Source of the DNA: Brevibacterium jeotgali
Lineage (GTDB): Bacteria; Actinomycetota; Actinomycetes; Actinomycetales; Brevibacteriaceae
Direction: 5' to 3'
Assembly: GCF_900169175.1 (NCBI RefSeq)
Contig: NZ_FXZM01000002.1
Coordinates: forward strand, 124,001-188,000
DNA: 64,000 nucleotides
Made by a program: the position numbers and the translations under genes. Within the stretch, counting starts at the first letter, position 1. Every line of letters starts with the position of its first letter. Shown here one piece after another: positions 1 through 64,000 of the stretch. Under the pieces are notes generated by a model. That model searched no databases, was not told where the DNA came from, and saw only the letters and a list, made by a program, of their open reading frames with translations.

Positions 1-711
1 CGCGCGGACGAGTCGCTCGTCGCCCGCAACCGTCCCAAGGACGGCGGCGCGGGCTACTGGGTCCTCGTCCCGTTCGACGTGGAGGGCGGTGGCACGCTGC
101 TCGTGGCCCGCGGTTGGGAGCCGGGTTCCGGTGCGGATGCGACCGCCGCCGAGGCACCCGCACCTCCCCCGGGGGAGGTCACGCTCTCCGCGTGGCTGCG
201 TCCTGCCCAGGACGGTGACCCGGCGGAGAACACCGGCGAATCCGTCGTGGCGATCGATCCGCCGCTCCTCGTGGGAGACGACGCCTACGCGAATGCGTAC
301 GGGTACCTCGACGCCGAGGAGCCGGCCCCGGCCGCATCCCTCGAGGCCCTCCCCGTTCCGAACACGGACCCCGGCTCACACCTGAGCTACACGTTCCAAT
401 GGATCACCTTCGGCATCATGATCCTGGGCGGCGTCGTCTACGCCGCCAAGAGAGAGCGGGCTGCCATCCGCCGCGGTGAACGTGACGCAGAGATCGCGGA
501 GGATTCCGTCGTGGACGGGGTCGAGTACGTCGTGGTCGACAAGGAAGCGCTGCGGGCCGGAGGTGTCAAGCGCCCCGGCCGCAGTCCTGCCGCGTCGCGG
601 AGGGCCGCCGCGGCCGGCAGCCGCAGTCCGGAACCACGACTGATCCCACGCTCACGCAGGCGCGAGCAGGAGGACGAGGATGCGGCCCTCGACTCCCAGC
701 TGGGTGTCTGA
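1..711 (+). CDS. SURF1-family cytochrome oxidase assembly protein, C-terminal part
   Basis: The frame is open from the left edge, so the N-terminus lies outside the window. The visible protein contains the SURF1-type stretch with a conserved Asn-Arg, GYWVLVP and a LLVARGW strand, then a linker and one C-terminal membrane helix (WITFGIMILGGVVYAA, about residues 137-152 of the visible part), followed by a basic and acidic cytoplasmic tail of about 80 residues. SURF1 proteins help insert heme into subunit I of aa3-type cytochrome c oxidase. This fits the heme A/O synthesis genes ctaA and ctaB further along. The stop codon lies inside a perfect 34-base palindrome shared with the convergent ABC-F gene. 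The long polar tail is typical of actinobacterial members; family assignment is from motif recognition only. Confidence 0.8.
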   Translation, partial: RADESLVARNRPKDGGAGYWVLVPFDVEGGGTLLVARGWEPGSGADATAAEAPAPPPGEVTLSAWLRPAQDGDPAENTGESVVAIDPPLLVGDDAYANAYGYLDAEEPAPAASLEALPVPNTDPGSHLSYTFQWITFGIMILGGVVYAAKRERAAIRRGERDAEIAEDSVVDGVEYVVVDKEALRAGGVKRPGRSPAASRRAAAAGSRSPEPRLIPRSRRREQEDEDAALDSQLGV

Positions 712-735
712 GACCCGGCCGGGTCTCAGACACCC
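702..735. terminator. Perfect 34-bp palindrome, bidirectional terminator
   Basis: The two 17-base arms (702-718 and 719-735) are exact reverse complements with no loop, and the SURF1 stop codon (709-711) is inside the left arm. It separates two convergent genes and has no T-tract, as is usual for high-GC actinobacterial terminators. Function as a terminator is inferred from position. Confidence 0.75.
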
Positions 736-756
736 GGCCGGGGCCGCGGTCCTCAG

Positions 757-2355
757 TCAGGTCAGTGTGACGAGGTCCAGGTAGGACTCCGACCAGTGGT
801 CCTCGTCGCCGTCCGGCAGGAGCAGGACACGATCCGGATCGAGGGCCTGGACCGCACCCTCATCGTGGGTGACGAGCACGATGGCGCCCTCGTAGCGGCG
901 GATCGCCGACAGGATCTCCTCGCGTGACGCAGGGTCGAGGTTGTTGGTCGGCTCGTCCAGCAGCAGCACGTTCGCGCTGGAGACGACGAGCGTGGCCAGT
1001 GCCAGTCGAGTCTTCTCACCACCGGACAGCACGTTCGCCGGCTTGTGGACGTCGTCTCCACTGAAGAGGAACGAGCCCAGCACCGTGCGCACCCCGGTGT
1101 CATCGAGGTGCGGTGATTCCGCCCGCATGTTCTCCAGCACGGACTTCGACATGTCGAGAGTCTCGTGCTCCTGCGCGTAGTAGCCGAGCTTGAGGCCGTG
1201 GCCGGGCAGGACCTCGCCGGAATCCGCATCCTCCACACCGGCCAGCAGGCGCAGCAGCGTCGTCTTCCCGGCGCCGTTGAAGCCCAGGACGACGACGCGC
1301 GTGCCGCGATCGATCGCGAGGTCGACGCCGGTGAACACCTCGGTCGATCCATACGACTGCGACAGGCCCGACGCTGTGAGGGGAACGCGACCGCAGGAGG
1401 CAGGCGCGGGGAATCGCAGGTGCGCGATCTTGTCGGCCGCACGCTCCGCCTCGAGGCCGGACAGCATCTTGTCCGCTCGCTTCGCCATGTTCTGCGCCGC
1501 GACCGTCTTGGTCGCCTTCGCACGCATCTTGTCCGCCTGCGCATGCAGCGCGGACGCCTTCTTCTCCGCGTTCGTGCGCTCCCGGCGGCGGCGCCTCTCG
1601 TCCGCCTCCCGCTGCTTGAGGTACTGGCGGTACGACATCGAGTAGATGTCGATGACCTGACGGTTCGCGTCGAGGAAGAACACCTTGTTCACGACCTCGT
1701 CGATCAGATCGAGGTCGTGCGAGATGATCACGAGCCCGCCGGAGTACGTCTTGAGGTAATCGCGCAGCCATGTCACGGACTCCGCGTCGAGGTGGTTCGT
1801 CGGCTCATCGAGGATCATCGTGTCCGGGGCGGCGAAGAGTATCCGTGCGAGTTCGACCCGCCGGCGCTGACCGCCGGACAGCGTGTCGAGCGTCTGATTC
1901 AGACGGTCCTCGTCGAGGCCCAGGTTCGCCGCGATCGAGAACGCCTCCGATTCCGCCGCGTAGCCGCCGGCCGCGACGAACTCCGCCTCGATGCGCGGAT
2001 ACTTGTCGATGGCCTTCTCCATCACCTTGGGATCCGGTGAGGACATCTGCTCCTCGGCGCGACGCATGCGCCGTGCGAGCACATCGAGTTCACGAGCTCC
2101 GAGGATCCGTTCCCGGCCGGTGGACTTCGGGTCGCCGGCTCGCGGATCCTGCGGGAGGTAGCCCATGGAACCGGAGCGGGACACCGTGCCGTCAGCGGGC
2201 TGCATCTCCTCCATGAGCACCTTGGTGAGCGTGGTCTTCCCCGCGCCGTTCCGACCGACGAGGCCTACGCGGTCCCCCTTGTCGACGCGGAACGACACAC
2301 CCGTCATGAGTGTGCGCGAACCGACGACGACGCTGATGTCTCCTGCAGAGATCAT
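757..2355 (-). CDS. ABC-F family ATP-binding protein (ribosome-associated)
   Basis: A 532-residue protein with two ABC ATPase domains and no membrane segments. Domain 1 has Walker A GRNGAGKT (34-41), signature LSGGQRRR and Walker B ILDEPTNHLD; domain 2 has GFNGAGKT, LSGGEKTR and LLDEPTNNLD. The charged linker between them (rich in Arg/Lys/Glu) is the P-site-tRNA-interaction-motif type region of ABC-F proteins, which act on the ribosome as translation factors or antibiotic-protection proteins. The ATG start at 2355 overlaps the RNase H stop (ATGA), so translation is coupled; the frame continues upstream, but that part only mirrors RNase H. I cannot tell a housekeeping EttA-like role from a resistance role. 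Confidence 0.9.
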   Translation of the reverse strand: MISAGDISVVVGSRTLMTGVSFRVDKGDRVGLVGRNGAGKTTLTKVLMEEMQPADGTVSRSGSMGYLPQDPRAGDPKSTGRERILGARELDVLARRMRRAEEQMSSPDPKVMEKAIDKYPRIEAEFVAAGGYAAESEAFSIAANLGLDEDRLNQTLDTLSGGQRRRVELARILFAAPDTMILDEPTNHLDAESVTWLRDYLKTYSGGLVIISHDLDLIDEVVNKVFFLDANRQVIDIYSMSYRQYLKQREADERRRRRERTNAEKKASALHAQADKMRAKATKTVAAQNMAKRADKMLSGLEAERAADKIAHLRFPAPASCGRVPLTASGLSQSYGSTEVFTGVDLAIDRGTRVVVLGFNGAGKTTLLRLLAGVEDADSGEVLPGHGLKLGYYAQEHETLDMSKSVLENMRAESPHLDDTGVRTVLGSFLFSGDDVHKPANVLSGGEKTRLALATLVVSSANVLLLDEPTNNLDPASREEILSAIRRYEGAIVLVTHDEGAVQALDPDRVLLLPDGDEDHWSESYLDLVTLT

Positions 2356-3005
2356 GCGCGGGCCTCCCAACCGGTGCGGATCAAGTCCGCGAGCAGTTCC
2401 TGCGGACTGCGACCGGCGGACCGGGCGCGGGACACGATCGCCTCGGCGAGGTCGATGTCGAGCGGACACGAGACGACCACTGTCGAGGCGTCGGCCGACT
2501 CCACGGAGGCCTCCACCGGGACGACGCCCGGCTCCCCCATCCCGGGCCCGGCGGGGACCTGCGCGCCCGCGCGCATGGCCTCCGCGGCTCCGCGTGCGCG
2601 CTCGTCGGCGGCATCGTTGAGGGCATGCCCCGAATGGCCCTTCACCCATTCGAAGCGCACCCCGCGATTCGCGGCGCTCCGGGCCGTCATGAGTGCGTCG
2701 AGTCGTTCCATCTGGTCACGGTTGAGGACATCCTCCTTGTTGGCCTTCTTCCAGCCCTGGAGCTTCCACTTCGGCATCCACTTCGTGACTGAGTTGATGA
2801 CGTACTTCGAGTCGCAGAGGATGTGCAGGTCATCGACGTCGGCGGCGGCTTCGAGGAGTTCGATGACAGCCTGCAGCTCACCGCGGTTGTTCGTCCCCGA
2901 GGGCCAGCCGCCCGCCGCCCAGCGCTCCTCGTCGATGTACCAGGCCCAGCCTGCGGGTCCGGGGTTGCCGAGGGCCGAGCCATCGGCGGCGGCGGTGAGG
3001 GTCAC
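2352..3005 (-). CDS. rnhA: Ribonuclease HI with C-terminal ribbon-helix-helix-like extension
   Basis: A 217-residue protein. Residues 1-140 are a type I RNase H, which cuts RNA in RNA-DNA hybrids: the catalytic acids are visible as D8 (AAADGSA), E43 (NNRGELQAV), D65 (CDSKYV) and D134 (NDAADERA), with H124 in the flexible KGHSGH loop. A Pro/Val/Gly-rich linker (about 148-172) leads to about 40 residues that read as one strand and two helices (VVVSCPLDI, then helices ending LIRTGWEA), like a ribbon-helix-helix DNA-binding fold. Start is GTG with a GGAGA site 7 bases ahead. It forms a two-gene operon with the downstream ABC-F gene. The RHH assignment is inference. Confidence 0.9.
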   Translation of the reverse strand: MTLTAAADGSALGNPGPAGWAWYIDEERWAAGGWPSGTNNRGELQAVIELLEAAADVDDLHILCDSKYVINSVTKWMPKWKLQGWKKANKEDVLNRDQMERLDALMTARSAANRGVRFEWVKGHSGHALNDAADERARGAAEAMRAGAQVPAGPGMGEPGVVPVEASVESADASTVVVSCPLDIDLAEAIVSRARSAGRSPQELLADLIRTGWEARA

Positions 3006-3073
3006 AGATTCTCCGTTTCGAGGTGGGGCGTGCTGCGAGGGCGTGCTCCGACGGCGACCGTCGGGGCCACACC

Positions 3074-3079
3074 ATGCTA
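3074..3079 (-). promoter_or_regulatory. Candidate -10 element for rnhA/ABC-F operon
   Basis: Reading leftward, TAGCAT lies about 70 bases before the rnhA start and just after the suf operon terminator hairpin. No convincing -35 box was found, so this is a weak call based on position and the actinobacterial TANNNT pattern. Confidence 0.3.
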
Positions 3080-3105
3080 CGGGAACGACGCAGAGGCCCC
3101 CACAT

Positions 3106-3131
3106 CCGTCGGCACGTGTCAGTGCCGACGG
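3106..3131 (-). terminator. Hairpin at the end of the suf operon
   Basis: Ten-base arms CCGTCGGCAC (3106-3115) and GTGCCGACGG (3122-3131) around a 6-base loop, located directly downstream of sufT. It likely ends the sufR-sufT transcript and separates it from rnhA. Confidence 0.6.
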
Positions 3132-3165
3132 TGCGGGAGCCCCTGCGCCCCGGTGATGCGGTGGA

Positions 3166-3501
3166 TCAGATATTGAAGCCGAGCGCCCGCATCTGCTCGC
3201 GGCCGTCCTCGGTGATCTTCTCCGGTCCCCACGGCGGCATCCAGACCCAGTTGAGCCGGAACGCCGGGACGATCCCGTCGAGCACCTGGGCCACCTGGTC
3301 CTCGAGCACGTCGGTGAGCGGGCATGCTGCGGAGGTGAGGGTCATCTCGACGATCGCGACGCCCTCGTCGTCGACGCTGACGCCGTACAGCAGCCCGAGG
3401 TCGACGATGTTGACGCCCAGTTCGGGGTCCATCACGTCATAGAGCGCTTCGGTCACCTCGTCGGGCGACGCGGTGGAGGGTGAGTCGATGACATCGGGCA
3501 T
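3166..3501 (-). CDS. sufT: SufT-like MIP18/DUF59 iron-sulfur assembly factor
   Basis: A 111-residue protein of the MIP18 (DUF59) family, with the family's DPELGVNIVDLGLLYG block (about 26-41), the conserved Cys in TSAACPLTD and a C-terminal PPWGPEKI segment. Members assist maturation of Fe-S proteins; SufT is known to accompany SUF systems and to matter most under high Fe-S demand. The gene is last in the suf operon, 6 bases after sufU, which supports the role. No signal peptide or membrane segment. Confidence 0.88.
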   Translation of the reverse strand: MPDVIDSPSTASPDEVTEALYDVMDPELGVNIVDLGLLYGVSVDDEGVAIVEMTLTSAACPLTDVLEDQVAQVLDGIVPAFRLNWVWMPPWGPEKITEDGREQMRALGFNI

Positions 3502-3507
3502 AAGTGA

Positions 3508-6025
<2,518 letters not shown>

Positions 6026-6062
6026 GACTACCTCGTATTCGTGTCTGAGTGGAAGTGTGTCG

Positions 6063-6377
6063 TCAGCCGGCGACGTCGACGAAGATCTGTCCGTCGCGCT
6101 CTTCGCACGCGTAGACCTCGACGGGTTCGAACGCCGGCGGTGTCGTGGGTTCCCCGTTGCGGAGGTCGAAGGCGGAACCGTGCAGCCAGCACTCGACCGT
6201 GCATCCGAGGACGTCGCCCTCGGCGAGGGAGACCTCCCCGTGCGTGCACACGTCGTCGATGGCATGGACGGTCCCGTCCTCAGTCCGCGCGATGCAGACC
6301 TCTCGGTCCTCGACGATGATGCGCACAGCGGACCCGGCGGCCAGGTCGTCTGCTGCGAGTACGGGGACGAGGCTCAC
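6063..6377 (-). CDS. Rieske-type [2Fe-2S] ferredoxin of the suf operon
   Basis: A 104-residue non-heme Rieske ferredoxin. The cluster ligands are CTHG (about 44-46) and CWLHG (about 63-66), giving Cys-His pairs 2+2. No membrane anchor, so it is soluble. The GTG start overlaps the sufD stop (GTGA). A small Rieske protein between sufD and sufC is common in actinobacterial suf operons; its electron partner is unknown and it may serve cluster assembly or an unrelated dioxygenase-like activity. Confidence 0.9.
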   Translation of the reverse strand: MSLVPVLAADDLAAGSAVRIIVEDREVCIARTEDGTVHAIDDVCTHGEVSLAEGDVLGCTVECWLHGSAFDLRNGEPTTPPAFEPVEVYACEERDGQIFVDVAG

Positions 6378-7525
6378 AGAACGCTCCGCGCGAGCTCTTC
6401 CTCGATCTTCTCGTTGAGAACGGATTCGATCTCCGGGATGCCGATCTTCTGGATCACCTCGTTGAAGAAGCCGCGGACCACGAGTCGGCGCGCTTCCTCT
6501 TCGGCGATCCCCCGGCTCATGAGGTAGAACAGGTGCTGCTCGTCGAATCGGCCGGTCGACGACGCGTGACCCGCACCTTCGATGTTGCCGGTCTCGATCT
6601 CGAGGTTGGGCACCGAGTCGGCTCGTGCGCCGTCCGTGAGGATGAGATTGCGGTTGAGCTCGTACGTGTCGATGCCCTCTGCCTCGGGACGGATGAGCAC
6701 GTCGCCCACCCAGACGCTGCGGGCGTCCTTCCCCTGCAGCGCACCCTTGTACATGACGTTCGAGGTCGCCTTCGGGGTGTTGTGGTCGATGAAGGTGCGG
6801 TGCTCGAGGTGCTGGCCCGCGTCAGCGAAGTAGAGGCCCAGCAGCTCCGCTTCGCCGCCGGGGCCCCGGTAGCGGACGTTGGAGCCCAGACGGACGATGT
6901 CGCCGCCGAGCGTCACGGAGATGTGGCGGTAGTACGCGTCCTTGCCGACGAGCGCGTCGTGCTGCCCCAGGTGGACGGACTCGTCGTCCCACAGCTGCAG
7001 GGAGGCCAGCGTGAGCGAGGCGCCGTCCTCGACGACGACGGAGAAGAACTCCGAGTACCGTGCGCGGCCCTCGTGCTCGAAGACGACAGTCGCCTTCGCG
7101 TTGGCGCCGATCGTGAGCAGGACGTGGCCGTGGACGGTGTCGTCGCCCGTGCCGTTCGCGCGGATGACGACGGGGTCGTCGATCTCGGCATCCGGAGGGA
7201 TCGAGTAGTGGGTGACTCCCCCGGCTCTCGCTGCGGCGATCGCTGCGGGACGGTCCTCGGGCTCGAGGATTCCGTGTGCGCGCGCCGCATCGAGAGTGAT
7301 CGTCTCGACAGTCACCGCCTCGGGCAGGTCAGTGGTGATCGAGAGCGTCGCGTCCGATCCGCTGTCCTCGAAGAAGTCGGCCAGGCGCTTCACAGGGGTG
7401 AAGCGCCACTCCTCCTCCCGGCCGTTGACCGGCGGGAAGTCCGCGAGGTCGAAGCTGCGGGTGCGGTCCTGGCGGCCGTTGAGGAGGGCGGGCACGCCGG
7501 AGCGCGTATCCAATGTCTGTGTCAT
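6374..7525 (-). CDS. sufD: SufD, Fe-S cluster assembly scaffold subunit
   Basis: A 383-residue SufB/SufD-family beta-helix protein. The N-terminus has EEEWRFTPVKRL typical of SufD, the centre repeats short beta strands, and the C-terminal block [19 protein letters not shown] with the following RRLVVRGFFNEVI is shared with SufB. SufD pairs with SufB and SufC to form the scaffold on which clusters are built. It is 57 bases after sufB and overlaps the ferredoxin gene. Confidence 0.94.
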   Translation of the reverse strand: MTQTLDTRSGVPALLNGRQDRTRSFDLADFPPVNGREEEWRFTPVKRLADFFEDSGSDATLSITTDLPEAVTVETITLDAARAHGILEPEDRPAAIAAARAGGVTHYSIPPDAEIDDPVVIRANGTGDDTVHGHVLLTIGANAKATVVFEHEGRARYSEFFSVVVEDGASLTLASLQLWDDESVHLGQHDALVGKDAYYRHISVTLGGDIVRLGSNVRYRGPGGEAELLGLYFADAGQHLEHRTFIDHNTPKATSNVMYKGALQGKDARSVWVGDVLIRPEAEGIDTYELNRNLILTDGARADSVPNLEIETGNIEGAGHASSTGRFDEQHLFYLMSRGIAEEEARRLVVRGFFNEVIQKIGIPEIESVLNEKIEEELARSVL

Positions 7526-7582
7526 GTGTCTTAGGTCTCCTGGTGGTTCCGAGTGTGCTGAGCGAGGTCTGTGACGACCAGA

Positions 7583-9019
7583 TCAGCCCAGGGAACCCTC
7601 CATCTGCAGTTCGATCAGCTTGTTGAGTTCGAGCGCGTACTCCATGGGGAGCTCACGCGCGATCGGCTCGATGAAGCCGCGCACGATCATCGCCATCGCC
7701 TCCGTCTCCTCCATCCCGCGGGACATGAGGTAGAAGAGCTGGTCCTCGCTCACCTTCGACACCGTCGCCTCGTGGCCCAGGGTCACGTCGTCCTCGCGGA
7801 TGTCGATGTACGGGTATGTGTCCGACCGCGAGTCGTCGTCGACGAGCAGCGCATCGCACAGCACGTTGTTCGAGGACCCGTGCGCACCGGGGTGGATGTG
7901 GACGAGGCCTCGGTAGCCCGACCGGCCACCTGCTCGGGCCACGGACTTCGCGACGATCGATGACTGCGTGTGCGGCGCCGCGTGCACCATCTTGGAACCG
8001 GTGTCCTGGTGCTGGCCCGCGCCGGCGAAGGCGACCGACAGCGTCTCGCCGCGCGCGTACTCGCCCGTCAGCCAGATCGCCGGGTACTTCATCGTGACCT
8101 TGGAGCCGATGTTGCCGTCGACCCATTCCATGGTCGCGCCCTGCTCTGCGATCGCACGCTTCGTCACGAGGTTGTACACGTTGTTCGACCAGTTCTGGAT
8201 CGTCGTGTAGCGGACGCGTGCGTCCTTCTTCGCGATGATCTCGACCACTGCGGAGTGCAGGGAGTCGGACTTGTAGATGGGTGCGGTGCAGCCCTCGACG
8301 TAGTGGACGTAGGAGCCCTCGTCCGCGATGATCAGCGTCCGCTCGAACTGCCCCATGTTCTCCGTGTTGATGCGGAAGTAGGCCTGCAGCGGGATCTCGA
8401 CGTGGACGCCCTTGGGGACGTAGACGAACGAGCCGCCCGACCACACGGCGGTGTTGAGCGCGGAGAACTTGTTGTCGCCGGAGGGGATGACCGTCCCGAA
8501 GTACTCCTCGAAGATCTCAGGGTGCTCCTTGAGAGCCGTGTCCGTATCCATGAAGATGACGCCCTGGCGCTCGAGCTCCTCATTGATGCGGTGGTACACG
8601 ACCTCGGACTCGTACTGCGCGGCGACGCCCGCGACGAGGCGCTGCTTCTCCGCCTCCGGGATGCCGAGACGGTCGTAGGTCGTCTTGATGTCCTCGGGGA
8701 GGTCCTCCCACGACTGCACCTGGCCCTCGGTGGAGCGCACGAAGTACTTGATGTCGTCGAAGTGGATGCCGGAGAGATCGGCGCCCCACGACGGCATGGG
8801 CTTCTTCTCGAAGAGCTTCAGCGCCTTGAGCCGGCGCTGGAGCATCCAGTCCGGCTCCTCCTTGATCTCGGAGATGTTCCGGACGACGTCCTCGCTGAGG
8901 CCGCGCTCTGCGGTCTCACCGGCCTCGTCCTTGTCGTGCCAGCCGTACTGGTAGGCACCGATGCCCTCGAGTTCGGGGTTGAGCTCGAGGATCCTGTTGG
9001 TCTCGGCGGTGTCGGTCAC
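7583..9019 (-). CDS. sufB: SufB, Fe-S cluster assembly scaffold subunit
   Basis: A 478-residue scaffold protein, full length for the family. Seen motifs include [12 protein letters not shown] near the N-terminus, [19 protein letters not shown], the core [19 protein letters not shown] with the conserved Cys, and the C-terminal [13 protein letters not shown]. SufB carries the nascent cluster in the SufBC2D complex. The GTG start overlaps the sufR stop (GTGA), with AAGGAGG six bases ahead, so expression follows SufR. Confidence 0.96.
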
Positions 9020-9765
9020 CGTGAACCTCCTTGTCTGGGGTCCGAGCCGGGCTCGCCGATGAGGGGGCGAGCCAGTGCGGACGTGGGGATGTGTGTGGTG
9101 CAGACGTGTGCGCCGCCCGCGAGGGTCGACAGGCGGCGCACGTCGACGCCGACGTATTCGGACAGCACCCCGAGCTCCGCTTCGCAGAACTCGGGGAAGC
9201 GCTCGGCCACGTTGCGGATGGGGCAGTGGCCCTGACAGAGCTGCATCGCCTCCATCGGCGTTCCGGCTGCCACCGGTGTCGCCGATGCTGCGAAGCCCTC
9301 CCGGTCCAGCGCCCGGGCGAGCCGACGCGAACGCTCTGCGACGGTCCCCTCCCCGTGTGCGCCGTTCCGGAAGTCGGGCAGACGATCGCGCAGGCGGTCC
9401 CGCAGACGATCCGTGTGCTGCCGGACGAACCCCTCGACGAGCTCCGGTCCGGCGGCATCCTTGACGTACTCGAGCACGTCGACTGCGAGTTCGTCGTAGG
9501 TGTGTGAGATCTGCGCGTGACCGGCAGATGTGACGGTGTAGTGACGAGCGGGGCGACCCCGTCCGGCACGCTGACCGGCGAGTGCTCGGACCTCGATGAG
9601 GCCTTCGTCGGTGAGTGCGTCCAGGTGGCGGCGGATGGCGGCTGCAGTCAGTCCCATCATCTTCGCCAGCGACGATGCAGAGATCGGCCCGTGGTCCAGG
9701 ACGGAGCCCAGCACACGCTGGCGGGTCCTTCCATCATCGGTCGGCAACGCTTCTGCTGCGGTCAC
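9016..9765 (-). CDS. sufR: SufR, Fe-S-sensing repressor of the suf operon
   Basis: About 249 residues from the GTG at 9765, chosen because GGGGAGG stands 5 bases ahead and a TACAAT -10 lies upstream at 9819-9824; the open frame extends to 9882, beyond that promoter. The N-terminus is a winged helix ([14 protein letters not shown]... [20 protein letters not shown]). The C-terminal half has the cluster-binding cysteines in [21 protein letters not shown] and HVCTTH. SufR holds an Fe-S cluster and represses the suf operon when clusters are sufficient. First gene of the operon, so it is autoregulated, by analogy with mycobacterial SufR. Confidence 0.92.
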
Positions 9766-9983
9766 GGACACCTCCCCACCAGTTCGTACGCTCGTTTCTG
9801 CAACAAGTCTCTGCCCTAATTGTACTGATGTAAACGCTGGGGGCCACCGACCTTGTTCCAGGGAACGTGTCAGGTACCTCACGTCGAGGTCCCCGGGCGG
9901 CGCACGACCCGTGCGGATGTCCTCCCCACCACAGGGACGGGGCCTCCGAGCGGCCGATCAGGACACAGTACAGTGAGGTCCCT
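9766..9983. promoter_or_regulatory. Divergent control region sufR / ABC exporter
   Basis: 218 bases between divergent genes. Leftward, TACAAT (9819-9824) is a good -10 for the suf operon with a leader of about 47 bases. Rightward, TACAGT (9969-9974) lies 9 bases before the exporter ATG, which would give a very short or absent leader. An inverted repeat GTTCC-AG-GGAAC (9855-9866) sits between them, about 35 bases upstream of the suf -10, and is a candidate operator. SufR binding there is a guess; it does not match the published SufR site patterns I know. Confidence 0.5.
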
Positions 9984-10910
9984 ATGAGCACCCTCCCCCT
10001 GTGCGTCGAGCGCATCGCCCTGTCGTACGGTCGGTCGACCGCCGTCGAGGACGTCTCACTCACAGCCCGCGAGGGGCAGGTCCATGCGCTGCTGGGCCCC
10101 AACGGCGCCGGGAAGTCCTCCACGATCGCCTGTGCGGTGGGACTCCGCACCCCTCAGTCCGGCGAGGTGCGCATCTTCGGGCTGGACCCCGGGCGCAGCC
10201 ACGCGCAGACGGCAGAGCGCACGGGAGTCATGCTCCAGGACGGCGGCCTGCCGATGTCGGCTCGGCCGGTGGCGGTCCTCCGCCACCTCGCCCGGCTCTA
10301 TCGGGACCCGGCGGACGTGGACGACCTCGTCGGCCGCCTGGGCATCGATGCGTTCGCCGGCAGGTCGATCCGGCGGCTCTCCGGAGGGCAGCGACAGCGC
10401 GTCGGACTGGCCGCAGCCCTCATCGGTCGGCCGCGCCTCGTCTTCCTCGACGAGCCGACCGCGGGGCTGGATCCGCAGGCGCGCATCGCCGTCGACGAGG
10501 TCGTCCAGGACCTGCGCACAGCCGGTGCGGCGATCGTGCTGACGACCCACGACATGGCCGATGCGGAGCGCCTCGCAGACGTCGTGACGGTCATCGACCA
10601 CGGCCGCGTCATCGCGCACGGCACTGTGCCCGGACTGACGAGGACGGAAGCCGGCGATGTCCCCGGGAAGACCGCGCGGATCATTCTGGACGACCCCCCA
10701 CCGGAGTCGGCGCTCATCGCGCTCGCCGCGGAGGGAACGGTCCACGTCGACGGGAACGTCATCACACTGGATGCGCGCCCCACGACCGCAGATCTCCACC
10801 GGATCACGGGCGTGCTGGCCGACCACGCTGTCGAGGTGCGCTCACTCGACTTCCGCGGCAAGTCACTCGGCGACGTGTTCCTCGAGCTGACCGGGAGGAG
10901 CCTCCGATGA
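9984..10910 (+). CDS. ABC exporter ATP-binding subunit
   Basis: A 308-residue DrrA/CcmA-like ATPase. Walker A GPNGAGKSS, signature LSGGQRQRVGL and Walker B LVFLDEPTAGLDPQ are intact, with a C-terminal extension of about 90 residues ending LDFRGKSLGDVFLELTG as in antibiotic-type exporters. Start ATG at 9984 has GTGAGG upstream; the longer frame from 9867 lacks homology. It overlaps the permease gene by ATGA. This two-gene exporter is a conserved neighbour of ctaA and sufR in actinobacteria (as in mycobacteria), so it may serve heme or oxidase biogenesis, but the substrate is unknown. Confidence 0.9.
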   Translation: MSTLPLCVERIALSYGRSTAVEDVSLTAREGQVHALLGPNGAGKSSTIACAVGLRTPQSGEVRIFGLDPGRSHAQTAERTGVMLQDGGLPMSARPVAVLRHLARLYRDPADVDDLVGRLGIDAFAGRSIRRLSGGQRQRVGLAAALIGRPRLVFLDEPTAGLDPQARIAVDEVVQDLRTAGAAIVLTTHDMADAERLADVVTVIDHGRVIAHGTVPGLTRTEAGDVPGKTARIILDDPPPESALIALAAEGTVHVDGNVITLDARPTTADLHRITGVLADHAVEVRSLDFRGKSLGDVFLELTGRSLR

Positions 10911-11653
10911 CGATCTCCGCCTCTCTGCGCCGCGTCATGGCGCAAGCGCGCTTCGAGACTCTCGCGGTGCTCCGCAACGGCGAGCAGCTGCTGCTCGCGG
11001 TGATCCTGCCTCTCATCATCCTCGTCGGCCTCGGCCGCACGGAGGTGCTGTCGTCGCTGACGGCTGTTCCCCCGGGGTCGTCGGCCGTCCAGTTCGCGGC
11101 CGCCGGGGTGCTGGGCGTCGCAGTCGCCTCGATCGCGTTCACCGGACAGGGGATCCAGACCGCGTTCGACCGGCGGTACGGGGTGCTCCGGCAGCTCGCC
11201 ACGACTCCGCTCGGTGCCGCGGGTGTCATCTGGGGCAAGCTCGGTGCGGTGGTCTGCGTGCTCGTCGTCCAGACGACGCTGCTGCTCGCCGCCGCTGCCG
11301 CACTGGGTCTGTCCTTCGTCACGCTGAACTGGCCGGGGATGATCCTCTCGCTGCTGACCGGTGCCTCGGCGCTCGTCTCGTGGGGTGTCCTCATGGCCGG
11401 CACGCTGCGACCAGAGGCGACGCTCGCCGTCGCGAACCTCCTCTGGGTCCTCATGGCGTCGGTCGGAGGACTGCTCTTCCATCGCGAGGGGACGTGGGGA
11501 CGAGTGATGGAGTTCCTTCCGCCCGGAGCACTCGGGACCGCACTGCGCGCATCCGTCGTCGACGGCACGATCGCGTGGCCGGCGCTGGCCGTCCTGGCGG
11601 TGTGGGCGCTGATCGGGACCCTCGCGGCACGGCGCTGGTTCTCGTTCGACTGA
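10907..11653 (+). CDS. ABC exporter permease subunit (ABC-2 type)
   Basis: A 248-residue membrane protein with about six hydrophobic segments (for example LLLAVILPLIILVGLG, AAGVLGVAVASIAFTG, VVCVLVVQTTLLLAAAAALG) and the coupling-region pattern RRYGVLRQLATTPLG typical of ABC-2 permeases. Starts with ATG inside the last codons of the ATPase gene (ATGA overlap), so the two subunits are made together. Substrate unknown; the position next to ctaA is conserved. Confidence 0.88.
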   Translation: MTISASLRRVMAQARFETLAVLRNGEQLLLAVILPLIILVGLGRTEVLSSLTAVPPGSSAVQFAAAGVLGVAVASIAFTGQGIQTAFDRRYGVLRQLATTPLGAAGVIWGKLGAVVCVLVVQTTLLLAAAAALGLSFVTLNWPGMILSLLTGASALVSWGVLMAGTLRPEATLAVANLLWVLMASVGGLLFHREGTWGRVMEFLPPGALGTALRASVVDGTIAWPALAVLAVWALIGTLAARRWFSFD

Positions 11654-11695
11654 GGCGTGCTCTCGGACTGAGGCGCGCTCCACCCGCGCAACGTC

Positions 11696-11724
11696 GGGGA
11701 GTGAGACCGGCTGTCCCACTCCCC
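11696..11724 (+). terminator. Hairpin after the ABC exporter operon
   Basis: Eight-base arms GGGGAGTG (11696-11703) and CACTCCCC (11717-11724) with a 13-base loop, located 43 bases after the permease stop and before the ctaA promoter. Confidence 0.5.
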
Positions 11725-11755
11725 GCTCCGGCGAGCACCTGCCGTCGGCGCCCAT

Positions 11756-11761
11756 TAGAAT
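11756..11761 (+). promoter_or_regulatory. Candidate -10 element of ctaA
   Basis: TAGAAT about 42 bases ahead of the ctaA GTG, in a short AT-richer patch right after the exporter terminator. No clear -35 was seen. Confidence 0.45.
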
Positions 11762-11803
11762 ACTGACCGCCCGTCTGCACGACCCGAGTGAGGACCTACG
11801 ACT

Positions 11804-12754
11804 GTGACGTCGCGAATAGACCGCATCCTGGCCTGGATGATGCTCAGCGCCCAATCACTCATCATCTTCACGGGCGCTCTGGTGCGACTCACCGGTTCCG
11901 GCCTGGGCTGCCCGACCTGGCCGCGCTGCACGGCCGATTCGGTCACGCCGCAGGGAGAGCTCACGATGCACTCCGCGATCGAATTCGGCAACCGCCTCCT
12001 GGGCGTGAGCCTGGGAGTGCTCGGCGTCGTCACGATCCTCGTTCTGCTCCGGCGATTCCGGACACGACGCGACCTCGTCTGGTTCGCCGTGGGGCTCACC
12101 GCGATCGTGCCGGTCCAGGCCGTGATCGGCGGGGTCACCGTCCTCACCGGCCTCAATCCCTGGGTGGTGGCGGGCCACTTCGTGCCCTCGGCCGTCGCCG
12201 TGGTCGTCTCCGTCCTCTTCGTCCGCCGCACCTACGACTCAGGTGGGCCGTCGCGGCCCGTGGGGACACGCACGGGCCGCGCCCTCGCCTGGACTGCGTT
12301 CGCCCTCACCTGGGCCGTCGTGCTCCTGGGGGTGCTCGTCACAGGCGCAGGACCGCACGCAGGCGATGAGCTGAGCGCGCGCAACGGATTGGACACCCTG
12401 CTGATGGCCCGCCTGCACGCGGCGCCGGTCTGGGCGCTCGTGGCGGTGACCATCGCGATGGTCATCCTGGCGCAGCGGGCCGTGCGCCGTGGGCACCCTC
12501 ACGCGCGCACGCTGCGCCGCCCCGCCATCGCCTTCGCACTCGTCGTCCTCGCACAGGGGCTGCTCGGGTACGTGCAGTTCTTCACCGGCGTGCCCGAGGT
12601 GCTGGTGGCGCTGCACATCATCGGCGTCTGCTCCGTCCTGGCAGCGGTCGGCTGGCTGGTCGACGCGCACTACCAGCGCCCGCCCCAGGGCGACGGCCCC
12701 GCCGCGCCCTCCGACGGCGGTGACATCCGGGAACCGGCGCCCGCTGCGACATGA
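11804..12754 (+). CDS. ctaA: Heme A synthase (COX15/CtaA family)
   Basis: A 316-residue membrane protein with about eight helices in two repeats of four. The first repeat has GALVRLTGSGLGCPTWP with the Cys near the conserved loop, and HSAIEFGNRLLG carrying a heme-ligand His; the second has VLVTGAGPHAGD and ARLHAAPVW. CtaA oxidises the C8 methyl of heme O to make heme A for aa3 oxidase, working after CtaB. Start GTG with GTGAGG upstream. A hydrophilic tail rich in Pro and Gly closes the protein. It fits with SURF1 and ctaB in this window. Confidence 0.93.
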   Translation: MTSRIDRILAWMMLSAQSLIIFTGALVRLTGSGLGCPTWPRCTADSVTPQGELTMHSAIEFGNRLLGVSLGVLGVVTILVLLRRFRTRRDLVWFAVGLTAIVPVQAVIGGVTVLTGLNPWVVAGHFVPSAVAVVVSVLFVRRTYDSGGPSRPVGTRTGRALAWTAFALTWAVVLLGVLVTGAGPHAGDELSARNGLDTLLMARLHAAPVWALVAVTIAMVILAQRAVRRGHPHARTLRRPAIAFALVVLAQGLLGYVQFFTGVPEVLVALHIIGVCSVLAAVGWLVDAHYQRPPQGDGPAAPSDGGDIREPAPAAT

Positions 12755-12837
12755 CACGATGCGTCGCCGTGTGACGCCGCACGTCTGGACTATGACGAAC
12801 ACGCGGTGCGACACCTCCCCTTCGGCGGATGCTTGAA

Positions 12838-12858
12838 GCGCGAGCCCTCGGCTCGCGC
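12838..12858 (+). other. Short perfect hairpin in the sfnG leader
   Basis: Nine-base arms GCGCGAGCC (12838-12846) and GGCTCGCGC (12850-12858) with loop CTC, ending 26 bases before the sfnG ATG. It could be the ctaA terminator or a leader control hairpin. A 14-codon open frame (12792-12836) ends just before it. No T-tract follows. Confidence 0.4.
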
Positions 12859-12884
12859 CGCATGCACCGACCGAAGGGAACACC

Positions 12885-14063
12885 ATGGCAGCACCGATCT
12901 CCCCCGCTGCAGATCTGGCCTCACCGCTGAAGTTCGCATACTGGGTGCCGAACGTGTCCGGCGGCCTCGTCATCTCCACCGTCGAGCAGCGAACGGACTG
13001 GGGCATCTCCTACAACCGGACGCTCGCGCAGACTGCGGAGCGACTGGGCTTCGAGTACGCCCTGACGCAGACGCGCTACCAGGCCAGCTACGGCGCGTCG
13101 GAGCAGCATGAGGCCACGAGCTTCTCGCTCGCACTCCTGCTCGCCACGGAGAGGCTCAAGGTGATCTCCGCCGTCCACCCGGGCATGTGGCACCCGGGGG
13201 TGCTGGCGAAGTTCATCAACACCGCTGACCAGCTCTCAGGCGGCCGCGCAGCCGTCAACGTCGTCTCCGGCTGGCTCAAGGACGAGTTCACCGGGTTCGG
13301 GCTCCCCTGGCTCGAGCACGATGAGCGATACGTCCGCACCGACGAGTTCATCCGTGCCCTGCGCGGCATCTGGACACGGGACGACTACACCCAGCATGGT
13401 CGGTACTACTCGATCGATGGTGTGAGCCTCCGGCCCGGCCCGGTCGACGTCCCGGGACGCGCGCACCCGGACGTCTTCTTCGGCGGCAATTCGTCAGCGG
13501 CACAGGCGACCGCGGGTCGTGTGGCGGACTGGTACTTCTCGAACGGTCGCTCTCTCGAGGACTACGCGGACAATGTCGCAGGCGTCATCGAGGCCTCGCG
13601 GTCGGGTGACCGCAGCGCACCGGCCGCACCGCGATTCGGCATCAACGGATTCGTGATCGCGCGCGACACGCACGACGAGGCCGTCGAACAGCTCCGTGAG
13701 ATCGTCGGCAATGCGCACCGGCCCGCCGTCGAGGGATTCCAGCGGTCCGTGCAGCAGGCGGGGGCGTCGACCGGAGACCGGAAGGGCATGTGGGCGGATT
13801 CGTCCTTCGAGGACCTCGTGCAGTACAACGACGGCTTCAAGACCGGTCTGATCGGCACGTTCGACGAGATCGCCGATCGGATCATCGAGTACAAGAAGCA
13901 GGGCGTGAATCTGCTCCTGACGGCGTACCTGCACTTCCAGGAGGAGCTCACGACCTTCGGTGAGGAGATCATCCCCCGCGTCCGTGAGCGCGAAGCGCAG
14001 CTCGCCCGCGAGAACGGTGTCGAGTTCCGCGACGACGAGGCCGCTGAGGCCGCAGCCGCCTGA
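12885..14063 (+). CDS. sfnG: FMNH2-dependent dimethylsulfone monooxygenase-like protein
   Basis: A 392-residue flavin monooxygenase of the bacterial luciferase fold. The N-terminus FAYWVPNVSGGLVIS, the TRYQASYGASEQHEA block and the WHPGVLAKFINTADQLSGGR stretch match the SfnG group, which turns dimethylsulfone into methanesulfinate with reduced FMN, in sulfur scavenging. AAGGGAA lies 6 bases before the ATG. No flavin reductase, SsuD-like gene or sulfur regulator is adjacent, so the reductant comes from elsewhere. Substrate is inferred from family resemblance; alkanesulfonate or another small sulfur compound is possible. Confidence 0.85.
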   Translation: MAAPISPAADLASPLKFAYWVPNVSGGLVISTVEQRTDWGISYNRTLAQTAERLGFEYALTQTRYQASYGASEQHEATSFSLALLLATERLKVISAVHPGMWHPGVLAKFINTADQLSGGRAAVNVVSGWLKDEFTGFGLPWLEHDERYVRTDEFIRALRGIWTRDDYTQHGRYYSIDGVSLRPGPVDVPGRAHPDVFFGGNSSAAQATAGRVADWYFSNGRSLEDYADNVAGVIEASRSGDRSAPAAPRFGINGFVIARDTHDEAVEQLREIVGNAHRPAVEGFQRSVQQAGASTGDRKGMWADSSFEDLVQYNDGFKTGLIGTFDEIADRIIEYKKQGVNLLLTAYLHFQEELTTFGEEIIPRVREREAQLARENGVEFRDDEAAEAAAA

Positions 14064-14071
14064 GTCCCTGC

Positions 14072-14093
14072 CGCGGCGGGACTGTCCGCCGCG
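14072..14093. terminator. GC-rich hairpin after sfnG
   Basis: Eight-base arms CGCGGCGG (14072-14079) and CCGCCGCG (14086-14093) with a 6-base loop, 8 bases after the sfnG stop. It probably ends the sfnG transcript and precedes a larger palindrome. Confidence 0.6.
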
Positions 14094-14100
14094 CAGAGAA

Positions 14101-14158
14101 ACGTCCCCGCGGGGACGCAGAGTCCGAGATCTCGGACTTCGCGTCCCCGCGGGGACGT
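14101..14158. terminator. 58-bp compound palindrome between sfnG and ctaB
   Basis: A near-perfect palindrome with 27 of 29 pairs. It is built of three smaller palindromes: a 16-base CGTCCCCGCGGGGACG unit at each end (14102-14117 and 14142-14157) and an 18-base AGTCCGAGATCTCGGACT in the middle (14121-14138). It can fold as one long hairpin or three short ones. It sits between convergent genes, so bidirectional termination is the likely role. Confidence 0.75.
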
Positions 14159-14177
14159 CCTCACGAGTGCCCGTCGA

Positions 14178-15170
14178 TCAGACCCAGGGGCTGAGGAACG
14201 GATCGATCGCCACTGCGAGGAAGAGCACGGACAGATACGTGATCGATCCGTGGAAGACGCGCATCGCGCGGAGCCGCGTGCCGGACAGCCCGGCCTTCGC
14301 ACGCCTGATGAAGGCGATGCACTCCCCGAGGAACCAGGCGCCCGCCGCCACCGAGGCCACGATGTACACCGGGCCCATCGGAGCGACCGCGATCAGCGCG
14401 AACGAGGACGCGAGCATCGCGATCGTGTACCAGATCATCTGCCTGGCCACGTTCGCCGGCGGCACCTTGTTCGGCAGCATCGGCACGTCTGCGGCCTCGT
14501 AGTCCGCCTTGTACTTGATGGCCAGGGGCCAGTAGTGCGGGGGCGTCCAGAAGAAGACGACCAGGAACAGCAGGATCGGCTCCCAGCCGAGCGAACCCGT
14601 GACCGCGGACCAGCCGATCAGAACGGGCATGCACCCCGCGGCTCCGCCCCACACGATGTTCTGGGTCGTGCGGCGCTTGAGGACGAGCGTGTAGAACACG
14701 GCGTAGAGGAGGATCGCGATGGCGGTGAGGCCGGCGGCGACCCAGTTCGTGAAGCCTCCCAGCCAGAAGATCGAGCCGAACCCCAGCGCGAAGGCGAAGA
14801 TCGTCGCGGCGCGCGGGGTGATCTCCCCGGTCACGAGGGGACGGTTCTCCGTGCGCCGCATCTTGGCATCGATATCGCGGTCGGCGATGCAGTTGAAGAC
14901 GGATGCGGAGGCCGCGGCCGCCGCTCCGCCGATCAGTGTCGCGACGACGAGCCAGAGGCTCGGCAGGCCGCGCTCCGCGAGGAACATGACAGGAGCGGTC
15001 GTGACGAGGAGCAGTTCGATGACCCGCGGCTTGGTGAGGGCGACATACGCGCGGATGGTGTCGCCCAGTGAGCCTGTGCCGCGCGCTCCTGCGCGTCGTT
15101 CGTCGATCGTCCGCTGCAGAGGCTGCTCTTCTGCGGAGTGGTTGTGCGCGGAGCGCTGAGGGAGAGACAC
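14178..15170 (-). CDS. ctaB: Protoheme IX farnesyltransferase (heme O synthase)
   Basis: A 330-residue UbiA-family membrane prenyltransferase with about nine helices. The first Asp-rich motif is NCIADRDIDAKMRRTENRP and the second conserved loop is YKADYEAADVPMLP; FFWTPPHYWPLAIKYK is the CtaB signature. It adds a farnesyl group to heme b, making heme O for CtaA. Start GTG at 15170 was chosen because a TAGAAT -10 lies at 15212-15217; the frame is open to 15308, but that part has no homology and precedes the promoter. AGGAAGG is 13 bases ahead, a long spacing. Divergent from tkt. Confidence 0.92.
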   Translation of the reverse strand: MSLPQRSAHNHSAEEQPLQRTIDERRAGARGTGSLGDTIRAYVALTKPRVIELLLVTTAPVMFLAERGLPSLWLVVATLIGGAAAAASASVFNCIADRDIDAKMRRTENRPLVTGEITPRAATIFAFALGFGSIFWLGGFTNWVAAGLTAIAILLYAVFYTLVLKRRTTQNIVWGGAAGCMPVLIGWSAVTGSLGWEPILLFLVVFFWTPPHYWPLAIKYKADYEAADVPMLPNKVPPANVARQMIWYTIAMLASSFALIAVAPMGPVYIVASVAAGAWFLGECIAFIRRAKAGLSGTRLRAMRVFHGSITYLSVLFLAVAIDPFLSPWV

Positions 15171-15211
15171 GGTGCCGGCTGCGCCTTCCTGGTATCGGGA
15201 TCGTCGGAATG

Positions 15212-15217
15212 ATTCTA
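15212..15217 (-). promoter_or_regulatory. Candidate -10 element of ctaB
   Basis: TAGAAT read leftward, about 42 bases before the ctaB GTG, inside the most AT-rich part of the ctaB/tkt divergent region. Confidence 0.45.
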
Positions 15218-15266
15218 TCCCTCGTAGAAGAGTTCTGCACATGCACGCACATCCGGCGCGTCCCGG

Positions 15267-15272
15267 TAGAGT
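15267..15272 (+). promoter_or_regulatory. Candidate -10 element of tkt
   Basis: TAGAGT about 66 bases ahead of the tkt ATG. It would give a leader of about 60 bases containing a small CCTTCCTGAAGG hairpin next to the AAGGAA ribosome site. No strong -35 found. Confidence 0.35.
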
Positions 15273-15338
15273 GAGGGCCGTCAGTGCCTTCCCGACGCGG
15301 GCGGGCAAGCAGCCTTCCTGAAGGAACGAATCGCGCGC

Positions 15339-17435
15339 ATGACCAGCACGAGCAGCCTCACGTGGTCCTCACTCGACAACCGGGCCGTCGACACCGCACG
15401 ACTCCTCGCCGTGGACGCGGTGGAGAAGGTCGGCAACGGGCATCCCGGGACGGCCATGAGCCTCGCCCCCGCCGCGTATTACCTCTACCAGCACGGGATG
15501 GTCCACGATCCGGCGGACACGGCCTGGGTCGGACGCGACCGCTTCGTGCTGTCCGCGGGCCATTCGAGCCTCACCCAGTACATCCAGCTCTTCCTGTCGG
15601 GCACCGGACTGGAGCTCGATGACCTGAAGGCCCTCCGCACGTGGGGCTCCCTGACCCCGGGCCACCCGGAGGTCGGCCACACCGATGGTGTCGAGGTCAC
15701 CACCGGTCCCCTGGGCTCCGGGCTGGCCTCCGCTGTCGGGATGGCGATGGCGCAGCGGCGCGAGCGCGGTCTGTTCGATCCCGAGGCGCCCGCCGGTGAA
15801 TCCGTCTTCGACCACCGCGTCGTGGTCGTCGCCGGCGACGGCGACCTGCAGGAGGGAGTATCCGGCGAGGCGTCGTCACTGGCCGGCACGCAGCAGCTCG
15901 GGAACCTCGTCGTGCTGTGGGACGACAACCGGATCTCGATCGAGGACGACACGTCCATCGCGTTCACCGAGGATCCCGAGGCCCGGTACGCCGCATACGG
16001 CTGGCACGTGCAGCACGTCGACTTCACGCACGGCGGTGCGGAGTACCGTGAGGACGTCGATGCTCTCCACGAGGCGTTCGAAGCGGCCACGGCGGACCCG
16101 CGCCCCTCCTTCATCCGCCTGTCGACGATCATCGGCTGGCCTGCGCCGAACGTGCAGAACACCGGCGCTGCGCACGGCGCGGCGCTGGGCACGGACGAGG
16201 TGGCCGCGACGAAGGAGCTGCTCGGATTCGACCCGGAGAGCAGCTTCATCGTCGAGGACGAGGTCCTCGCACACACGCGAGCCGTCCGCCGCGACCGCGG
16301 CGCAGCGGCGCACGCCGCCTGGAACACGCGGTTCGACGCGTGGCGTGCGGCCAACCCCGAACGCGCGCAGCTGTTCGACCGTCTGCGCTCCGGCGCACTC
16401 CCGGACGGCCTGGCAGAGGCACTGCCCTCCTTCGAAGCCGGTGCCTCGGTCGCGACGCGTGCGGCCTCGGGCACTGTCCTGAACGCGATCGCTCCCCTCA
16501 TGCCTGAGCTGTGGGGCGGTTCAGCGGACCTCGCGGGATCGAACAACACGCTGGTGAAGGGTGAGCCGTCGTTCCTGCCCGTCGAGCGCTCCTCGACGAT
16601 GTTCCCGGGCAACCCCTACGGCCGGAACCTCCACTTCGGTGTCCGCGAGTTCGCCGCGGGCCTCGTGTGCAACGGCATCGCCCTGCACGGTCCGACGCGT
16701 CCCTACAACGGCACGTTCCTGGTCTTCAGTGACTACCAGCGACCCGCTGTGCGCCTCGCCGCGCTGCAGCAGCTGCCCAACATCTTCGTGTGGACGCACG
16801 ACTCGATCGGCGTCGGTGAGGATGGTCCCACCCACCAGCCGGTCGAGCACGTGAGTGCCCTGCGTGCGATCCCCGGCCTGGACGTGGTCCGTCCGGCCGA
16901 CGCGACGGAGACGGCTGTCTGCTGGCTGCGCGTCCTCGAGCGCGCCGACGGACCGTCCGGCCTGGTGCTCACACGTCAGGGGCTCCCGGTCCTCGACAGG
17001 AATGCCGTCGCCGGTGCAGACGGTGCGCGCCGCGGTGCGTACGTGCTCGCCGACGCCGCCGGTGAGCCGGATGTCATCCTCATGGCCTCGGGGTCCGAGG
17101 TGCAGCTCGCCCTCGCCGCGCGTGAGGCTCTCGCGACCGAGGGCACGCAGGCCCGGGTCGTGTCCGTCCCCTGCATGGAGTGGTTCGAGCAGGAGTCCCG
17201 GGAGTACCGGGAGGAGGTCCTGCCGTCGTCGGTGCGCGCACGCGTGAGCGTCGAGGCCGGGATCGCCCAGAGCTGGCACCGCTGGCTGGGCACGCACGGA
17301 CGTGCCGTGTCCCTCGAGCACTACGGAGCGTCTGCCGCGGGTGCGGTCCTGTTCGAGAAGTTCGGGTTCACCGCAGAGGCCGTCGCAGACGCGGCCCGCG
17401 ACTCGCTCGCCGACTCGCGCAAGGAGGCATCATGA
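15339..17435 (+). CDS. tkt: Transketolase
   Basis: A 698-residue thiamine-diphosphate enzyme of the non-oxidative pentose phosphate pathway, full length. Seen: H35 in GNGHPGTAMS, AGHSSLTQYIQL, the cofactor-binding motif GDGDLQEGVSGEA followed by WDDNRISI, WGGSADLAGSNNT at the start of the pyrimidine domain, and the catalytic Glu region HFGVREFAAG. It moves two-carbon ketol units between sugar phosphates. The stop overlaps the tal start by ATGA, and pgi follows, so the three are one operon. Confidence 0.97.
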   Translation: MTSTSSLTWSSLDNRAVDTARLLAVDAVEKVGNGHPGTAMSLAPAAYYLYQHGMVHDPADTAWVGRDRFVLSAGHSSLTQYIQLFLSGTGLELDDLKALRTWGSLTPGHPEVGHTDGVEVTTGPLGSGLASAVGMAMAQRRERGLFDPEAPAGESVFDHRVVVVAGDGDLQEGVSGEASSLAGTQQLGNLVVLWDDNRISIEDDTSIAFTEDPEARYAAYGWHVQHVDFTHGGAEYREDVDALHEAFEAATADPRPSFIRLSTIIGWPAPNVQNTGAAHGAALGTDEVAATKELLGFDPESSFIVEDEVLAHTRAVRRDRGAAAHAAWNTRFDAWRAANPERAQLFDRLRSGALPDGLAEALPSFEAGASVATRAASGTVLNAIAPLMPELWGGSADLAGSNNTLVKGEPSFLPVERSSTMFPGNPYGRNLHFGVREFAAGLVCNGIALHGPTRPYNGTFLVFSDYQRPAVRLAALQQLPNIFVWTHDSIGVGEDGPTHQPVEHVSALRAIPGLDVVRPADATETAVCWLRVLERADGPSGLVLTRQGLPVLDRNAVAGADGARRGAYVLADAAGEPDVILMASGSEVQLALAAREALATEGTQARVVSVPCMEWFEQESREYREEVLPSSVRARVSVEAGIAQSWHRWLGTHGRAVSLEHYGASAAGAVLFEKFGFTAEAVADAARDSLADSRKEAS

Positions 17436-18586
17436 CACAGAATGCGCCGCTCGCCGATCTGAGCACCTCGGGAGTCTCCGTGTGGCTCGACGACCTGTCC
17501 CGGACGCGGCTCGAATCGGGGTCGCTGGCAGAACTGGTCGAGACGCGCTCCATCGTGGGAGTCACGACCAATCCGACGATCTTCGCGTCCGCGATCGCAT
17601 CCGACGCCGCGTACACGGAGCAGACGCACGAACTGGCACGGGCGGGGGTCTCCCCCGAGGAGGCGATCGACGCGCTGACGGTCGCCGACGTCCGCGCGGC
17701 CTGTGATCTCCTCGAGCCCGTGTGGCAGCGCACGGATGCCGTCGACGGGCGCGTCTCCCTGGAGGTGCCCCCGTCCCTGGCCCACGACGGCGAGGGGACG
17801 ATCGAGGCGGCCAGCCGCCTCGCCGCGGCCGTCGACCGCCCGAACGTCATGATCAAGATCCCCGCCACCGAGGAGGGCGTCTTCGCGATCCCCCGTGTCA
17901 TGGAGCGCGGGATCAGCGTGAACGTCACCCTGATCTTCAGTCTCGATCAGTACCGGAAGGTCGTCGAGGCGTACCTCTCCGGTCTGGAACGGGCCCGCGA
18001 GGCAGGCGTCGATCTCTCGACACTGCATTCCGTCGCATCCGTCTTCGTGTCTCGCATCGACGGGGAGGTGGATGCCCGCCTCGACGCGATCGGCTCTGAC
18101 GAGGCCGTCGGTCTGCGCGGCGAGGCGGGGCTGGCCAACTGCCGGCTCACTCATCGGGTGCGCTCGCAGATCTTCGACTCGGAGCGCTTCCGCGTCCTCG
18201 AAGCCGCGGGCGCTCGCGCACAGCGGCTGCTCTGGGCCTCGACGGGGACGAAGGATCCGTCCTACCCGGACACGATGTACGTGACGGGACTCGTCACACC
18301 GGACACGGTGAACACGATGCCGGAGAAGACGCTCGAGGCGTTCGCCGACCACGGCACCGTCGGCGGCGACTCGATGCCGGGCACCTACGCCGAGGCCGAC
18401 GCGCACTTCGATGCGCTCTCCGGGCTCGGCATCGACTACGCCGACGTCATGGACAAGCTGGAGCGCGAGGGACTCGAGAAGTTCTCCGCGAGCTGGGACG
18501 AGCTGGTCGCCACGGTGACCGGTCGACTCGCGGGTTCCAGCGAAACAGACGCAAGCGGCGCAGATTCGGGCCGCTCCGACGAGTGA
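17432..18586 (+). CDS. tal: Transaldolase
   Basis: A 384-residue transaldolase of the longer actinobacterial (TalB-like, type 2) group. The Schiff-base lysine is K142 in NVMIKIPATEEG; the TTNPTIF motif (45-51) and ASTGTKDPSYPDT are visible. It transfers the dihydroxyacetone unit from sedoheptulose-7-phosphate to glyceraldehyde-3-phosphate. AAGGAGG lies just before the ATG, which overlaps the tkt stop. A short Ser/Asp-rich tail closes the protein; pgi follows after 10 bases. Confidence 0.96.
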   Translation: MTQNAPLADLSTSGVSVWLDDLSRTRLESGSLAELVETRSIVGVTTNPTIFASAIASDAAYTEQTHELARAGVSPEEAIDALTVADVRAACDLLEPVWQRTDAVDGRVSLEVPPSLAHDGEGTIEAASRLAAAVDRPNVMIKIPATEEGVFAIPRVMERGISVNVTLIFSLDQYRKVVEAYLSGLERAREAGVDLSTLHSVASVFVSRIDGEVDARLDAIGSDEAVGLRGEAGLANCRLTHRVRSQIFDSERFRVLEAAGARAQRLLWASTGTKDPSYPDTMYVTGLVTPDTVNTMPEKTLEAFADHGTVGGDSMPGTYAEADAHFDALSGLGIDYADVMDKLEREGLEKFSASWDELVATVTGRLAGSSETDASGADSGRSDE

Positions 18587-18596
18587 AGGAGCAGCG

Positions 18597-20414
18597 ATGA
18601 CCACAGACATCGGATTCCCGGCCCCCGACGTGTTCGAGGCCGAACTCGACCGCATGGTGGATCTGCGACTGGCCTCCCGCATCGCGCAGCGCGACGCGAC
18701 GATCTGGGGTCCGGACGCTGCGCAGCTCGCCGCATCGCATCTGGGCTGGACCGACCTGCACACGCGCGCCGCGGGGCTCATCGAGCAGATCGACACGCTG
18801 CGCGCCGAGCTCGCAGACGACGGCATCGACCGCATCGTCCTGGCGGGCATGGGCGGTTCGTCCCTGGGCGCCGAGGTCATCGCTCGCGCACATGGAGCCG
18901 ACCTGATCGTCCTCGACACCACCGATCCGATGGACATCGCAGCGCTGTGCGACGGCGATGACCTCGAGCGTTCGGCCATGGTCGTCGCCACGAAATCGGG
19001 CACGACGATCGAGACGGTCTCTGCGGCCTCTGCGTTCGCCCAGGCTCTGCTGGCGGCCGGGATCGAACCGCGCCGCCGGCTCATCGCCGTGACGGATCCT
19101 GACACGCCGATGGCTGAGCAGGCGTTGGAGGAGGGATGGCGCCGCGTCTTCCTCACAGACCCCAGCGTCGGCGGCCGCTACAGTGCTCTGGCCGCGTTCG
19201 GTCTGGTCCCCGCCGGACTCGCTGGTGCGGACGTCCAACGGGTCGTCGACGAGGCCGCTGAGGTCGCAGACGGCGTGCGTGCCGACGATCCGGAGAATCC
19301 CGCTCTGCGCATCGGAGCGCTGCTGACCGCTGCCCACGCGCGCGGCGTGCGCACCCTGGCGCTGGCCGCGACCGACGAGTCACTCGTCGGACTCCCCGAC
19401 TGGATCGAGCAGCTCGTCGCGGAATCCTCCGGCAAGGAGGGGGCGGGCATGCTGCCGATCGCCTGCGAGTCGGTGGACGCGGCCGGCTTCGAGGACGCGC
19501 ACGCCGCCACGGCGCTCGGCTACCTCGGTCCCGCAATGGGGACGCATCAGCCGATATCGGGAGTCGCGCTGTCCTATGAGGCGCCGCTGGGCTCGCAGCT
19601 GCTCGTGTGGGAGACCGCGACGGCGCTGCTGTGCGCCGGCATCGGAGTCGATCCCTTCAACCAGCCGGACGTGGAGGCCGCCAAGGAGCGCGCGCGCGCC
19701 ATGCTGCAGCCCGACGCGTCGTTGACGGCTGCGCCCGCGGTCGCACCCGCCTTCGTCGACGGCCCCGTCACCGTGCACACGATGGACAGCACGCCCGCAC
19801 CCGACACCGAGGACACCGAGGACAGCGAGGCCGGCGAGGTGTCGCTCGCCGCGTCCATCGCCGCTCTCTTCCCGTCCCAGGACGACGAGGACGAGTACCT
19901 GGCCGTGCAGGTGTTCCTGAGCGCGGAGCACGATGAGGCTGCGGCGTCACTGCGCGAACTGCTCGCCCGGAAGTCAGGTGGAACGGTCGCCTTCGGGTGG
20001 GGTCCCCGCTACCTCCACTCCACGGGTCAGATCCACAAGGGAGGGCGTCCGGACGGGACGTTCCTCTTCATCTCCGCTGATCCGGCGACCGGGCCTACGG
20101 TGGCCGTGCCCGAGGCGGGGTTCGACTTCGCGAGGCTGCAGGCCGCTCAGGCGGAGGGCGACGCGCAGGTGCTGGCGGATCTCGGTCGACGAGTCGTCCA
20201 TCTGACGCTCGCGGACCGGCAGGAGGGCGTGGCGCATGTGCTCGGCGCGATCGAAGCCCTGCCCGATCCCCCACCGCGGCGTCCCGAGGATGAGGACGTC
20301 GAGGCCCTCGACGACTCGGACGTCAGCGACGCATCGGAGACCACGGATGCCGGCCCGGCAGCGGATGCCGACTTCCCGGACGAAGGCCGCGAGGAGGAAG
20401 AGCGCCTGCGCTGA
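18597..20414 (+). CDS. pgi: Glucose-6-phosphate isomerase, long form with acidic insert and tail
   Basis: A 605-residue SIS-domain isomerase joining glucose-6-phosphate and fructose-6-phosphate. The first SIS domain has GMGGSSLGAEV and ATKSGTTIETVS; further motifs are GGRYSALAAFGLVPA, AESSGKEGAG and, near the C-terminus, YLHSTGQIHKGG with the catalytic-type His-Lys. It is longer than usual because of an acidic insert (about residues 400-416, TPAPDTEDTEDSEAGE) and an acidic tail (about 560-605). These look like flexible linkers and are not catalytic. GAAGGAG precedes the ATG. No zwf, opcA or pgl follows. Confidence 0.95.
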   Translation: MTTDIGFPAPDVFEAELDRMVDLRLASRIAQRDATIWGPDAAQLAASHLGWTDLHTRAAGLIEQIDTLRAELADDGIDRIVLAGMGGSSLGAEVIARAHGADLIVLDTTDPMDIAALCDGDDLERSAMVVATKSGTTIETVSAASAFAQALLAAGIEPRRRLIAVTDPDTPMAEQALEEGWRRVFLTDPSVGGRYSALAAFGLVPAGLAGADVQRVVDEAAEVADGVRADDPENPALRIGALLTAAHARGVRTLALAATDESLVGLPDWIEQLVAESSGKEGAGMLPIACESVDAAGFEDAHAATALGYLGPAMGTHQPISGVALSYEAPLGSQLLVWETATALLCAGIGVDPFNQPDVEAAKERARAMLQPDASLTAAPAVAPAFVDGPVTVHTMDSTPAPDTEDTEDSEAGEVSLAASIAALFPSQDDEDEYLAVQVFLSAEHDEAAASLRELLARKSGGTVAFGWGPRYLHSTGQIHKGGRPDGTFLFISADPATGPTVAVPEAGFDFARLQAAQAEGDAQVLADLGRRVVHLTLADRQEGVAHVLGAIEALPDPPPRRPEDEDVEALDDSDVSDASETTDAGPAADADFPDEGREEEERLR

Positions 20415-20455
20415 TCAGCTCTGCGCACGTCGGCAGACGTGGGCGCCCCCTGCAT

Positions 20456-20493
20456 GTGGAAGGCCCGGAGGATCTCTCCTCCGGGCCTTCCAC
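20456..20493. terminator. Strong hairpin between pgi and secG
   Basis: Seventeen-base arms (20456-20472 and 20477-20493), perfectly complementary, with loop TCTC. It separates convergent genes and should terminate both transcripts. Confidence 0.85.
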
Positions 20494-20528
20494 GTATGCG
20501 GTTCAGATCAGTGCATCGTGGGGATTCG

Positions 20529-20771
20529 TCAGGCGAAGCGGACTATGACGCCCAGGAGGACGATGCTCGCCGCCCAGACGATCGCCACGAGCGTGGTGAA
20601 CCGGTTGAGGTTCCGCTCTGCGACACCCGACGAACCGAGCGATGAGCTCATTCCGCCGCCGAACATGTCCGACATGCCGCCGCCCTTCCCCTTGTGCATG
20701 AGGATGAGAAGGATCAGGAAGGCACTGGTGAGGATGAGGAGCGCGATCAGCGTCCAGTTGAGGATCTCCAT
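20529..20771 (-). CDS. secG: SecG, preprotein translocase subunit
   Basis: An 80-residue membrane protein with two helices (LIALLILTSAFLILLILMHK, about 8-27, and LVAIVWAASIVLLGVIV near the end) joined by a Gly-rich loop with GKGGGMSDMFGGG, the SecG hallmark. It aids SecYE during protein export. It is the last gene of the leftward glycolysis operon, 7 bases after tpiA; this place is conserved in actinobacteria. Confidence 0.93.
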   Translation of the reverse strand: MEILNWTLIALLILTSAFLILLILMHKGKGGGMSDMFGGGMSSSLGSSGVAERNLNRFTTLVAIVWAASIVLLGVIVRFA

Positions 20772-20778
20772 AATGACC

Positions 20779-21573
20779 TCAGTCTACTCGGTGTACTGCG
20801 TCGATCAGGTCAGCGAACCCCGTCGGGTCGAGACTCGCTCCCCCGACGAGCGCTCCGTCGACGTCCTCGCCCGATACGATCGCCGCGGCGTTGTCCGTCT
20901 TGACGCTGCCGCCGTACAGGATCCGTGTCGCGTCGCCGCATGCTTCGCCGTGCGTGTCGACGACGCGCGCGCGGATGGCGGCCGCCATCTCCTGTGCGTC
21001 GGCGGGGCCGGCGGTCTCCCCCGTGCCGATCGCCCACACGGGTTCGTATGCGATGACGAGCCCCGCCAGCGCGTCCGCCGACGAACCGTCGAGCGCGGCG
21101 TCCACCTGGTCCAGGACGTAGGCGACGTGGTCGCCTGCCTGACGCACGTCGAGCGCTTCGCCCACGCAGAGGACGGGAGCCAGATCGTGTCGCAGCGCCG
21201 CCTTGATCTTCGCGCTCACCAGCGCGTCGTCCTCAGCGTGGTGCTCACGGCGCTCGCTGTGCCCGACGAGGGCGTACATGCAGCCCAGACGCTTCAGGAA
21301 CGCGCCGGAGACGTCGCCCGTGTACGCGCCCGCATCATGCGGTGAGAGATCCTGCGCTCCGTAGGCCAGGTCCATCTTCTCGCCCTGCACCAGAGTCTGC
21401 ACGGACCGGATGTCGGTGAAGGGCGGCAGCAGGGCCACGTCGATCTCCTGGAGATCCACTTTGGAGTCCCGCAGCGCCCAGGCGAGCTTCTGCACGAGTG
21501 TCAGGGCCTCGAAGTGATCGAGGTTCATCTTCCAGTTCCCCGCGATGAGGGGGGTGCGCTGTGTCTGTGCCAT
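20779..21573 (-). CDS. tpiA: Triosephosphate isomerase
   Basis: A 264-residue TIM barrel that interconverts dihydroxyacetone phosphate and glyceraldehyde-3-phosphate. Active-site residues are K15 (GNWKMN), H105 (GHSERR) and E177 ([11 protein letters not shown]); the phosphate-binding GGSVKTDN loop is present. Follows pgk after 4 bases and precedes secG. Confidence 0.97.
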
Positions 21574-21577
21574 GCTG

Positions 21578-22801
21578 TCAGTCCTCCAGGACGTCGAGGC
21601 CGGGGAGGGTGCGTCCCTCGAGGAACTCGAGCGAGGCGCCCCCGCCGGTCGAGATGTGTCCGAAATCGTCGTCCGCGAAGCCGAGTGCGCGGACGGCGGC
21701 CGCGGAATCGCCGCCGCCGACCACGGTCAGTCTGCCGTCCTCCCGTCCGCCGTGAGCACTCGTGAGCGCCTCGGCGACCGCCTGGGTGCCCGCTGCGAAC
21801 GCGGGGAACTCGAAGACGCCCATGGGGCCGTTCCAGAACACCGTCTGCGCCGCGCGGATCCGCTCCGCATAGGCGGCGGCAGCACGCGGCCCGATGTCCA
21901 GGCCCAGCGCCGAGGCGCCGGCCGGAGTCGATTCGAGCGCGTCGACCTCGGCCGTCCAGTGGTCTGCGTCACGGTCGAAGGAGGCCGCCATGACGATGTC
22001 GTCCGGCAGGAGGATCTCCACGCCCTTCGCAGCGGCCTTGGCGAGGTACCCGCGCACCGTGTCGAGCTGGTCCTCCTCCACGAGGCTCGCCCCGATCGCA
22101 TGGCCCTGCGCTCTGAGGAACGTGAACACCATGCCGCCGCCGATCGCGAGCAGGTCGGCACGGTCGAGCAGGCTGTCGATCACCCCCAGCTTGTCCGAGA
22201 CCTTGGAACCGCCCAGGACGACCGCATACGGACGGACCGGATCCTCCAGCAGCCTGCGTGAGACCTCCACCTCAGCGGCCACGAGTCCACCCGCGTAGGC
22301 CGGGACGAGGCGCGCCACGTCGAAGACGCTCGCCTGCTTGCGGTGGACGACGCCGAAGCCGTCGGACACGAAGAGGTCCGCGAACTGTGCGAGCCGCTGC
22401 GCGAAGGCACCGCGCTCCGCATCGTCCTTCGCCGTCTCACCCGGATTGAACCGAAGGTTCTCCAGGAGCACGACCTCGCCGTCGGCGAGTGCGTCCACCG
22501 CTGCTCGGGCGGACTCCCCCACCGTGTCCGTCGCGAAGGCGACGGGGCGGCCGATCTCCTCGGCCAGCGCCTCGGCGACCGGGCCGAGTGACAGTTCGGC
22601 GACCGGGGCTCCCTGGGGCCTCCCCAGGTGGGCGACGACGATGACCCGCGCACCGGCCTCGGCGAGCGAGCGGATGGTCGGGGCCGATGCAGTGATCCGA
22701 CCGCGGTCCGCGATGGCACCGTCGGAGAGCGGGACGTTGAGGTCGCTGCGGACGAGCACTCGCCTGCTCGCGACGTCGACGGAGGGGGTGAGGGTCAGCA
22801 T
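21578..22801 (-). CDS. pgk: Phosphoglycerate kinase
   Basis: A 407-residue two-lobed kinase transferring phosphate from 1,3-bisphosphoglycerate to ADP. Seen: [11 protein letters not shown] near the N-terminus, [40 protein letters not shown] and the nucleotide-binding [10 protein letters not shown]. The ATG at 22801 has AAAGGAA ahead; the frame extends further upstream without homology. A 37-base gap separates it from gap. Confidence 0.96.
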
Positions 22802-22838
22802 GGGGTTCCTTTCGGGCTGTGCACGGGCCGGTACGGCC

Positions 22839-23843
22839 TCAGGAGAGCTCTGTGCCGATGTGCGCGGCGAGATCGAGCAGACGGTGCGAGTAGCCCCATT
22901 CGTTGTCGTACCAGGCGATGACCTTGATCTGGTCGCCCACCTGCTCCGTGAGCAGGCCGTCGACGATCGCCGAGTGGTCGTCCATGACGATGTCGGACGA
23001 CACGATGGGGTCCTCGGTATAGGCGAGGATGCCGGAGAGTCCGCCGGCCGCCGCCTCGCGCAGCAGCGCATTCACCTCGGCGACGTCGGTTGCCCGCTCC
23101 GGCGTGAAGACGAGGTCCACGAGCGATCCGGTGGGGACCGGTACGCGCACGGCGATGCCGCTGAGGCGGCCCGCGAGCTCAGGCAGGACCTGCCCCACCG
23201 CTGCCGCGGCGCCGGTGGTGGTCGGAACGATGTTGACAGCGGCGGCGCGCGCACGGCGGGGATCCTTGTGGTTGCCGTCCACCAGACGCTGGTCACCGGT
23301 GTACGCGTGCACCGTCGTCATCAGTCCGGACGCGATGCCGACGCCGTCGTGCAGGACTCTGGCGACGGGGGCGAGGCAGTTCGTCGTGCACGAGGCGTTC
23401 GACACGATCGAGTGCCGGGCCGGGTCGAAGTCCGTGTGGTTGACCCCCATGACGAACATCCCGTCGACCCCCCTGCCGGGCGACGAGAGGATCACGGTCG
23501 TGGCCCCGGCCTCCAGGTGACCTCGGGCCTGGTCGGCCGTCCTGAACCGACCGGTCGCCTCGATGACGATGTCGACCCCGTACTCCGACCACGGGATGTC
23601 TGCGGGAACGGAGTGGTCCGTCGCCCGGATGCTGCGGCCGTCGACGATGAGTGAGCTGTCGTCGTAGGACACGTCGGCGTCGATGCGGCCCCAGACGGAG
23701 TCGTACTTCAGGAGGTGGGCGAGTGATGCGTTGTCGGTGAGGTCGTTGACCGCGACGACGTCGACGCCGGCCGTGGCGAGCGACTGTCGCAGGAACGACC
23801 TCCCGATGCGCCCGAAACCGTTGATGCCGATGCGAGTGGCCAT
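22839..23843 (-). CDS. gap: Glyceraldehyde-3-phosphate dehydrogenase, type I
   Basis: A 334-residue NAD-dependent dehydrogenase. The Rossmann motif is INGFGRIGR (7-15), N33-D34 fits NAD preference, the catalytic C152 is in SNASCTTN and the partner H179 in VHAYTGDQ. WYDNEWGYS near the end is the family mark. The ATG at 23843 (MATRIGING) has GAGGAGC 7 bases ahead and is preferred over an upstream ATG at 23861. The loop reading SSPGRGVDGMFVMGVN is a variant of the common SAPAKG form. Downstream of whiA. Confidence 0.95.
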   Translation of the reverse strand: MATRIGINGFGRIGRSFLRQSLATAGVDVVAVNDLTDNASLAHLLKYDSVWGRIDADVSYDDSSLIVDGRSIRATDHSVPADIPWSEYGVDIVIEATGRFRTADQARGHLEAGATTVILSSPGRGVDGMFVMGVNHTDFDPARHSIVSNASCTTNCLAPVARVLHDGVGIASGLMTTVHAYTGDQRLVDGNHKDPRRARAAAVNIVPTTTGAAAAVGQVLPELAGRLSGIAVRVPVPTGSLVDLVFTPERATDVAEVNALLREAAAGGLSGILAYTEDPIVSSDIVMDDHSAIVDGLLTEQVGDQIKVIAWYDNEWGYSHRLLDLAAHIGTELS

Positions 23844-23857
23844 GGCTGGAGCTCCTC

Positions 23858-24841
23858 TCATTCCTCTTCGAGCATCTCCGATGTGAGGTGCGCGTCCGTG
23901 CCGGGGATGCCCGTGTCCTCGGCCAGCTTGTCCGCGGTGGCGAGGAGCCGTCGGATGCGGCCGGCGACCGCATCCTTCGTCATGACGGGATCCGCGAGCT
24001 GCCCGAGCTCCTCGAGAGAGGCCTGCTTGTGGGTGAGTCGCAGCGCCCCGGCGTAGCGGAGGTGCTCCGGCACGTCGTCGCCGAGGATCTCCAGCGCCCG
24101 CTCGACTCGCGCACCGGCGGCCACTGCCGCACGAGCGGACCGGCGGAGGTTCGCATCATCGAAGTTCGCCAGGCGGTTCGCGGTCGCCCGGACCTCGCGC
24201 CGCATGCGGCGCTCCTCCCACACGAGCACCGCGTCATGAGCGCCCATCCTGGTCAGCAGGGCGGCGATCGCGTCACCGTCGCGGATGACGACGCGATCGG
24301 TGCCGCGCACCTCGCGCGCCTTCGCAGTGATGGAGAGGCGACGAGCTGCCCCGACCAGAGCGAGTGCTGCTTCCGGTCCGGGGCACGTGATCTCCAGTGC
24401 CGCGGACCGTCCTGGTTCCGTGAGCGATCCGTGGGCCAGGAAGGCGCCCCGCCATGCCGCTTCGCAGTCTGCCACAGCGCCGTTGACGATCGTCGAGGGC
24501 AGCCCGCGCACCGGACGTCCTCGAGCATCGAGCAGGCCCGTCTGCCGTGCGAGCGCAGCGCCGTTGGCGGTCACCCGGACCATGTACCGGCTTCCCCGCC
24601 GCAGTCCGCTGCCCGTGATCGCGATGATCTCCGAGGGGTGGTCGAAGAGTCCACGGATCTCCCCGCGGAGTCGTCGAGCCGCAGCGGCGGTGTCCAGCTC
24701 CGCCTCGATGAGGATCGATCCGCCGGACATGTGCAGAGCGCCGGCGAACCTGAGCATCGCCGACACCTCCGCCTTCCGGGCGGACACCCTCATCACGTCG
24801 AACCGGGCGACCTCGTCCTTGACCTGCGCGGTCAGTGCCAT
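23858..24841 (-). CDS. whiA: WhiA, developmental/cell-division regulator
   Basis: A 327-residue protein of the WhiA family: an N-terminal LAGLIDADG-homing-endonuclease-like fold (from [14 protein letters not shown] to the GAFLAHGSL stretch) without the nuclease acids, and a C-terminal helix-turn-helix ([25 protein letters not shown]). WhiA activates sporulation genes in Streptomyces and affects cell division and chromosome segregation in other Gram-positives. The ATG at 24841 has AAGGAGG 9 bases ahead. The rapZ-yvcK-whiA order is strongly conserved. Confidence 0.95.
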
Positions 24842-24872
24842 GGGCACTCCGCCTCCTTCGTTCTGTCGTCCG

Positions 24873-25937
24873 TCACCACTGCTCCTCCGCGAGCAGCCCG
24901 GAGTCCAGCAGCATGTCACGGTAGCAGGCCGCCAGCTTGAGGCTGTCGTGCTGACCGGGCCGCCGCGACGTGAGTGGATGGGTGCGCACGGCGGCGCCGA
25001 AGAGCGAGGCGGCGATGTCGACGAGTGCGGGCTCGCCCGCTGCTGCCAAGGCATCGACGAGTACGTAGTCGAGACGCAGCTCTGGCGCGTGGTTGTGCAG
25101 CGACTGCAGGTGGTCGACCAGGGAGAGGTCCGCCGTCTCCCCCGGTGCTGCACCCAGGTTGAGCGTGAGTGTGCGCAGCGCATCCGATTCGCAGATCGCC
25201 CGGGCCAGATCCGGCACCAGGAGGTGCGGCATCACGGACGTGTACCACGAGCCGGGCCCCAGGTTGAGGACGTCGGCCTGCTCGACGGCTGCGATCGTCT
25301 CACTGCGCGCGGGCGGCGAGGCCGGATCCAGACGCACCTCGGTCACCCTGCCGGGCGTGGCCGCCAGGACGGACTGGCCGCGGATGACCGTCGTCGGTTC
25401 GCTCGGGGTGGACTGGACGTCCGCCTCGATGGTCAGCGGCAGCGACGACATGGGCAGCACCCGGCCGTGCGCGCGCAGGAGCCGGGCGATCCAGTCGAGG
25501 CCGACCACATGGTCGTCGTGGATCTGCCACAGGGCCGCGATGAGGAGGTTGCCCACGGCATGGCCCTCGAGTGATCCGGCGGACGTGAAGCGATGCTGGA
25601 TGACATCGCGCCAGACGCGTCCCCATTCCCCGTCGTCGCAGAGCGCCGCCAGCGCCATCCGCAGGTCGCCGGGCGGCAGACCGCCCATCTCGCTGCGGAG
25701 CCGGCCCGATGACCCGCCGTCGTCCGCGACGGTCACCACCGCGGTGAGGTTCTCCGTGATGAGGCGGAAGGCGCGCAGCGCCGCATAGAGGCCGTGCCCT
25801 CCCCCGAAGCTCACGATGCGCGGTTCGCCCCTGCTCCCGTGATCGTCGTGCTTGCGGCCGAAGACTCCCCCCAGCAGCAGCGGCAGTTCTTCTGTGCTGG
25901 GGGCGCGCCCCATGTCGGGTGCTCCGTGTGTGCTCAT
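24873..25937 (-). CDS. yvcK: YvcK/GlmR-type gluconeogenesis and cell-wall factor
   Basis: A 354-residue protein of the CofD-like family that binds UDP-sugars and helps direct carbon into peptidoglycan precursors. Motifs seen are [52 protein letters not shown] and [17 protein letters not shown]. It has an extra polar N-terminus of about 35 residues compared with the shortest family members; a later start is possible. It lies 6 bases after rapZ and 31 before whiA. Confidence 0.94.
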
Positions 25938-25943
25938 GATCTC

Positions 25944-26837
25944 TCACTCACTTCCGAGGTCCCGATGGCGGACAGACACCCGCACACCCGTTGCGTGGCG
26001 GAGGCGACGGGCAAGCTCCTCCGACATCGCGACCGACCGGTGCTTGCCACCCGTGCAGCCCAGGGCGACGGTCGCGAAGGCACGGCCCTCGTCCACGTAC
26101 CCGGCGACTGCGGTCGCGAGTGCTCGGGTGTAGTCATCGAGGAATGCGGACGCGTTCGGCTTCTGGAAGACGTAGTCCGCGACTTCGGAATCCGTGCCGT
26201 TGAACGGGCGCAGGTGCGGGATCCAGTGGGGGTTCGGCAGGAACCGCACGTCCGCCACATGATCCGCATCCTTGGGGATCCCGTATTTGAACCCGAAGCT
26301 CAGAACGGTGATCCGCAGCGCATCGCCGCCGTTCTCCGCGAATGCGCTGCGTACTTCGCGGGCCAGCTCGTGGACGTTGAGGTCGGAGGTGTCGATGACG
26401 ACATCCGCCCGGTGGCGGAGGTTCTCCAGGACCGCCCGCTCCGCGGAGATCCCGTCGAGAAGCGTGCCCTCGCCCTGGATGGGGTGCGGGCGGCGGACGG
26501 ATTCGTACCGGCGCACGAGCATGTCGTCACCGGCATCGAGGAAGAGGACCCGCAGGGCGATGCCCTGGTGGAGGTACTCATCGACGGCTGCCGCCAGATC
26601 GGTCCGCGGTGTGCCGCGGCCCCGGATGTCCGTGACGATCGCGACGTTGGGCAGTGCCCCTTCGGCACGCCCGACGAGCTCGAGCAGCGCAGGGATCATC
26701 TGGGCCGGCAGGTTGTCGACGACGTACCAGTCGAGGTCCTCGAGGACGCGCGCGGCCGTCGTCTTGCCTGCTCCGGACATCCCGGTCACGAGGACGACTT
26801 CAGGCTGGTGTCCCCGAGCGGTGGTGTCAGCTGTCAT
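25944..26837 (-). CDS. rapZ: RapZ-family nucleotide-binding protein
   Basis: A 297-residue P-loop protein: Walker A is G19-MSGAGKTT, Walker B-like VVDNLPAQM, and the C-terminal half has FGFKYGIP, FLPNPHW and ALGCTGGKHRSVAMSE, the RapZ signature. In E. coli RapZ steers decay of the GlmZ small RNA to control GlmS; in actinobacteria the molecular role is less clear. It starts inside the end of uvrC (11-base overlap), and yvcK follows. Confidence 0.94.
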   Translation of the reverse strand: MTADTTARGHQPEVVLVTGMSGAGKTTAARVLEDLDWYVVDNLPAQMIPALLELVGRAEGALPNVAIVTDIRGRGTPRTDLAAAVDEYLHQGIALRVLFLDAGDDMLVRRYESVRRPHPIQGEGTLLDGISAERAVLENLRHRADVVIDTSDLNVHELAREVRSAFAENGGDALRITVLSFGFKYGIPKDADHVADVRFLPNPHWIPHLRPFNGTDSEVADYVFQKPNASAFLDDYTRALATAVAGYVDEGRAFATVALGCTGGKHRSVAMSEELARRLRHATGVRVSVRHRDLGSE

Positions 26838-28707
26838 CCTGTGCAGCCCCTTCCTTCAATCCTTCGTGAATCGTAGCCGCCAGAGCTGCGCCGACTCCCT
26901 CGGCCGCCTGGAGGTCCTCCACAGAGGCCTTCCGGATCCGTGCGACCGATCCGAACTGCTTGAGCAGAGCCTTCCGCCGGGCGGGTCCGAGTCCCGGGAT
27001 GGCATCGAGCGCAGAGGTCTTCGCAGTCGCGGCGCGCTTCTTCCGATGGAAGGAGATCGCGAAGCGGTGCGCCTCGTCGCGGATCCGCTGCAGCAGGTAG
27101 AGCCCTTCGGAGCTGCGGGGGAACACCGTCGGATAGTCGTCGCCCGGCAGCCAGACCTCCTCGAGCCTCTTCGCGAGGCCCGCGACCGCGATGCCTGCGA
27201 GCCCCAGGTCGTCCAGCGCCCGGCGTGCCGCAGACACCTGAGACGGGCCTCCGTCGACCAGCAGCAGGGACGGACGGTAGCCGAAGCGCTCGTCGGGTTC
27301 GTCGGAGGCCAGGCTCTCGAGGTACCGGGAGAAGCGTCTGGACACGACGTCATACATCGCCGACGTGTCATCGCGCGCTGCCTCCCCGCGCACGGAGAAG
27401 TGCCGGTAGTCGCGCTTCTTCGGCAGCCCGTCCTCGAAGACGATCAGGGAGCCGACGACGTCCTGTCCCTGTGTGTGGGAATTGTCGATGCACTCGATCC
27501 GCAGCGGCGGCTCATCGAGTCCGAGCAGCTCGTGGACCTCCCGCAGCGCCTCGCTGCGGGTCGTGAGATCCGACGCCCTCCGTGTCCGATGCAGCACCAG
27601 CGACTGCTCCGCGTTCTGCCGGACGGTGTCGAGCAGGGCCTTCTTCTCGCCGCGCTCCGGGACCCTCAGCGTCACGCGGCTGCCGCCGCGCCGCTCTCGC
27701 AGCCATTCCTCCATCGACGCACGATCGTCCGGACCGACGTCGACGAGCACTTCGGGCGGAACGGCTTCGGGGGCCACGTCGCCGTATGCCTGCCGGAGGT
27801 AGTCGGAGGTGAGTTCCCCGCGAGTCGTGCCCTCGAGGCGCTCGACGATCCAGCCGCGCTCACCGCGGATCCGGCCTCCGCGCACGTGGAAGACCTGTAC
27901 GGCGGCTTCGAGCTCGTCCAGATGGAGGGCGAAGATGTCGCAGTCCACGTTCATGGACAGGACGACGGCGTTCTTCGCGAGGACCGTCTCGAGAGCCTGG
28001 ATCTGGTCCCGCAGCCGCGCCGCGTGCTCATAGTCCAGGTCTGCGGCCGCAGCCGCCATCTCCTTCTTCCGCGACGAGATCATCGTGCCCGTCGACCCGG
28101 ACATGAAATCCGTGATCCCGCGCACCAGGTCGCGGTGCTCGTCCTCGCTCACCCGGCCGACGCAGGGGGCGGCGCACTTCCCGATGTAGCCCAGCAGGCA
28201 GGGTCTGCCGCTGCGCTCGGCGCGCTTGAAGACGCCCGAGGTGCACGTGCGGACCGGGAACACGCGCAGCAGCTGGTCGAGGGACTCGCGGATCGCCCAG
28301 GCCTGGCCGAAGGGACCGAAGTAGGTGACGCCCTGCCGGCGCTTCCCCCGGGTCACGTAGACCCGCGGCACGCGGTCCTGGGTCGTGATCGCCAGGTAGG
28401 GATACGACTTGTCGTCGCGGAACATGACGTTGAACCGCGGGGAGAACTCGCGGATCCACGTCCATTCGAGCTGGAGGGCCTCGACCTCCGTCGTGACGAC
28501 CGTCCATTCGACCGATGAGGCGGAGTGGACCATGCGGAACGTGCGCGGGTGCAGCCCCGCAGGGTCTGCGAAGTACGAGTTCAGGCGCTGTCGGAGGTTC
28601 TTCGCCTTCCCGACGTAGAGGACCCTGCGGTCCTCGTCGCGAAACCGGTAGACTCCCGCCTGTGTCGGGATCTCCCCCGACGCGGGCCGGTACTCACTGG
28701 GGTCCAC
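26827..28707 (-). CDS. uvrC: UvrC, excision nuclease subunit C
   Basis: A 626-residue endonuclease of nucleotide excision repair. The GIY-YIG domain appears at the N-terminus (AGVYRF ... [14 protein letters not shown]), then the Cys-rich region ([15 protein letters not shown]), the UVR motif around [11 protein letters not shown], the RNase H-like endonuclease domain ([11 protein letters not shown] ... [14 protein letters not shown]) and C-terminal helix-hairpin-helix repeats ([25 protein letters not shown]). Start is the GTG at 28707 with AGGAGG 7 bases ahead; it overlaps the uvrA end by 14 bases, so both are coupled. Confidence 0.95.
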
Positions 28708-31612
28708 CGACGCTCCTCCTGCGGAGCAGTTCCGCGATGTACTGGCCCGTGTGGCTGCCCGCGATCTGCGCGACCTGCTCCGGAGTGCCCTCTGCGACCA
28801 CGCTGCCGCCACCGCGGCCGCCTTCCGGCCCCATGTCGATGACATGGTCGGCGGAGCCGATCACATCCAGATTGTGCTCGATGACGAGGACCGTGTTGCC
28901 CTTGTCCACGAGTCCCTGGAGCACGGCCAGCAGGCGGGAGATGTCCTCGAAGTGGAGACCCGTCGTCGGCTCGTCGAGGACGTAGACGGTGCGCCCGCGG
29001 GTGCGCTTCTGCAGTTCGGAGGCGAGCTTCACGCGCTGCGCCTCACCACCCGACAGAGTCGTCGCCGGCTGTCCGAGGCGCACGTAGCCGAGCCCCACCT
29101 CCACGAGGGTCTTCAGATGACGGGAGATCGCCGGAACGGCTTCGAAGAACTCCGCGGCCTCGTCGATCGGCATGTCGAGGACCGCAGCGATCGACCTGCC
29201 CTTGAACGTGGCTTCGAGGGTCTCCCGGTTGTAACGGGCCCCGTCGCAGACCTCGCACGGTACGTACACGTCCGGCAGGAAGTTCATCTCGATCTTGATC
29301 GTGCCGTCGCCCTTGCAGTTCTCGCAGCGGCCGCCCTTCACATTGAAGGAGAACCGGCCCGGCTGATAGCCGCGGACGCGGGAGACCTCTGTTTCGGAGA
29401 AGAGCCTGCGGACGTGGTCGAAGACCCCGGTGTAGGTCGCGGGGTTCGACCGCGGCGTGCGCCCGATCGGCGACTGATCGACGTGGATGACCTTGTCCAG
29501 GTTCTCCAGACCCGTGATCCGCTTGTGGCGACCGGGCACGCGGCGCGCCTTGTTGAGCCTGTTCGCGAGCTCCGTGTACAGGATGTCGTTCACCAGGGTC
29601 GACTTGCCCGATCCGGAGACACCGGTGATGGCGGTGAAGACTCCCAGCGGGAAATCGACCGTCACGTCCTGGAGGTTGTTCTCCCGTGCGCGCTCGACCG
29701 TCACGATACGGTCCGGGTCCACGGGTCGCCGAGCTTCCGGCAGCGGGATGAACGAGCGGCCGGAGAGGTAGTCGCCGGTGATGGACCGCGGTGCGTCGAC
29801 GATGCCGGAGACCGGTCCCGAGTACACGATCTCACCGCCGTGCTCGCCGGCGCGAGGGCCGATGTCGACCATCCAGTCCGCGGATTCGATCGTCTCCTCG
29901 TCGTGCTCGACGACGATGAGGGTGTTCCCGAGGTCGCGCAGCTTCGCGAGCGTTCCGATGAGGCGACGGTTGTCCCGCTGGTGCAGGCCGATGCTCGGTT
30001 CGTCGAGGACGTAGAGGACACCCACGAGCCCCGATCCGATCTGCGTCGCGAGACGGATCCGCTGTGCTTCGCCGCCGGACAGCGTGCCCGCGGTCCGATC
30101 CAGGCTCAGGTAGTCCAGACCCACGTCGAGCAGGAACCGAAGCCGAGCACTGATCTCCTTCATGACCTGCGCCGCGATGGCGGCGTCGCGATCCGACAGC
30201 GTGAGCCCGTCGAGGAACACCGCCGCTTCGTCGATGGGCAGCGCGGAGACCTGTGCGATCGAACGGTCCCCCACGGTCACCGCGAGGACTTCGGGACGCA
30301 GTCGTGTGCCGGCGCAGACGGCGCACGGGATCTCTCGCATGTACGCCTCGTAGCGCTCACGCGAGGCATCCGACTCCGTCTCCTCATGCTTGCGGAGGAT
30401 GTACTGGAAGACTCCTTCGAAGCCCGTCGAGTACTTGCGCTCCCGGCCGAAGCGGTTCCGGTACCGGACCTGGACCTTGTAGTCCTTCCCCTCCAGCAGC
30501 GCACTGCGGGCCGCCCCGGGCAGGTCCTTCCACGGCGTCGTCATATCGAAGCCCAGTTCGTCGCCGAGCCCCTTGACGATCCGCAGGAAGTACTGGGCAG
30601 TCGTCTTGCCGGTCGCCCACGGGGCGATCGCGCCCTCTGTGAGGGACAGGTCATCGTCCGGGATGACGAGCGACTCGTCGACGCTCAGCTTCGTGCCGAT
30701 CCCGTCGCACGCGGGGCATGCGCCGAACGGCGAGTTGAAGGAGAAGGTGCGCGGTTCGATCTCGTCGAGGACGAGGGGATGGTCGTTGGGGCAGCGGAGG
30801 TTCTCCGAGTAGGTGCGCACGGTGCCCTCATCGACGAGGTCGATGTCGATCCGACCCTCTGCCAGCGCCAGACCCGTCTCCACGGAGTCGGCCAGCCGCT
30901 GTCGGATGCCGTCGCGGACGACGACGCGGTCGACGATCACGGAGATCGAGTGCTTGTACTGCTTCTTCAGCTCCGGCGGGTCGTCCAGGCGGATCTGCTC
31001 CCCGTCGACCATCGCGCGCGAATAGCCCTGCGCCAGGAGCTTCGGGAAGAGATCCTTGAACTCGCCCTTCCGGTCGCGGACGAGCGGTGCCATCACCACC
31101 AGCTTGGTCCGCTCCGGCAGCTCGAGGAGGCGGTCGACGATCTGCTGAGGGCTCTGCTTCTCGATCACCTCCCCGCACGTCGGGCAGTGCGGGACGCCGA
31201 TCCGCGCCCAGAGGAGACGGAGGAAGTCATGGACCTCCGTGATCGTGCCGACGGTCGAGCGCGGATTCTTCGATGTCGACTTCTGATCGATCGAGACCGC
31301 CGGGGACAGCCCCTCGATGAAGTCGACGTCCGGCTTGTCGACCTGCCCCAGGAACTGCCGCGCGTAGGCGGACAGGGATTCGACGTACCTGCGCTGGCCC
31401 TCCGCGAAGATCGTGTCGAACGCCAGGGACGACTTGCCGGAACCGCTCAGCCCGGTGAACACCACCATCGAGTCGCGCGGGATGGTGACCGACGCGTCCT
31501 TGAGGTTGTGGGCACGAGCGCCCTCGACGCGGATGACCGGGGCATCGTCGTCGAGGGACGACGTGTGCGCCGGGGCCACGGTGGTCTTCTTCACGGAGTT
31601 CTGCGGAGTCAC
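28694..31612 (-). CDS. uvrA: UvrA, excision nuclease ATPase subunit A
   Basis: A 972-residue damage-recognition ATPase. Two ABC modules are seen: Walker [10 protein letters not shown] and GVSGSGKST, signatures [12 protein letters not shown] and [12 protein letters not shown], Walker [11 protein letters not shown] and [10 protein letters not shown]. Zinc-binding cysteines are at CPTC/CPAC and CENCKGDG with CEVCDGARY. UvrA loads UvrB at DNA lesions; uvrB is 4 kb away and uvrC directly downstream. The start is GTG at 31612 with a weak ribosome site; a short Ser/Thr-rich N-terminal leader precedes the family core. Confidence 0.97.
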
Positions 31613-31643
31613 GCCCCCACTCTAGTCACCGGGACGGACACGC

Positions 31644-34154
31644 TCACGCCTCTGTGAGCGGACCCACCCCGTCGATCCGCACCACGGCCTCGCCCGCCTC
31701 GTCGCTGGCGTCGAGGTCGACGGTCGCGCGGATCGCCCAATCGCGGTCTCCGTCCGGATCTGCGAGGGTCTGCTGCACGGACCAGGTGCGTCCCGATTCC
31801 GTGATCCTCACCATCGCGGCGGACCGTGCGTTCGCGTCGATCCCCAGCTCTCCGTACTCGTCGTAGAAGGATTCGATCGCGTCCTCCCACTCGCGGGTGC
31901 CCCACCCCGATTCGGCGTCGAGCGCACCGAGCTCCCGATAGGCCGCGCGCTCCGCCAGGAGGACGCGGTGGAAGAGTGCGTTGCGCACCGCGGCGGTGAA
32001 GCGGCGGGTATCGGAGGTGAATGTCCTCTCCAGCGCATTCAGCGCGACGTCCGGGAGCTCCTCCCCCGGTTCCGTGAGCTTCGCCCACTCCTCGACGAGG
32101 CTGGAATCGACCCGGACGACCAGATCACCCAGCCATTCGATGATCGCGTCCAGCTCCTCGCCCCGCCGGTCGACCGGGACGGTCTGCACCAGTGCCCGCC
32201 ACACGTCGAGGAGGTAGCGGAGCAGACCCCCCTCCACCCGGCTGATCCCGTAGTAGGCGACGAACTGCGAGAAGTTCATCGACTGCTCGATCATGTCGGC
32301 GACGATCGCCTTCGGCTCGATGCCGATCTCCCGCACCCACGGCGCGGCCTCCGCGTAGGACTCGAACGCCGCTTCGAGGACCTCGCCGTTGGGCCGCGGC
32401 ACGTCGAGCTCATCGAGGATGGCCATGCGCTCCGTGTACTCGACCCCGTCCGCCTTGAGTGCGGCGAGCTCGTCGCCCTTCACCCGGTCCAGCTGCCCGC
32501 GGATGATGTGGTGCTGGATCTGCGTCGTCGCCTCGATGACGCTCAGCGCGTCCATGGCCCACGTCTCGGACTCCGAGTCGAAGAGATCCAGAGCGGCCAG
32601 CGCGAAGGGACTGAGCGGCTGATTCAGCGCGAAGTCGGGACCGAGGTCCTCGCTCAACCGGTACTCGCTCCGTCCCTCGCCGCCGTCGACGCGCTCGACG
32701 ACCCCTCCGGCGATGAGGCTGCGCCCCACCCGCAGTGCGCGGAGCATGAGGTCGAGCTTCCGATCCCGCGTCTCGTGCGTGCGTTCGAGGAAGTCCCTGA
32801 TCGTGTCGATCCCGGCGCGCGGGCGCGCCAGCAGGTTCACGATCGTCGAGTGCGTGATGCGCATGTGCGAGCGCAGCTGCTCCGGCGTGCCGTGGATGAG
32901 GTTCTCGAACGTCTGCTCCGACCAGCCGACGAAGCCCTCCGGCGCCTGCTTGCGCTTGAGCTTCTTCCGCTTCTTCGGGTCGTCACCGGCCTTGGCGACC
33001 GCGATGGCGTTCTCGATCTCGTGCTCCGGCGCCTGGACGACGACGTAGCCGACCGCGTCGAAGCCCGCGCGTCCCGCCCGCCCGGAGATCTGCTGGAACT
33101 CCCGGACCTGCAGCTGCCGCACGCGGCGGCCGTCGAACTTCGTGAGCGAGGTGAGCAGCACCGTGCGGATCGGCACGTTGATGCCCACTCCCAGGGTGTC
33201 CGTCCCGCAGACGGCGCTCAGCAGTCCCTTGAGCGTGAGGTGCTCGACCAGCCTGCGGTACCGCGGCAGCATGCCCGCGTGGTGCACGCCGACGCCGGCG
33301 AGCACCAGGCGGCGCAGCGTGACTCCGAAGCCCTTGCCGAAGCGGAAGCCCCGGACCTCCTCGGCGATCAGATCCCGCTGGGCGCGCGTCGTGAGATTGG
33401 CGGCGACGATGGACTGCGCGAGCTCGATCGTGCGGGCCTGGACGAAGGACACGACATAGACCGGTGCGCGGTCCTCGGCCACGAGCTGTGCGAGCTTCTC
33501 CAACAGCGCCGTCCGGGAGTAGTCGTACTCGAGCGGGACGGGGCGCTCCGCCGAGCCGACGTACGCGGTGTCGCGGCCCGTGAGGTCGGTGAGCCGCTGC
33601 TGGATCTCCGTCGTGTCGCCCAGCGTCGCGGACATGAGCACGAACTGCGACTGCGGCATCTCGAGCAGCGGCACCTGCCATGCCCACCCGCGCTGAGGGT
33701 CGCCGAAGTAGTGGAACTCGTCCATGACGACCAGTGCGACGTCGAGATTGGCACCTTCGCGCAGCGCGTGGTTGGCCAGGATCTCCGCCGTCGCGCAGAT
33801 GACGGGGGCATCCGCGTTCACAGAGCTGTCGCCCGTCACCATGCCCACGTTCTCCCGGCCCAGCGCCTCGACGAGGGAGAAGAACTTCTCGCTCACCAGT
33901 GCCTTGAGCGGAGCCGTGTAGTACGCGGTGCGCCCGGTGGACACCGCGTAGTAGAGCGCCGCGAGCGCGACCATGGACTTCCCCGAACCGGTCGGTGTGG
34001 CGACGATCGTGTTCTCGCCGGCCAGGACGGAGAGGATCGCCTCCTCCTGCGCCGGGTACAGCGTCAGGCCCTGCTCCCTCGTATGGGCTTCGAACATGTC
34101 CCACACGGTGTCGGCGTCCGCGAAGTCGTCGGGTATGTGCGGGAGTCGGGACAC
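31644..34154 (-). CDS. Ski2-like DEAD/DEAH-box helicase with DUF3516-type C-terminus
   Basis: An 836-residue superfamily 2 helicase. Motif I is ATPTGSGKSM, motif Ia TAPLKALVSEK, motif II DEFH, motif III SATLGD, and motif VI QISGRAGRAGFD; CGTDTLGVGINVP is typical of Ski2-like enzymes. The C-terminal half (about 430-836) is helical and matches the actinobacterial DUF3516 arrangement. Such proteins probably act in RNA metabolism, but the role is not established. Start is GTG with AGGAG ahead. It precedes uvrA by 31 bases, so may share its transcript, and it is divergent from the YciI gene. Confidence 0.9.
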   Translation of the reverse strand: MSRLPHIPDDFADADTVWDMFEAHTREQGLTLYPAQEEAILSVLAGENTIVATPTGSGKSMVALAALYYAVSTGRTAYYTAPLKALVSEKFFSLVEALGRENVGMVTGDSSVNADAPVICATAEILANHALREGANLDVALVVMDEFHYFGDPQRGWAWQVPLLEMPQSQFVLMSATLGDTTEIQQRLTDLTGRDTAYVGSAERPVPLEYDYSRTALLEKLAQLVAEDRAPVYVVSFVQARTIELAQSIVAANLTTRAQRDLIAEEVRGFRFGKGFGVTLRRLVLAGVGVHHAGMLPRYRRLVEHLTLKGLLSAVCGTDTLGVGINVPIRTVLLTSLTKFDGRRVRQLQVREFQQISGRAGRAGFDAVGYVVVQAPEHEIENAIAVAKAGDDPKKRKKLKRKQAPEGFVGWSEQTFENLIHGTPEQLRSHMRITHSTIVNLLARPRAGIDTIRDFLERTHETRDRKLDLMLRALRVGRSLIAGGVVERVDGGEGRSEYRLSEDLGPDFALNQPLSPFALAALDLFDSESETWAMDALSVIEATTQIQHHIIRGQLDRVKGDELAALKADGVEYTERMAILDELDVPRPNGEVLEAAFESYAEAAPWVREIGIEPKAIVADMIEQSMNFSQFVAYYGISRVEGGLLRYLLDVWRALVQTVPVDRRGEELDAIIEWLGDLVVRVDSSLVEEWAKLTEPGEELPDVALNALERTFTSDTRRFTAAVRNALFHRVLLAERAAYRELGALDAESGWGTREWEDAIESFYDEYGELGIDANARSAAMVRITESGRTWSVQQTLADPDGDRDWAIRATVDLDASDEAGEAVVRIDGVGPLTEA

Positions 34155-34258
34155 GGAGGGGCTCCTGGAGGGTCTTCGGGGTTAGTCTCGGATCACGATG
34201 CGCTCACACGCACCGCTACGAGTATCCCACCAGTCCCACCTCGACACACAGGAGAGCC

Positions 34259-34546
34259 ATGGCAGTCTTCGCCGTCACCTACACGTACGGTCCTGACACG
34301 GACACCCGGATGAGCATCCGTCCCGCACACCGCGAGTGGCAGGCAGCGCAGCTGGAGGCGGGCACCCTGCTCGCCTCCGGTCCGCTCGAGGACGAGCTCA
34401 CGCCCGGGGGCCTCCTGATCATGCAGGGAGAGTCGAAGGACCAGATCAGTCAGCTGCTGGCGCAGGATCCCTACCACGACGCGGGCGTCATCGCGGAGAC
34501 GCTCGTGCGGTCGTGGACGCCGGTGTTCGGGCCGTTCGAGGCCTGA
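34259..34546 (+). CDS. YciI-family protein
   Basis: A 95-residue ferredoxin-like alpha-beta protein of the YCII family. The pattern AVTYTYGPD, RPAHREWQAAQLEAGTLLASGPLED and AQDPYHDAGVIAETLVRSW is characteristic, with the conserved His-Arg (HREW) and Asp-Pro. Members are small putative enzymes or dehalogenase-like proteins with no firm activity. ATG at 34259 with AGGAGAGCC just ahead. Single-gene unit between two leftward operons. Confidence 0.88.
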   Translation: MAVFAVTYTYGPDTDTRMSIRPAHREWQAAQLEAGTLLASGPLEDELTPGGLLIMQGESKDQISQLLAQDPYHDAGVIAETLVRSWTPVFGPFEA

Positions 34547-34575
34547 CGCTCCTCGTGCCGCTGGGCACGCACGCC

Positions 34576-34611
34576 GAGGCGCCAGTCACCCACGAGGGTG
34601 ACCGGCGCCTC
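34576..34611. terminator. Bidirectional terminator between YciI gene and terC
   Basis: Outer 8-base arms GAGGCGCC/GGCGCCTC and inner 7-base arms GTCACCC/GGGTGAC with one A-C mismatch and loop ACGA. Lies between convergent genes. Confidence 0.75.
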
Positions 34612-34630
34612 AGCGTCTGGGGAGGGGAGG

Positions 34631-35623
34631 TCAGTCCCTGCGCAGGGACGCCTCCTCGTTGCGTCGCATCGCGATGAGGCTGGCGACCGTCGCGACGAGC
34701 ATCGCCGTGATGATGAAGCCCAACGACATCCACGTGTTGATGACCGGGACCTGCGAGGTGAAGGCACTCGGCAGCCACTCCGTCTCGTGGAGGGCGTGGA
34801 GGAACAGCTTTACGCCGATGAACGCGAGGATCGCGGCGATGCCGTAGTGGAGGTAGGGCAGCTTGTCGAGCAGACCACCCAGCAGGAAGTAGAGCTGGCG
34901 CAGGCCCATGAGCGCGAACACGTTCGCCGTGAACACGAGGAAGGTGTCCTGGGTGATGCCGAAGATCGCGGGGATCGAATCGAGCGCGAACATGATGTCG
35001 GTCGTGCCGATCGCGACGAACACGATGAGCATCGGGGTCCAGAACTTCTTCCCGTCGATCGTCACGCGCAGCTTGTTGTCGTGGTAATCGTCGGTGATGT
35101 TGATGCGCTTGCGGAGGAAGCGGATGAAGCCGTTCTCCGCGTCTTCGTCGTCGTCACCGCTGAAGGCCTGCTTCCACGCGGTCCACAGGAGGAAGACGCC
35201 GAAGATGAAGAAGACCTCGATGAAGCTCTCGATGATCGCGGCGCCGGCGAGGATGAAGATGCCGCGGAAGATCAGCGCCAGGATGATGCCCACCATGAGC
35301 ACCTGCTGCTGGTACTTCTTGGGCACCGCGAAGCCGGTCATGATGATGACGAAGACGAACAGGTTGTCGATGCTGAGGCTGTACTCCGTCAACCAGCCGG
35401 CGAGGAACTCACCGCCGCGCTGCGCGTCGCCCATCGCGAAGAGGATCCCGGCGAAGACGAGCGCGAGTGTCACGTAGAAGGCGACCCAGAGAGAGGCCTC
35501 CTTCATGGAGGGCGTGTGCGGCCGTTTGACGACGAGGAGGAGGTCCGCGACGAGGATCAGCACGAGCACGACGCTCGAGACGACCTCGAACACGTGATAG
35601 GGATCCTGGAAGAACTCTTGCAT
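34631..35623 (-). CDS. terC: TerC-family integral membrane protein (putative metal exporter)
   Basis: A 330-residue membrane protein with about nine helices. Two family motifs with acidic residues in membranes are visible: YSLSIDNLFVFVIIM and TTDIMFALDSIPAIFGIT. An acidic loop (GDDDEDAENG) lies in the cytoplasmic middle. TerC/Alx proteins relate to tellurite resistance and more generally to manganese export. A manganese-type riboswitch candidate just upstream supports metal transport. GAAAGG stands 5 bases before the ATG. It is not in a ter gene cluster, so a tellurite role is unlikely. Confidence 0.92.
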   Translation of the reverse strand: MQEFFQDPYHVFEVVSSVVLVLILVADLLLVVKRPHTPSMKEASLWVAFYVTLALVFAGILFAMGDAQRGGEFLAGWLTEYSLSIDNLFVFVIIMTGFAVPKKYQQQVLMVGIILALIFRGIFILAGAAIIESFIEVFFIFGVFLLWTAWKQAFSGDDDEDAENGFIRFLRKRINITDDYHDNKLRVTIDGKKFWTPMLIVFVAIGTTDIMFALDSIPAIFGITQDTFLVFTANVFALMGLRQLYFLLGGLLDKLPYLHYGIAAILAFIGVKLFLHALHETEWLPSAFTSQVPVINTWMSLGFIITAMLVATVASLIAMRRNEEASLRRD

Positions 35624-35654
35624 GGGGGCCTTTCAGAGGAGTGGTGCGCATCAT

Positions 35655-35770
35655 GCGGTCGAAAGTCTCTCCCACGGTCCCGGTTCGGGCCGCTCCACAT
35701 CCGGATCGCGCCGTGCTGCGATCGTGATGACGAACGTGGATGAGCGAGGGATACTCCCCTTCAACGACGC
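35655..35770 (-). ncRNA. yybP-ykoY (manganese) riboswitch candidate upstream of terC
   Basis: In the 162-base gap between uvrB and terC, the leftward strand shows both conserved ends of the yybP-ykoY motif: AAGGGGAGTA (5' loop) and GGGAGAGACTTTC (3' side). They are joined by an 8-pair P1 stem, GTTGAAGG (35765-35758) with CTTTCGAC (35665-35658, one or two G-U pairs). Between them are a CGTCATCAC segment and a GC-rich hairpin region. This class binds Mn2+ and controls mntP, alx and terC-type genes. The terC ribosome site is 30 bases downstream, so control may be at translation. No covariance search was run. Confidence 0.85.
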
Positions 35771-35785
35771 CTCATCGTACACGTC

Positions 35786-37963
35786 TCACGCGTGGCCCGC
35801 CTCCTTCATCTGCCGCAGTTCGCGTTTGAGGTCGCCCAGTTCGTCGCGCAGCCGCGCCGCGAGCTCGAACTGCAGGTCCGCCGCCGCGGCGTGCATCTGG
35901 TCGGTCAGCGAGGCGATGAGCTCGACCAGATCCTCCGCGGGCGGCGCCAGCGGGGCTCCGTCGGACTTGCTGCGTTCGAAGGCGGCGCGCTGCTCGTCCG
36001 TGATCGTCGCGTTGAAGCCCCGCTTGCCCTTGCCGTAGTCGAATTCTGCGAGGATCTCGCGGGTGTCCGCGTCCTCCCGGCGGAGGCGCTCCGTGATGTC
36101 GGACAGCTTCTTCACCAGCGGCTGCGGGTCGATGCCGTGCTCCTCGTTGTGCTTCCGCTGGACCTCGCGCCGTCGGTCCGTCTCATCGATCGCCTGCCGC
36201 ATCGACCGTGTGATCGTGTCCGCGTACATGTGGACTTCGCCGTGCAGGTTGCGCGCGGCGCGTCCGATCGTCTGGATGAGTGAGGTCGCGGACCGCAGGA
36301 AGCCCTCCTTGTCCGCGTCCAGGATCGACACGAGGGAGACCTCCGGGAGGTCGAGGCCCTCGCGGAGGAGGTTGATGCCGACGAGCACGTCGAAGTCGCC
36401 TGCCCGCAGCTCACTGAGCAGCTCCACCCTGCGGAGGGTGTCGACATCGGAGTGCAGGTATTCGACGCGCACGTCGTGCTCGAGGAGGTAGTCCGTGAGG
36501 TCCTCAGCCATCTTCTTCGTCAGAGTCGTGACGAGCACGCGCTCGTTCCGCTCGACGCGCACCCGGATCTGCTCCAGCAGGTCGTCGATCTGCCCGCGGG
36601 TGGGCTTCACCGTCACCTTCGGGTCGATGAGTCCGGTCGGACGGATGATCTGCTCGACGTAGCCGTTCGCGCGCTCCAGCTCGAAGGGGCCGGGGGTCGC
36701 GGAGAGGTACACGGTCTGGCCGATCCGCTCGAGGAACTCGTTGAACTTCAGCGGCCGGTTGTCCATCGCACTGGGCAGCCGGAACCCGTGGTCCACGAGG
36801 GTGCGCTTGCGCGACATGTCCCCCTCGTACATCCCGCCGATCTGCGGGATCGTCGCATGGGATTCGTCGATCACCAGGAGGAAGTCCTCCGGGAAGTAGT
36901 CGAGCAGGCAGTTGGGCGCCGTGCCGCCGGCGCGCCCGTCGATGTGCCGCGAGTAGTTCTCGATGCCGGAGGTGAAGCCCATCGACCGCATCATCTCGAG
37001 GTCGTACGTGGTGCGCATCTGCAGCCGCTGGGCCTCGATCAGCTTGTTCTGCCCCTCCAGCTCCTGGAGGCGGTCCGCGAGCTCCTGCTCGATGTCCGTG
37101 ATGGCACGGCCCATCCGCTCTTCGCCGGCGACGTAGTGGCTGGCCGGGAAGATGTGGACGACCTCCTCCTGCCGCACGATCTCGCCCGTGAGCGGGTGGA
37201 GGGTGTAGAGGGCCTCGATCTCATCGCCGAAGAACTCGATGCGCAGCGCCAGCTCCTCGTACTGCGGGATGATCTCCACCGTGTCGCCGCGCACCCGGAA
37301 GGTGCCCCGGGTGAACGCCATGTCGTTGCGCGAGTACTGCATCGAGACGAACCGCTTCAGCAGTTCGTCACGATCGAGTTCATCGCCGATCTTCAGCGAC
37401 ACCATGCGGTCGACGTACTCCTCCGGGGTGCCCAGGCCGTAGATGCAGCTGACGGTCGACACGACGACCACGTCGCGCCGGGTGAGCAGGGAGTTGGTGG
37501 CCGAGTGCCGCAGCCGCTCCACTTCGTCGTTGATCGACGAGTCCTTCTCGATGAAGGTGTCCGTCTGCGGGACGTACGCCTCCGGCTGGTAGTAGTCGTA
37601 GTAGGAGACGAAGTATTCGACGGCGTTGTTCGGCAGCAGCTGGCGGAACTCGTTCGCGAGCTGCGCTGCGAGCGTCTTGTTGTGGGCCATGATCAGCGTG
37701 GGGCGCTGGATGCGCTCGATCAGCCAAGCGGTCGTCGCGGACTTGCCCGTGCCGGTCGCACCCAGCAGCACGACGTCCTTCTCCCCCCGATCCAGCCTCT
37801 CCGTCATGTCCGCGATGGCAGCGGGCTGATCACCGGAGGGCTGATAGTCGGACACCACGTCGAACGGTGCGACGGAGCGGACGATCTCCGGACGGTGCCC
37901 CACCCGCGGGACGGGCCTCTGCGGAGCGTCCTGGGGGCGTGAGTCGGGTGGCTGCGCAGTCAT
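35786..37963 (-). CDS. uvrB: UvrB, excision nuclease subunit B
   Basis: A 725-residue helicase-like repair protein. Motif I is [13 protein letters not shown], the beta-hairpin region contains [16 protein letters not shown], motif II is [13 protein letters not shown], motif [11 protein letters not shown], and a UVR domain closes the protein ([27 protein letters not shown]). It is loaded by UvrA and holds UvrC. The ATG at 37963 has no ribosome site; TATCGT (37976-37971) lies 7 bases ahead, so the message may be leaderless. A start 10 codons upstream is the alternative. Confidence 0.96.
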
Positions 37964-38030
37964 ACGGTTCACGATAGCGCGCCACACGGACACGGGGAGA
38001 GGACTCCGCTCGTCCGCAGCGACCGCTGGT

Positions 38031-38068
38031 CGGCCCAGACTCGTGAGATCGGCCTAGACTCGTGAGAG
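38031..38068. repeat. Two tandem 19-bp repeats upstream of osmC
   Basis: Copies 38031-38049 and 38050-38068 share CGGCCYAGACTCGTGAGA and differ at two positions (C or T at the sixth base, T or G at the last). The second copy contains TAGACT, a possible -10, 40 bases before the osmC ATG. They may be operator sites for a regulator of the OsmC gene or the divergent uvrB gene. Confidence 0.6.
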
Positions 38069-38099
38069 GTACGACATACCCACTCATGAGGAGGAATCG

Positions 38100-38525
38100 A
38101 TGGACACGGTCTCGAAGGCGCACACGGTCTGGCGCGGCACGCTTCCCGAGGGCTCGGGATCCGTCTCGCTGGACAGCTCCGGCTCCGGCACGCTCGGCGT
38201 GACGTGGGCCGCGCGGGCAGAGGGCGCCAACGGCGCGACGACGCCGGAGGAGCTGATCGGTGCCGCTCACTCCGCATGCTTCTCCATGGCGCTGTCGAAC
38301 GCCCTCACGCAGCAGGGAACGCCTCCCGAAGAGCTCTCGACCGGCGCGGATGTCAGCTTCTCCCCCGCGAACGGGATCACCGGCATTCATCTGTACGTCG
38401 TCGGTGCCGTACCGGGCCTGTCCGAGGAGGACTTCCGCACTGCCGCACAGAAGGCGAAGAAGGACTGCCCCGTCTCCCGCGCCCTCAAGGGCGTCTCGAT
38501 CGACCTCACCGCCTCGCTGCGCTGA
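38100..38525 (+). CDS. OsmC-family peroxidase
   Basis: A 141-residue thiol peroxidase of the OsmC subfamily, which reduces organic hydroperoxides. The two reactive cysteines are in HSACFSMAL (about 60) and KKDCPVSRAL (about 124); the subfamily pattern TTPEELIGAAHSA and the N-terminal TVWRGTLPEGSG favour OsmC over Ohr. GAGGAGG precedes the ATG at good spacing. It is a single gene between coaE and uvrB, with a tandem repeat in its promoter. Confidence 0.92.
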   Translation: MDTVSKAHTVWRGTLPEGSGSVSLDSSGSGTLGVTWAARAEGANGATTPEELIGAAHSACFSMALSNALTQQGTPPEELSTGADVSFSPANGITGIHLYVVGAVPGLSEEDFRTAAQKAKKDCPVSRALKGVSIDLTASLR

Positions 38526-38588
38526 GGTCGGGCTGGCGAGGTCCGGCTGGGGAGGGCTCAGCCGGACCTCAGCCGGAGCGACCTCAGC
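38521..38588. terminator. Nested palindromic terminator holding both osmC and coaE stops
   Basis: Outer 10-base arms GCTGAGGTCG (38521-38530) and CGACCTCAGC (38579-38588) contain the TGA stops of the two convergent genes. An inner hairpin has 11-base arms GAGGTCCGGCT (38538-38548) and AGCCGGACCTC (38560-38570). Bidirectional terminator by position. Confidence 0.75.
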
Positions 38589-39540
38589 TGACGGAGACGA
38601 ACGCCGGGCGCCCCGGATCGGTGTGTGCGTACCGCTCCGTCGCTGCGTGCGGCGCTGCATCCTCCGCGACGGGTGCGAACCCCACATCGGCGAGAACGCT
38701 GCGCACGCGGGACGCGGTGTCTCCGTCCACCACCGAGAGAGCGATCTCCACGCCCTGGGGCCCGGGCTCATGGGTGGCCGTGCACGTCATCCCGGCAGCG
38801 GACGCGGCGCGTTCGATCCGGGCGACCAGGCGCGCCCCCGCCGCCTCCTGCGCCTCCGAGGACGTCTCCCCCGCCGCGAGCTCAGACGGCTGTGCGGGAG
38901 TTCCCGCCGCACGATGGCGGCGGAACGGTTCGATCCGCTCCTCCCACAGTGTGCTGAACCGCGCCTCGAGCTGCTGCTCGGTGGTCGAGTTGTCGAGGAT
39001 CGCGTCGCAGGCGCGGCGACGCTGCTCGTCAGCGGCCTGTGCACGGATGCGCCGCAGCGCGTCCTCGCGGTCGAGCCCCCGGCTCGTCGTGAGGCGCTCG
39101 AGGCGGATGTCCTCCGACACGTCGACGAGGACGCTCAGGTGATAGCGCGCGGTCATCCCGTTCTCCACGAGGAGCGGGACGTCGTGGACGACGACGCCGT
39201 GGTCGGCCAGTTCGGCCATGCGCGCGTGCGTCCGGTCACCGATCGCCGGATGCATGATCGCGTTCAGGGCCGCGGTGCGATCCGCCGAGGCGAAGGCCGC
39301 CGTGGCCAGCGCCGCCCGATCCAGCTCGCCCGCCTCCGTGAGGATCCCGTCTCCGAACTCCTCCGTGAGCGCAAGGAGAGCGGGTTCTCCGGGCTCCACG
39401 ACCTCGCGGGCGATCGCGTCGGCATCCACCACCGCCGCACCGCGGGACCGGAAGAGGGAGGCCACCGTTGATTTTCCGGCGCCGATCCCCCCTGTCAGTC
39501 CGATGAGCAGGGGGCCGAGCGCGCGCTGAGAGTCCGTCAT
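38584..39540 (-). CDS. coaE: Dephospho-CoA kinase with a degenerate C-terminal extension
   Basis: A 318-residue protein. Residues 1-200 are the P-loop kinase that finishes coenzyme A: Walker A GGIGAGKS (17-24), DADAIAREVV, HDVPLLVENG and the lid region around TSRGLDREDALRRI. The remaining 110 or so residues exceed the usual 200-residue length. In many actinobacteria CoaE is fused to a GrpB (UPF0157) domain; the ending here (YAHTDPGRPAFVSVS) resembles the end of that domain but the rest is short and Ala-rich, so it looks decayed. The ATG follows the membrane-protein gene by 10 bases. Confidence 0.92.
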   Translation of the reverse strand: MTDSQRALGPLLIGLTGGIGAGKSTVASLFRSRGAAVVDADAIAREVVEPGEPALLALTEEFGDGILTEAGELDRAALATAAFASADRTAALNAIMHPAIGDRTHARMAELADHGVVVHDVPLLVENGMTARYHLSVLVDVSEDIRLERLTTSRGLDREDALRRIRAQAADEQRRRACDAILDNSTTEQQLEARFSTLWEERIEPFRRHRAAGTPAQPSELAAGETSSEAQEAAGARLVARIERAASAAGMTCTATHEPGPQGVEIALSVVDGDTASRVRSVLADVGFAPVAEDAAPHAATERYAHTDPGRPAFVSVS

Positions 39541-39550
39541 GGGCTCAAGC

Positions 39551-41458
39551 CTACGACGCGTCGTCGATCCCCCGGAGGTCGACGACCCAGACGTCTGCGA
39601 CGAGTTCCGCTCGTGCACCCGGCGTCTGCGCGAGCAGGCCCGCGAGTTCGTCCGCGGGCCAGTGCAGCAGAGGCGGATCGACGGGGATGAGGACGAAATC
39701 GGTGCCGCCCGCGCGGATGCCGCGGACGGCCTCGGCGGTCCGGCCCTCGTCGAAGTCCCGGACCGCGGTCTGCTCCTCGTCGCGCAGGAGCTGATCCAGC
39801 GGATCGAGCAGCGCCTGGTACGTCACCGCGTGGCTGTCGGTGCCGCCGATGAAGTAGCCGCCGGTCTCCCGATAGTGCATCCCCGTCACCGCCTGCCACA
39901 CCATGGACTGCGCGTAGTCCGCCTCTGCGACCGCCCGTGGGGTGGGCAGTGCCTTCACCACCGCTCCGGCGGGGATCGTGTCGGTGACCGCATCCGATGT
40001 GAAGAAGCGCGGCACGGTGATGTCGCGGGTGGGGACCGCGACGGGAGCGATCAGCACGCAGGTCAGGAGCACTGCGGCGAAGGGACCCAGACTCGCGGCA
40101 CCGCGGATGCGCTCACCAGCCGCGCGGCGCCTGTGCGCGTCCCGCAGCGCATGGTGCAGCAGCACTGCGGTCAGCGCACTCAGGCACAGCACCACGTGCA
40201 CCGCCAGGCGCATCGGGAGGATGTTCATGAGGACGGGTATGTGCTCGATGACGCGGAACGGGCCCGGGGTCGGCACCTCGGCTCCGAAGACCCGCAGCGG
40301 CGACCCCATCGACAGCAGCCACATGAGGACCACGGTGACCGCGAGCACGCGCACGAGGCCCCCATGACGCGCGCTGCGGCGGTGCCGGACGACGGCCCAG
40401 ACCGCGACGACGAGCCACGCGACGGACACGTATCCGCCGATCTCCGCCGGATCGATGTGCAGCACGCGGGGGATGTCCGGGACCAGGCCGTGGCCCGGAG
40501 CGAACAGGGGAGGAACGACGAGGTCGGCGAGGTCGTTGTTCCAGACGCCGTGGGGACGGATCGCGCCGTCCGGCCGGTTCGGTGCGTTCACCATCGTCAT
40601 GAGGAGAGGAGACGCCAGCAGGAGGGCGGTGACGACCGCCGCCCCGCTCGCGGCGAGGGTCGGCACGAGGCGGGGCAGGATCCTGCGACGGAGCACTGCG
40701 GCGATCGCGAGCACACCTGTGAGCGCTGCGAGGAAGGTCCCTGCGAGGAGCTCGCTGGACATGTAGAACTGCCAGCCGATCGCTCCGCCCAGCAGCACGC
40801 CCCAGGGCACGAGCGCGGCGACCCGTGCGCGGGCGGCTCCTCCGCCGGGACCGACCGCCGCCTGCCAGAGGAACGCCGCGACCAGCGGAGGGAGGACCGC
40901 GAAGCTCAGGTTGAGGTGTCCCCCGGCCTGTGCGATCAGGTACGGGGAGAAGCCGTAGAGCGCAGCGCCGATGAACGCGGGGAGGCGATCTGCGAAGCGT
41001 GTGAGGAACAGCGCCGCCGCGAGCGATGCGGCCACGGGTGAGGCGATGATCGCCACGTTGTAGGCGACGACGGGGCCCCACAGCCAGGTGATCGGGGCCA
41101 GCGGCACCGTGAGGCCGAGCGCGCCGGTGTTCCATGCGCCGTTGACCCCATCGGGCCAATTCATCTGGACGGTGTAGAGGAATCCGCTGGCGCCGGAGCC
41201 TGCGCCGAACAGGGACGCGACGGCGTCCGCACCGTTCGCGAACCACCACACGAAGAGCGACGTGTCATCGTTCTCCGCATATACGCGGCCCCCGGGCTCC
41301 GCGAGCAGGCCGCGGAACGTGAGGAGCGCGAGTGCGATGAGGACCGCGGCGAAGATCAGCCACGGCCGCAGGCGCTCACGCAGCAGCGGAGTCGTGCGGG
41401 CCTGAGACGGAGAGAACTCCCGGACCGTGGTCCGGGAGTTCTCCTGCGTTCTGCTCAA
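39551..41458 (-). CDS. Multi-spanning membrane protein, GT-C/YfhO-like (function unknown)
   Basis: A 635-residue protein with about ten to twelve membrane helices (from LIFAAVLIALALLTFRGLLA to AAVLLTCVLIAPVAV) and a soluble C-terminal domain of about 150 residues. An early loop with YAENDDTSLFVWWFANG, and NWPDGVNGAWN, resembles the acidic first loop of GT-C glycosyltransferases that use lipid-linked sugars. The reading start is a TTG at 41458 without a ribosome site, and it lies upstream of the rpsA terminator hairpin, so the true start is uncertain. It sits between rpsA and coaE, which are usually neighbours. Confidence 0.75.
   Translation of the reverse strand: MSRTQENSRTTVREFSPSQARTTPLLRERLRPWLIFAAVLIALALLTFRGLLAEPGGRVYAENDDTSLFVWWFANGADAVASLFGAGSGASGFLYTVQMNWPDGVNGAWNTGALGLTVPLAPITWLWGPVVAYNVAIIASPVAASLAAALFLTRFADRLPAFIGAALYGFSPYLIAQAGGHLNLSFAVLPPLVAAFLWQAAVGPGGGAARARVAALVPWGVLLGGAIGWQFYMSSELLAGTFLAALTGVLAIAAVLRRRILPRLVPTLAASGAAVVTALLLASPLLMTMVNAPNRPDGAIRPHGVWNNDLADLVVPPLFAPGHGLVPDIPRVLHIDPAEIGGYVSVAWLVVAVWAVVRHRRSARHGGLVRVLAVTVVLMWLLSMGSPLRVFGAEVPTPGPFRVIEHIPVLMNILPMRLAVHVVLCLSALTAVLLHHALRDAHRRRAAGERIRGAASLGPFAAVLLTCVLIAPVAVPTRDITVPRFFTSDAVTDTIPAGAVVKALPTPRAVAEADYAQSMVWQAVTGMHYRETGGYFIGGTDSHAVTYQALLDPLDQLLRDEEQTAVRDFDEGRTAEAVRGIRAGGTDFVLIPVDPPLLHWPADELAGLLAQTPGARAELVADVWVVDLRGIDDAS
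41412..41443 (-). terminator. Perfect hairpin downstream of rpsA
   Basis: Fifteen-base arms (41412-41426 and 41429-41443) around GT. It lies 42 bases after the rpsA stop on the same strand, the expected place for its terminator, but inside the first codons of the following membrane-protein frame. Confidence 0.75.
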
Positions 41459-41484
41459 AGTCGATGAGTCAGTCGTCCGGCAGC

Positions 41485-42966
41485 TCAGCTGCCGGCGAGC
41501 TTCTCACGCAGAGCAGCGAGCGCTTCGTCGCTGGCGAGGGTACCGGCATCGGTGACCGGTGCTTCGCTGGCGTAGTTCGCAGCCGGAGCGGACTCCGAGC
41601 TGACGGACGTCGAGGCAGCGGCGTCCGCGTCGGCCGAGATGGCCTTCGCGACCTGCTTCTTGTGCTCTTCCCAGTGCGCCTGAGCCGAAGCGTACTGCTG
41701 CTCCCACTCTTCGCGCTGGGTCTCGTAGCCCTCGAGCCATTCGTTGGTCTCCGGGTCGAAGCCCTCCGGGTACTTGTAGTTCCCGTCCTCGTCGTACTCC
41801 TGGAGCATGCCGTAGAGCGCGGGGTCGAGGAACTCCTCGGCCTCCGGGTCCACGCCCTCGTTCGCCTGCTTGAGCGAGAGCGAGATGCGGCGGCGGTCCA
41901 GGTCGATGTCGATGACCTTGACGTAGATCGTCTCGTCGACGCCCACGACCTGCTCGGGCAGGTCGATGTGGCGCACTGCGAGCTCGGAGATGTGCACGAG
42001 GCCCTCGATGCCGTCCTCGACGCGCACGAACGCGCCGAACGGAACCAGCTTCGTGACCTTGCCGGGCACGATCTGACCGATGACGTGGGTCCGTGCGAAG
42101 TGCTGCCACGGATCCTCCTGCGTCGCCTTGAGCGACAGCGAGACGCGCTCGCGGTCCATGTCGACGTCCAGGACCTCGACCGTGACCTCGTCGCCCACGG
42201 CGACGACCTCGGAGGGGTGCTCGATGTGCTTCCAGGACAGTTCGGACACGTGGACGAGGCCGTCCACGCCGCCGAGGTCCACGAAGGCACCGAAGTTGAC
42301 GATCGAGGAGACGACGCCCGGACGGACCTGGCCCTTCTGGAGGGTCTGCAGGAAGTCGTGGCGGACCGCGGACTGCGTCTGCTCGAGCCATGCGCGGCGC
42401 GACAGGACGACGTTGTTGCGGTTCTTGTCGAGCTCGATGATCTTCGCCTCGACCTCCTGGCCGATGTACGGAGCGAGGTCGCGCACACGGCGCATCTCGA
42501 CGAGGGACGCCGGCAGGAAGCCGCGCAGTCCGATGTCGACGATGAGACCGCCCTTGACGACCTCGATGACGGTGCCGGTGACGACTCCGTCCTCGTCCTT
42601 GATCCGCTCGATGTCGCCCCAGGCGCGCTCGTACTGCGCACGCTTCTTGGACAGCATCAGCCGCCCGTCCTTGTCTTCCTTGGTGAGGACGAGAGCTTCG
42701 AGCGCGTCGCCGACCTCGACGACCTCGGAGGGCTCGACGTCGTGCTTGATCGACAGCTCGCGGGAGAGGATGACGCCTTCGGTCTTGTATCCGATGTCGA
42801 CGAGCACCTCGTCGCGGTCGACCTTGACGACGGTGCCTTCAACGATGTCTCCGTCGTTGAAGTACTTGATGGTTTCGTCGATGGCGGCGAGGAAGTCTTC
42901 CGATGTGCCGATATCGTTGACGGCAACCTGCTTCTGCTGCGCCGAGCCAGGCGTGGTGGTGGTCAT
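41485..42966 (-). CDS. rpsA: 30S ribosomal protein S1
   Basis: A 493-residue protein with four S1 RNA-binding domains (about 35-105, 120-190, 205-275 and 290-360), each with a FVxL/FVR-type strand such as NFGAFVDLGGVDGLVHVSEL and PFGAFVRVEDGIEGLVHISEL. The C-terminus is acidic then Ala/Ser-rich, as in other actinobacteria, instead of the six domains of E. coli. It helps mRNA bind the 30S subunit. The ATG at 42966 is preceded by a weak GGAG about 13 bases away, as is common for rpsA. Confidence 0.96.
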   Translation of the reverse strand: MTTTTPGSAQQKQVAVNDIGTSEDFLAAIDETIKYFNDGDIVEGTVVKVDRDEVLVDIGYKTEGVILSRELSIKHDVEPSEVVEVGDALEALVLTKEDKDGRLMLSKKRAQYERAWGDIERIKDEDGVVTGTVIEVVKGGLIVDIGLRGFLPASLVEMRRVRDLAPYIGQEVEAKIIELDKNRNNVVLSRRAWLEQTQSAVRHDFLQTLQKGQVRPGVVSSIVNFGAFVDLGGVDGLVHVSELSWKHIEHPSEVVAVGDEVTVEVLDVDMDRERVSLSLKATQEDPWQHFARTHVIGQIVPGKVTKLVPFGAFVRVEDGIEGLVHISELAVRHIDLPEQVVGVDETIYVKVIDIDLDRRRISLSLKQANEGVDPEAEEFLDPALYGMLQEYDEDGNYKYPEGFDPETNEWLEGYETQREEWEQQYASAQAHWEEHKKQVAKAISADADAAASTSVSSESAPAANYASEAPVTDAGTLASDEALAALREKLAGS

Positions 42967-43240
42967 TAGGTAAGGGACTCCGTAGATGGAATGTGGCCCG
43001 CGATCCCGGGGGAACGGGGGCACGGTCTCGTGATGGGTGTTGTGTGTGCGCAGCACATCGTGCGCCACCCGCAGCACGGCTGCGGTGTGTGGTTTCTGTG
43101 CGCGAAGTGCATACAGTCCAATATGCTAGCACCACGAAGGGTGCGAGCGCACGTGCTCGGCCCCTTCGACCAGCATCGGAGACTGCACCGGATCGGCATC
43201 GACCGGGCACGATGCCCGACTCGACCAGCAGGGAGTGCAT
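42967..43240. promoter_or_regulatory. Divergent promoter region rpsA / methyltransferase
   Basis: The longest gene-free stretch of the window (274 bases). Its AT-richest part, about 43105-43130, contains TATGCT (43122-43127) reading right and TAGCAT reading left, overlapping -10-like boxes for both genes. The rpsA leader would then be about 150 bases long, enough for autoregulation by S1. No open frame or clear riboswitch pattern was seen. Confidence 0.4.
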
Positions 43241-44077
43241 GTGAGCGAGGGAGAGTATTCGCCGGAGATCATCAGCGGCGGCTATCTGTCGATCGGCGAA
43301 GAGGAGTCCGTCCGCGCGAACCGATCGTATTGGGACGGATCCGCAGAGGAGTACCTGGCGGAGCACGGCAGCTTCCTGGGCGCCTCGGAGTTCGTCTGGT
43401 GTCCGGAGGGCGTGCGCGAGGACGACGTGCGACTGCTCGGCGACGTCGTCAAGCAGCAGGTCCTCGAGATCGGCTGCGGTGCGGGGCAGTGCTCGCGCTG
43501 GCTCGCGGAGCACGGCGCGCTGGCGACCGGCGTGGACCTGTCGTCCGGAATGCTCGAGCAGGCCTCCCGCCTCCAGCGGGAGCAGCCCCTGGCGGACGGC
43601 GCGGTGCCGCCCACCTTCCTCCAGGCCGACGCCCGATCGCTGCCCTTCCCCTCCGGCAGCTTCGACATCGCGTTCTCGTCCTACGGGGCGCTGCCCTTCG
43701 TCAAGGATGCCGAGTCCGTGCTCGCAGAGGCCGCTCGCGTGCTCCGTCCCGGCGGTCTCTGGACGTTCTCCGTCACCCACCCGCTCCGGTGGATGTTCCC
43801 CGACGTGCCGGGCGAGGCCGGTCTGACCGTCGAGTACTCCTACTTCGACCGGACTCCCTACGTCGAGGTCGACGGCAGCGGTCAGCCGGTCTACGCGGAG
43901 CACCACCGGACGATGGGCGACTGGGTGCGCCTGCTCATCGATGCGGGCTTCGAGCTCACGGGGCTCACGGAGCCGGAGTGGCCGGACGACAACGAGCTGT
44001 CGTGGGGCGGCTGGTCGCCCCTGCGCGGACGCCTCATGCCCGGCACCACGATCTTCTCGACCCGCCTGCGCGGCTGA
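43241..44077 (+). CDS. SAM-dependent methyltransferase (class I)
   Basis: A 278-residue protein with a Rossmann methyltransferase core: motif I VLEIGCGAGQCSRWL, the acidic VDLSSGML, LQADARSLPF, and AARVLRPGGLWTFSVTHPL. Residues 20-45 have SYWDGSAEEYLAEHG, common in a group of actinobacterial methyltransferases found beside polA. Substrate unknown. The start was set at the GTG 43241, with CAGGGAG 6 bases ahead; a GTG two codons earlier (43235) is possible. Convergent with polA. Confidence 0.88.
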   Translation: MSEGEYSPEIISGGYLSIGEEESVRANRSYWDGSAEEYLAEHGSFLGASEFVWCPEGVREDDVRLLGDVVKQQVLEIGCGAGQCSRWLAEHGALATGVDLSSGMLEQASRLQREQPLADGAVPPTFLQADARSLPFPSGSFDIAFSSYGALPFVKDAESVLAEAARVLRPGGLWTFSVTHPLRWMFPDVPGEAGLTVEYSYFDRTPYVEVDGSGQPVYAEHHRTMGDWVRLLIDAGFELTGLTEPEWPDDNELSWGGWSPLRGRLMPGTTIFSTRLRG

Positions 44078-44102
44078 GGTCCGCGGCGCGGGCGCGCCTC
44101 AG
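44074..44102. terminator. Small hairpin spanning the stops of the methyltransferase gene and polA
   Basis: Six-base arms CTGAGG (44074-44079) and CCTCAG (44097-44102) contain both TGA stops of convergent genes; the 17-base loop is GC-rich. Weak but matches the style of the other junctions. Confidence 0.4.
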
Positions 44103-46750
44103 TGCGCCGCGTCCTGCCAGCTGGAGCCGATGCCCACGTTCACCTCCAGGGGGACGCTCAGGGAGGCTGCTCCTGCCATCTCGCGGAGCACGATGTCCGT
44201 GACCGCCTCGTGCTCCCCCGGCGCCAGTTCGACGATGATCTCGTCGTGGACCTGCAGGAGTGCGCGGCTCGTGAGGTCCGCCTTCCGGATCGCGCCGTCC
44301 ACCCGGATCATGGCCTTCTTCATGATGTCAGCGGCGCTGCCCTGGATGGGCGCGTTGAGCGCGGCGCGCTCCGCCATCTCACGCATCTGCCGACGGTCCG
44401 ACTGCAGTGCCGGCAGGTACCGGCGGCGACCGTCCATGGTCTCCGTGTAGCCGCGCGAGCGCGCTTCCTCCACGACGGTCGACAGGTAGTCGCGCACGGC
44501 GCCGAACCGTGCGAAGTACCCGTCCATCAGTCCCCGCGCCTCGTCGACGCCGATCGCGAGCTGCTGCGCCAGCCCGTAGGCGGACAGACCGTAGACCAGC
44601 CCGTAGGACATCGCCTTGACCTTCGCGCGCATCTCAGGCGTGACATCCGCGGTCTCCACGCCGAACACCTGCGCACCGACGAATGCATGGAGGTCCTCCC
44701 CCGCGAGGAAGGCGCTGATGAGCGAGGAGTCGCCGGACAGGTGCGCCATGATGCGCATCTCGATCTGCGAGTAGTCGGCCGTCAGGAGCGCGTCGGCCCC
44801 CGCTCCCGGCACGAACACCTCGCGGATCCGCCGGCCCGCCTCCGTCCGGACCGGGATGTTCTGCAGGTTCGGGTCCTTCGAAGACAGCCTTCCCGTCGCG
44901 GCGACCGTCTGCAGGTAGGTCGTGTGGATGCGACCGTCATCCGCGAGGGTCTTCTCGAGCCCCACGACCGTCTGGCTGAGCCTGGTCCGGTCACGGTGCG
45001 CCAGGAGGTGATGGAGGAACGGGTGCTCCGTCCGCGCGAACAGGTCCGCGAGCGCTGCGGCGTCCGTCGTGTAGCCGGTCTTCGTCTTCTTGGTCTTGGG
45101 CATGTCCAGCTCGTCGAACAGGACCTCCTGCAGCTGCTTGGGAGATCCCAGGTTCACCTCGTGCCCGATCGCGGCGTACGCAGCCTGCGCACTGGCGTCG
45201 GCCTGCTCTCGGAACTCGTCGCCGAGCGCGTCGAGCCGGCCGCGATCGACTGCGATCCCCCGCGTCTCCATGCGCGCGAGGATGTCGAGGACCGGCACTT
45301 CGATCTGCTCCATGATCGCCGACGCCCCGTGGGCGTCGAGCTGGTCCGCGAGCGCGGGACGCAGCTGCGCGATCGCCCACGCCCGTGCGGCGAGCTCCGC
45401 GCCCGGCTCGTCGTCCGGTGCGGTGGGCAGTGCTCCCCCGAGGTGCGTCGAGGCGAGGTCGCCGAGGTCGTGGCTGCGCTTGTCGGGTTCGATGAGGTAC
45501 CCGGCCAGCTGGGTGTCCCACGCCACGTCCGCACCCGTGAACCCGGCATCCCAGAGTGCCTTGAGCTGGGGCTTCGCGTCGTGCGCCACAAGCCGCGGAT
45601 GGTCGGTGAGGAACGCTGACAGCGCGTCGGTCGCCGGCGCATCGAGGTCGGTGAGGTCGATGAGCGACACCCGGTCGCCCGCGGCCAGCGCCAGATGGTC
45701 GACAGTCCCCTGGCCCAGCACGTACGCGGCGTCCGTCGCGACGGCGACCCAGTCCGTCGCACGCACGGCGTCCAGCTCGTGCCGCAGGGAGCCGGAGTCG
45801 ACCCGGACGGGCTCCGGGACCTCGGCTGCGGCGACGTCGGTGCCCTCACCGGCACCGAGCACCGCCTCGACCCGGCGACCCAGCACCGCGAACTCGAGCT
45901 GGTCGAACAGCGTGCCCAGCGCCTCGCGGTCCGGCTCGCGACGGACGGCGTCGGCGATGCCCAGCGGCAGCTCCACGTCATCGAGCAGCCGGTTCAGCCG
46001 GTAGTTGCGGGCGACGTCGTCGACATGGGCGCGCAGGTTCTCCCCCGCCTTGCCCTTGATGTCATCGGCGTTCTCAAGGATCCCGTCGAGGTCCCCGTAG
46101 GTCGTGAGCCACTTCGCCGCGGTCTTGGGGCCGACCCCGGGCACGCCCGGCAGGTTGTCCGCCTTCTCGCCCACGAGCGCGGCGTGACCGCGGTACTGGG
46201 CGGGAGTGACTCCGCACTTCTCCTCCACGGCCTCGGGGGTCATGCGCACGAGGTCGGTCATGCCCTTGCGCGGGTAGAGGACCGTGACCCCCGGGCGCAC
46301 GAGCTGGAACGCATCCTTGTCACCGGAGGCGATCCGCGCCTCGACGCCCGCCTCCTCCGCAAGACGGGCGAGCGTCGCGAGCACGTCATCGGCCTCGACG
46401 GCCTCGAGCCCGACCACGGGGATGCGCAGCGCTGCGAGCACGTCCTCGATGAGCTCCACCTGCCCGTGGAAGTCCGGCGGGGTCTTCGCTCTGCCCGCCT
46501 TGTAGCCGGGGTGCTGATCAAGGCGGAACTGGGGTCGCCCGCGGTCGAACGCGACGACGATGTGAGTCGGAGCCTCTGCATCGAGAGCCGTCAGCAGCAT
46601 GGAGACGAACCCGAACACCGCGTTCGTCGTCTGCCCCGTCGCCGTCGAGAACTTCTCCGGCGGCAGGGCGTGATACGCCCGGTAGGCCATCGAATGCCCG
46701 TCGATGAGGAGGATCGATGGATCGGTCTGGGGGCTGGTCGGTGTGCTCAC
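44099..46750 (-). CDS. polA: DNA polymerase I
   Basis: An 883-residue enzyme. The 5' nuclease domain (about 1-290) has LLIDGHSMAYRAYHAL, AFDRGRPQFR, EADDVLATLA and IASGDKDAFQLV. The middle 3'-5' exonuclease domain lacks the DxE motif (it reads VAVATDAAYVL), so proofreading is lost, as in other actinobacteria. The polymerase domain has motif A DYSQIEMRIMAHLSGD, motif B KAMSYGLVYG and motif C QVHDEIIVE. The Tyr in motif B stands where E. coli has Phe762. The start is GTG; TACCCT 6 bases ahead could give a near-leaderless message. Confidence 0.97.
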   Translation of the reverse strand: MSTPTSPQTDPSILLIDGHSMAYRAYHALPPEKFSTATGQTTNAVFGFVSMLLTALDAEAPTHIVVAFDRGRPQFRLDQHPGYKAGRAKTPPDFHGQVELIEDVLAALRIPVVGLEAVEADDVLATLARLAEEAGVEARIASGDKDAFQLVRPGVTVLYPRKGMTDLVRMTPEAVEEKCGVTPAQYRGHAALVGEKADNLPGVPGVGPKTAAKWLTTYGDLDGILENADDIKGKAGENLRAHVDDVARNYRLNRLLDDVELPLGIADAVRREPDREALGTLFDQLEFAVLGRRVEAVLGAGEGTDVAAAEVPEPVRVDSGSLRHELDAVRATDWVAVATDAAYVLGQGTVDHLALAAGDRVSLIDLTDLDAPATDALSAFLTDHPRLVAHDAKPQLKALWDAGFTGADVAWDTQLAGYLIEPDKRSHDLGDLASTHLGGALPTAPDDEPGAELAARAWAIAQLRPALADQLDAHGASAIMEQIEVPVLDILARMETRGIAVDRGRLDALGDEFREQADASAQAAYAAIGHEVNLGSPKQLQEVLFDELDMPKTKKTKTGYTTDAAALADLFARTEHPFLHHLLAHRDRTRLSQTVVGLEKTLADDGRIHTTYLQTVAATGRLSSKDPNLQNIPVRTEAGRRIREVFVPGAGADALLTADYSQIEMRIMAHLSGDSSLISAFLAGEDLHAFVGAQVFGVETADVTPEMRAKVKAMSYGLVYGLSAYGLAQQLAIGVDEARGLMDGYFARFGAVRDYLSTVVEEARSRGYTETMDGRRRYLPALQSDRRQMREMAERAALNAPIQGSAADIMKKAMIRVDGAIRKADLTSRALLQVHDEIIVELAPGEHEAVTDIVLREMAGAASLSVPLEVNVGIGSSWQDAAH

Positions 46751-46778
46751 GATCCCAGGGTACCGGGCACCGGATCGC

Positions 46779-46784
46779 TAGAGT
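46779..46784 (+). promoter_or_regulatory. Candidate -10 element of the thioesterase gene
   Basis: TAGAGT 58 bases before the thioesterase ATG in the polA/thioesterase divergent gap. No clear -35. Confidence 0.35.
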
Positions 46785-46842
46785 GGGACCGGACGTGCGA
46801 GCGTCCGAGAACACCCACCAGACATGCCCACCAGGAGACACG

Positions 46843-47292
46843 ATGAGTCAGAGCCCCACCTTCCCCGCCCTGTCACCGGATATGGAGGAAGCGGAGTACG
46901 CGCGCCTCGTCGACGCGTGGGAGATCCCGTCCGACACCCTCGTGGCACGGATGGGGATCGAGGTCGCACGGCTCGGCTGGGACTGGATCGAGGGAACCTG
47001 CCCCGTCGCGGGCAATCTCCAGCCGGCGGGCCTCTTCCACGGCGGCGGGTACGTGGTCATCGCGGAGACGCTCGCGTCGATGCACGCGGCAGTGCGGTCA
47101 GGCGCCCCGGTGGTCGGCGTCGACCTCAATGCGACCCATCTCAGATCGATCACGTCCGGGACCGTCTACGCCCGGGCCCAGGTGCTGCACGGCGGCCGGC
47201 GCCTGTTCAACCACGAGGTGAGGATGACTGATGCGGACGACCGACTCCTGTCGATCGTCCGCATCTCCAATATGGTTCTGGGTTCGTCCTGA
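46843..47292 (+). CDS. Hotdog-fold thioesterase (PaaI-like)
   Basis: A 149-residue protein with the PaaI/YbgC hotdog fold: GNLQPAGLFHGGGYVVIAETLASMHA has the conserved HGG and the following acidic Glu, and GVDLNATHLRSITSG the next strand. Such enzymes hydrolyse acyl-CoA thioesters (phenylacetyl-CoA or small aromatic or menaquinone-type substrates); the exact substrate is not evident. AGGAGA lies just before the ATG at 46843. A thioesterase between polA and pdtaR is a conserved actinobacterial arrangement. Confidence 0.88.
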   Translation: MSQSPTFPALSPDMEEAEYARLVDAWEIPSDTLVARMGIEVARLGWDWIEGTCPVAGNLQPAGLFHGGGYVVIAETLASMHAAVRSGAPVVGVDLNATHLRSITSGTVYARAQVLHGGRRLFNHEVRMTDADDRLLSIVRISNMVLGSS

Positions 47293-47316
47293 GGGACCTG
47301 TGTCCGTCCTGAGGAC

Positions 47317-47339
47317 CGGGCGGCGCGCTGCGCCGCCCG
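47317..47339. terminator. Hairpin between thioesterase gene and pdtaR
   Basis: Ten-base arms CGGGCGGCGC (47317-47326) and GCGCCGCCCG (47330-47339) with loop GCT, between convergent stops at 47292 and 47343. Confidence 0.7.
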
Positions 47340-47342
47340 TGC

Positions 47343-47972
47343 TCACTTCTTCGCCGAGCCGATCTGGTTGAGCACCGTCTCCGCGACTTCGCGCATGGTG
47401 AGCCGGCGGTCCATCGACGTCTTCTGGATCCAGCGGAACGCCTCCGGCTCCGTGAGCCCCATCGACGAGATGAGGAGGCCCTTCGCACGCTCGACGAGCT
47501 TGCGGGTCTCGAACCGATCCGTGAGATCGGAGATCTCCGATTCGAGGGCCGTGATCTCCGCGTGGCGGGACAGCGCGATCTCGAGTGCCGGCAGCAGGTC
47601 GTTCGCGCTGAAGGGCTTCACGACGTACGCCATCGCACCGGCGTCGCGCGCGCGCTCGACGAGCTCCTTCTGCGAGAAGGCGGTCAGGAGGACGACGGGC
47701 GCGATCCGCGCCTTCGCGATCCGCTCTGCGGCGGAGATGCCGTCGAGCACGGGCATCTTGATGTCCATCACCACGAGGTCGGGACGCAGCTCCTCCGCGA
47801 GGCGGATCGCTGATTCGCCGTCCGCGGCCTCACCGACCACGTCGTAGCCGACTTCGCGGAGCATCTCCACGATGTCGAGCCGGATGACGGCCTCGTCCTC
47901 CGCCACGACGACGCGCCGGACGGGTCCCTGTTCGGTGCTGGGGGTCTCTTCGTTATCGGTCACGCGCCCCAT
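47343..47972 (-). CDS. pdtaR: PdtaR, ANTAR-domain response regulator
   Basis: A 209-residue two-domain protein. The receiver domain has the acidic pair E25-D26, phospho-acceptor D70 in LVVMDIKMP, TAFSQ and the K of VVKPF; the C-terminal ANTAR domain (about 150-205, KLVERAKGLLISSMGLTEPEAFRWIQKTS) binds RNA hairpins and prevents termination. It is the ortholog type of mycobacterial PdtaR, paired with the histidine kinase PdtaS, which is not in this window. Start ATG at 47972 or GTG at 47963 are both possible. Confidence 0.93.
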   Translation of the reverse strand: MGRVTDNEETPSTEQGPVRRVVVAEDEAVIRLDIVEMLREVGYDVVGEAADGESAIRLAEELRPDLVVMDIKMPVLDGISAAERIAKARIAPVVLLTAFSQKELVERARDAGAMAYVVKPFSANDLLPALEIALSRHAEITALESEISDLTDRFETRKLVERAKGLLISSMGLTEPEAFRWIQKTSMDRRLTMREVAETVLNQIGSAKK

Positions 47973-48051
47973 CGTACCGCCGGTCGCCCGCGGGAGCACG
48001 ATCGGTGGCTCCGGATGGCGTCCTCGACGCGCGGGGCGCGTGTCCGTCGTC

Positions 48052-48057
48052 TACACT
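48052..48057 (+). promoter_or_regulatory. Candidate -10 element of tRNA-Leu
   Basis: TACACT ends 8 bases before the first base of the tRNA, good spacing for a start just ahead of the mature 5' end. No convincing -35. Confidence 0.45.
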
Positions 48058-48065
48058 TCCCTTGG

Positions 48066-48150
48066 GCCGGATTGGCGGAATCGGTAGACGCAGCGCACTC
48101 AAAATGCGCCGCCTTCGGGTGTGAGGGTTCGAGTCCCTCATCCGGCACCA
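48066..48150 (+). tRNA. tRNA-Leu, anticodon CAA
   Basis: An 85-base class II tRNA with encoded CCA. The acceptor stem pairs GCCGGAT (48066-48072) with ATCCGGC (48140-48146); the anticodon loop CTCAAAA (48098-48104) gives CAA (48100-48102), reading UUG; there is a long variable arm (CCGCCTTCGGGTGT region) and the T-loop GTTCGAGTC. Lies alone between pdtaR and pyk. Confidence 0.97.
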
Positions 48151-48158
48151 CTGACTCC

Positions 48159-48188
48159 GTGTGCGGTGTCTCAGTGTGCGGTGTCTCA
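48159..48188 (+). repeat. Tandem 15-bp duplication downstream of tRNA-Leu
   Basis: GTGTGCGGTGTCTCA occurs twice in direct succession (48159-48173 and 48174-48188), starting 9 bases after the CCA end. Likely slippage or duplication in the tRNA trailer. Confidence 0.7.
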
Positions 48189-48192
48189 CACA

Positions 48193-48239
48193 GCGAGGCG
48201 GTCGGTCCACATCCCGCAGATGTGGACCGACCGCCTCGC
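48193..48239. terminator. Long hairpin between tRNA-Leu and pyk
   Basis: Twenty-base perfect arms (48193-48212 and 48220-48239) with a 7-base loop CCCGCAG. Convergent placement suggests it terminates both the tRNA and pyk transcripts. Confidence 0.85.
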
Positions 48240-48281
48240 CGTCGTCGTGGTGCGCTCCCCGGTGGGACGGGCCCGCGCTGC

Positions 48282-49748
48282 TCAGACTCCTTCGTCGTCG
48301 ACCTCGTCGCGGTACGCCGCCGCAGTGCCGCGCAGGGCATCGCCGAGCACGTGCACCCGCAGCGCATTCGTCGATCCGACGATCCCGGGAGGCGAGCCCG
48401 CGACGATCACGCAGAGCTGACCGTCCTCCCCCTCGCCGAAGCTCAGGAGCACCTTGTCGACCTGGCGCGCCATCTGGTCCGTGTGGTGCACGGAGCGCAC
48501 GAGGTGGCTGCGGACCCCCCAGCTGAGCTCCATCTGGTTCCGCACCCTGGGGTCCGGGGTGAAGGCGATGATCGGGCGGCGCTGGCGCAGTCGCGACATC
48601 CGCCTCACGGAGTCGCCCGACTGCGTGAACGTGCACAGCAGGTCGATGTTCAGCTGCTCTGCGATCTGCGCCGCGGCCGCCGTGATCGCACCGCCGCGGG
48701 TGTGCGGCGTGCTGCCCAGGGAGGGGATGCGATCGAGCCCCTCGCGCTCCGTCGATTCGATGATCCGCGCCATGGTGCGCACCGAGTCCAGCCAGTACGC
48801 GCCCACGGACGACTCCCCCGACAGCATGAGGGCGTCTGCGCCGTCGAGCACGGCATTCGCGCAGTCGCTGGCCTCCGCCCGGGTGGGCCGGGGCGCCTCG
48901 ATCATCGATTCGAGCATCTGGGTCGCGACGATGACGGGCTTGGCCTGGCGGCGCGCGATCTCGATCGCCCGCTTCTGCACGAGCGGCACGTGCTCCAGCG
49001 GCAGCTCGACGCCCAGGTCGCCACGGGCGACCATGATTCCGTCGAACGCCGCCACGATGTCGCGCAGACGATCGACGGCCTGCGGCTTCTCGAGCTTCGC
49101 CATGACGGGGACGCGGATGCCCTCCTCGTCCATGATGCGGCGCACGTCGAGCACGTCCTCCGGCCCGCGGACGAAGCTCAGTGCGACCCAGTCCGCGCCC
49201 GCGCGCAGGCCCCAGCGGAGGTCCTCGAGGTCCTTCTCCGTCATCGCGGGGACGGAGACGGCCACGCCGGGGAGGTTGATCCCCTTGTGGTCGGAGATCC
49301 GGCCGGGGATCTCCACCTCCGTGATGATGTCCGTCTCCGTCACCTCGCGGGCGCGCAGCTGGATGCGTCCGTCGTCGACGAGGAGCGGGTCGCCCGGCTG
49401 CACGTCCCCGGGCAGGCCCGCGTACGACGTGCTCACGATCCGGTCCGTGCCGTCGACCGGACGGGTGGTGATGGTGAACTGCTCCCCGGCGACCAGGGTC
49501 GGCTTCTGCCCGTCGGCGAATGTGCCGACGCGGATCTTCGGGCCCTGCAGGTCGACGAGCACCGCGACGGGACGGGCGGCGTCCTCCGACGCCTGGCGCA
49601 GCCATGCGAGCCTCTGCTCGTGGTCTGCATGGGAGCCGTGGCTCATGTTGAAGCGCGCGACGTTCATCCCCTCATCGAGGAGCGCGCGCATGTCTTCGTA
49701 GGAAGTCTGTGCAGGTCCGAGTGTCGCAACGATCTTGGCATGCCTCAT
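48282..49748 (-). CDS. pyk: Pyruvate kinase
   Basis: A 488-residue glycolytic enzyme making pyruvate and ATP from phosphoenolpyruvate and ADP. Seen: MRHAKIVATLGPA at the N-terminus, MNVARFNMSHGSH, DLQGPKIRVG, the active-site MAKLEKPQAV with the catalytic Lys, DGIMVARGDLGVE and ATQMLESMIEAPRPTRAEASD. The C-terminal domain is complete. No ribosome site precedes the ATG; TAGGCT lies 6 bases ahead (49760-49755), so the message may be leaderless. Confidence 0.96.
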   Translation of the reverse strand: MRHAKIVATLGPAQTSYEDMRALLDEGMNVARFNMSHGSHADHEQRLAWLRQASEDAARPVAVLVDLQGPKIRVGTFADGQKPTLVAGEQFTITTRPVDGTDRIVSTSYAGLPGDVQPGDPLLVDDGRIQLRAREVTETDIITEVEIPGRISDHKGINLPGVAVSVPAMTEKDLEDLRWGLRAGADWVALSFVRGPEDVLDVRRIMDEEGIRVPVMAKLEKPQAVDRLRDIVAAFDGIMVARGDLGVELPLEHVPLVQKRAIEIARRQAKPVIVATQMLESMIEAPRPTRAEASDCANAVLDGADALMLSGESSVGAYWLDSVRTMARIIESTEREGLDRIPSLGSTPHTRGGAITAAAAQIAEQLNIDLLCTFTQSGDSVRRMSRLRQRRPIIAFTPDPRVRNQMELSWGVRSHLVRSVHHTDQMARQVDKVLLSFGEGEDGQLCVIVAGSPPGIVGSTNALRVHVLGDALRGTAAAYRDEVDDEGV

Positions 49749-49754
49749 GCCGTC

Positions 49755-49760
49755 AGCCTA
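49755..49760 (-). promoter_or_regulatory. Candidate -10 element giving a leaderless pyk message
   Basis: TAGGCT ends 6 bases before the pyk ATG, which would put transcription start at or next to the start codon; consistent with the lack of a ribosome-binding site. Confidence 0.4.
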
Positions 49761-49856
49761 GTCGACCGGCGGCGTCCCCCACCTGCATCGGACCGCGGTG
49801 CGGACACTCGCGCAGCGTCCTCGTGCGAGACCTCTCTCACAGAGGCCCCGCCGGCC

Positions 49857-49890
49857 GGGCACGACCTGTCTCTACGGCTCGGTCGTGCCC
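49857..49890 (-). terminator. Hairpin around the lgt stop codon
   Basis: Ten-base arms GGGCACGACC (49857-49866) and GGTCGTGCCC (49881-49890); the 14-base loop holds the lgt TAG (49872-49874). It would end the long his-trp-lgt transcript before pyk. Confidence 0.6.
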
Positions 49891-51026
49891 CGCGCGTTTT
49901 GGCCCCGCGCGTTTTGGCCCTGCGTGTTCGTGCCCTGCGAATCCCCCGAGTCCTGCGAATCCTTCATACCCTGCGCGTCGTTCGTGTCCGCCGTGTCCTG
50001 ACCGGACTCCCGATCAGTCCGTCCGGTGAGCTGGGGAACGATGGAGATCGCCGAGGTCACGGCACCGAAGAATCCGAATCCGCCGCGGCGGGCCGGCTGC
50101 TCGCCGTCGTCGTCAGTGCGTTCGGCGGGCTCCGGCGCGCCCGGATCCGTGCCGGCCTCGGTGGAATCCGCCTCCGGTCGTGGTCGGTCATCGGTGTACG
50201 CCGAGTCCTCCCCGCCGCCGTGGCGCCTGCGGGACACCGTCAGCAGCACGGCGCCCAGGACGAAGATCACGATCGAGGTCCACACGTTGAGGCGCAGACC
50301 GAGGATGTGCTCCGCATCATCGATGCGCAGTGCCTCGATCCACACGCGTCCCAGCGTGTAGTAAGCGAGGTAGAGGAAGAAGACCTGGCCGCGCCACAGC
50401 GAGAAGCGGCGCCCGGCCCACAGCAGCACGAAGCAGCCGACCACGTTCCACAGCGATTCGTAGAGGAAGGTCGGGTGGAAGAGCGTGTCCGCCGGAAGCG
50501 AGGGGTCCGGCCAGGTCGGGCTGGTCCGGTCGATCTCCAGCCCCCACGGCAGATCGGTGGGTGCGCCGAAGAGCTCCTGGTTGAACCAGTTGCCCCACCG
50601 CCCCGCGGCCTGGGCGAGGATGAGTCCGGGAGCGGCCGCGTCGAGGAACGAGGTGAATCGGAAACCGTGCCTGCGGCACACGAGCAGGACCACGAGCACA
50701 CCCAGCGCGACGGCTCCCCAGATGCCGAGGCCGCCGTTCCAGATGTAGAGGGCGGCGACAGGGTCGCCGCCTGGCCCGAAGTACGGTGCCGGCGTCGAGA
50801 AGACGTGGTAGATCCGACCGCCGATGATGCCCGACGGGATCGCCCACACGGCGAGGGTCCAGAGGTCGTCCTCGGTCCCGCCCCGTGCCTGCCAGCGCCG
50901 GTTCGTGAGCCACAGTGCCAGCACGATGCCCACGAGGATGCACAGTGCGTAGGCGTGGATGCGCAGCGGTCCGATGTCGAACCCGCTCCATGCGGGTGAC
51001 GGGATGGATGCGAGGAGATCAGTCAC
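49872..51026 (-). CDS. lgt: Prolipoprotein diacylglyceryl transferase, with long polar tail
   Basis: A 384-residue membrane enzyme that adds diacylglycerol to lipoprotein cysteines. The core (about 1-265, seven helices) contains RIHAYALCILVG, IGGRIYHVF, the signature AAGRWGNWFNQELFG and YYTLGRVWIEALR. The last 120 residues are hydrophilic and low in complexity, with acidic runs and a GQNAR tandem repeat at the end. Such tails are common in actinobacterial Lgt. The GTG at 51026 has GGAGGGC 6 bases ahead and overlaps the trpA stop by 8 bases. Confidence 0.93.
   Translation of the reverse strand: MTDLLASIPSPAWSGFDIGPLRIHAYALCILVGIVLALWLTNRRWQARGGTEDDLWTLAVWAIPSGIIGGRIYHVFSTPAPYFGPGGDPVAALYIWNGGLGIWGAVALGVLVVLLVCRRHGFRFTSFLDAAAPGLILAQAAGRWGNWFNQELFGAPTDLPWGLEIDRTSPTWPDPSLPADTLFHPTFLYESLWNVVGCFVLLWAGRRFSLWRGQVFFLYLAYYTLGRVWIEALRIDDAEHILGLRLNVWTSIVIFVLGAVLLTVSRRRHGGGEDSAYTDDRPRPEADSTEAGTDPGAPEPAERTDDDGEQPARRGGFGFFGAVTSAISIVPQLTGRTDRESGQDTADTNDAQGMKDSQDSGDSQGTNTQGQNARGQNARGTTEP
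49891..49935 (-). repeat. 15-bp tandem repeat in the lgt tail
   Basis: Two exact copies of CGCGCGTTTTGGCCC on the plus strand (49891-49905, 49906-49920) and a degenerate third (49921-49935). Read leftward each exact copy codes for GQNAR in the Lgt tail. Confidence 0.75.
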
Positions 51027-51819
51027 GCACGCCCTCCGCGAACTGCTCTGCCGCACGGGCGACGGCGGCCGGGCCGCCCTCGCTCAGCGCACGGACGAAC
51101 GCCGAGCCGACGATCACGCCGTCGGCGTAGGAGGCGACCTCCGCCGCGTGCTCGCGAGTCGAGACGCCGAGGCCCACGCACACGTTCTGCGCACCCGCGG
51201 CGCGCGTGTCGGCCACGAGGCCCGCGGCCTTCCCGCCGACCTCCGCGCGCGTGCCCGTCACGCCCATCGTCGAGGCGGCGTAGACGAACCCGCGACCGGC
51301 CTCGACGACTGCGGAGATCCGATCCGGGGACGAGGACGGAGCCACGAGGAAGATCCGATCGAGGTCGTGGGCGTCCGAGGCGGCGATCCATTCGTCTGCC
51401 TCGTCCGGGATGAGGTCGGGAGTGACGATGCCGACGCCGCCGGCTGCGGCGAGGTCGCGCGCATAGGCGTCGACGCCGTACTGCAGGATGAGGTTCCAGT
51501 AGCTCATGACGACGGGCGTGGCCCCCGCGTCCGCCGCCGCCTGCACGGCGGTGAACACGTCACGCACGCGGACTCCGCCGCTCAGGGCCTTGACGCTGGC
51601 CGCTTCGATGACCGGACCGTCCAGTCCCGGATCCGTGTAGGGCATGCCGATCTCGACCACGTCCGCGCCGCCGGCCACCAGCGCGCGGACGGCCTCGACC
51701 GAACCGGGGACGTCCGGATAGCCCACGGGGAGGTACCCGATCAGCGCGGAGCGGCCCTCCGACCTGCACGCGGCCAGTGCTGCCGCGCTGCCGCGGTCCT
51801 CTCGCGTCGTCGTGCTCAT
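51019..51819 (-). CDS. trpA: Tryptophan synthase alpha chain
   Basis: A 266-residue TIM barrel that releases indole from indole-3-glycerol phosphate. Catalytic acids are E56 and D67 in [15 protein letters not shown] (the usual Ser of PYSDP is Thr here). The ATG overlaps the trpB stop (ATGA), so the subunits are made together, and lgt starts inside its end. Confidence 0.95.
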
Positions 51820-53048
51820 GCCGTCTCCCCCTCCGAGTCCAGGTAGCCGAACCAGCGTCCGGCGGTCGTCACGTCCTTGTCGCCGCGACCGGACAGGCAG
51901 ACGAGGATCGTCGCGTCCGGTCCCAGCTCTCGACCCAGTTCGAGGGCGCCTGCGAGTGCGTGCGAGCTCTCGATCGCAGGGATGATCCCCTCGGTGCGGC
52001 AGAGCAGACGGAACGCATCCATCGCCTGCGCGTCGGTGACGGGGCGGTAGTCCCCGCGACCGCTCGCGTGCAGCCACGCGTGCTCGGGGCCCACCCCGGA
52101 GTAGTCCAGCCCCGCTGAGATCGAATGGCTCTCCTGCGTCTGGCCGTCCTCGTCCTGCAGCTGGTAGGACTTCGCACCGTGGAGGACTCCGACGGTGCCC
52201 TTCGTCAGCGTCGCGGCGTGCCTGGGCGTCTCGATGCCCTCACCGGCCGCCTCGCAGCCGACCAGTCGCACGTCCTCGTCCGGGATGAATGCGTGGAATG
52301 CGCCGATGGCGTTGGATCCGCCGCCCACGCATGCGACGACGGCGTCGGGAAGGCTTCCGGTCCGCTCGATCACCTGACCGCGGGCCTCCAGCCCGATGAT
52401 GCGCTGGAACTCGCGCACCAGGACGGGGAACGGGTGCGGTCCCGCGACCGTGCCGAACACGTAGTGCGTGCTCTCCACGGACGCGACCCAGTCGCGGAAC
52501 GTCTCGTTGATCGCGTCCTTGAGGGTGCGGGACCCGGCCTCGACCGCGGTCACCTCAGCACCCAGCAGGTTCATCCGGGCGACGTTGAGAGCCTGGCGCT
52601 CGACGTCGACGGCCCCCATGTAGATCCGGCACTCCATGCCCATGAGGGCGGCGGCGGTCGCGGTGGCGACGCCGTGCTGACCCGCGCCGGTCTCCGCGAT
52701 GAGACGGGTCTTGCCCAGCCTCTTCGCGAGCAGCGCCTGGCCCAGGGCGTTGTTGATCTTGTGGCTGCCGGTGTGGTTGAGGTCCTCGCGCTTGAGCAGG
52801 ATGCGGGCGCCGCCCGCATGCTCGGAGAACCGCGCGGCCTCGCTCAGCAGGCTGGGGCGACCGACGTACTCGTCGAGCAGCCGGCGGTACTCGGCCCGGA
52901 ACTCCTGATCGAGGACCGCCTTCCCGAACGCCTCCTCGATCTCCTCGCACGCGGGGACGAGTGCTTCGGGGATGTACCGCCCCCCGAACTCGCCGAATCG
53001 CGGCCCCTGCGGGAGCTTGGAGTCGGGACGGGAGAACTGCTCGATCAT
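51816..53048 (-). CDS. trpB: Tryptophan synthase beta chain
   Basis: A 410-residue PLP enzyme of the TrpB1 type that joins indole and serine. K97 in [13 protein letters not shown] holds PLP; the GGGSNAIG phosphate-binding loop, [15 protein letters not shown] and the C-terminal SGRGDKDV are visible. The ATG at 53048 has GAGGAG ahead. A 46-base gap separates it from trpC. Confidence 0.96.
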
Positions 53049-53094
53049 GTGGTCGCTCCTCGTGGCGTGGTGCGGGCGGGCGCTCACGCGCGTC

Positions 53095-53880
53095 TCACGG
53101 ACGCGCCGCCCGCCCTGCTTCGGTGAATGCGGCGACTGCGGTCCGGGGGTCGCCGCCGATGACGAGCGCCTCGCCGACGAGGCCCAGGTGAGCCCCGGCG
53201 CGCGCGTATTGGGCGACGGTCTCCGCATCGCTCACGCCCGATTCCGCGACCAGCACGGCCCCGGACGGGGCATGCGGCGCGAGTGCGGCGAACCGTGCGG
53301 GATCGACGCTCAGGTCCTTGAGGTTGCGGGTGTTCACGCCCACGAGACTCGCCCCGACCGCGCTCGCGCGTGCCAGTTCGTCGACGGTGTGGGTCTCCAC
53401 GAGCGCCGCCATGCCCAGCTCGGAGGCCAGCGCCAGCTGGTCCTGCAGCTGCGCGTCGTCGAGTGCGGCGACGATGATGAGGACGATGTCCGCACCGTGC
53501 GCGCGCGCTTCGTAGAACTGGTACTCGTCGACCATGAAGTCCTTGCGCAGCACCGGGATGTCCACTGCCGCGCGCACCGCGTCGAGGTCTGCGAGTGAGC
53601 CGCCGAACCGACGGCGCTCCGTCAGCACGCTGATCGCGGCGGCTCCGCCGTCCGCATAGGCGGCGGCCAGGGCCGCGGGGTCGGCGATGTCCGCGAGCGC
53701 GCCCTTCGACGGGGACGAGCGCTTCACCTCGCAGATGAGTCCGAAGTCGGAATCCGGTGGGAAGGGGCGCGCCGGTGGGGCGTCCGCGGCCGCACTGCGG
53801 ACATCGGCCAGCGTCCGTGTCCGGCGGCGATCGCCGAGGTCCTCGCGGACACCCGTGATGATGTCGTCGAGGACCGTCAC
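53095..53880 (-). CDS. trpC: Indole-3-glycerol phosphate synthase
   Basis: A 261-residue TIM barrel that closes the indole ring. Seen: [14 protein letters not shown] with the catalytic Lys, [37 protein letters not shown], and [10 protein letters not shown]. The GTG start overlaps the stop of the small HGxxPAAW membrane gene (GTGA). trpD and trpF are not in the window. Confidence 0.96.
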
Positions 53881-54137
53881 GAACGCGGCTTGCCCTTTCC
53901 GGCCGCGCGCATGATCAGGCCGACGATCGGACCGGCGACGAAGACCGCGAGGCCCACGTACGTGATGATGTCGATTCCCATGACGAAGCCGATCGAGAGG
54001 ATCGTGCCTCCGAGCAGCATGAGGAACACGCCGGTCCAGGCCGCCGGAGTGTTGCCGTGGCCGGGGTCCTTGATCTTCTCGTAGTCGATCGCGTCGCGGT
54101 CGAGGTCGGGGGCTCCGCTGTGGACTGTCGATGACAT
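53877..54137 (-). CDS. Small HGxxPAAW-type membrane protein of the trp operon
   Basis: An 86-residue protein with two hydrophobic segments (WTGVFLMLLGGTILSIGFVMG and IITYVGLAVFVAGPIVGLIM, roughly 34-75). The HGNTPAAW motif just before the first helix defines a small actinobacterial family found between trpE and trpC. Function unknown; conserved linkage suggests a role tied to Trp synthesis or transport. GAGGAG precedes the ATG at 54137. Confidence 0.9.
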   Translation of the reverse strand: MSSTVHSGAPDLDRDAIDYEKIKDPGHGNTPAAWTGVFLMLLGGTILSIGFVMGIDIITYVGLAVFVAGPIVGLIMRAAGKGKPRS

Positions 54138-54194
54138 GTCACTCCTCATCTGGCGGGGGTGGGCCCGCACGGCTTGGGTTTCGAGATCCTGGAG

Positions 54195-54213
54195 ATCCTA
54201 TGGGTGCATTATC
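54195..54213 (-). promoter_or_regulatory. Possible internal promoter ahead of the trpCBA segment
   Basis: The 95-base gap 54138-54232 holds, read leftward, GATAAT (54213-54208) and TAGGAT (54200-54195), both -10-like, in an AT-richer patch next to a GAGATCCTG/GAGATCCTA direct repeat. Weak evidence. Confidence 0.3.
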
Positions 54214-54232
54214 GCATGTCGCGACGCGCGGC

Positions 54233-54727
54233 TCAGCTGGGGTCCTCGCCCCGCGACAGGGCGTCCCACGCGGCTGCGGGGTCGTCGTCGTCCGCTTGCG
54301 GAGCGGCAGTGTCCGTCTGGCGGTCGTAGCGGCCGGAGACCCGCCATCCGAGGCTCGCGACGGCGGACCACACCGCGGCGACGAGCACGCCGGCGCCCGC
54401 TGCGATCGTCGGCACGAGCGTCGTGGCGGGAGCCTGCGAGGAGACTGCGGTGAGCACCACGCCCACCCCCACCGCGCCGATCAGGACGCACACGACGATG
54501 CGTCCGATCCGGCCGAGCATCGCCAGCAGCAGTGCCGCGACGGCCAGGACAGCCGCACTCGCGCTCAGCAGGGGGTGGGAACCGCTCCCGTCCTCCCCCG
54601 CCACCTCCGCGACCCCGGACGGACCCGTGCCGGCGCCGGGCGCCTCGACGCCCCAGGGAAGGGTGGCGAGGATCCAGACGGCGCCCGCGAGCACCAGCAG
54701 GACCACGACGGCTCTGCCCTTCGTCAC
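54233..54727 (-). CDS. Trp biosynthesis-associated membrane protein
   Basis: A 164-residue protein with about four helices (AVVVLLVLAGAVWILATLPW, then three in LLSASAAVLAVAALLLAML, VVCVLIGAVGVGVVLTAV and LVPTIAAGAGVLVAAVWSA) and a short acidic tail. It matches the TIGR02234-type family encoded between trpE and trpC in actinobacteria; role unknown. The GTG at 54727 overlaps the trpE stop (GTGA), with GGGAGG 6 bases ahead. Confidence 0.88.
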   Translation of the reverse strand: MTKGRAVVVLLVLAGAVWILATLPWGVEAPGAGTGPSGVAEVAGEDGSGSHPLLSASAAVLAVAALLLAMLGRIGRIVVCVLIGAVGVGVVLTAVSSQAPATTLVPTIAAGAGVLVAAVWSAVASLGWRVSGRYDRQTDTAAPQADDDDPAAAWDALSRGEDPS

Positions 54728-56271
54728 GCGGATCCTCCCGAGCCGTCCTCCGCGGACGCCGCGTCCAGCGGCGACCGGAGTGTGTGGGCCGCGGCGGCGG
54801 CACGCAGCACCGCGGCGGCCTTCCGGTGGCATTCGTCGAGCTCCGCCTGCGGATCGGAATCGGCCACGATCCCCGCACCGGCGGACACCGTGAGGAGCCC
54901 GTCGCGCAGGATCCCCGTGCGGATCGCGATCGCGACGTCGAGGTCGCCGGTGAACGAGAGGTAGCCGACCACTCCCCCGTACACGCCGCGCGCGGTCGGC
55001 TCCAGCCGATCGATGATCTGCAGCGCACGCGGCTTCGGAGCACCGGAGAGCGTTCCCGCGGGGAACGTCGCCCGCAGGACGTCGAGCCCGTCGACGCCCT
55101 CTCGCAGCCGACCGGTCACGGTCGACACGATGTGCATGACGTGGCTGTAGAGCTCGATCTCCATGAACTCGGCGACGTCCACGGAACCCGGGGCGCTGAC
55201 CTTCGCCACGTCGTTGCGGGCGAGGTCGACGAGCATGAGGTGTTCGGCGCGCTCCTTCTGGTCCGCGAGCAGGTCGGCGGCGAGTGCGCGGTCCTCGTCG
55301 GCGGTGGCGCCGCGCGGTCGGGTGCCGGCGATCGGATGCGTCGTGACCGTCTCCTCGGAGACCGTCACGAGAGCCTCGGGGGACGACCCGATGATCGTCA
55401 GCGGCGATCCTTCGGCCACCGGAACATCGAGGAGGTACATGTACGGGCTGGGGTTCGACGCCCGCAGCATGCGGTAGACGTCCGTGGCGGAGGCGTCGAT
55501 CTGGGCGTCGAAGCGCTGGCCGAGCACGACCTGGAAGATCTCGCCGTCGACGATGTCGCGCTTCGCTGCGGCGACCGCCTCGAGGTAGTCATCGGGGTGG
55601 GTGCGCGCCTTCACCTCCGGCTCCGGCTTGTCGTGCACTGCGAGCGACGGGACGAGCGGAGCGGAGAGGTCCTCGAGCATCCCCTCGATGCGGGCGACGG
55701 CCGCGTCGTACGCGGCGTCGATCCCGTCCGGACGACCATCGACATTCACGGCGTTCGCCACGAGTGTGAGGCGGGAGGTGAAGTGATCGAGGATCGCGAC
55801 ATCGCCGGGGATGGACATGCTGAGCTCCGGCACCGGGTGCTCCGGCAGCGGACCCGGACCGAGGTTCTCGAACCGCCGCACTGAGTCCCACCCCAGGTAG
55901 CCGACGAACGACGACACCATGGGCGGCAGGCCGCTGTCGTTCCGACCCGTCGCGAGCACGCGGAGGGCTTCCGCCAGCGCGGCGTGGGGATCCCCGCCCG
56001 TCGGCAGGCCCGCGGGCGGAGTGCCCAGCCAGACCGCCTCGCCGTCGACCTCCGTGAGTGTTGCGACCGGTCCGCGTCCCACGAACGAGTACCTGCTCCA
56101 CCTGTCCTGCGACGCCGATTCGAGGAGGAACCCGCCGGGTCGCCCCTCTGCGAGCCGACGGTAGAGGGTGAGCGGTGTCTCCGTGTCTGCCAGCACGGTC
56201 GTGTGCACGGGGACGATCCGATGGTGGGCGCCGCGGGCGCGGAACTCCTCGCGGGTCGGTGTGAGCCTCAT
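54724..56271 (-). CDS. trpE: Anthranilate synthase component I
   Basis: A 515-residue chorismate-using enzyme of the first Trp-specific step. The C-terminal domain has [12 protein letters not shown], the [14 protein letters not shown] block, [16 protein letters not shown], and [14 protein letters not shown]; the N-terminal domain has [17 protein letters not shown], with the LLES element that shapes the Trp feedback site, so the enzyme is probably feedback-inhibited. The partner trpG is not in this window. The ATG overlaps the hisI stop (ATGA). Confidence 0.95.
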
Positions 56272-56615
56272 GACAGCTCCCGTCCTGTGAAGCAGGTCTG
56301 CGTGCCCGTATGGCATGCGGGCCCGGTCTGCTCGACCGAGTAGAGGAGGGTGTCGCCGTCGCAGTCCGTCGCGACGGAGACCACCCGCTGGGCATTGCCG
56401 GATGTCTCGCCCTTCACCCACAGCTCTCCGCGGGATCGTGACCAGTACGTCGCACGACCGGTCTGCAGCGTGCGGTCGACGGCCTCGGCGTTCGCCCACG
56501 CGAGCATGAGGACGTCCTTCGTCGCGGCCTCCTGGACCACGACGGGGAGCAGTCCGCGCTCGTCGAAGACGAGGGGGGTCGCAGGGCTCTTCTCAGCGCA
56601 CTTCGTGTCCGGCAC
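56268..56615 (-). CDS. hisI: Phosphoribosyl-AMP cyclohydrolase
   Basis: A 115-residue single-domain HisI that opens the purine ring in step 3 of His synthesis. The metal-binding residues appear in [24 protein letters not shown] (cut here as CDGD and ACHTG with a further C in TCFTG), and [17 protein letters not shown] is a family mark. GTG at 56615 lies 23 bases inside hisF with AGGAGG 8 bases ahead. HisE is a separate gene here. Confidence 0.94.
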
Positions 56616-57366
56616 GGGCCAGCTCCTCCTTGATCGCTCCGATCGTCGTGTCGCCGAAGTGCAGGATGCTCGCGGCGAGCACGGCATCCGCTCCGGCGTC
56701 CACGGCGGGTGGGAAGTGCTCGGGGGCACCGGCACCGCCGGAGGCGATGAGCGGGACGCTCACCGCCGCCCGGACGTCGCGCAGCATCGGCAGGTCGAAG
56801 CCCGCCCGCGTCCCGTCCGCGTCGATGCTGTTGAGCAGGATCTCACCGGCGCCGGACTCCGCGGCCTGTGCGGCCCACGCGACGGCGCAGACGCCTGTCC
56901 CGCGCCGGCCGCCATGGGTCGTGACCTCATAGCCCGAGGCGGTCGGGGCCTGGCCCTCGGGCACCCGCCGGGCGTCCACGGACAGGACGAGGACCTGGCT
57001 GCCGAAGCGCTGCGCGATCTCGCCGATCAGTGCGGGCCGTGCCACGGCCGCGCTGTTGACCCCCACCTTGTCCGCTCCGCTGCGCAGCAGCCGGTCGACG
57101 TCCTCGACGGATCGCACACCGCCGCCGACGGTGAGCGGGATGAAGAGCTGCTCGGCGCAGCGGGTGACCATGTCATAGGTCGTCGAGCGGTCGCCCGTCG
57201 TCGCGGTCACGTCGAGGAACGTGAGCTCGTCGGCGCCCTGCGCGTCGTAGCGGTGCGCGAGTTCGACGGGATCCCCCGCGTCGCGCAGGTCGGCGAAGTT
57301 CACGCCCTTGACGACGCGTCCGGCGTCGACGTCGAGGCACGGGATGACCCGCACGGCAGTGCTCAC
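56593..57366 (-). CDS. hisF: Imidazole glycerol phosphate synthase subunit HisF
   Basis: A 257-residue TIM barrel. Catalytic Asp residues are D12 ([15 protein letters not shown]) and the one in VLSVDARR; the phosphate site is [10 protein letters not shown]. It makes imidazole glycerol phosphate and AICAR with ammonia from HisH, which is not encoded in the window. The GTG overlaps the stop of the carboxyltransferase gene (GTGA), with AGGAGG 8 bases ahead. Confidence 0.95.
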
Positions 57367-58865
57367 AGACCCAACCTCCTGTAGCGAGCCACGCGCGCTC
57401 CCTCCCGCAGGTACGCGGGAGTGCGCATGAGCTCGATGATCTCGTGCTCGAGAGTCGCGGACAGCGCGGTGATGAAGCTCGACGGGTCGTCCGACGCGTC
57501 GACGGGCTCCCCGATGACGCGGTCGACGACGCCGCCGGCCATCAGCTGCGCCGACTGGACCCGCTGCGCCTGCGCCATCTCCGGAGCGTGGTCCGTGTCC
57601 CGGTGCACGATCGCGGATGCGCCTTCGGGCGGCAGCGGTGAGAGCCACCCGTTCTGGGCGGACAGGACGCGATCGGCGGGGATCAGCGCGAGTGCGCCAC
57701 CGCCGGAGCCCTCGCCCATGATGACGGAGACGCTGGGAGACGTCAGTGCGATGAGGTCTGCGAGGCTGCGGGCGATCTCGCCCGCGAGGCCTCCCTCCTC
57801 CGCCTCCTTGGACAGTGCGGCGCCCGGCGTGTCGATGATCGTGACCAGGGGCAGTCCGAGCTCCTCCGACAGCCTCATCCCGCGGCGCGCCTCGCGGAGG
57901 GCCGCGGGTCCCATGGGCTCACGGGCGTGCTGGCGGTAGCGGTCCTGTCCGAGCACGATGCAGGGGGCCGACCCGAACTTCGCGATCGCGAGCAGCAGTC
58001 CGGGGTCCTTCTCGCCCTGGCCGGTGCCGCGCAGGGGGAGGACGTGGGTCGCGCCGTGTCGCAGCAGGTCCCTAACGCCCGGGCGCTCCGGCCTGCGGGA
58101 GGCCGTGATGACGTCCCAGGCCGAGCGCTCGTCGGCTTCGGACGGGCGCGACTCGGGGTCGCAGACGCGCTCCGGGACCTCCCGGGCGCCCATGAGGACG
58201 TCGAGGACGCGTGCCACCGTGTCGTGGATGCGGTCCGGCCCCAGGACCGCATCGATGATGCCGTGGCGCTGGAGGTTCTCCCCCGACTGCACCCCGGCGG
58301 GGAACTCACGGTCGTAGATCTGCTCGAAGACGCGCGGGCCCAGGAATCCGATGAGGGAGTCCGGCTCCGCGACGGTCACGTGCCCCAGTGAGCCCCACGA
58401 GGCGAAGACGCCGCCGGTCGTGGGGTGGCGGAGGTAGACGAGGAAGGGCAGCCCCGCCGCCTTGTGCGCGACGACCGCCGCGGTGATCTTCACCATGGAG
58501 AGGAACGCGACGGTCCCCTCCTGCATCCGCGTGCCTCCGGACGAGGGTCCGGCGAGCACCGGGAGGCCCTCGAGCGTCGCGCGCTCCAGCGCTTCGACCA
58601 GACGGTGGGCGGCCGCGACGCCGATCGACCCGGCGAGGAACCGGAACTCGCACGCGACGATCGCGACGCGGCGGCCGTGGATGAGGCCCTCGCCGGTGAT
58701 GACGGCCTCGTCGACCCCGGACTTCTCCCGGGCGGCCGCGAGCTCGGCCGCATAGGCCTCATCGATCCCGCCGGCCGGGACGAGGGGCGTCGTGTCCCAC
58801 GATGTGAAGCTGCCGGCGTCGACGACCCGTTCGATGAGCTCACGGGCGCTCAGTCGCTTCGCCAC
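57363..58865 (-). CDS. Fused AccD-AccA type acyl-CoA carboxyltransferase
   Basis: A 500-residue carboxyltransferase. The N-half (about 1-230) resembles Acc[42 protein letters not shown]; the zinc-finger cysteines of bacterial AccD are missing. The C-half (about 260-490) resembles Acc[37 protein letters not shown] and [11 protein letters not shown]. It would move CO2 from biotin-carboxyl carrier to an acyl-CoA. No biotin carboxylase or carrier lies nearby. It is one base after a CoA-transferase gene and overlaps hisF. Confidence 0.85.
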
Positions 58866-58866
58866 C

Positions 58867-60066
58867 TCAGCCCTCCAGCCACTCGCGGATGGTCGCCTCC
58901 TGCTCGGAGAGGCGCGGTGGAGCCAGGTGCTCGGTCACCGTCGTCTCCGTCTCCCCGGACGCGTCCGCGTCGAAGAACCGCAGCGGCGGACCCGGCAGGT
59001 CGATGTCGCCGATCGTCGGGTGCGGCGCGGAGATCTTGAGGCCCTGCGACAGCGCCTGCTCCCAGGCGTAGACCTCCGGGAGCGTCCGCACGACTCCCGC
59101 GGGGATGCCGGCTTCGGAGAGCTTCTGAAGCAACGGTTCGGGGGTGTACGCGGAGAACGCGTCCTCGATGGCCGCGATGAGCGCGTCGCGGTTCGCGAAG
59201 CGGTCGCCGTTGGTCGCGAAGCGGGGGTCGGCGGAGTCGATGCCGAACTCCTCGCAGAAGCGCAGCCACATCCGCTCGTTGCCCACGGAGATCTGGACCG
59301 CACCGTCCTGGCACTCGAAGAGTCCGTACGGTGCGAGCGTCGCGTGGTGGTTGCCGCCGGGCAGCGGCTCCATGCCTCCGATGGTCGCGCGGGTGCCCTG
59401 GAACGCGTGGACGCCCACCATGCCCGCGATGAGCGAGGTGCGGACGACCTTCCCGCGGCCCGTGCGCTCGCGCTCGAGCAGTGCCGCGAGCACGCCGTAG
59501 GCGCCGTGGATGCCTGCGAGCAGGTCCGCGATCGGCACGCCGACCCTCTGCATGTCGTCGGGACCGGATCCGGTGAGCGACATGAGGCCGCCCTCGCCCT
59601 GGGCGATCTGGTCGTAGCCCGCGCGGCTCGCCTCCGGTCCGTCGTGGCCGAACCCGGTGATCGACAGGACCACGAGGCGGGGGTTGAGCTCCGTCATCGC
59701 GGTCGTCGAGAAGCCCAGGCGGTCGAGCACACCGGAGCGGAAGTTCTCGATGAGGACGTCCGCGCGAGAGATGAGGCGGCGGAGGGTCTCCGCACCGTCA
59801 TCGCTCTTGAGGTCGAGCGCGATCGATTCCTTGTTCCGGTTGCAGGAGAGGTAGTAGGTCGACTGGGGGTCGTCCTCCGGACCCGCGAAGGGAGGGCCCC
59901 AGCTGCGGGAGTCGTCTCCCGCTCCGGGGTTCTCGACCTTGATGACGCGGGCGCCCAGGTCTCCGAGCATCTGACCTGCGTGGGGGCCTGCCAGCGCGCG
60001 GGACAGGTCGACGACGACGCTTCCCGCGAGAGGGCCGGCGGTGCGGGGGGTGTGGGGGATGTTCAC
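58867..60066 (-). CDS. CaiB/BaiF family class III CoA-transferase
   Basis: A 399-residue CoA-transferase. Family marks: VVDLSRALAGPHAGQMLGDLGA, VIKVENPGAGDDSR, RNKESIALDLKS, ENFRSGVLDRLG, SITGFGHDGP and the catalytic-Asp region VGVPIADLLAG. It moves CoA between carboxylic acids; the substrates cannot be told. GTG at 60066 overlaps the PH-domain gene stop (GTGA), with GGAGG ahead. It sits with an AccD/AccA fusion inside the his operon. Confidence 0.87.
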   Translation of the reverse strand: MNIPHTPRTAGPLAGSVVVDLSRALAGPHAGQMLGDLGARVIKVENPGAGDDSRSWGPPFAGPEDDPQSTYYLSCNRNKESIALDLKSDDGAETLRRLISRADVLIENFRSGVLDRLGFSTTAMTELNPRLVVLSITGFGHDGPEASRAGYDQIAQGEGGLMSLTGSGPDDMQRVGVPIADLLAGIHGAYGVLAALLERERTGRGKVVRTSLIAGMVGVHAFQGTRATIGGMEPLPGGNHHATLAPYGLFECQDGAVQISVGNERMWLRFCEEFGIDSADPRFATNGDRFANRDALIAAIEDAFSAYTPEPLLQKLSEAGIPAGVVRTLPEVYAWEQALSQGLKISAPHPTIGDIDLPGPPLRFFDADASGETETTVTEHLAPPRLSEQEATIREWLEG

Positions 60067-60542
60067 GTGGTGCCTCCGGGTGGGGTGTGCTCGTCTACGA
60101 GGATACGCAATCGGTCTGTCGCCTCCCGCGCCCGCGGACCGTCCGCCGCCTGGATCGCCATGACCGCGGACGTGGTGCCGTCGGAGAGGCTGAGAGTGGC
60201 CCACGAGTCGCCCAGGGCCTCGGAGTACGAGACGCTGACGATCTGGCTCCACTCATAGCGGTGCGTGGCGACGATGTTGCGGACGAAGAGCCCTGCGGGG
60301 CTCGCCTTCGCGCAGATCGAGGCGAAGCGCAGGAGCACGAGGCCGAACAGGACGCCTATCCCGATCAGCCACATTGCGTACGCCTCAGGACTAGGTTTCC
60401 AGCCAGGCCAGTCATCTTGGATGATGAATACCGCCATCGCCGTGAAACTGACGACGATGATAGGAGCGAGGACCAGCCCGACAATACGGACCATCCGCGG
60501 GCGGAACACGACCTCGACGGGGTCAGACGCGGCAGGCTGCAA
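60063..60542 (-). CDS. PH-domain membrane protein
   Basis: A 159-residue protein with two N-terminal helices (VRIVGLVLAPIIVVSFTAMAVF and AYAMWLIGIGVLFGLVLLRF, about 18-76) and a C-terminal bacterial PH-like domain (GLFVRNIVATHRYEWSQIVSVSYSE ...). The start is TTG at 60542, overlapping the hisG end by 20 bases; an ATG at residue 17 would shorten it and cut the first helix closely. Proteins of this type next to hisG are common in actinobacteria; function unknown. Confidence 0.8.
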   Translation of the reverse strand: MQPAASDPVEVVFRPRMVRIVGLVLAPIIVVSFTAMAVFIIQDDWPGWKPSPEAYAMWLIGIGVLFGLVLLRFASICAKASPAGLFVRNIVATHRYEWSQIVSVSYSEALGDSWATLSLSDGTTSAVMAIQAADGPRAREATDRLRILVDEHTPPGGTT

Positions 60543-61371
60543 TATTCGTCACCAGGATCGCGCGGGCTCCGGCCGTGTACAGCTGGTCCATCACCGTGTG
60601 CTGGGCGTCCGCGGACACCATCGCGCGCACGGCGACCCACTCGGGGTCCCGCATGGGTGAGACGGTCGGGCTCTCGAAGCCCGGGGTCACCGCCACTGCG
60701 GCGGACAGCTTCTCCACCGGCACGTCGTAGTCCAGCATCACGTAGCTGCGGGCGACCATGACGCTCTCGAGCCGTCGGACCACGACCTGAGCCGCCTCCG
60801 ACAGCTGCGGGCGGTCCTGCGGTGCGACGAGGACCCCCTCGGAGCGCATGAGCGGTTCGCCGAACGTCTCCAGCCCCGCCTGGCGCAGCGTCGTGCCCGT
60901 CTCGACGACGTCCGCGATGGCGTCCGCGACGCCCAGCTCGATCGACACCTCGACGGCCCCGTCGAGGCTGACGGTCCGCGCATCGATCCCGCGGTCCTCG
61001 AGGTCCTTCTTCACGAGGATGGGGTAGCTCGTCGCGATGCGTCGGCCGGCGAGCTCCGCGACGTCCGTGAACGTCCCGGCCGGGCTCGCGTAGTGGAACC
61101 GCGAGCGGCCGAAGCCCAGCGGCAGGATCTCGAGTGCGCCCGCCTCTGACTCGAGGAGCAGGTCGCGCCCCGTGACGCCGAGGTCGAGGATCCCCTCGCC
61201 GATGTACACCGCGATGTCGCGGGGACGCAGGTAGAAGAACTCGATGCCGTTCGTGTCGTCGCGGCTGACCAGCGTCTTCGAGTTCGTGCGCAGCTGGTAG
61301 CCCGCCTCGCGCAGCATGGTGGTGGCGGATTCGGAGAGGGTGCCCTTGTTGGGCACCGCGATGCGAAGCAT
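60523..61371 (-). CDS. hisG: ATP phosphoribosyltransferase, long form
   Basis: A 282-residue HisG(L), which joins ATP and PRPP in the first step of His synthesis. Seen: LRIAVPNKGTLSE, LGVTGRDLLLE, GRRIATSYP, and the PRPP-binding region VSIELGVADAIADVVETG. The C-terminal domain (about 205-282) is the regulatory ACT-like part of the long form, so His feedback is expected and HisZ is not needed. hisE precedes it by 57 bases. Confidence 0.95.
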   Translation of the reverse strand: MLRIAVPNKGTLSESATTMLREAGYQLRTNSKTLVSRDDTNGIEFFYLRPRDIAVYIGEGILDLGVTGRDLLLESEAGALEILPLGFGRSRFHYASPAGTFTDVAELAGRRIATSYPILVKKDLEDRGIDARTVSLDGAVEVSIELGVADAIADVVETGTTLRQAGLETFGEPLMRSEGVLVAPQDRPQLSEAAQVVVRRLESVMVARSYVMLDYDVPVEKLSAAVAVTPGFESPTVSPMRDPEWVAVRAMVSADAQHTVMDQLYTAGARAILVTNIAACRV

Positions 61372-61428
61372 GGGTATGGGGCTCCTGGGTGTGGGATGAC
61401 CGGCGGCGGCTGGGTGCGGGACGACCGC

Positions 61429-61728
61429 TCAGAGATGTCGGTAGACGTCCGTCGGAGCGAGGCCGCGGGCGATCATCATGACCTGCAGGTGGTAGATCGC
61501 CTGTGAGATCTCCTCGGCGAGTTCGTCGTCGCTCTGGTATTCGGCGGCCATCCACACTTCGGCCGCCTCCTCCACGATCTTCTTCCCGATCTGATGGATG
61601 CCCGCGTCCAGTTCCGCCACGGTGGACGAACCGGCCGGACGTGTCTGTGCCTTCTGGGTCAGTTCCGCGAACAGGGTCTCGAAGTCCTTCACAGGTTCAG
61701 GGTAGTCCAGTCCTGCGTCGGCGGTCAT
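61429..61728 (-). CDS. hisE: Phosphoribosyl-ATP diphosphatase
   Basis: A 99-residue MazG-fold helical enzyme for step 2 of His synthesis. The Mg-binding Glu motif is [13 protein letters not shown] with a following Glu/Asp cluster ([19 protein letters not shown]). The ATG at 61728 overlaps the pnuC stop (ATGA); a GTG at 61692 is a possible shorter start. Confidence 0.94.
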
Positions 61729-62390
61729 GCGGGGTCCGCACGTGAGACGTCGGGGGAGAAGTCGGACGGCGAGGCGATCCGCTGCCGTGAGCGCCTGCTC
61801 CAGTCGATGATGCCCACGACGACCATGACCAGGAACACGAAGTAGACGGCTCCGGAGAAGACCAGTCCGCCCATGAGCGCGAGGGGGATGCCGACCAGGT
61901 CGACGAGCAGCCACACGAACCAGAACTCGACGATCGCGCGCCCCTGGGCGGCCATCGCCGCCAGCGATCCCACGAAGATGTACGCATCCGGATACGGGTT
62001 CCACGACCAGCCGCCCCATGCGAGCACGGTGCCGAAGACCGCGGTGCCGAGGATGAGGAACCCGAGCAGCAGGCCGCGCTCCGTCCACGTGCCCCAGCGG
62101 ACCCTGATCTCTCCGGACTCCTGCTTCGCCTGCCGCCACCGGGTCCAGCCCCAGACCGCGGCGGCGATGATGACGACCTGACGGGATGCGTTGCCGCCCA
62201 GCCCCGCACCGATGCTCGCGCTCAGCAGGAGGATCGAACCGGTGATCTGGACGGGCCAGGACAGGATCGATCGACGCAGCGCCAGGAACACCGTCGCGAT
62301 CGCGCAGATGTTGCCGATGAGGTCCGACCACGGGACCGGCACCCCCGCCAGCGTGAACACCGGCGTGTTGAGGAGGTCGAGGAGCTCCAC
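61725..62390 (-). CDS. pnuC: PnuC-type nicotinamide riboside (vitamin) transporter
   Basis: A 221-residue membrane protein with about seven helices and many Trp. The family pattern is [21 protein letters not shown] (given in part), [12 protein letters not shown] and the [16 protein letters not shown] loop that lines the substrate path. PnuC takes up nicotinamide riboside for NAD; related proteins carry thiamine or riboflavin. The GTG start is 3 bases after rpe. Placement between rpe and hisE is unusual, with no NAD gene near. Confidence 0.88.
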
Positions 62391-62393
62391 GCG

Positions 62394-63059
62394 TCAGTCC
62401 CGCTGCGCGCGTTCGGCCGCTGTCCTCAGCGAGGCGATCGCTGCGTCCGCGTCGTCCGCGCCGTAGACGGCGGAGCCCGCGACGAGCACGTTCGCGCCGG
62501 CGTCGACCGCGCGATCGATCGTCGAGGCCGACACTCCGCCGTCCACCTGGAGCATGACGTCGAGCCCCGCCTCGCTGATCGCGTTGCGCATCCGGCGGAT
62601 CTTCGGGAGGCAGACGTCGAGGAACTTCTGACCGCCGAATCCCGGTTCAACGGTCATGACGAGCACCTGATCGAACTCCGGCAGGAGATCGATGAGCGGT
62701 TCGATCGGCGTCCCCGGACGCACGGCGATGCTGGCCCGGGCGCCCAGCCGACGCAGTTCACGTGCCAGGCGCACGGGTGCGGCGGCGGCCTCCGCGTGGA
62801 ACGTGACGGACTCGCACCCGATCTCCGCGTACACGGGGGCCCACGTGTCGGGGTCCTCGATCATGAGGTGCGCGTCCAGCGGGATGGGCGACACGTCCCG
62901 GATGCGTTCGACGACCGGCGGGCCGAACGTGAGGTTCGGCACGAAGTGGTTGTCCATGACGTCGACGTGCGCCATGTCCGCGCTGCTGATGCGGCTCAGC
63001 TCACCTGCGAGGTCGGCGAAGTCGGCGGAGAGGATGCTCGGATTGATGTGAATGCCCAC
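62394..63059 (-). CDS. rpe: Ribulose-phosphate 3-epimerase
   Basis: A 221-residue TIM barrel linking ribulose-5-phosphate and xylulose-5-phosphate. Seen: [13 protein letters not shown] with the active Asp, [38 protein letters not shown] and [11 protein letters not shown]; metal His/Asp residues are in place. The GTG follows rsmB by 9 bases. It complements tkt and tal elsewhere in the window. Confidence 0.96.
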
Positions 63060-63068
63060 GGACCCACC

Positions 63069-64000
63069 CTAGCGCCGCGCCAGCAGGGCGAGGAACATGG
63101 CGTCCGTGCCGTGGACGTCGGGCCACAGCTGGGCGAAGCGGCCCCCTCCGCGCGCAGCCGATGCGAAGGTCTCCGCCGAGCGTCCGGTGAGCTCCGACAG
63201 GATCGCCGGCGCATCGAGCAGCTCCACCTCACCGTCGCCGAGCACGTCATCGACGATCCCCGCGGTCTCCGCCCAGTGCGGTGAGCAGGTCGAGTACGCG
63301 ATGATCCCACCGGGCCGCGCCGCCGCGATGGCCGAGTGCAGCAGCTCCGTCTGGAGGGGCGCCAGGGCCGCCACGTCGTCGGGCCGCCTGCGCCACCGCG
63401 CCTCCGGGCGGCGCCGCAGGGCACCGAGGCCCGTGCAGGGCACGTCGACCAGCACGCCGGAGAACGTCCCGGCCTGGTCGCGTCCGACCGTCCTGCCGTC
63501 GGCGTGGACCGCCTCGACGATGCCCGCAGTGCCGGCGGTGGACTCGCGCACGAGCCGCGTCCGGTGCTCGGAGGAGTCGACAGCGCGCACACGGCCTCCG
63601 CGACCGGCGGCGACTGCTCCCAGCACTGCGGTCTTGCCGCCCGGTCCCGCACAGAGGTCGAGCCAGGTCGGTTCCGCAGTGGTGTCTGCGGCGGTGAGTG
63701 CGAGGGCGACGAGCTGTGAGCCCTGGTCCTGGACCCGCACGTGCGCGTCTGCGACGCCGGGGACGTCCCGCGGGTCGCCTGCTTCGAGCACCAGTCCGAT
63801 CGGCGACAGGTCCGCACGCGCCACCGGCAGATCGTCCACCGCGGTCAGTCCGTCCCGGTCCGCGAGGCCCGGCAGCGCTGCGAGGCTGACCTTCGCCGGA
63901 GCGTTGTCCGCCTCGAGCACGTCCTGCAGCGCCCCCTCCAGTCCGTCTCCCCCGCGTCCGTGTCCGCGCAGGGCGATCCGCAGCGCGCGCACGATCCACG
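63069..64000 (-). CDS. rsmB: RsmB-like 16S rRNA m5C methyltransferase, C-terminal part
   Basis: The gene runs off the right edge; the visible 310 or so residues are the C-terminal part. It is a SAM-dependent m5C methyltransferase: motif I LDLCAGPGGKTA, the motif IV catalytic-type DVPCTGLGALRRRP and the motif VI YSTCSPHWAET cysteine. The first visible residues (WIVRALRIAL) match the linker after the NusB-like N-terminal domain of RsmB, which is outside. Expected target is C967 of 16S rRNA (E. coli numbering). Confidence 0.9.
   Translation of the reverse strand, partial: WIVRALRIALRGHGRGGDGLEGALQDVLEADNAPAKVSLAALPGLADRDGLTAVDDLPVARADLSPIGLVLEAGDPRDVPGVADAHVRVQDQGSQLVALALTAADTTAEPTWLDLCAGPGGKTAVLGAVAAGRGGRVRAVDSSEHRTRLVRESTAGTAGIVEAVHADGRTVGRDQAGTFSGVLVDVPCTGLGALRRRPEARWRRRPDDVAALAPLQTELLHSAIAAARPGGIIAYSTCSPHWAETAGIVDDVLGDGEVELLDAPAILSELTGRSAETFASAARGGGRFAQLWPDVHGTDAMFLALLARR

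Follow-up and report, generated by a model that had tools for sequence, protein, structure and literature searches.

A candidate yybP-ykoY manganese riboswitch ahead of terC in Brevibacterium jeotgali that may switch translation through its own P1.1 helix

Between uvrB (identified by its sequence, with its stop codon at 35786 to 35788) and a terC gene on the minus strand of Brevibacterium jeotgali lies a gap that raises two questions: whether it holds a genuine Mn2+ riboswitch, and, if so, how such an element might act on terC. The window analyzed here is a 64,000-nucleotide stretch of that genome. A preliminary description had placed a yybP-ykoY motif at 35655 to 35770 of the window, nearly the extent of our model match (35656 to 35769), and had recognized both conserved ends and an 8-pair P1 stem. 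Both ends, AAGGGGAGTA and GGGAGAGACTTTC, were recovered on the minus strand, and the stem is present, with 35765 to 35758 pairing with 35665 to 35658 and two of the eight pairs being G.U, although its outer two pairs are poorly kept in relatives. Absent from that description was the P3/L3 sensor arm, UCGUCAUCACGAUCGC...GCGAUCCGGA, which is also present. The two L1 strands that characterize the riboswitch class, GGGGAGUA and [AG]AGAC, are closed by P1.1 (Table 1). No P2 hairpin or four-way junction was found in the window, where an 8-nt linker stands in the place of P2; we treat P2 as optional, since a streptococcal mgtA leader is mentioned as having a three-way junction (PMC9495176). The aptamer, at 35656 to 35769 on the minus strand, stops 32 nt short of the TerC-family gene, whose product is closest among named relatives to a protein of Brevibacterium yomogidense (98% identity by protein comparison). 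The TerC domain encoded downstream is the one expected of an Mn2+ exporter and puts the aptamer upstream of an Mn homeostasis gene.

Table 1. Features of the terC leader and gene in the window, with the evidence for each (A1 to A3, alignments; R1 and R3, covariance models)
Feature	Position	Strand	Evidence
yybP-ykoY (Mn2+) riboswitch aptamer, predicted	35656..35769	-	R1, 93.7 bits; R3 (built without the window), 70.2 bits
-10-like box TACGAT, predicted leader promoter	35774..35779	-	TANNNT position conserved
P1.1 5' strand GUUGAAGG (switch helix)	35758..35765	-	Pairs counted in A1, A2 and A3
L1 5' strand GGAGUA	35752..35757	-	GGAGTA in 87/90, 40/40 and 39/40 loci
P1.2 5' strand UCCC, partner 35670-35673	35748..35751	-	A1 alignment
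P3.1 5' strand CCACGUUCG, partner 35695-35703	35731..35739	-	Covariation
L3 loop UCAUCAC; A at 35728 is the putative equivalent of Mn ligand A41/A48	35724..35730	-	A in 130/130 loci of the taxonomic class
P3.2 5' strand GAUCG, partner 35704-35708	35719..35723	-	A1, A2
P4 hairpin	35675..35692	-	A1, A2
L1 3' strand GAGA	35666..35669	-	L1 motif tabulation
P1.1 3' strand CUUUCGAC; also proposed anti-Shine-Dalgarno	35658..35665	-	Complementarity to own Shine-Dalgarno
Shine-Dalgarno GAAAGG, 5 nt ahead of the start codon	35629..35634	-	
terC gene	34631..35623	-	330 aa; Pfam TerC PF03741, E = 2.6e-50

The preliminary description had named a non-significant score against the Rfam yybP-ykoY covariance model as grounds for abandoning the riboswitch, and, taken literally, such a score is what the site returns. 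RF00080 (Rfam 15) gave no match in the window at its gathering threshold and none at E ≤ 10 in a 241-base region; over the window's own genome it reported three subthreshold places, none of them at the terC leader, and over the family it gave matches at E ≤ 10 in 21 of 60 genomes, 0 above the cutoff, with none of the listed places at a terC leader when compared by eye with the matches of model R2 (below). The cutoff, 45 bits, is a curation cutoff rather than a defining feature of the riboswitch class. Against it, the leader of Escherichia coli mntP, an established Mn2+ riboswitch, reaches 41.6 bits, nothing is reported at E ≤ 10 for E. coli alx, and not one of 394 genomes of the taxonomic class passes it, so we regard the negative result as uninformative. 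The cutoff was passed in 2 of 14 named control genomes, and the alignment printed for RF00080 leaves the GGGGAGUAG strand unpaired and lacks P1. Over the taxonomic class, 10 genomes matched RF00080 at E ≤ 0.01 under strict filters, compared with 123 of 394 for the lineage-built model R1 at the same threshold and filters. Compared by eye, a single one of these 10 matches (G292) shares its place with a match to R1; the two models thus detect different members, and some escape R1. An older Rfam release called the Corynebacterium glutamicum terC leader at 49.13 bits, and an RNA start was observed there (PMC3890552).

We turn to covariation within the lineage. A structure of 29 pairs was placed by hand on 24 leaders (A1; 20 genomes of the window's genus, 2 named Brevibacterium, and 2 Microbacterium), giving 95.4% paired cells, double changes at 13 of the 29 pairs, and a covariation score of 0.289 versus 0.052 to 0.075 in slid controls. 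Two further alignments, both fitted to models and hence leaning towards the structure, were 93.4% paired with double changes at 25 of 29 pairs (A2; 90 loci from 145 listed R1 matches in the taxonomic class, being the best 97 minus 7 skipped) and 90.1% paired with double changes at 22 of 29 (A3; 40 further loci of the class, hand-picked from the R1 and R2 match lists). Changes on both sides affect five of the nine P3.1 pairs in A1 and eight of nine in A2. Within P1.1 only the six inner pairs are well kept (A2 and A3), the outer two being mostly unpaired in relatives (44/90 and 56/90 in A2; 31/40 and 31/40 in A3), and the L1 string GGAGTA is kept in 166 of 170 loci when three sets are pooled. 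Slid versions of the structure lose the covariation signal. Helices P1, P3, and P4 are thus backed by covariation in A1, A2, and A3, as expected for the riboswitch class, and comparison of these leaders offers strong support for the predicted five-helix structure.

Homology to an experimentally studied member points the same way. R1, built from A1 with the window as a member, gives 47.8 bits (E = 2.5e-11) for the leader of E. coli alx; R2 gives it 57.8 bits; and R3, built from the 40 loci of A3 with the window excluded, gives it 52.2 bits while still finding the window (E = 8.5e-17). The A3 loci were themselves found with R1 or R2, in whose training sets the window is 1 of 24 and 1 of 90, respectively. 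E. coli mntP was not found by R1 (E ≤ 10), R2 (E ≤ 1), or R3 (E ≤ 1), and for loci from Comamonadaceae, Bacteroidales, and Pontimonas (L013 to L015) R1 gave no match at E ≤ 10 and R2 a best E of 0.091. Over a sample of the phylum, R2 matched 99 of 396 genomes at E ≤ 0.001; scans of more than 40 genomes used stricter filters, so their counts are lower bounds. On this comparative evidence we take the element to be a real yybP-ykoY riboswitch aptamer, one predicted to bind Mn2+.

The alx leader, which likewise precedes a TerC-family gene (Alx is described as a TerC homologue; PMC13274385), has the same L1 strands as the window, the same type of L3 (CGUCANNACG), and, as in the window, a P3 internal loop with CCGG. 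It differs in its longer P4 arm and in a separate hairpin after P1 (GACCUUGCC/GGCGAGGUC, by eye), whereas the 3' strand of P1.1 in the window faces the Shine-Dalgarno sequence directly. The E. coli mntP leader, of the same riboswitch class, is reported to be a translational ON switch (PMC11647493); by eye its L3 is of the ACAUACU type and it has a P2 hairpin, unlike the window. In the Lactococcus lactis structure L3 begins with UCA, as in the window, and the invariant ligand adenosine is common to both (PMC6754395). The reported L. lactis and Xanthomonas oryzae structures contain a P2 (PMC9190785) that is reduced to a linker in the window, and those two members act on transcription, whereas we propose a translational role here. 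The leader of C. glutamicum terC (cg2157) is another actinobacterial terC leader, likened to the window by context rather than by compared sequence, and its prediction is reported to match an RNA-seq start (PMC3890552). The link between the yybP-ykoY class and actinobacterial terC was thus already known from C. glutamicum (PMC3890552), and the window element is a new member.

What lies downstream of the aptamer was tabulated at several depths. Within the family, R2 matched 59 of 60 genomes, the remaining genome (86% complete) also being without a terC hit; the element lies 32 to 111 nt upstream and on the same strand for 60 of 61 terC hits, 3 of 63 RNA matches lack an accompanying terC hit, and the motif is present at each of the 30 best-scoring of these 61 hits, whose loci were read. 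Among 130 loci of the taxonomic class, 87 aptamers precede TerC, 32 precede GDT1 (UPF0016; 31 assigned by tblastn and one by Pfam), and 11 precede something else, one of these being cut by a contig end. Outside the taxonomic class, 40 hand-picked R2 loci divided into 15 with TerC, 5 with GDT1, and 20 with neither according to two tblastn queries.

Several downstream genes fall outside these two families. By eye, 12 of the 20 non-TerC/GDT1 loci outside the class resemble P-type cation ATPases, and other downstream genes in the same set (L164 to L203) resemble Na/Ca-exchanger-like proteins or M50-type membrane peptidases. Within the class, aptamers were seen before GreA/GreB-like genes (L139 and L158), PGPGW membrane proteins (L128, by Pfam; L222, by eye), a baeRF protein (L152), and ATP synthase D (L131); these are either unexpected targets or wrongly chosen open reading frames. 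Four genomes (G107, G154, G140, and G085) have three or four aptamer-model matches each, with L135, L137, L223, L227 to L229, L220 to L222, L089, L124, and L226 as example loci.

Crystal structures show Mn2+ coordinated by phosphates and by N7 of an invariable adenosine: A41 in L. lactis, whose L3 begins with UCA, and A48 in X. oryzae, whose L3 is of the ACA type (PMC6754395). With L3 types read from alignment columns, the third L3 position is A in all 130 loci of the taxonomic class, consistent with an intact Mn ligand. The type itself splits exactly by downstream gene, UCA being found in 87 of 87 TerC leaders and ACA in 32 of 32 GDT1 leaders. This split, which emerges from comparison between loci, takes the preliminary description further and may reflect separate tuning of two sensors. 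Example loci are L067 (the window) and L227; E. coli fits the same division by eye, with UCA in alx and ACA in mntP.

Taken together, the covariation, the homology to the alx leader, the invariant Mn-ligand adenosine, and the presence of TerC or GDT1 downstream in 119 of 130 class loci support the earlier proposal of a yybP-ykoY Mn2+ riboswitch before terC. Its companion prediction, that the TerC of the window exports manganese, is plausible from homologues. A Vibrio TerC is reported to be an Mn exporter (PMC13274385), but Bacillus TerC proteins are reported to have a different role, the metalation of exported enzymes (PMC10550928). Mn2+ is the likely metal for the TerC of Brevibacterium and its relatives.

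A possible expression platform is suggested by the 3' strand of P1.1, which is complementary to the Shine-Dalgarno sequence of its own gene; where the strand differs between loci, the difference is often matched in the Shine-Dalgarno (CUUUCG with CGAAAGG, CCUCCGG with CCGGAGG, CCUUGUG with CACAAGG, and CCUUCGG with CCGAAGG). In the window, CUUUCG could pair with UGAAAG through five Watson-Crick pairs and one G.U pair, the segment being predicted at -4.8 kcal/mol. We examined 65 TerC loci, that is, 67 minus two (L124 and L153) without the AGAC string that places the strand. The longest Watson-Crick run averaged 6.55, versus 4.80 with strands swapped between loci (0/10,000 permutations). Since the start codon was sometimes visibly too far downstream, the test was repeated with a fixed 70-nt leader on the TerC loci of the class, giving 6.65 versus 4.97 (0/10,000). 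Collapsing identical 9-mers to single rows (19 rows) gave 5.42 versus 4.11 (0/10,000; 94/10,000 counting G.U), and 20 additional TerC loci gave 6.00 versus 5.22 (19/10,000; 404/10,000 for its 12 distinct rows). For 15 loci outside the class the signal was not significant (1,185/10,000; 833/10,000 with the fixed 70-nt leader), and their 6 distinct rows gave 307/10,000. Because relatedness between loci is ignored in the permutations, all of these probabilities are optimistic. The complementary site includes AGG or GGA in 57 of the 65 loci, and the isolated segment from the P1.1 3' strand to the Shine-Dalgarno folds into the expected hairpin in 62 of 65, versus a mean of 39.5 (range, 35 to 49) with swapped strands.

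Because the P1.1 3' strand matches its own Shine-Dalgarno better than those of swapped loci, these results support a translational ON switch. Thermodynamic folding of the whole window leader formed neither P1.1 nor the anti-Shine-Dalgarno pairing, and when the aptamer was enforced in whole-leader folding the Shine-Dalgarno was predicted to be mostly paired. Among the titles and abstract openings returned by a limited literature search, none concerned this arrangement in actinobacteria. The proposed anti-Shine-Dalgarno role likewise extends the earlier reading and derives from comparison of related leaders.

The GDT1 leaders (e.g., L134, L138, and L237) appear longer by eye, and in them the P1.1 5' strand often recurs, in a form like GGTCGAAGG, well ahead of the Shine-Dalgarno, which suggests a platform working in two steps. 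The complementary stretch in these leaders also often lies ahead of the Shine-Dalgarno (by eye), so their platform differs from that of terC leaders.

Scanning the window for the sigma-70 consensus turned up no promoter. A TANNNT box nevertheless precedes the GGGAGTA strand by 13 to 16 nt in each of the 31 distinct A1-group upstream sequences, with no second occurrence in their 62 nt. Given this conserved spacing, the predicted transcript probably begins with P1.1 or immediately upstream of it.

Could the leader be something other than a translational Mn2+ switch? A conserved leader or protein-binding site that merely resembles a riboswitch would fit the missing Rfam 15 match and a single-sequence fold in the window whose stability was not significant against shuffles (z = -0.43), but we consider it highly improbable in view of covariation in 24, 90, and 40 loci, cross-phylum homology to E. 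coli alx under three models, and the 70.2 bits that R3 assigns to a window left out of its construction. A genuine aptamer might instead act by transcription attenuation, intrinsic or Rho-dependent. The Lactococcus and Xanthomonas members are reported to act on transcription through P1.1 (PMC6754395 and PMC9190785), and Rho is reported to act at the E. coli mntP riboswitch (PMC11647493). The start codon follows P1.1 after a gap of 34 nt, however, a scan of 35560 to 35860 found no site resembling an intrinsic terminator, and the Shine-Dalgarno itself covaries with P1.1, all of which makes attenuation unlikely.

A different doubt concerns the signal: other divalent ions or pH might be the main cue in vivo, with Mn2+ secondary, and the expression of alx itself answers to pH. 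In addition, alkaline pH is described as favoring the binding of Mn to the mntP riboswitch of E. coli (PMC11647493), Alx is described as adjusting Mn under alkaline conditions (PMC13274385), and Cd2+ occupies one L. lactis structure (PMC6754395). Against this, the ligand adenosine and the L1 strands are kept and most of the aptamers precede genes of two Mn-linked families, TerC and GDT1, so that a main cue other than Mn2+ seems to us even less probable than attenuation.

We favor a translational Mn2+ switch made of a yybP-ykoY aptamer and a shared P1.1/anti-Shine-Dalgarno strand as the full explanation of the terC leader, with a probability of roughly 0.85 from sequence comparison. The terC mRNA would start with the aptamer, in the order P1.1, L1, P1.2, a short linker for P2, P3.1, L3, P3.2, and P4. 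As in other members of the class, L1 and L3 would dock around Mg2+ and Mn2+ and stabilize P1.1, whose 3' strand (GACUUUC) would, judging from the covariation, double as an anti-Shine-Dalgarno. At low Mn2+ this strand would pair with GAAAGG before the start codon and turn translation off; at high Mn2+ it would be kept in P1.1, leaving the Shine-Dalgarno free so that TerC is made. By analogy with its homologues, TerC would then lower cytosolic Mn2+ through export or through loading of secreted enzymes.

For actinobacteria, it follows that a negative RF00080 result says little, and a candidate rejected by the current public RNA model is now settled. The leader also offers a testable and very simple translational switch. 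More tentatively, at somewhat less than even odds, actinomycete terC may in general be governed by a compact translational Mn2+ switch that shares its P1.1 3' strand with the Shine-Dalgarno, while in a subset of these genomes another sensor, of the ACA type and tuned separately, precedes GDT1/MneA-type exporters, the L3 subtype marking which Mn2+ exporter is controlled.
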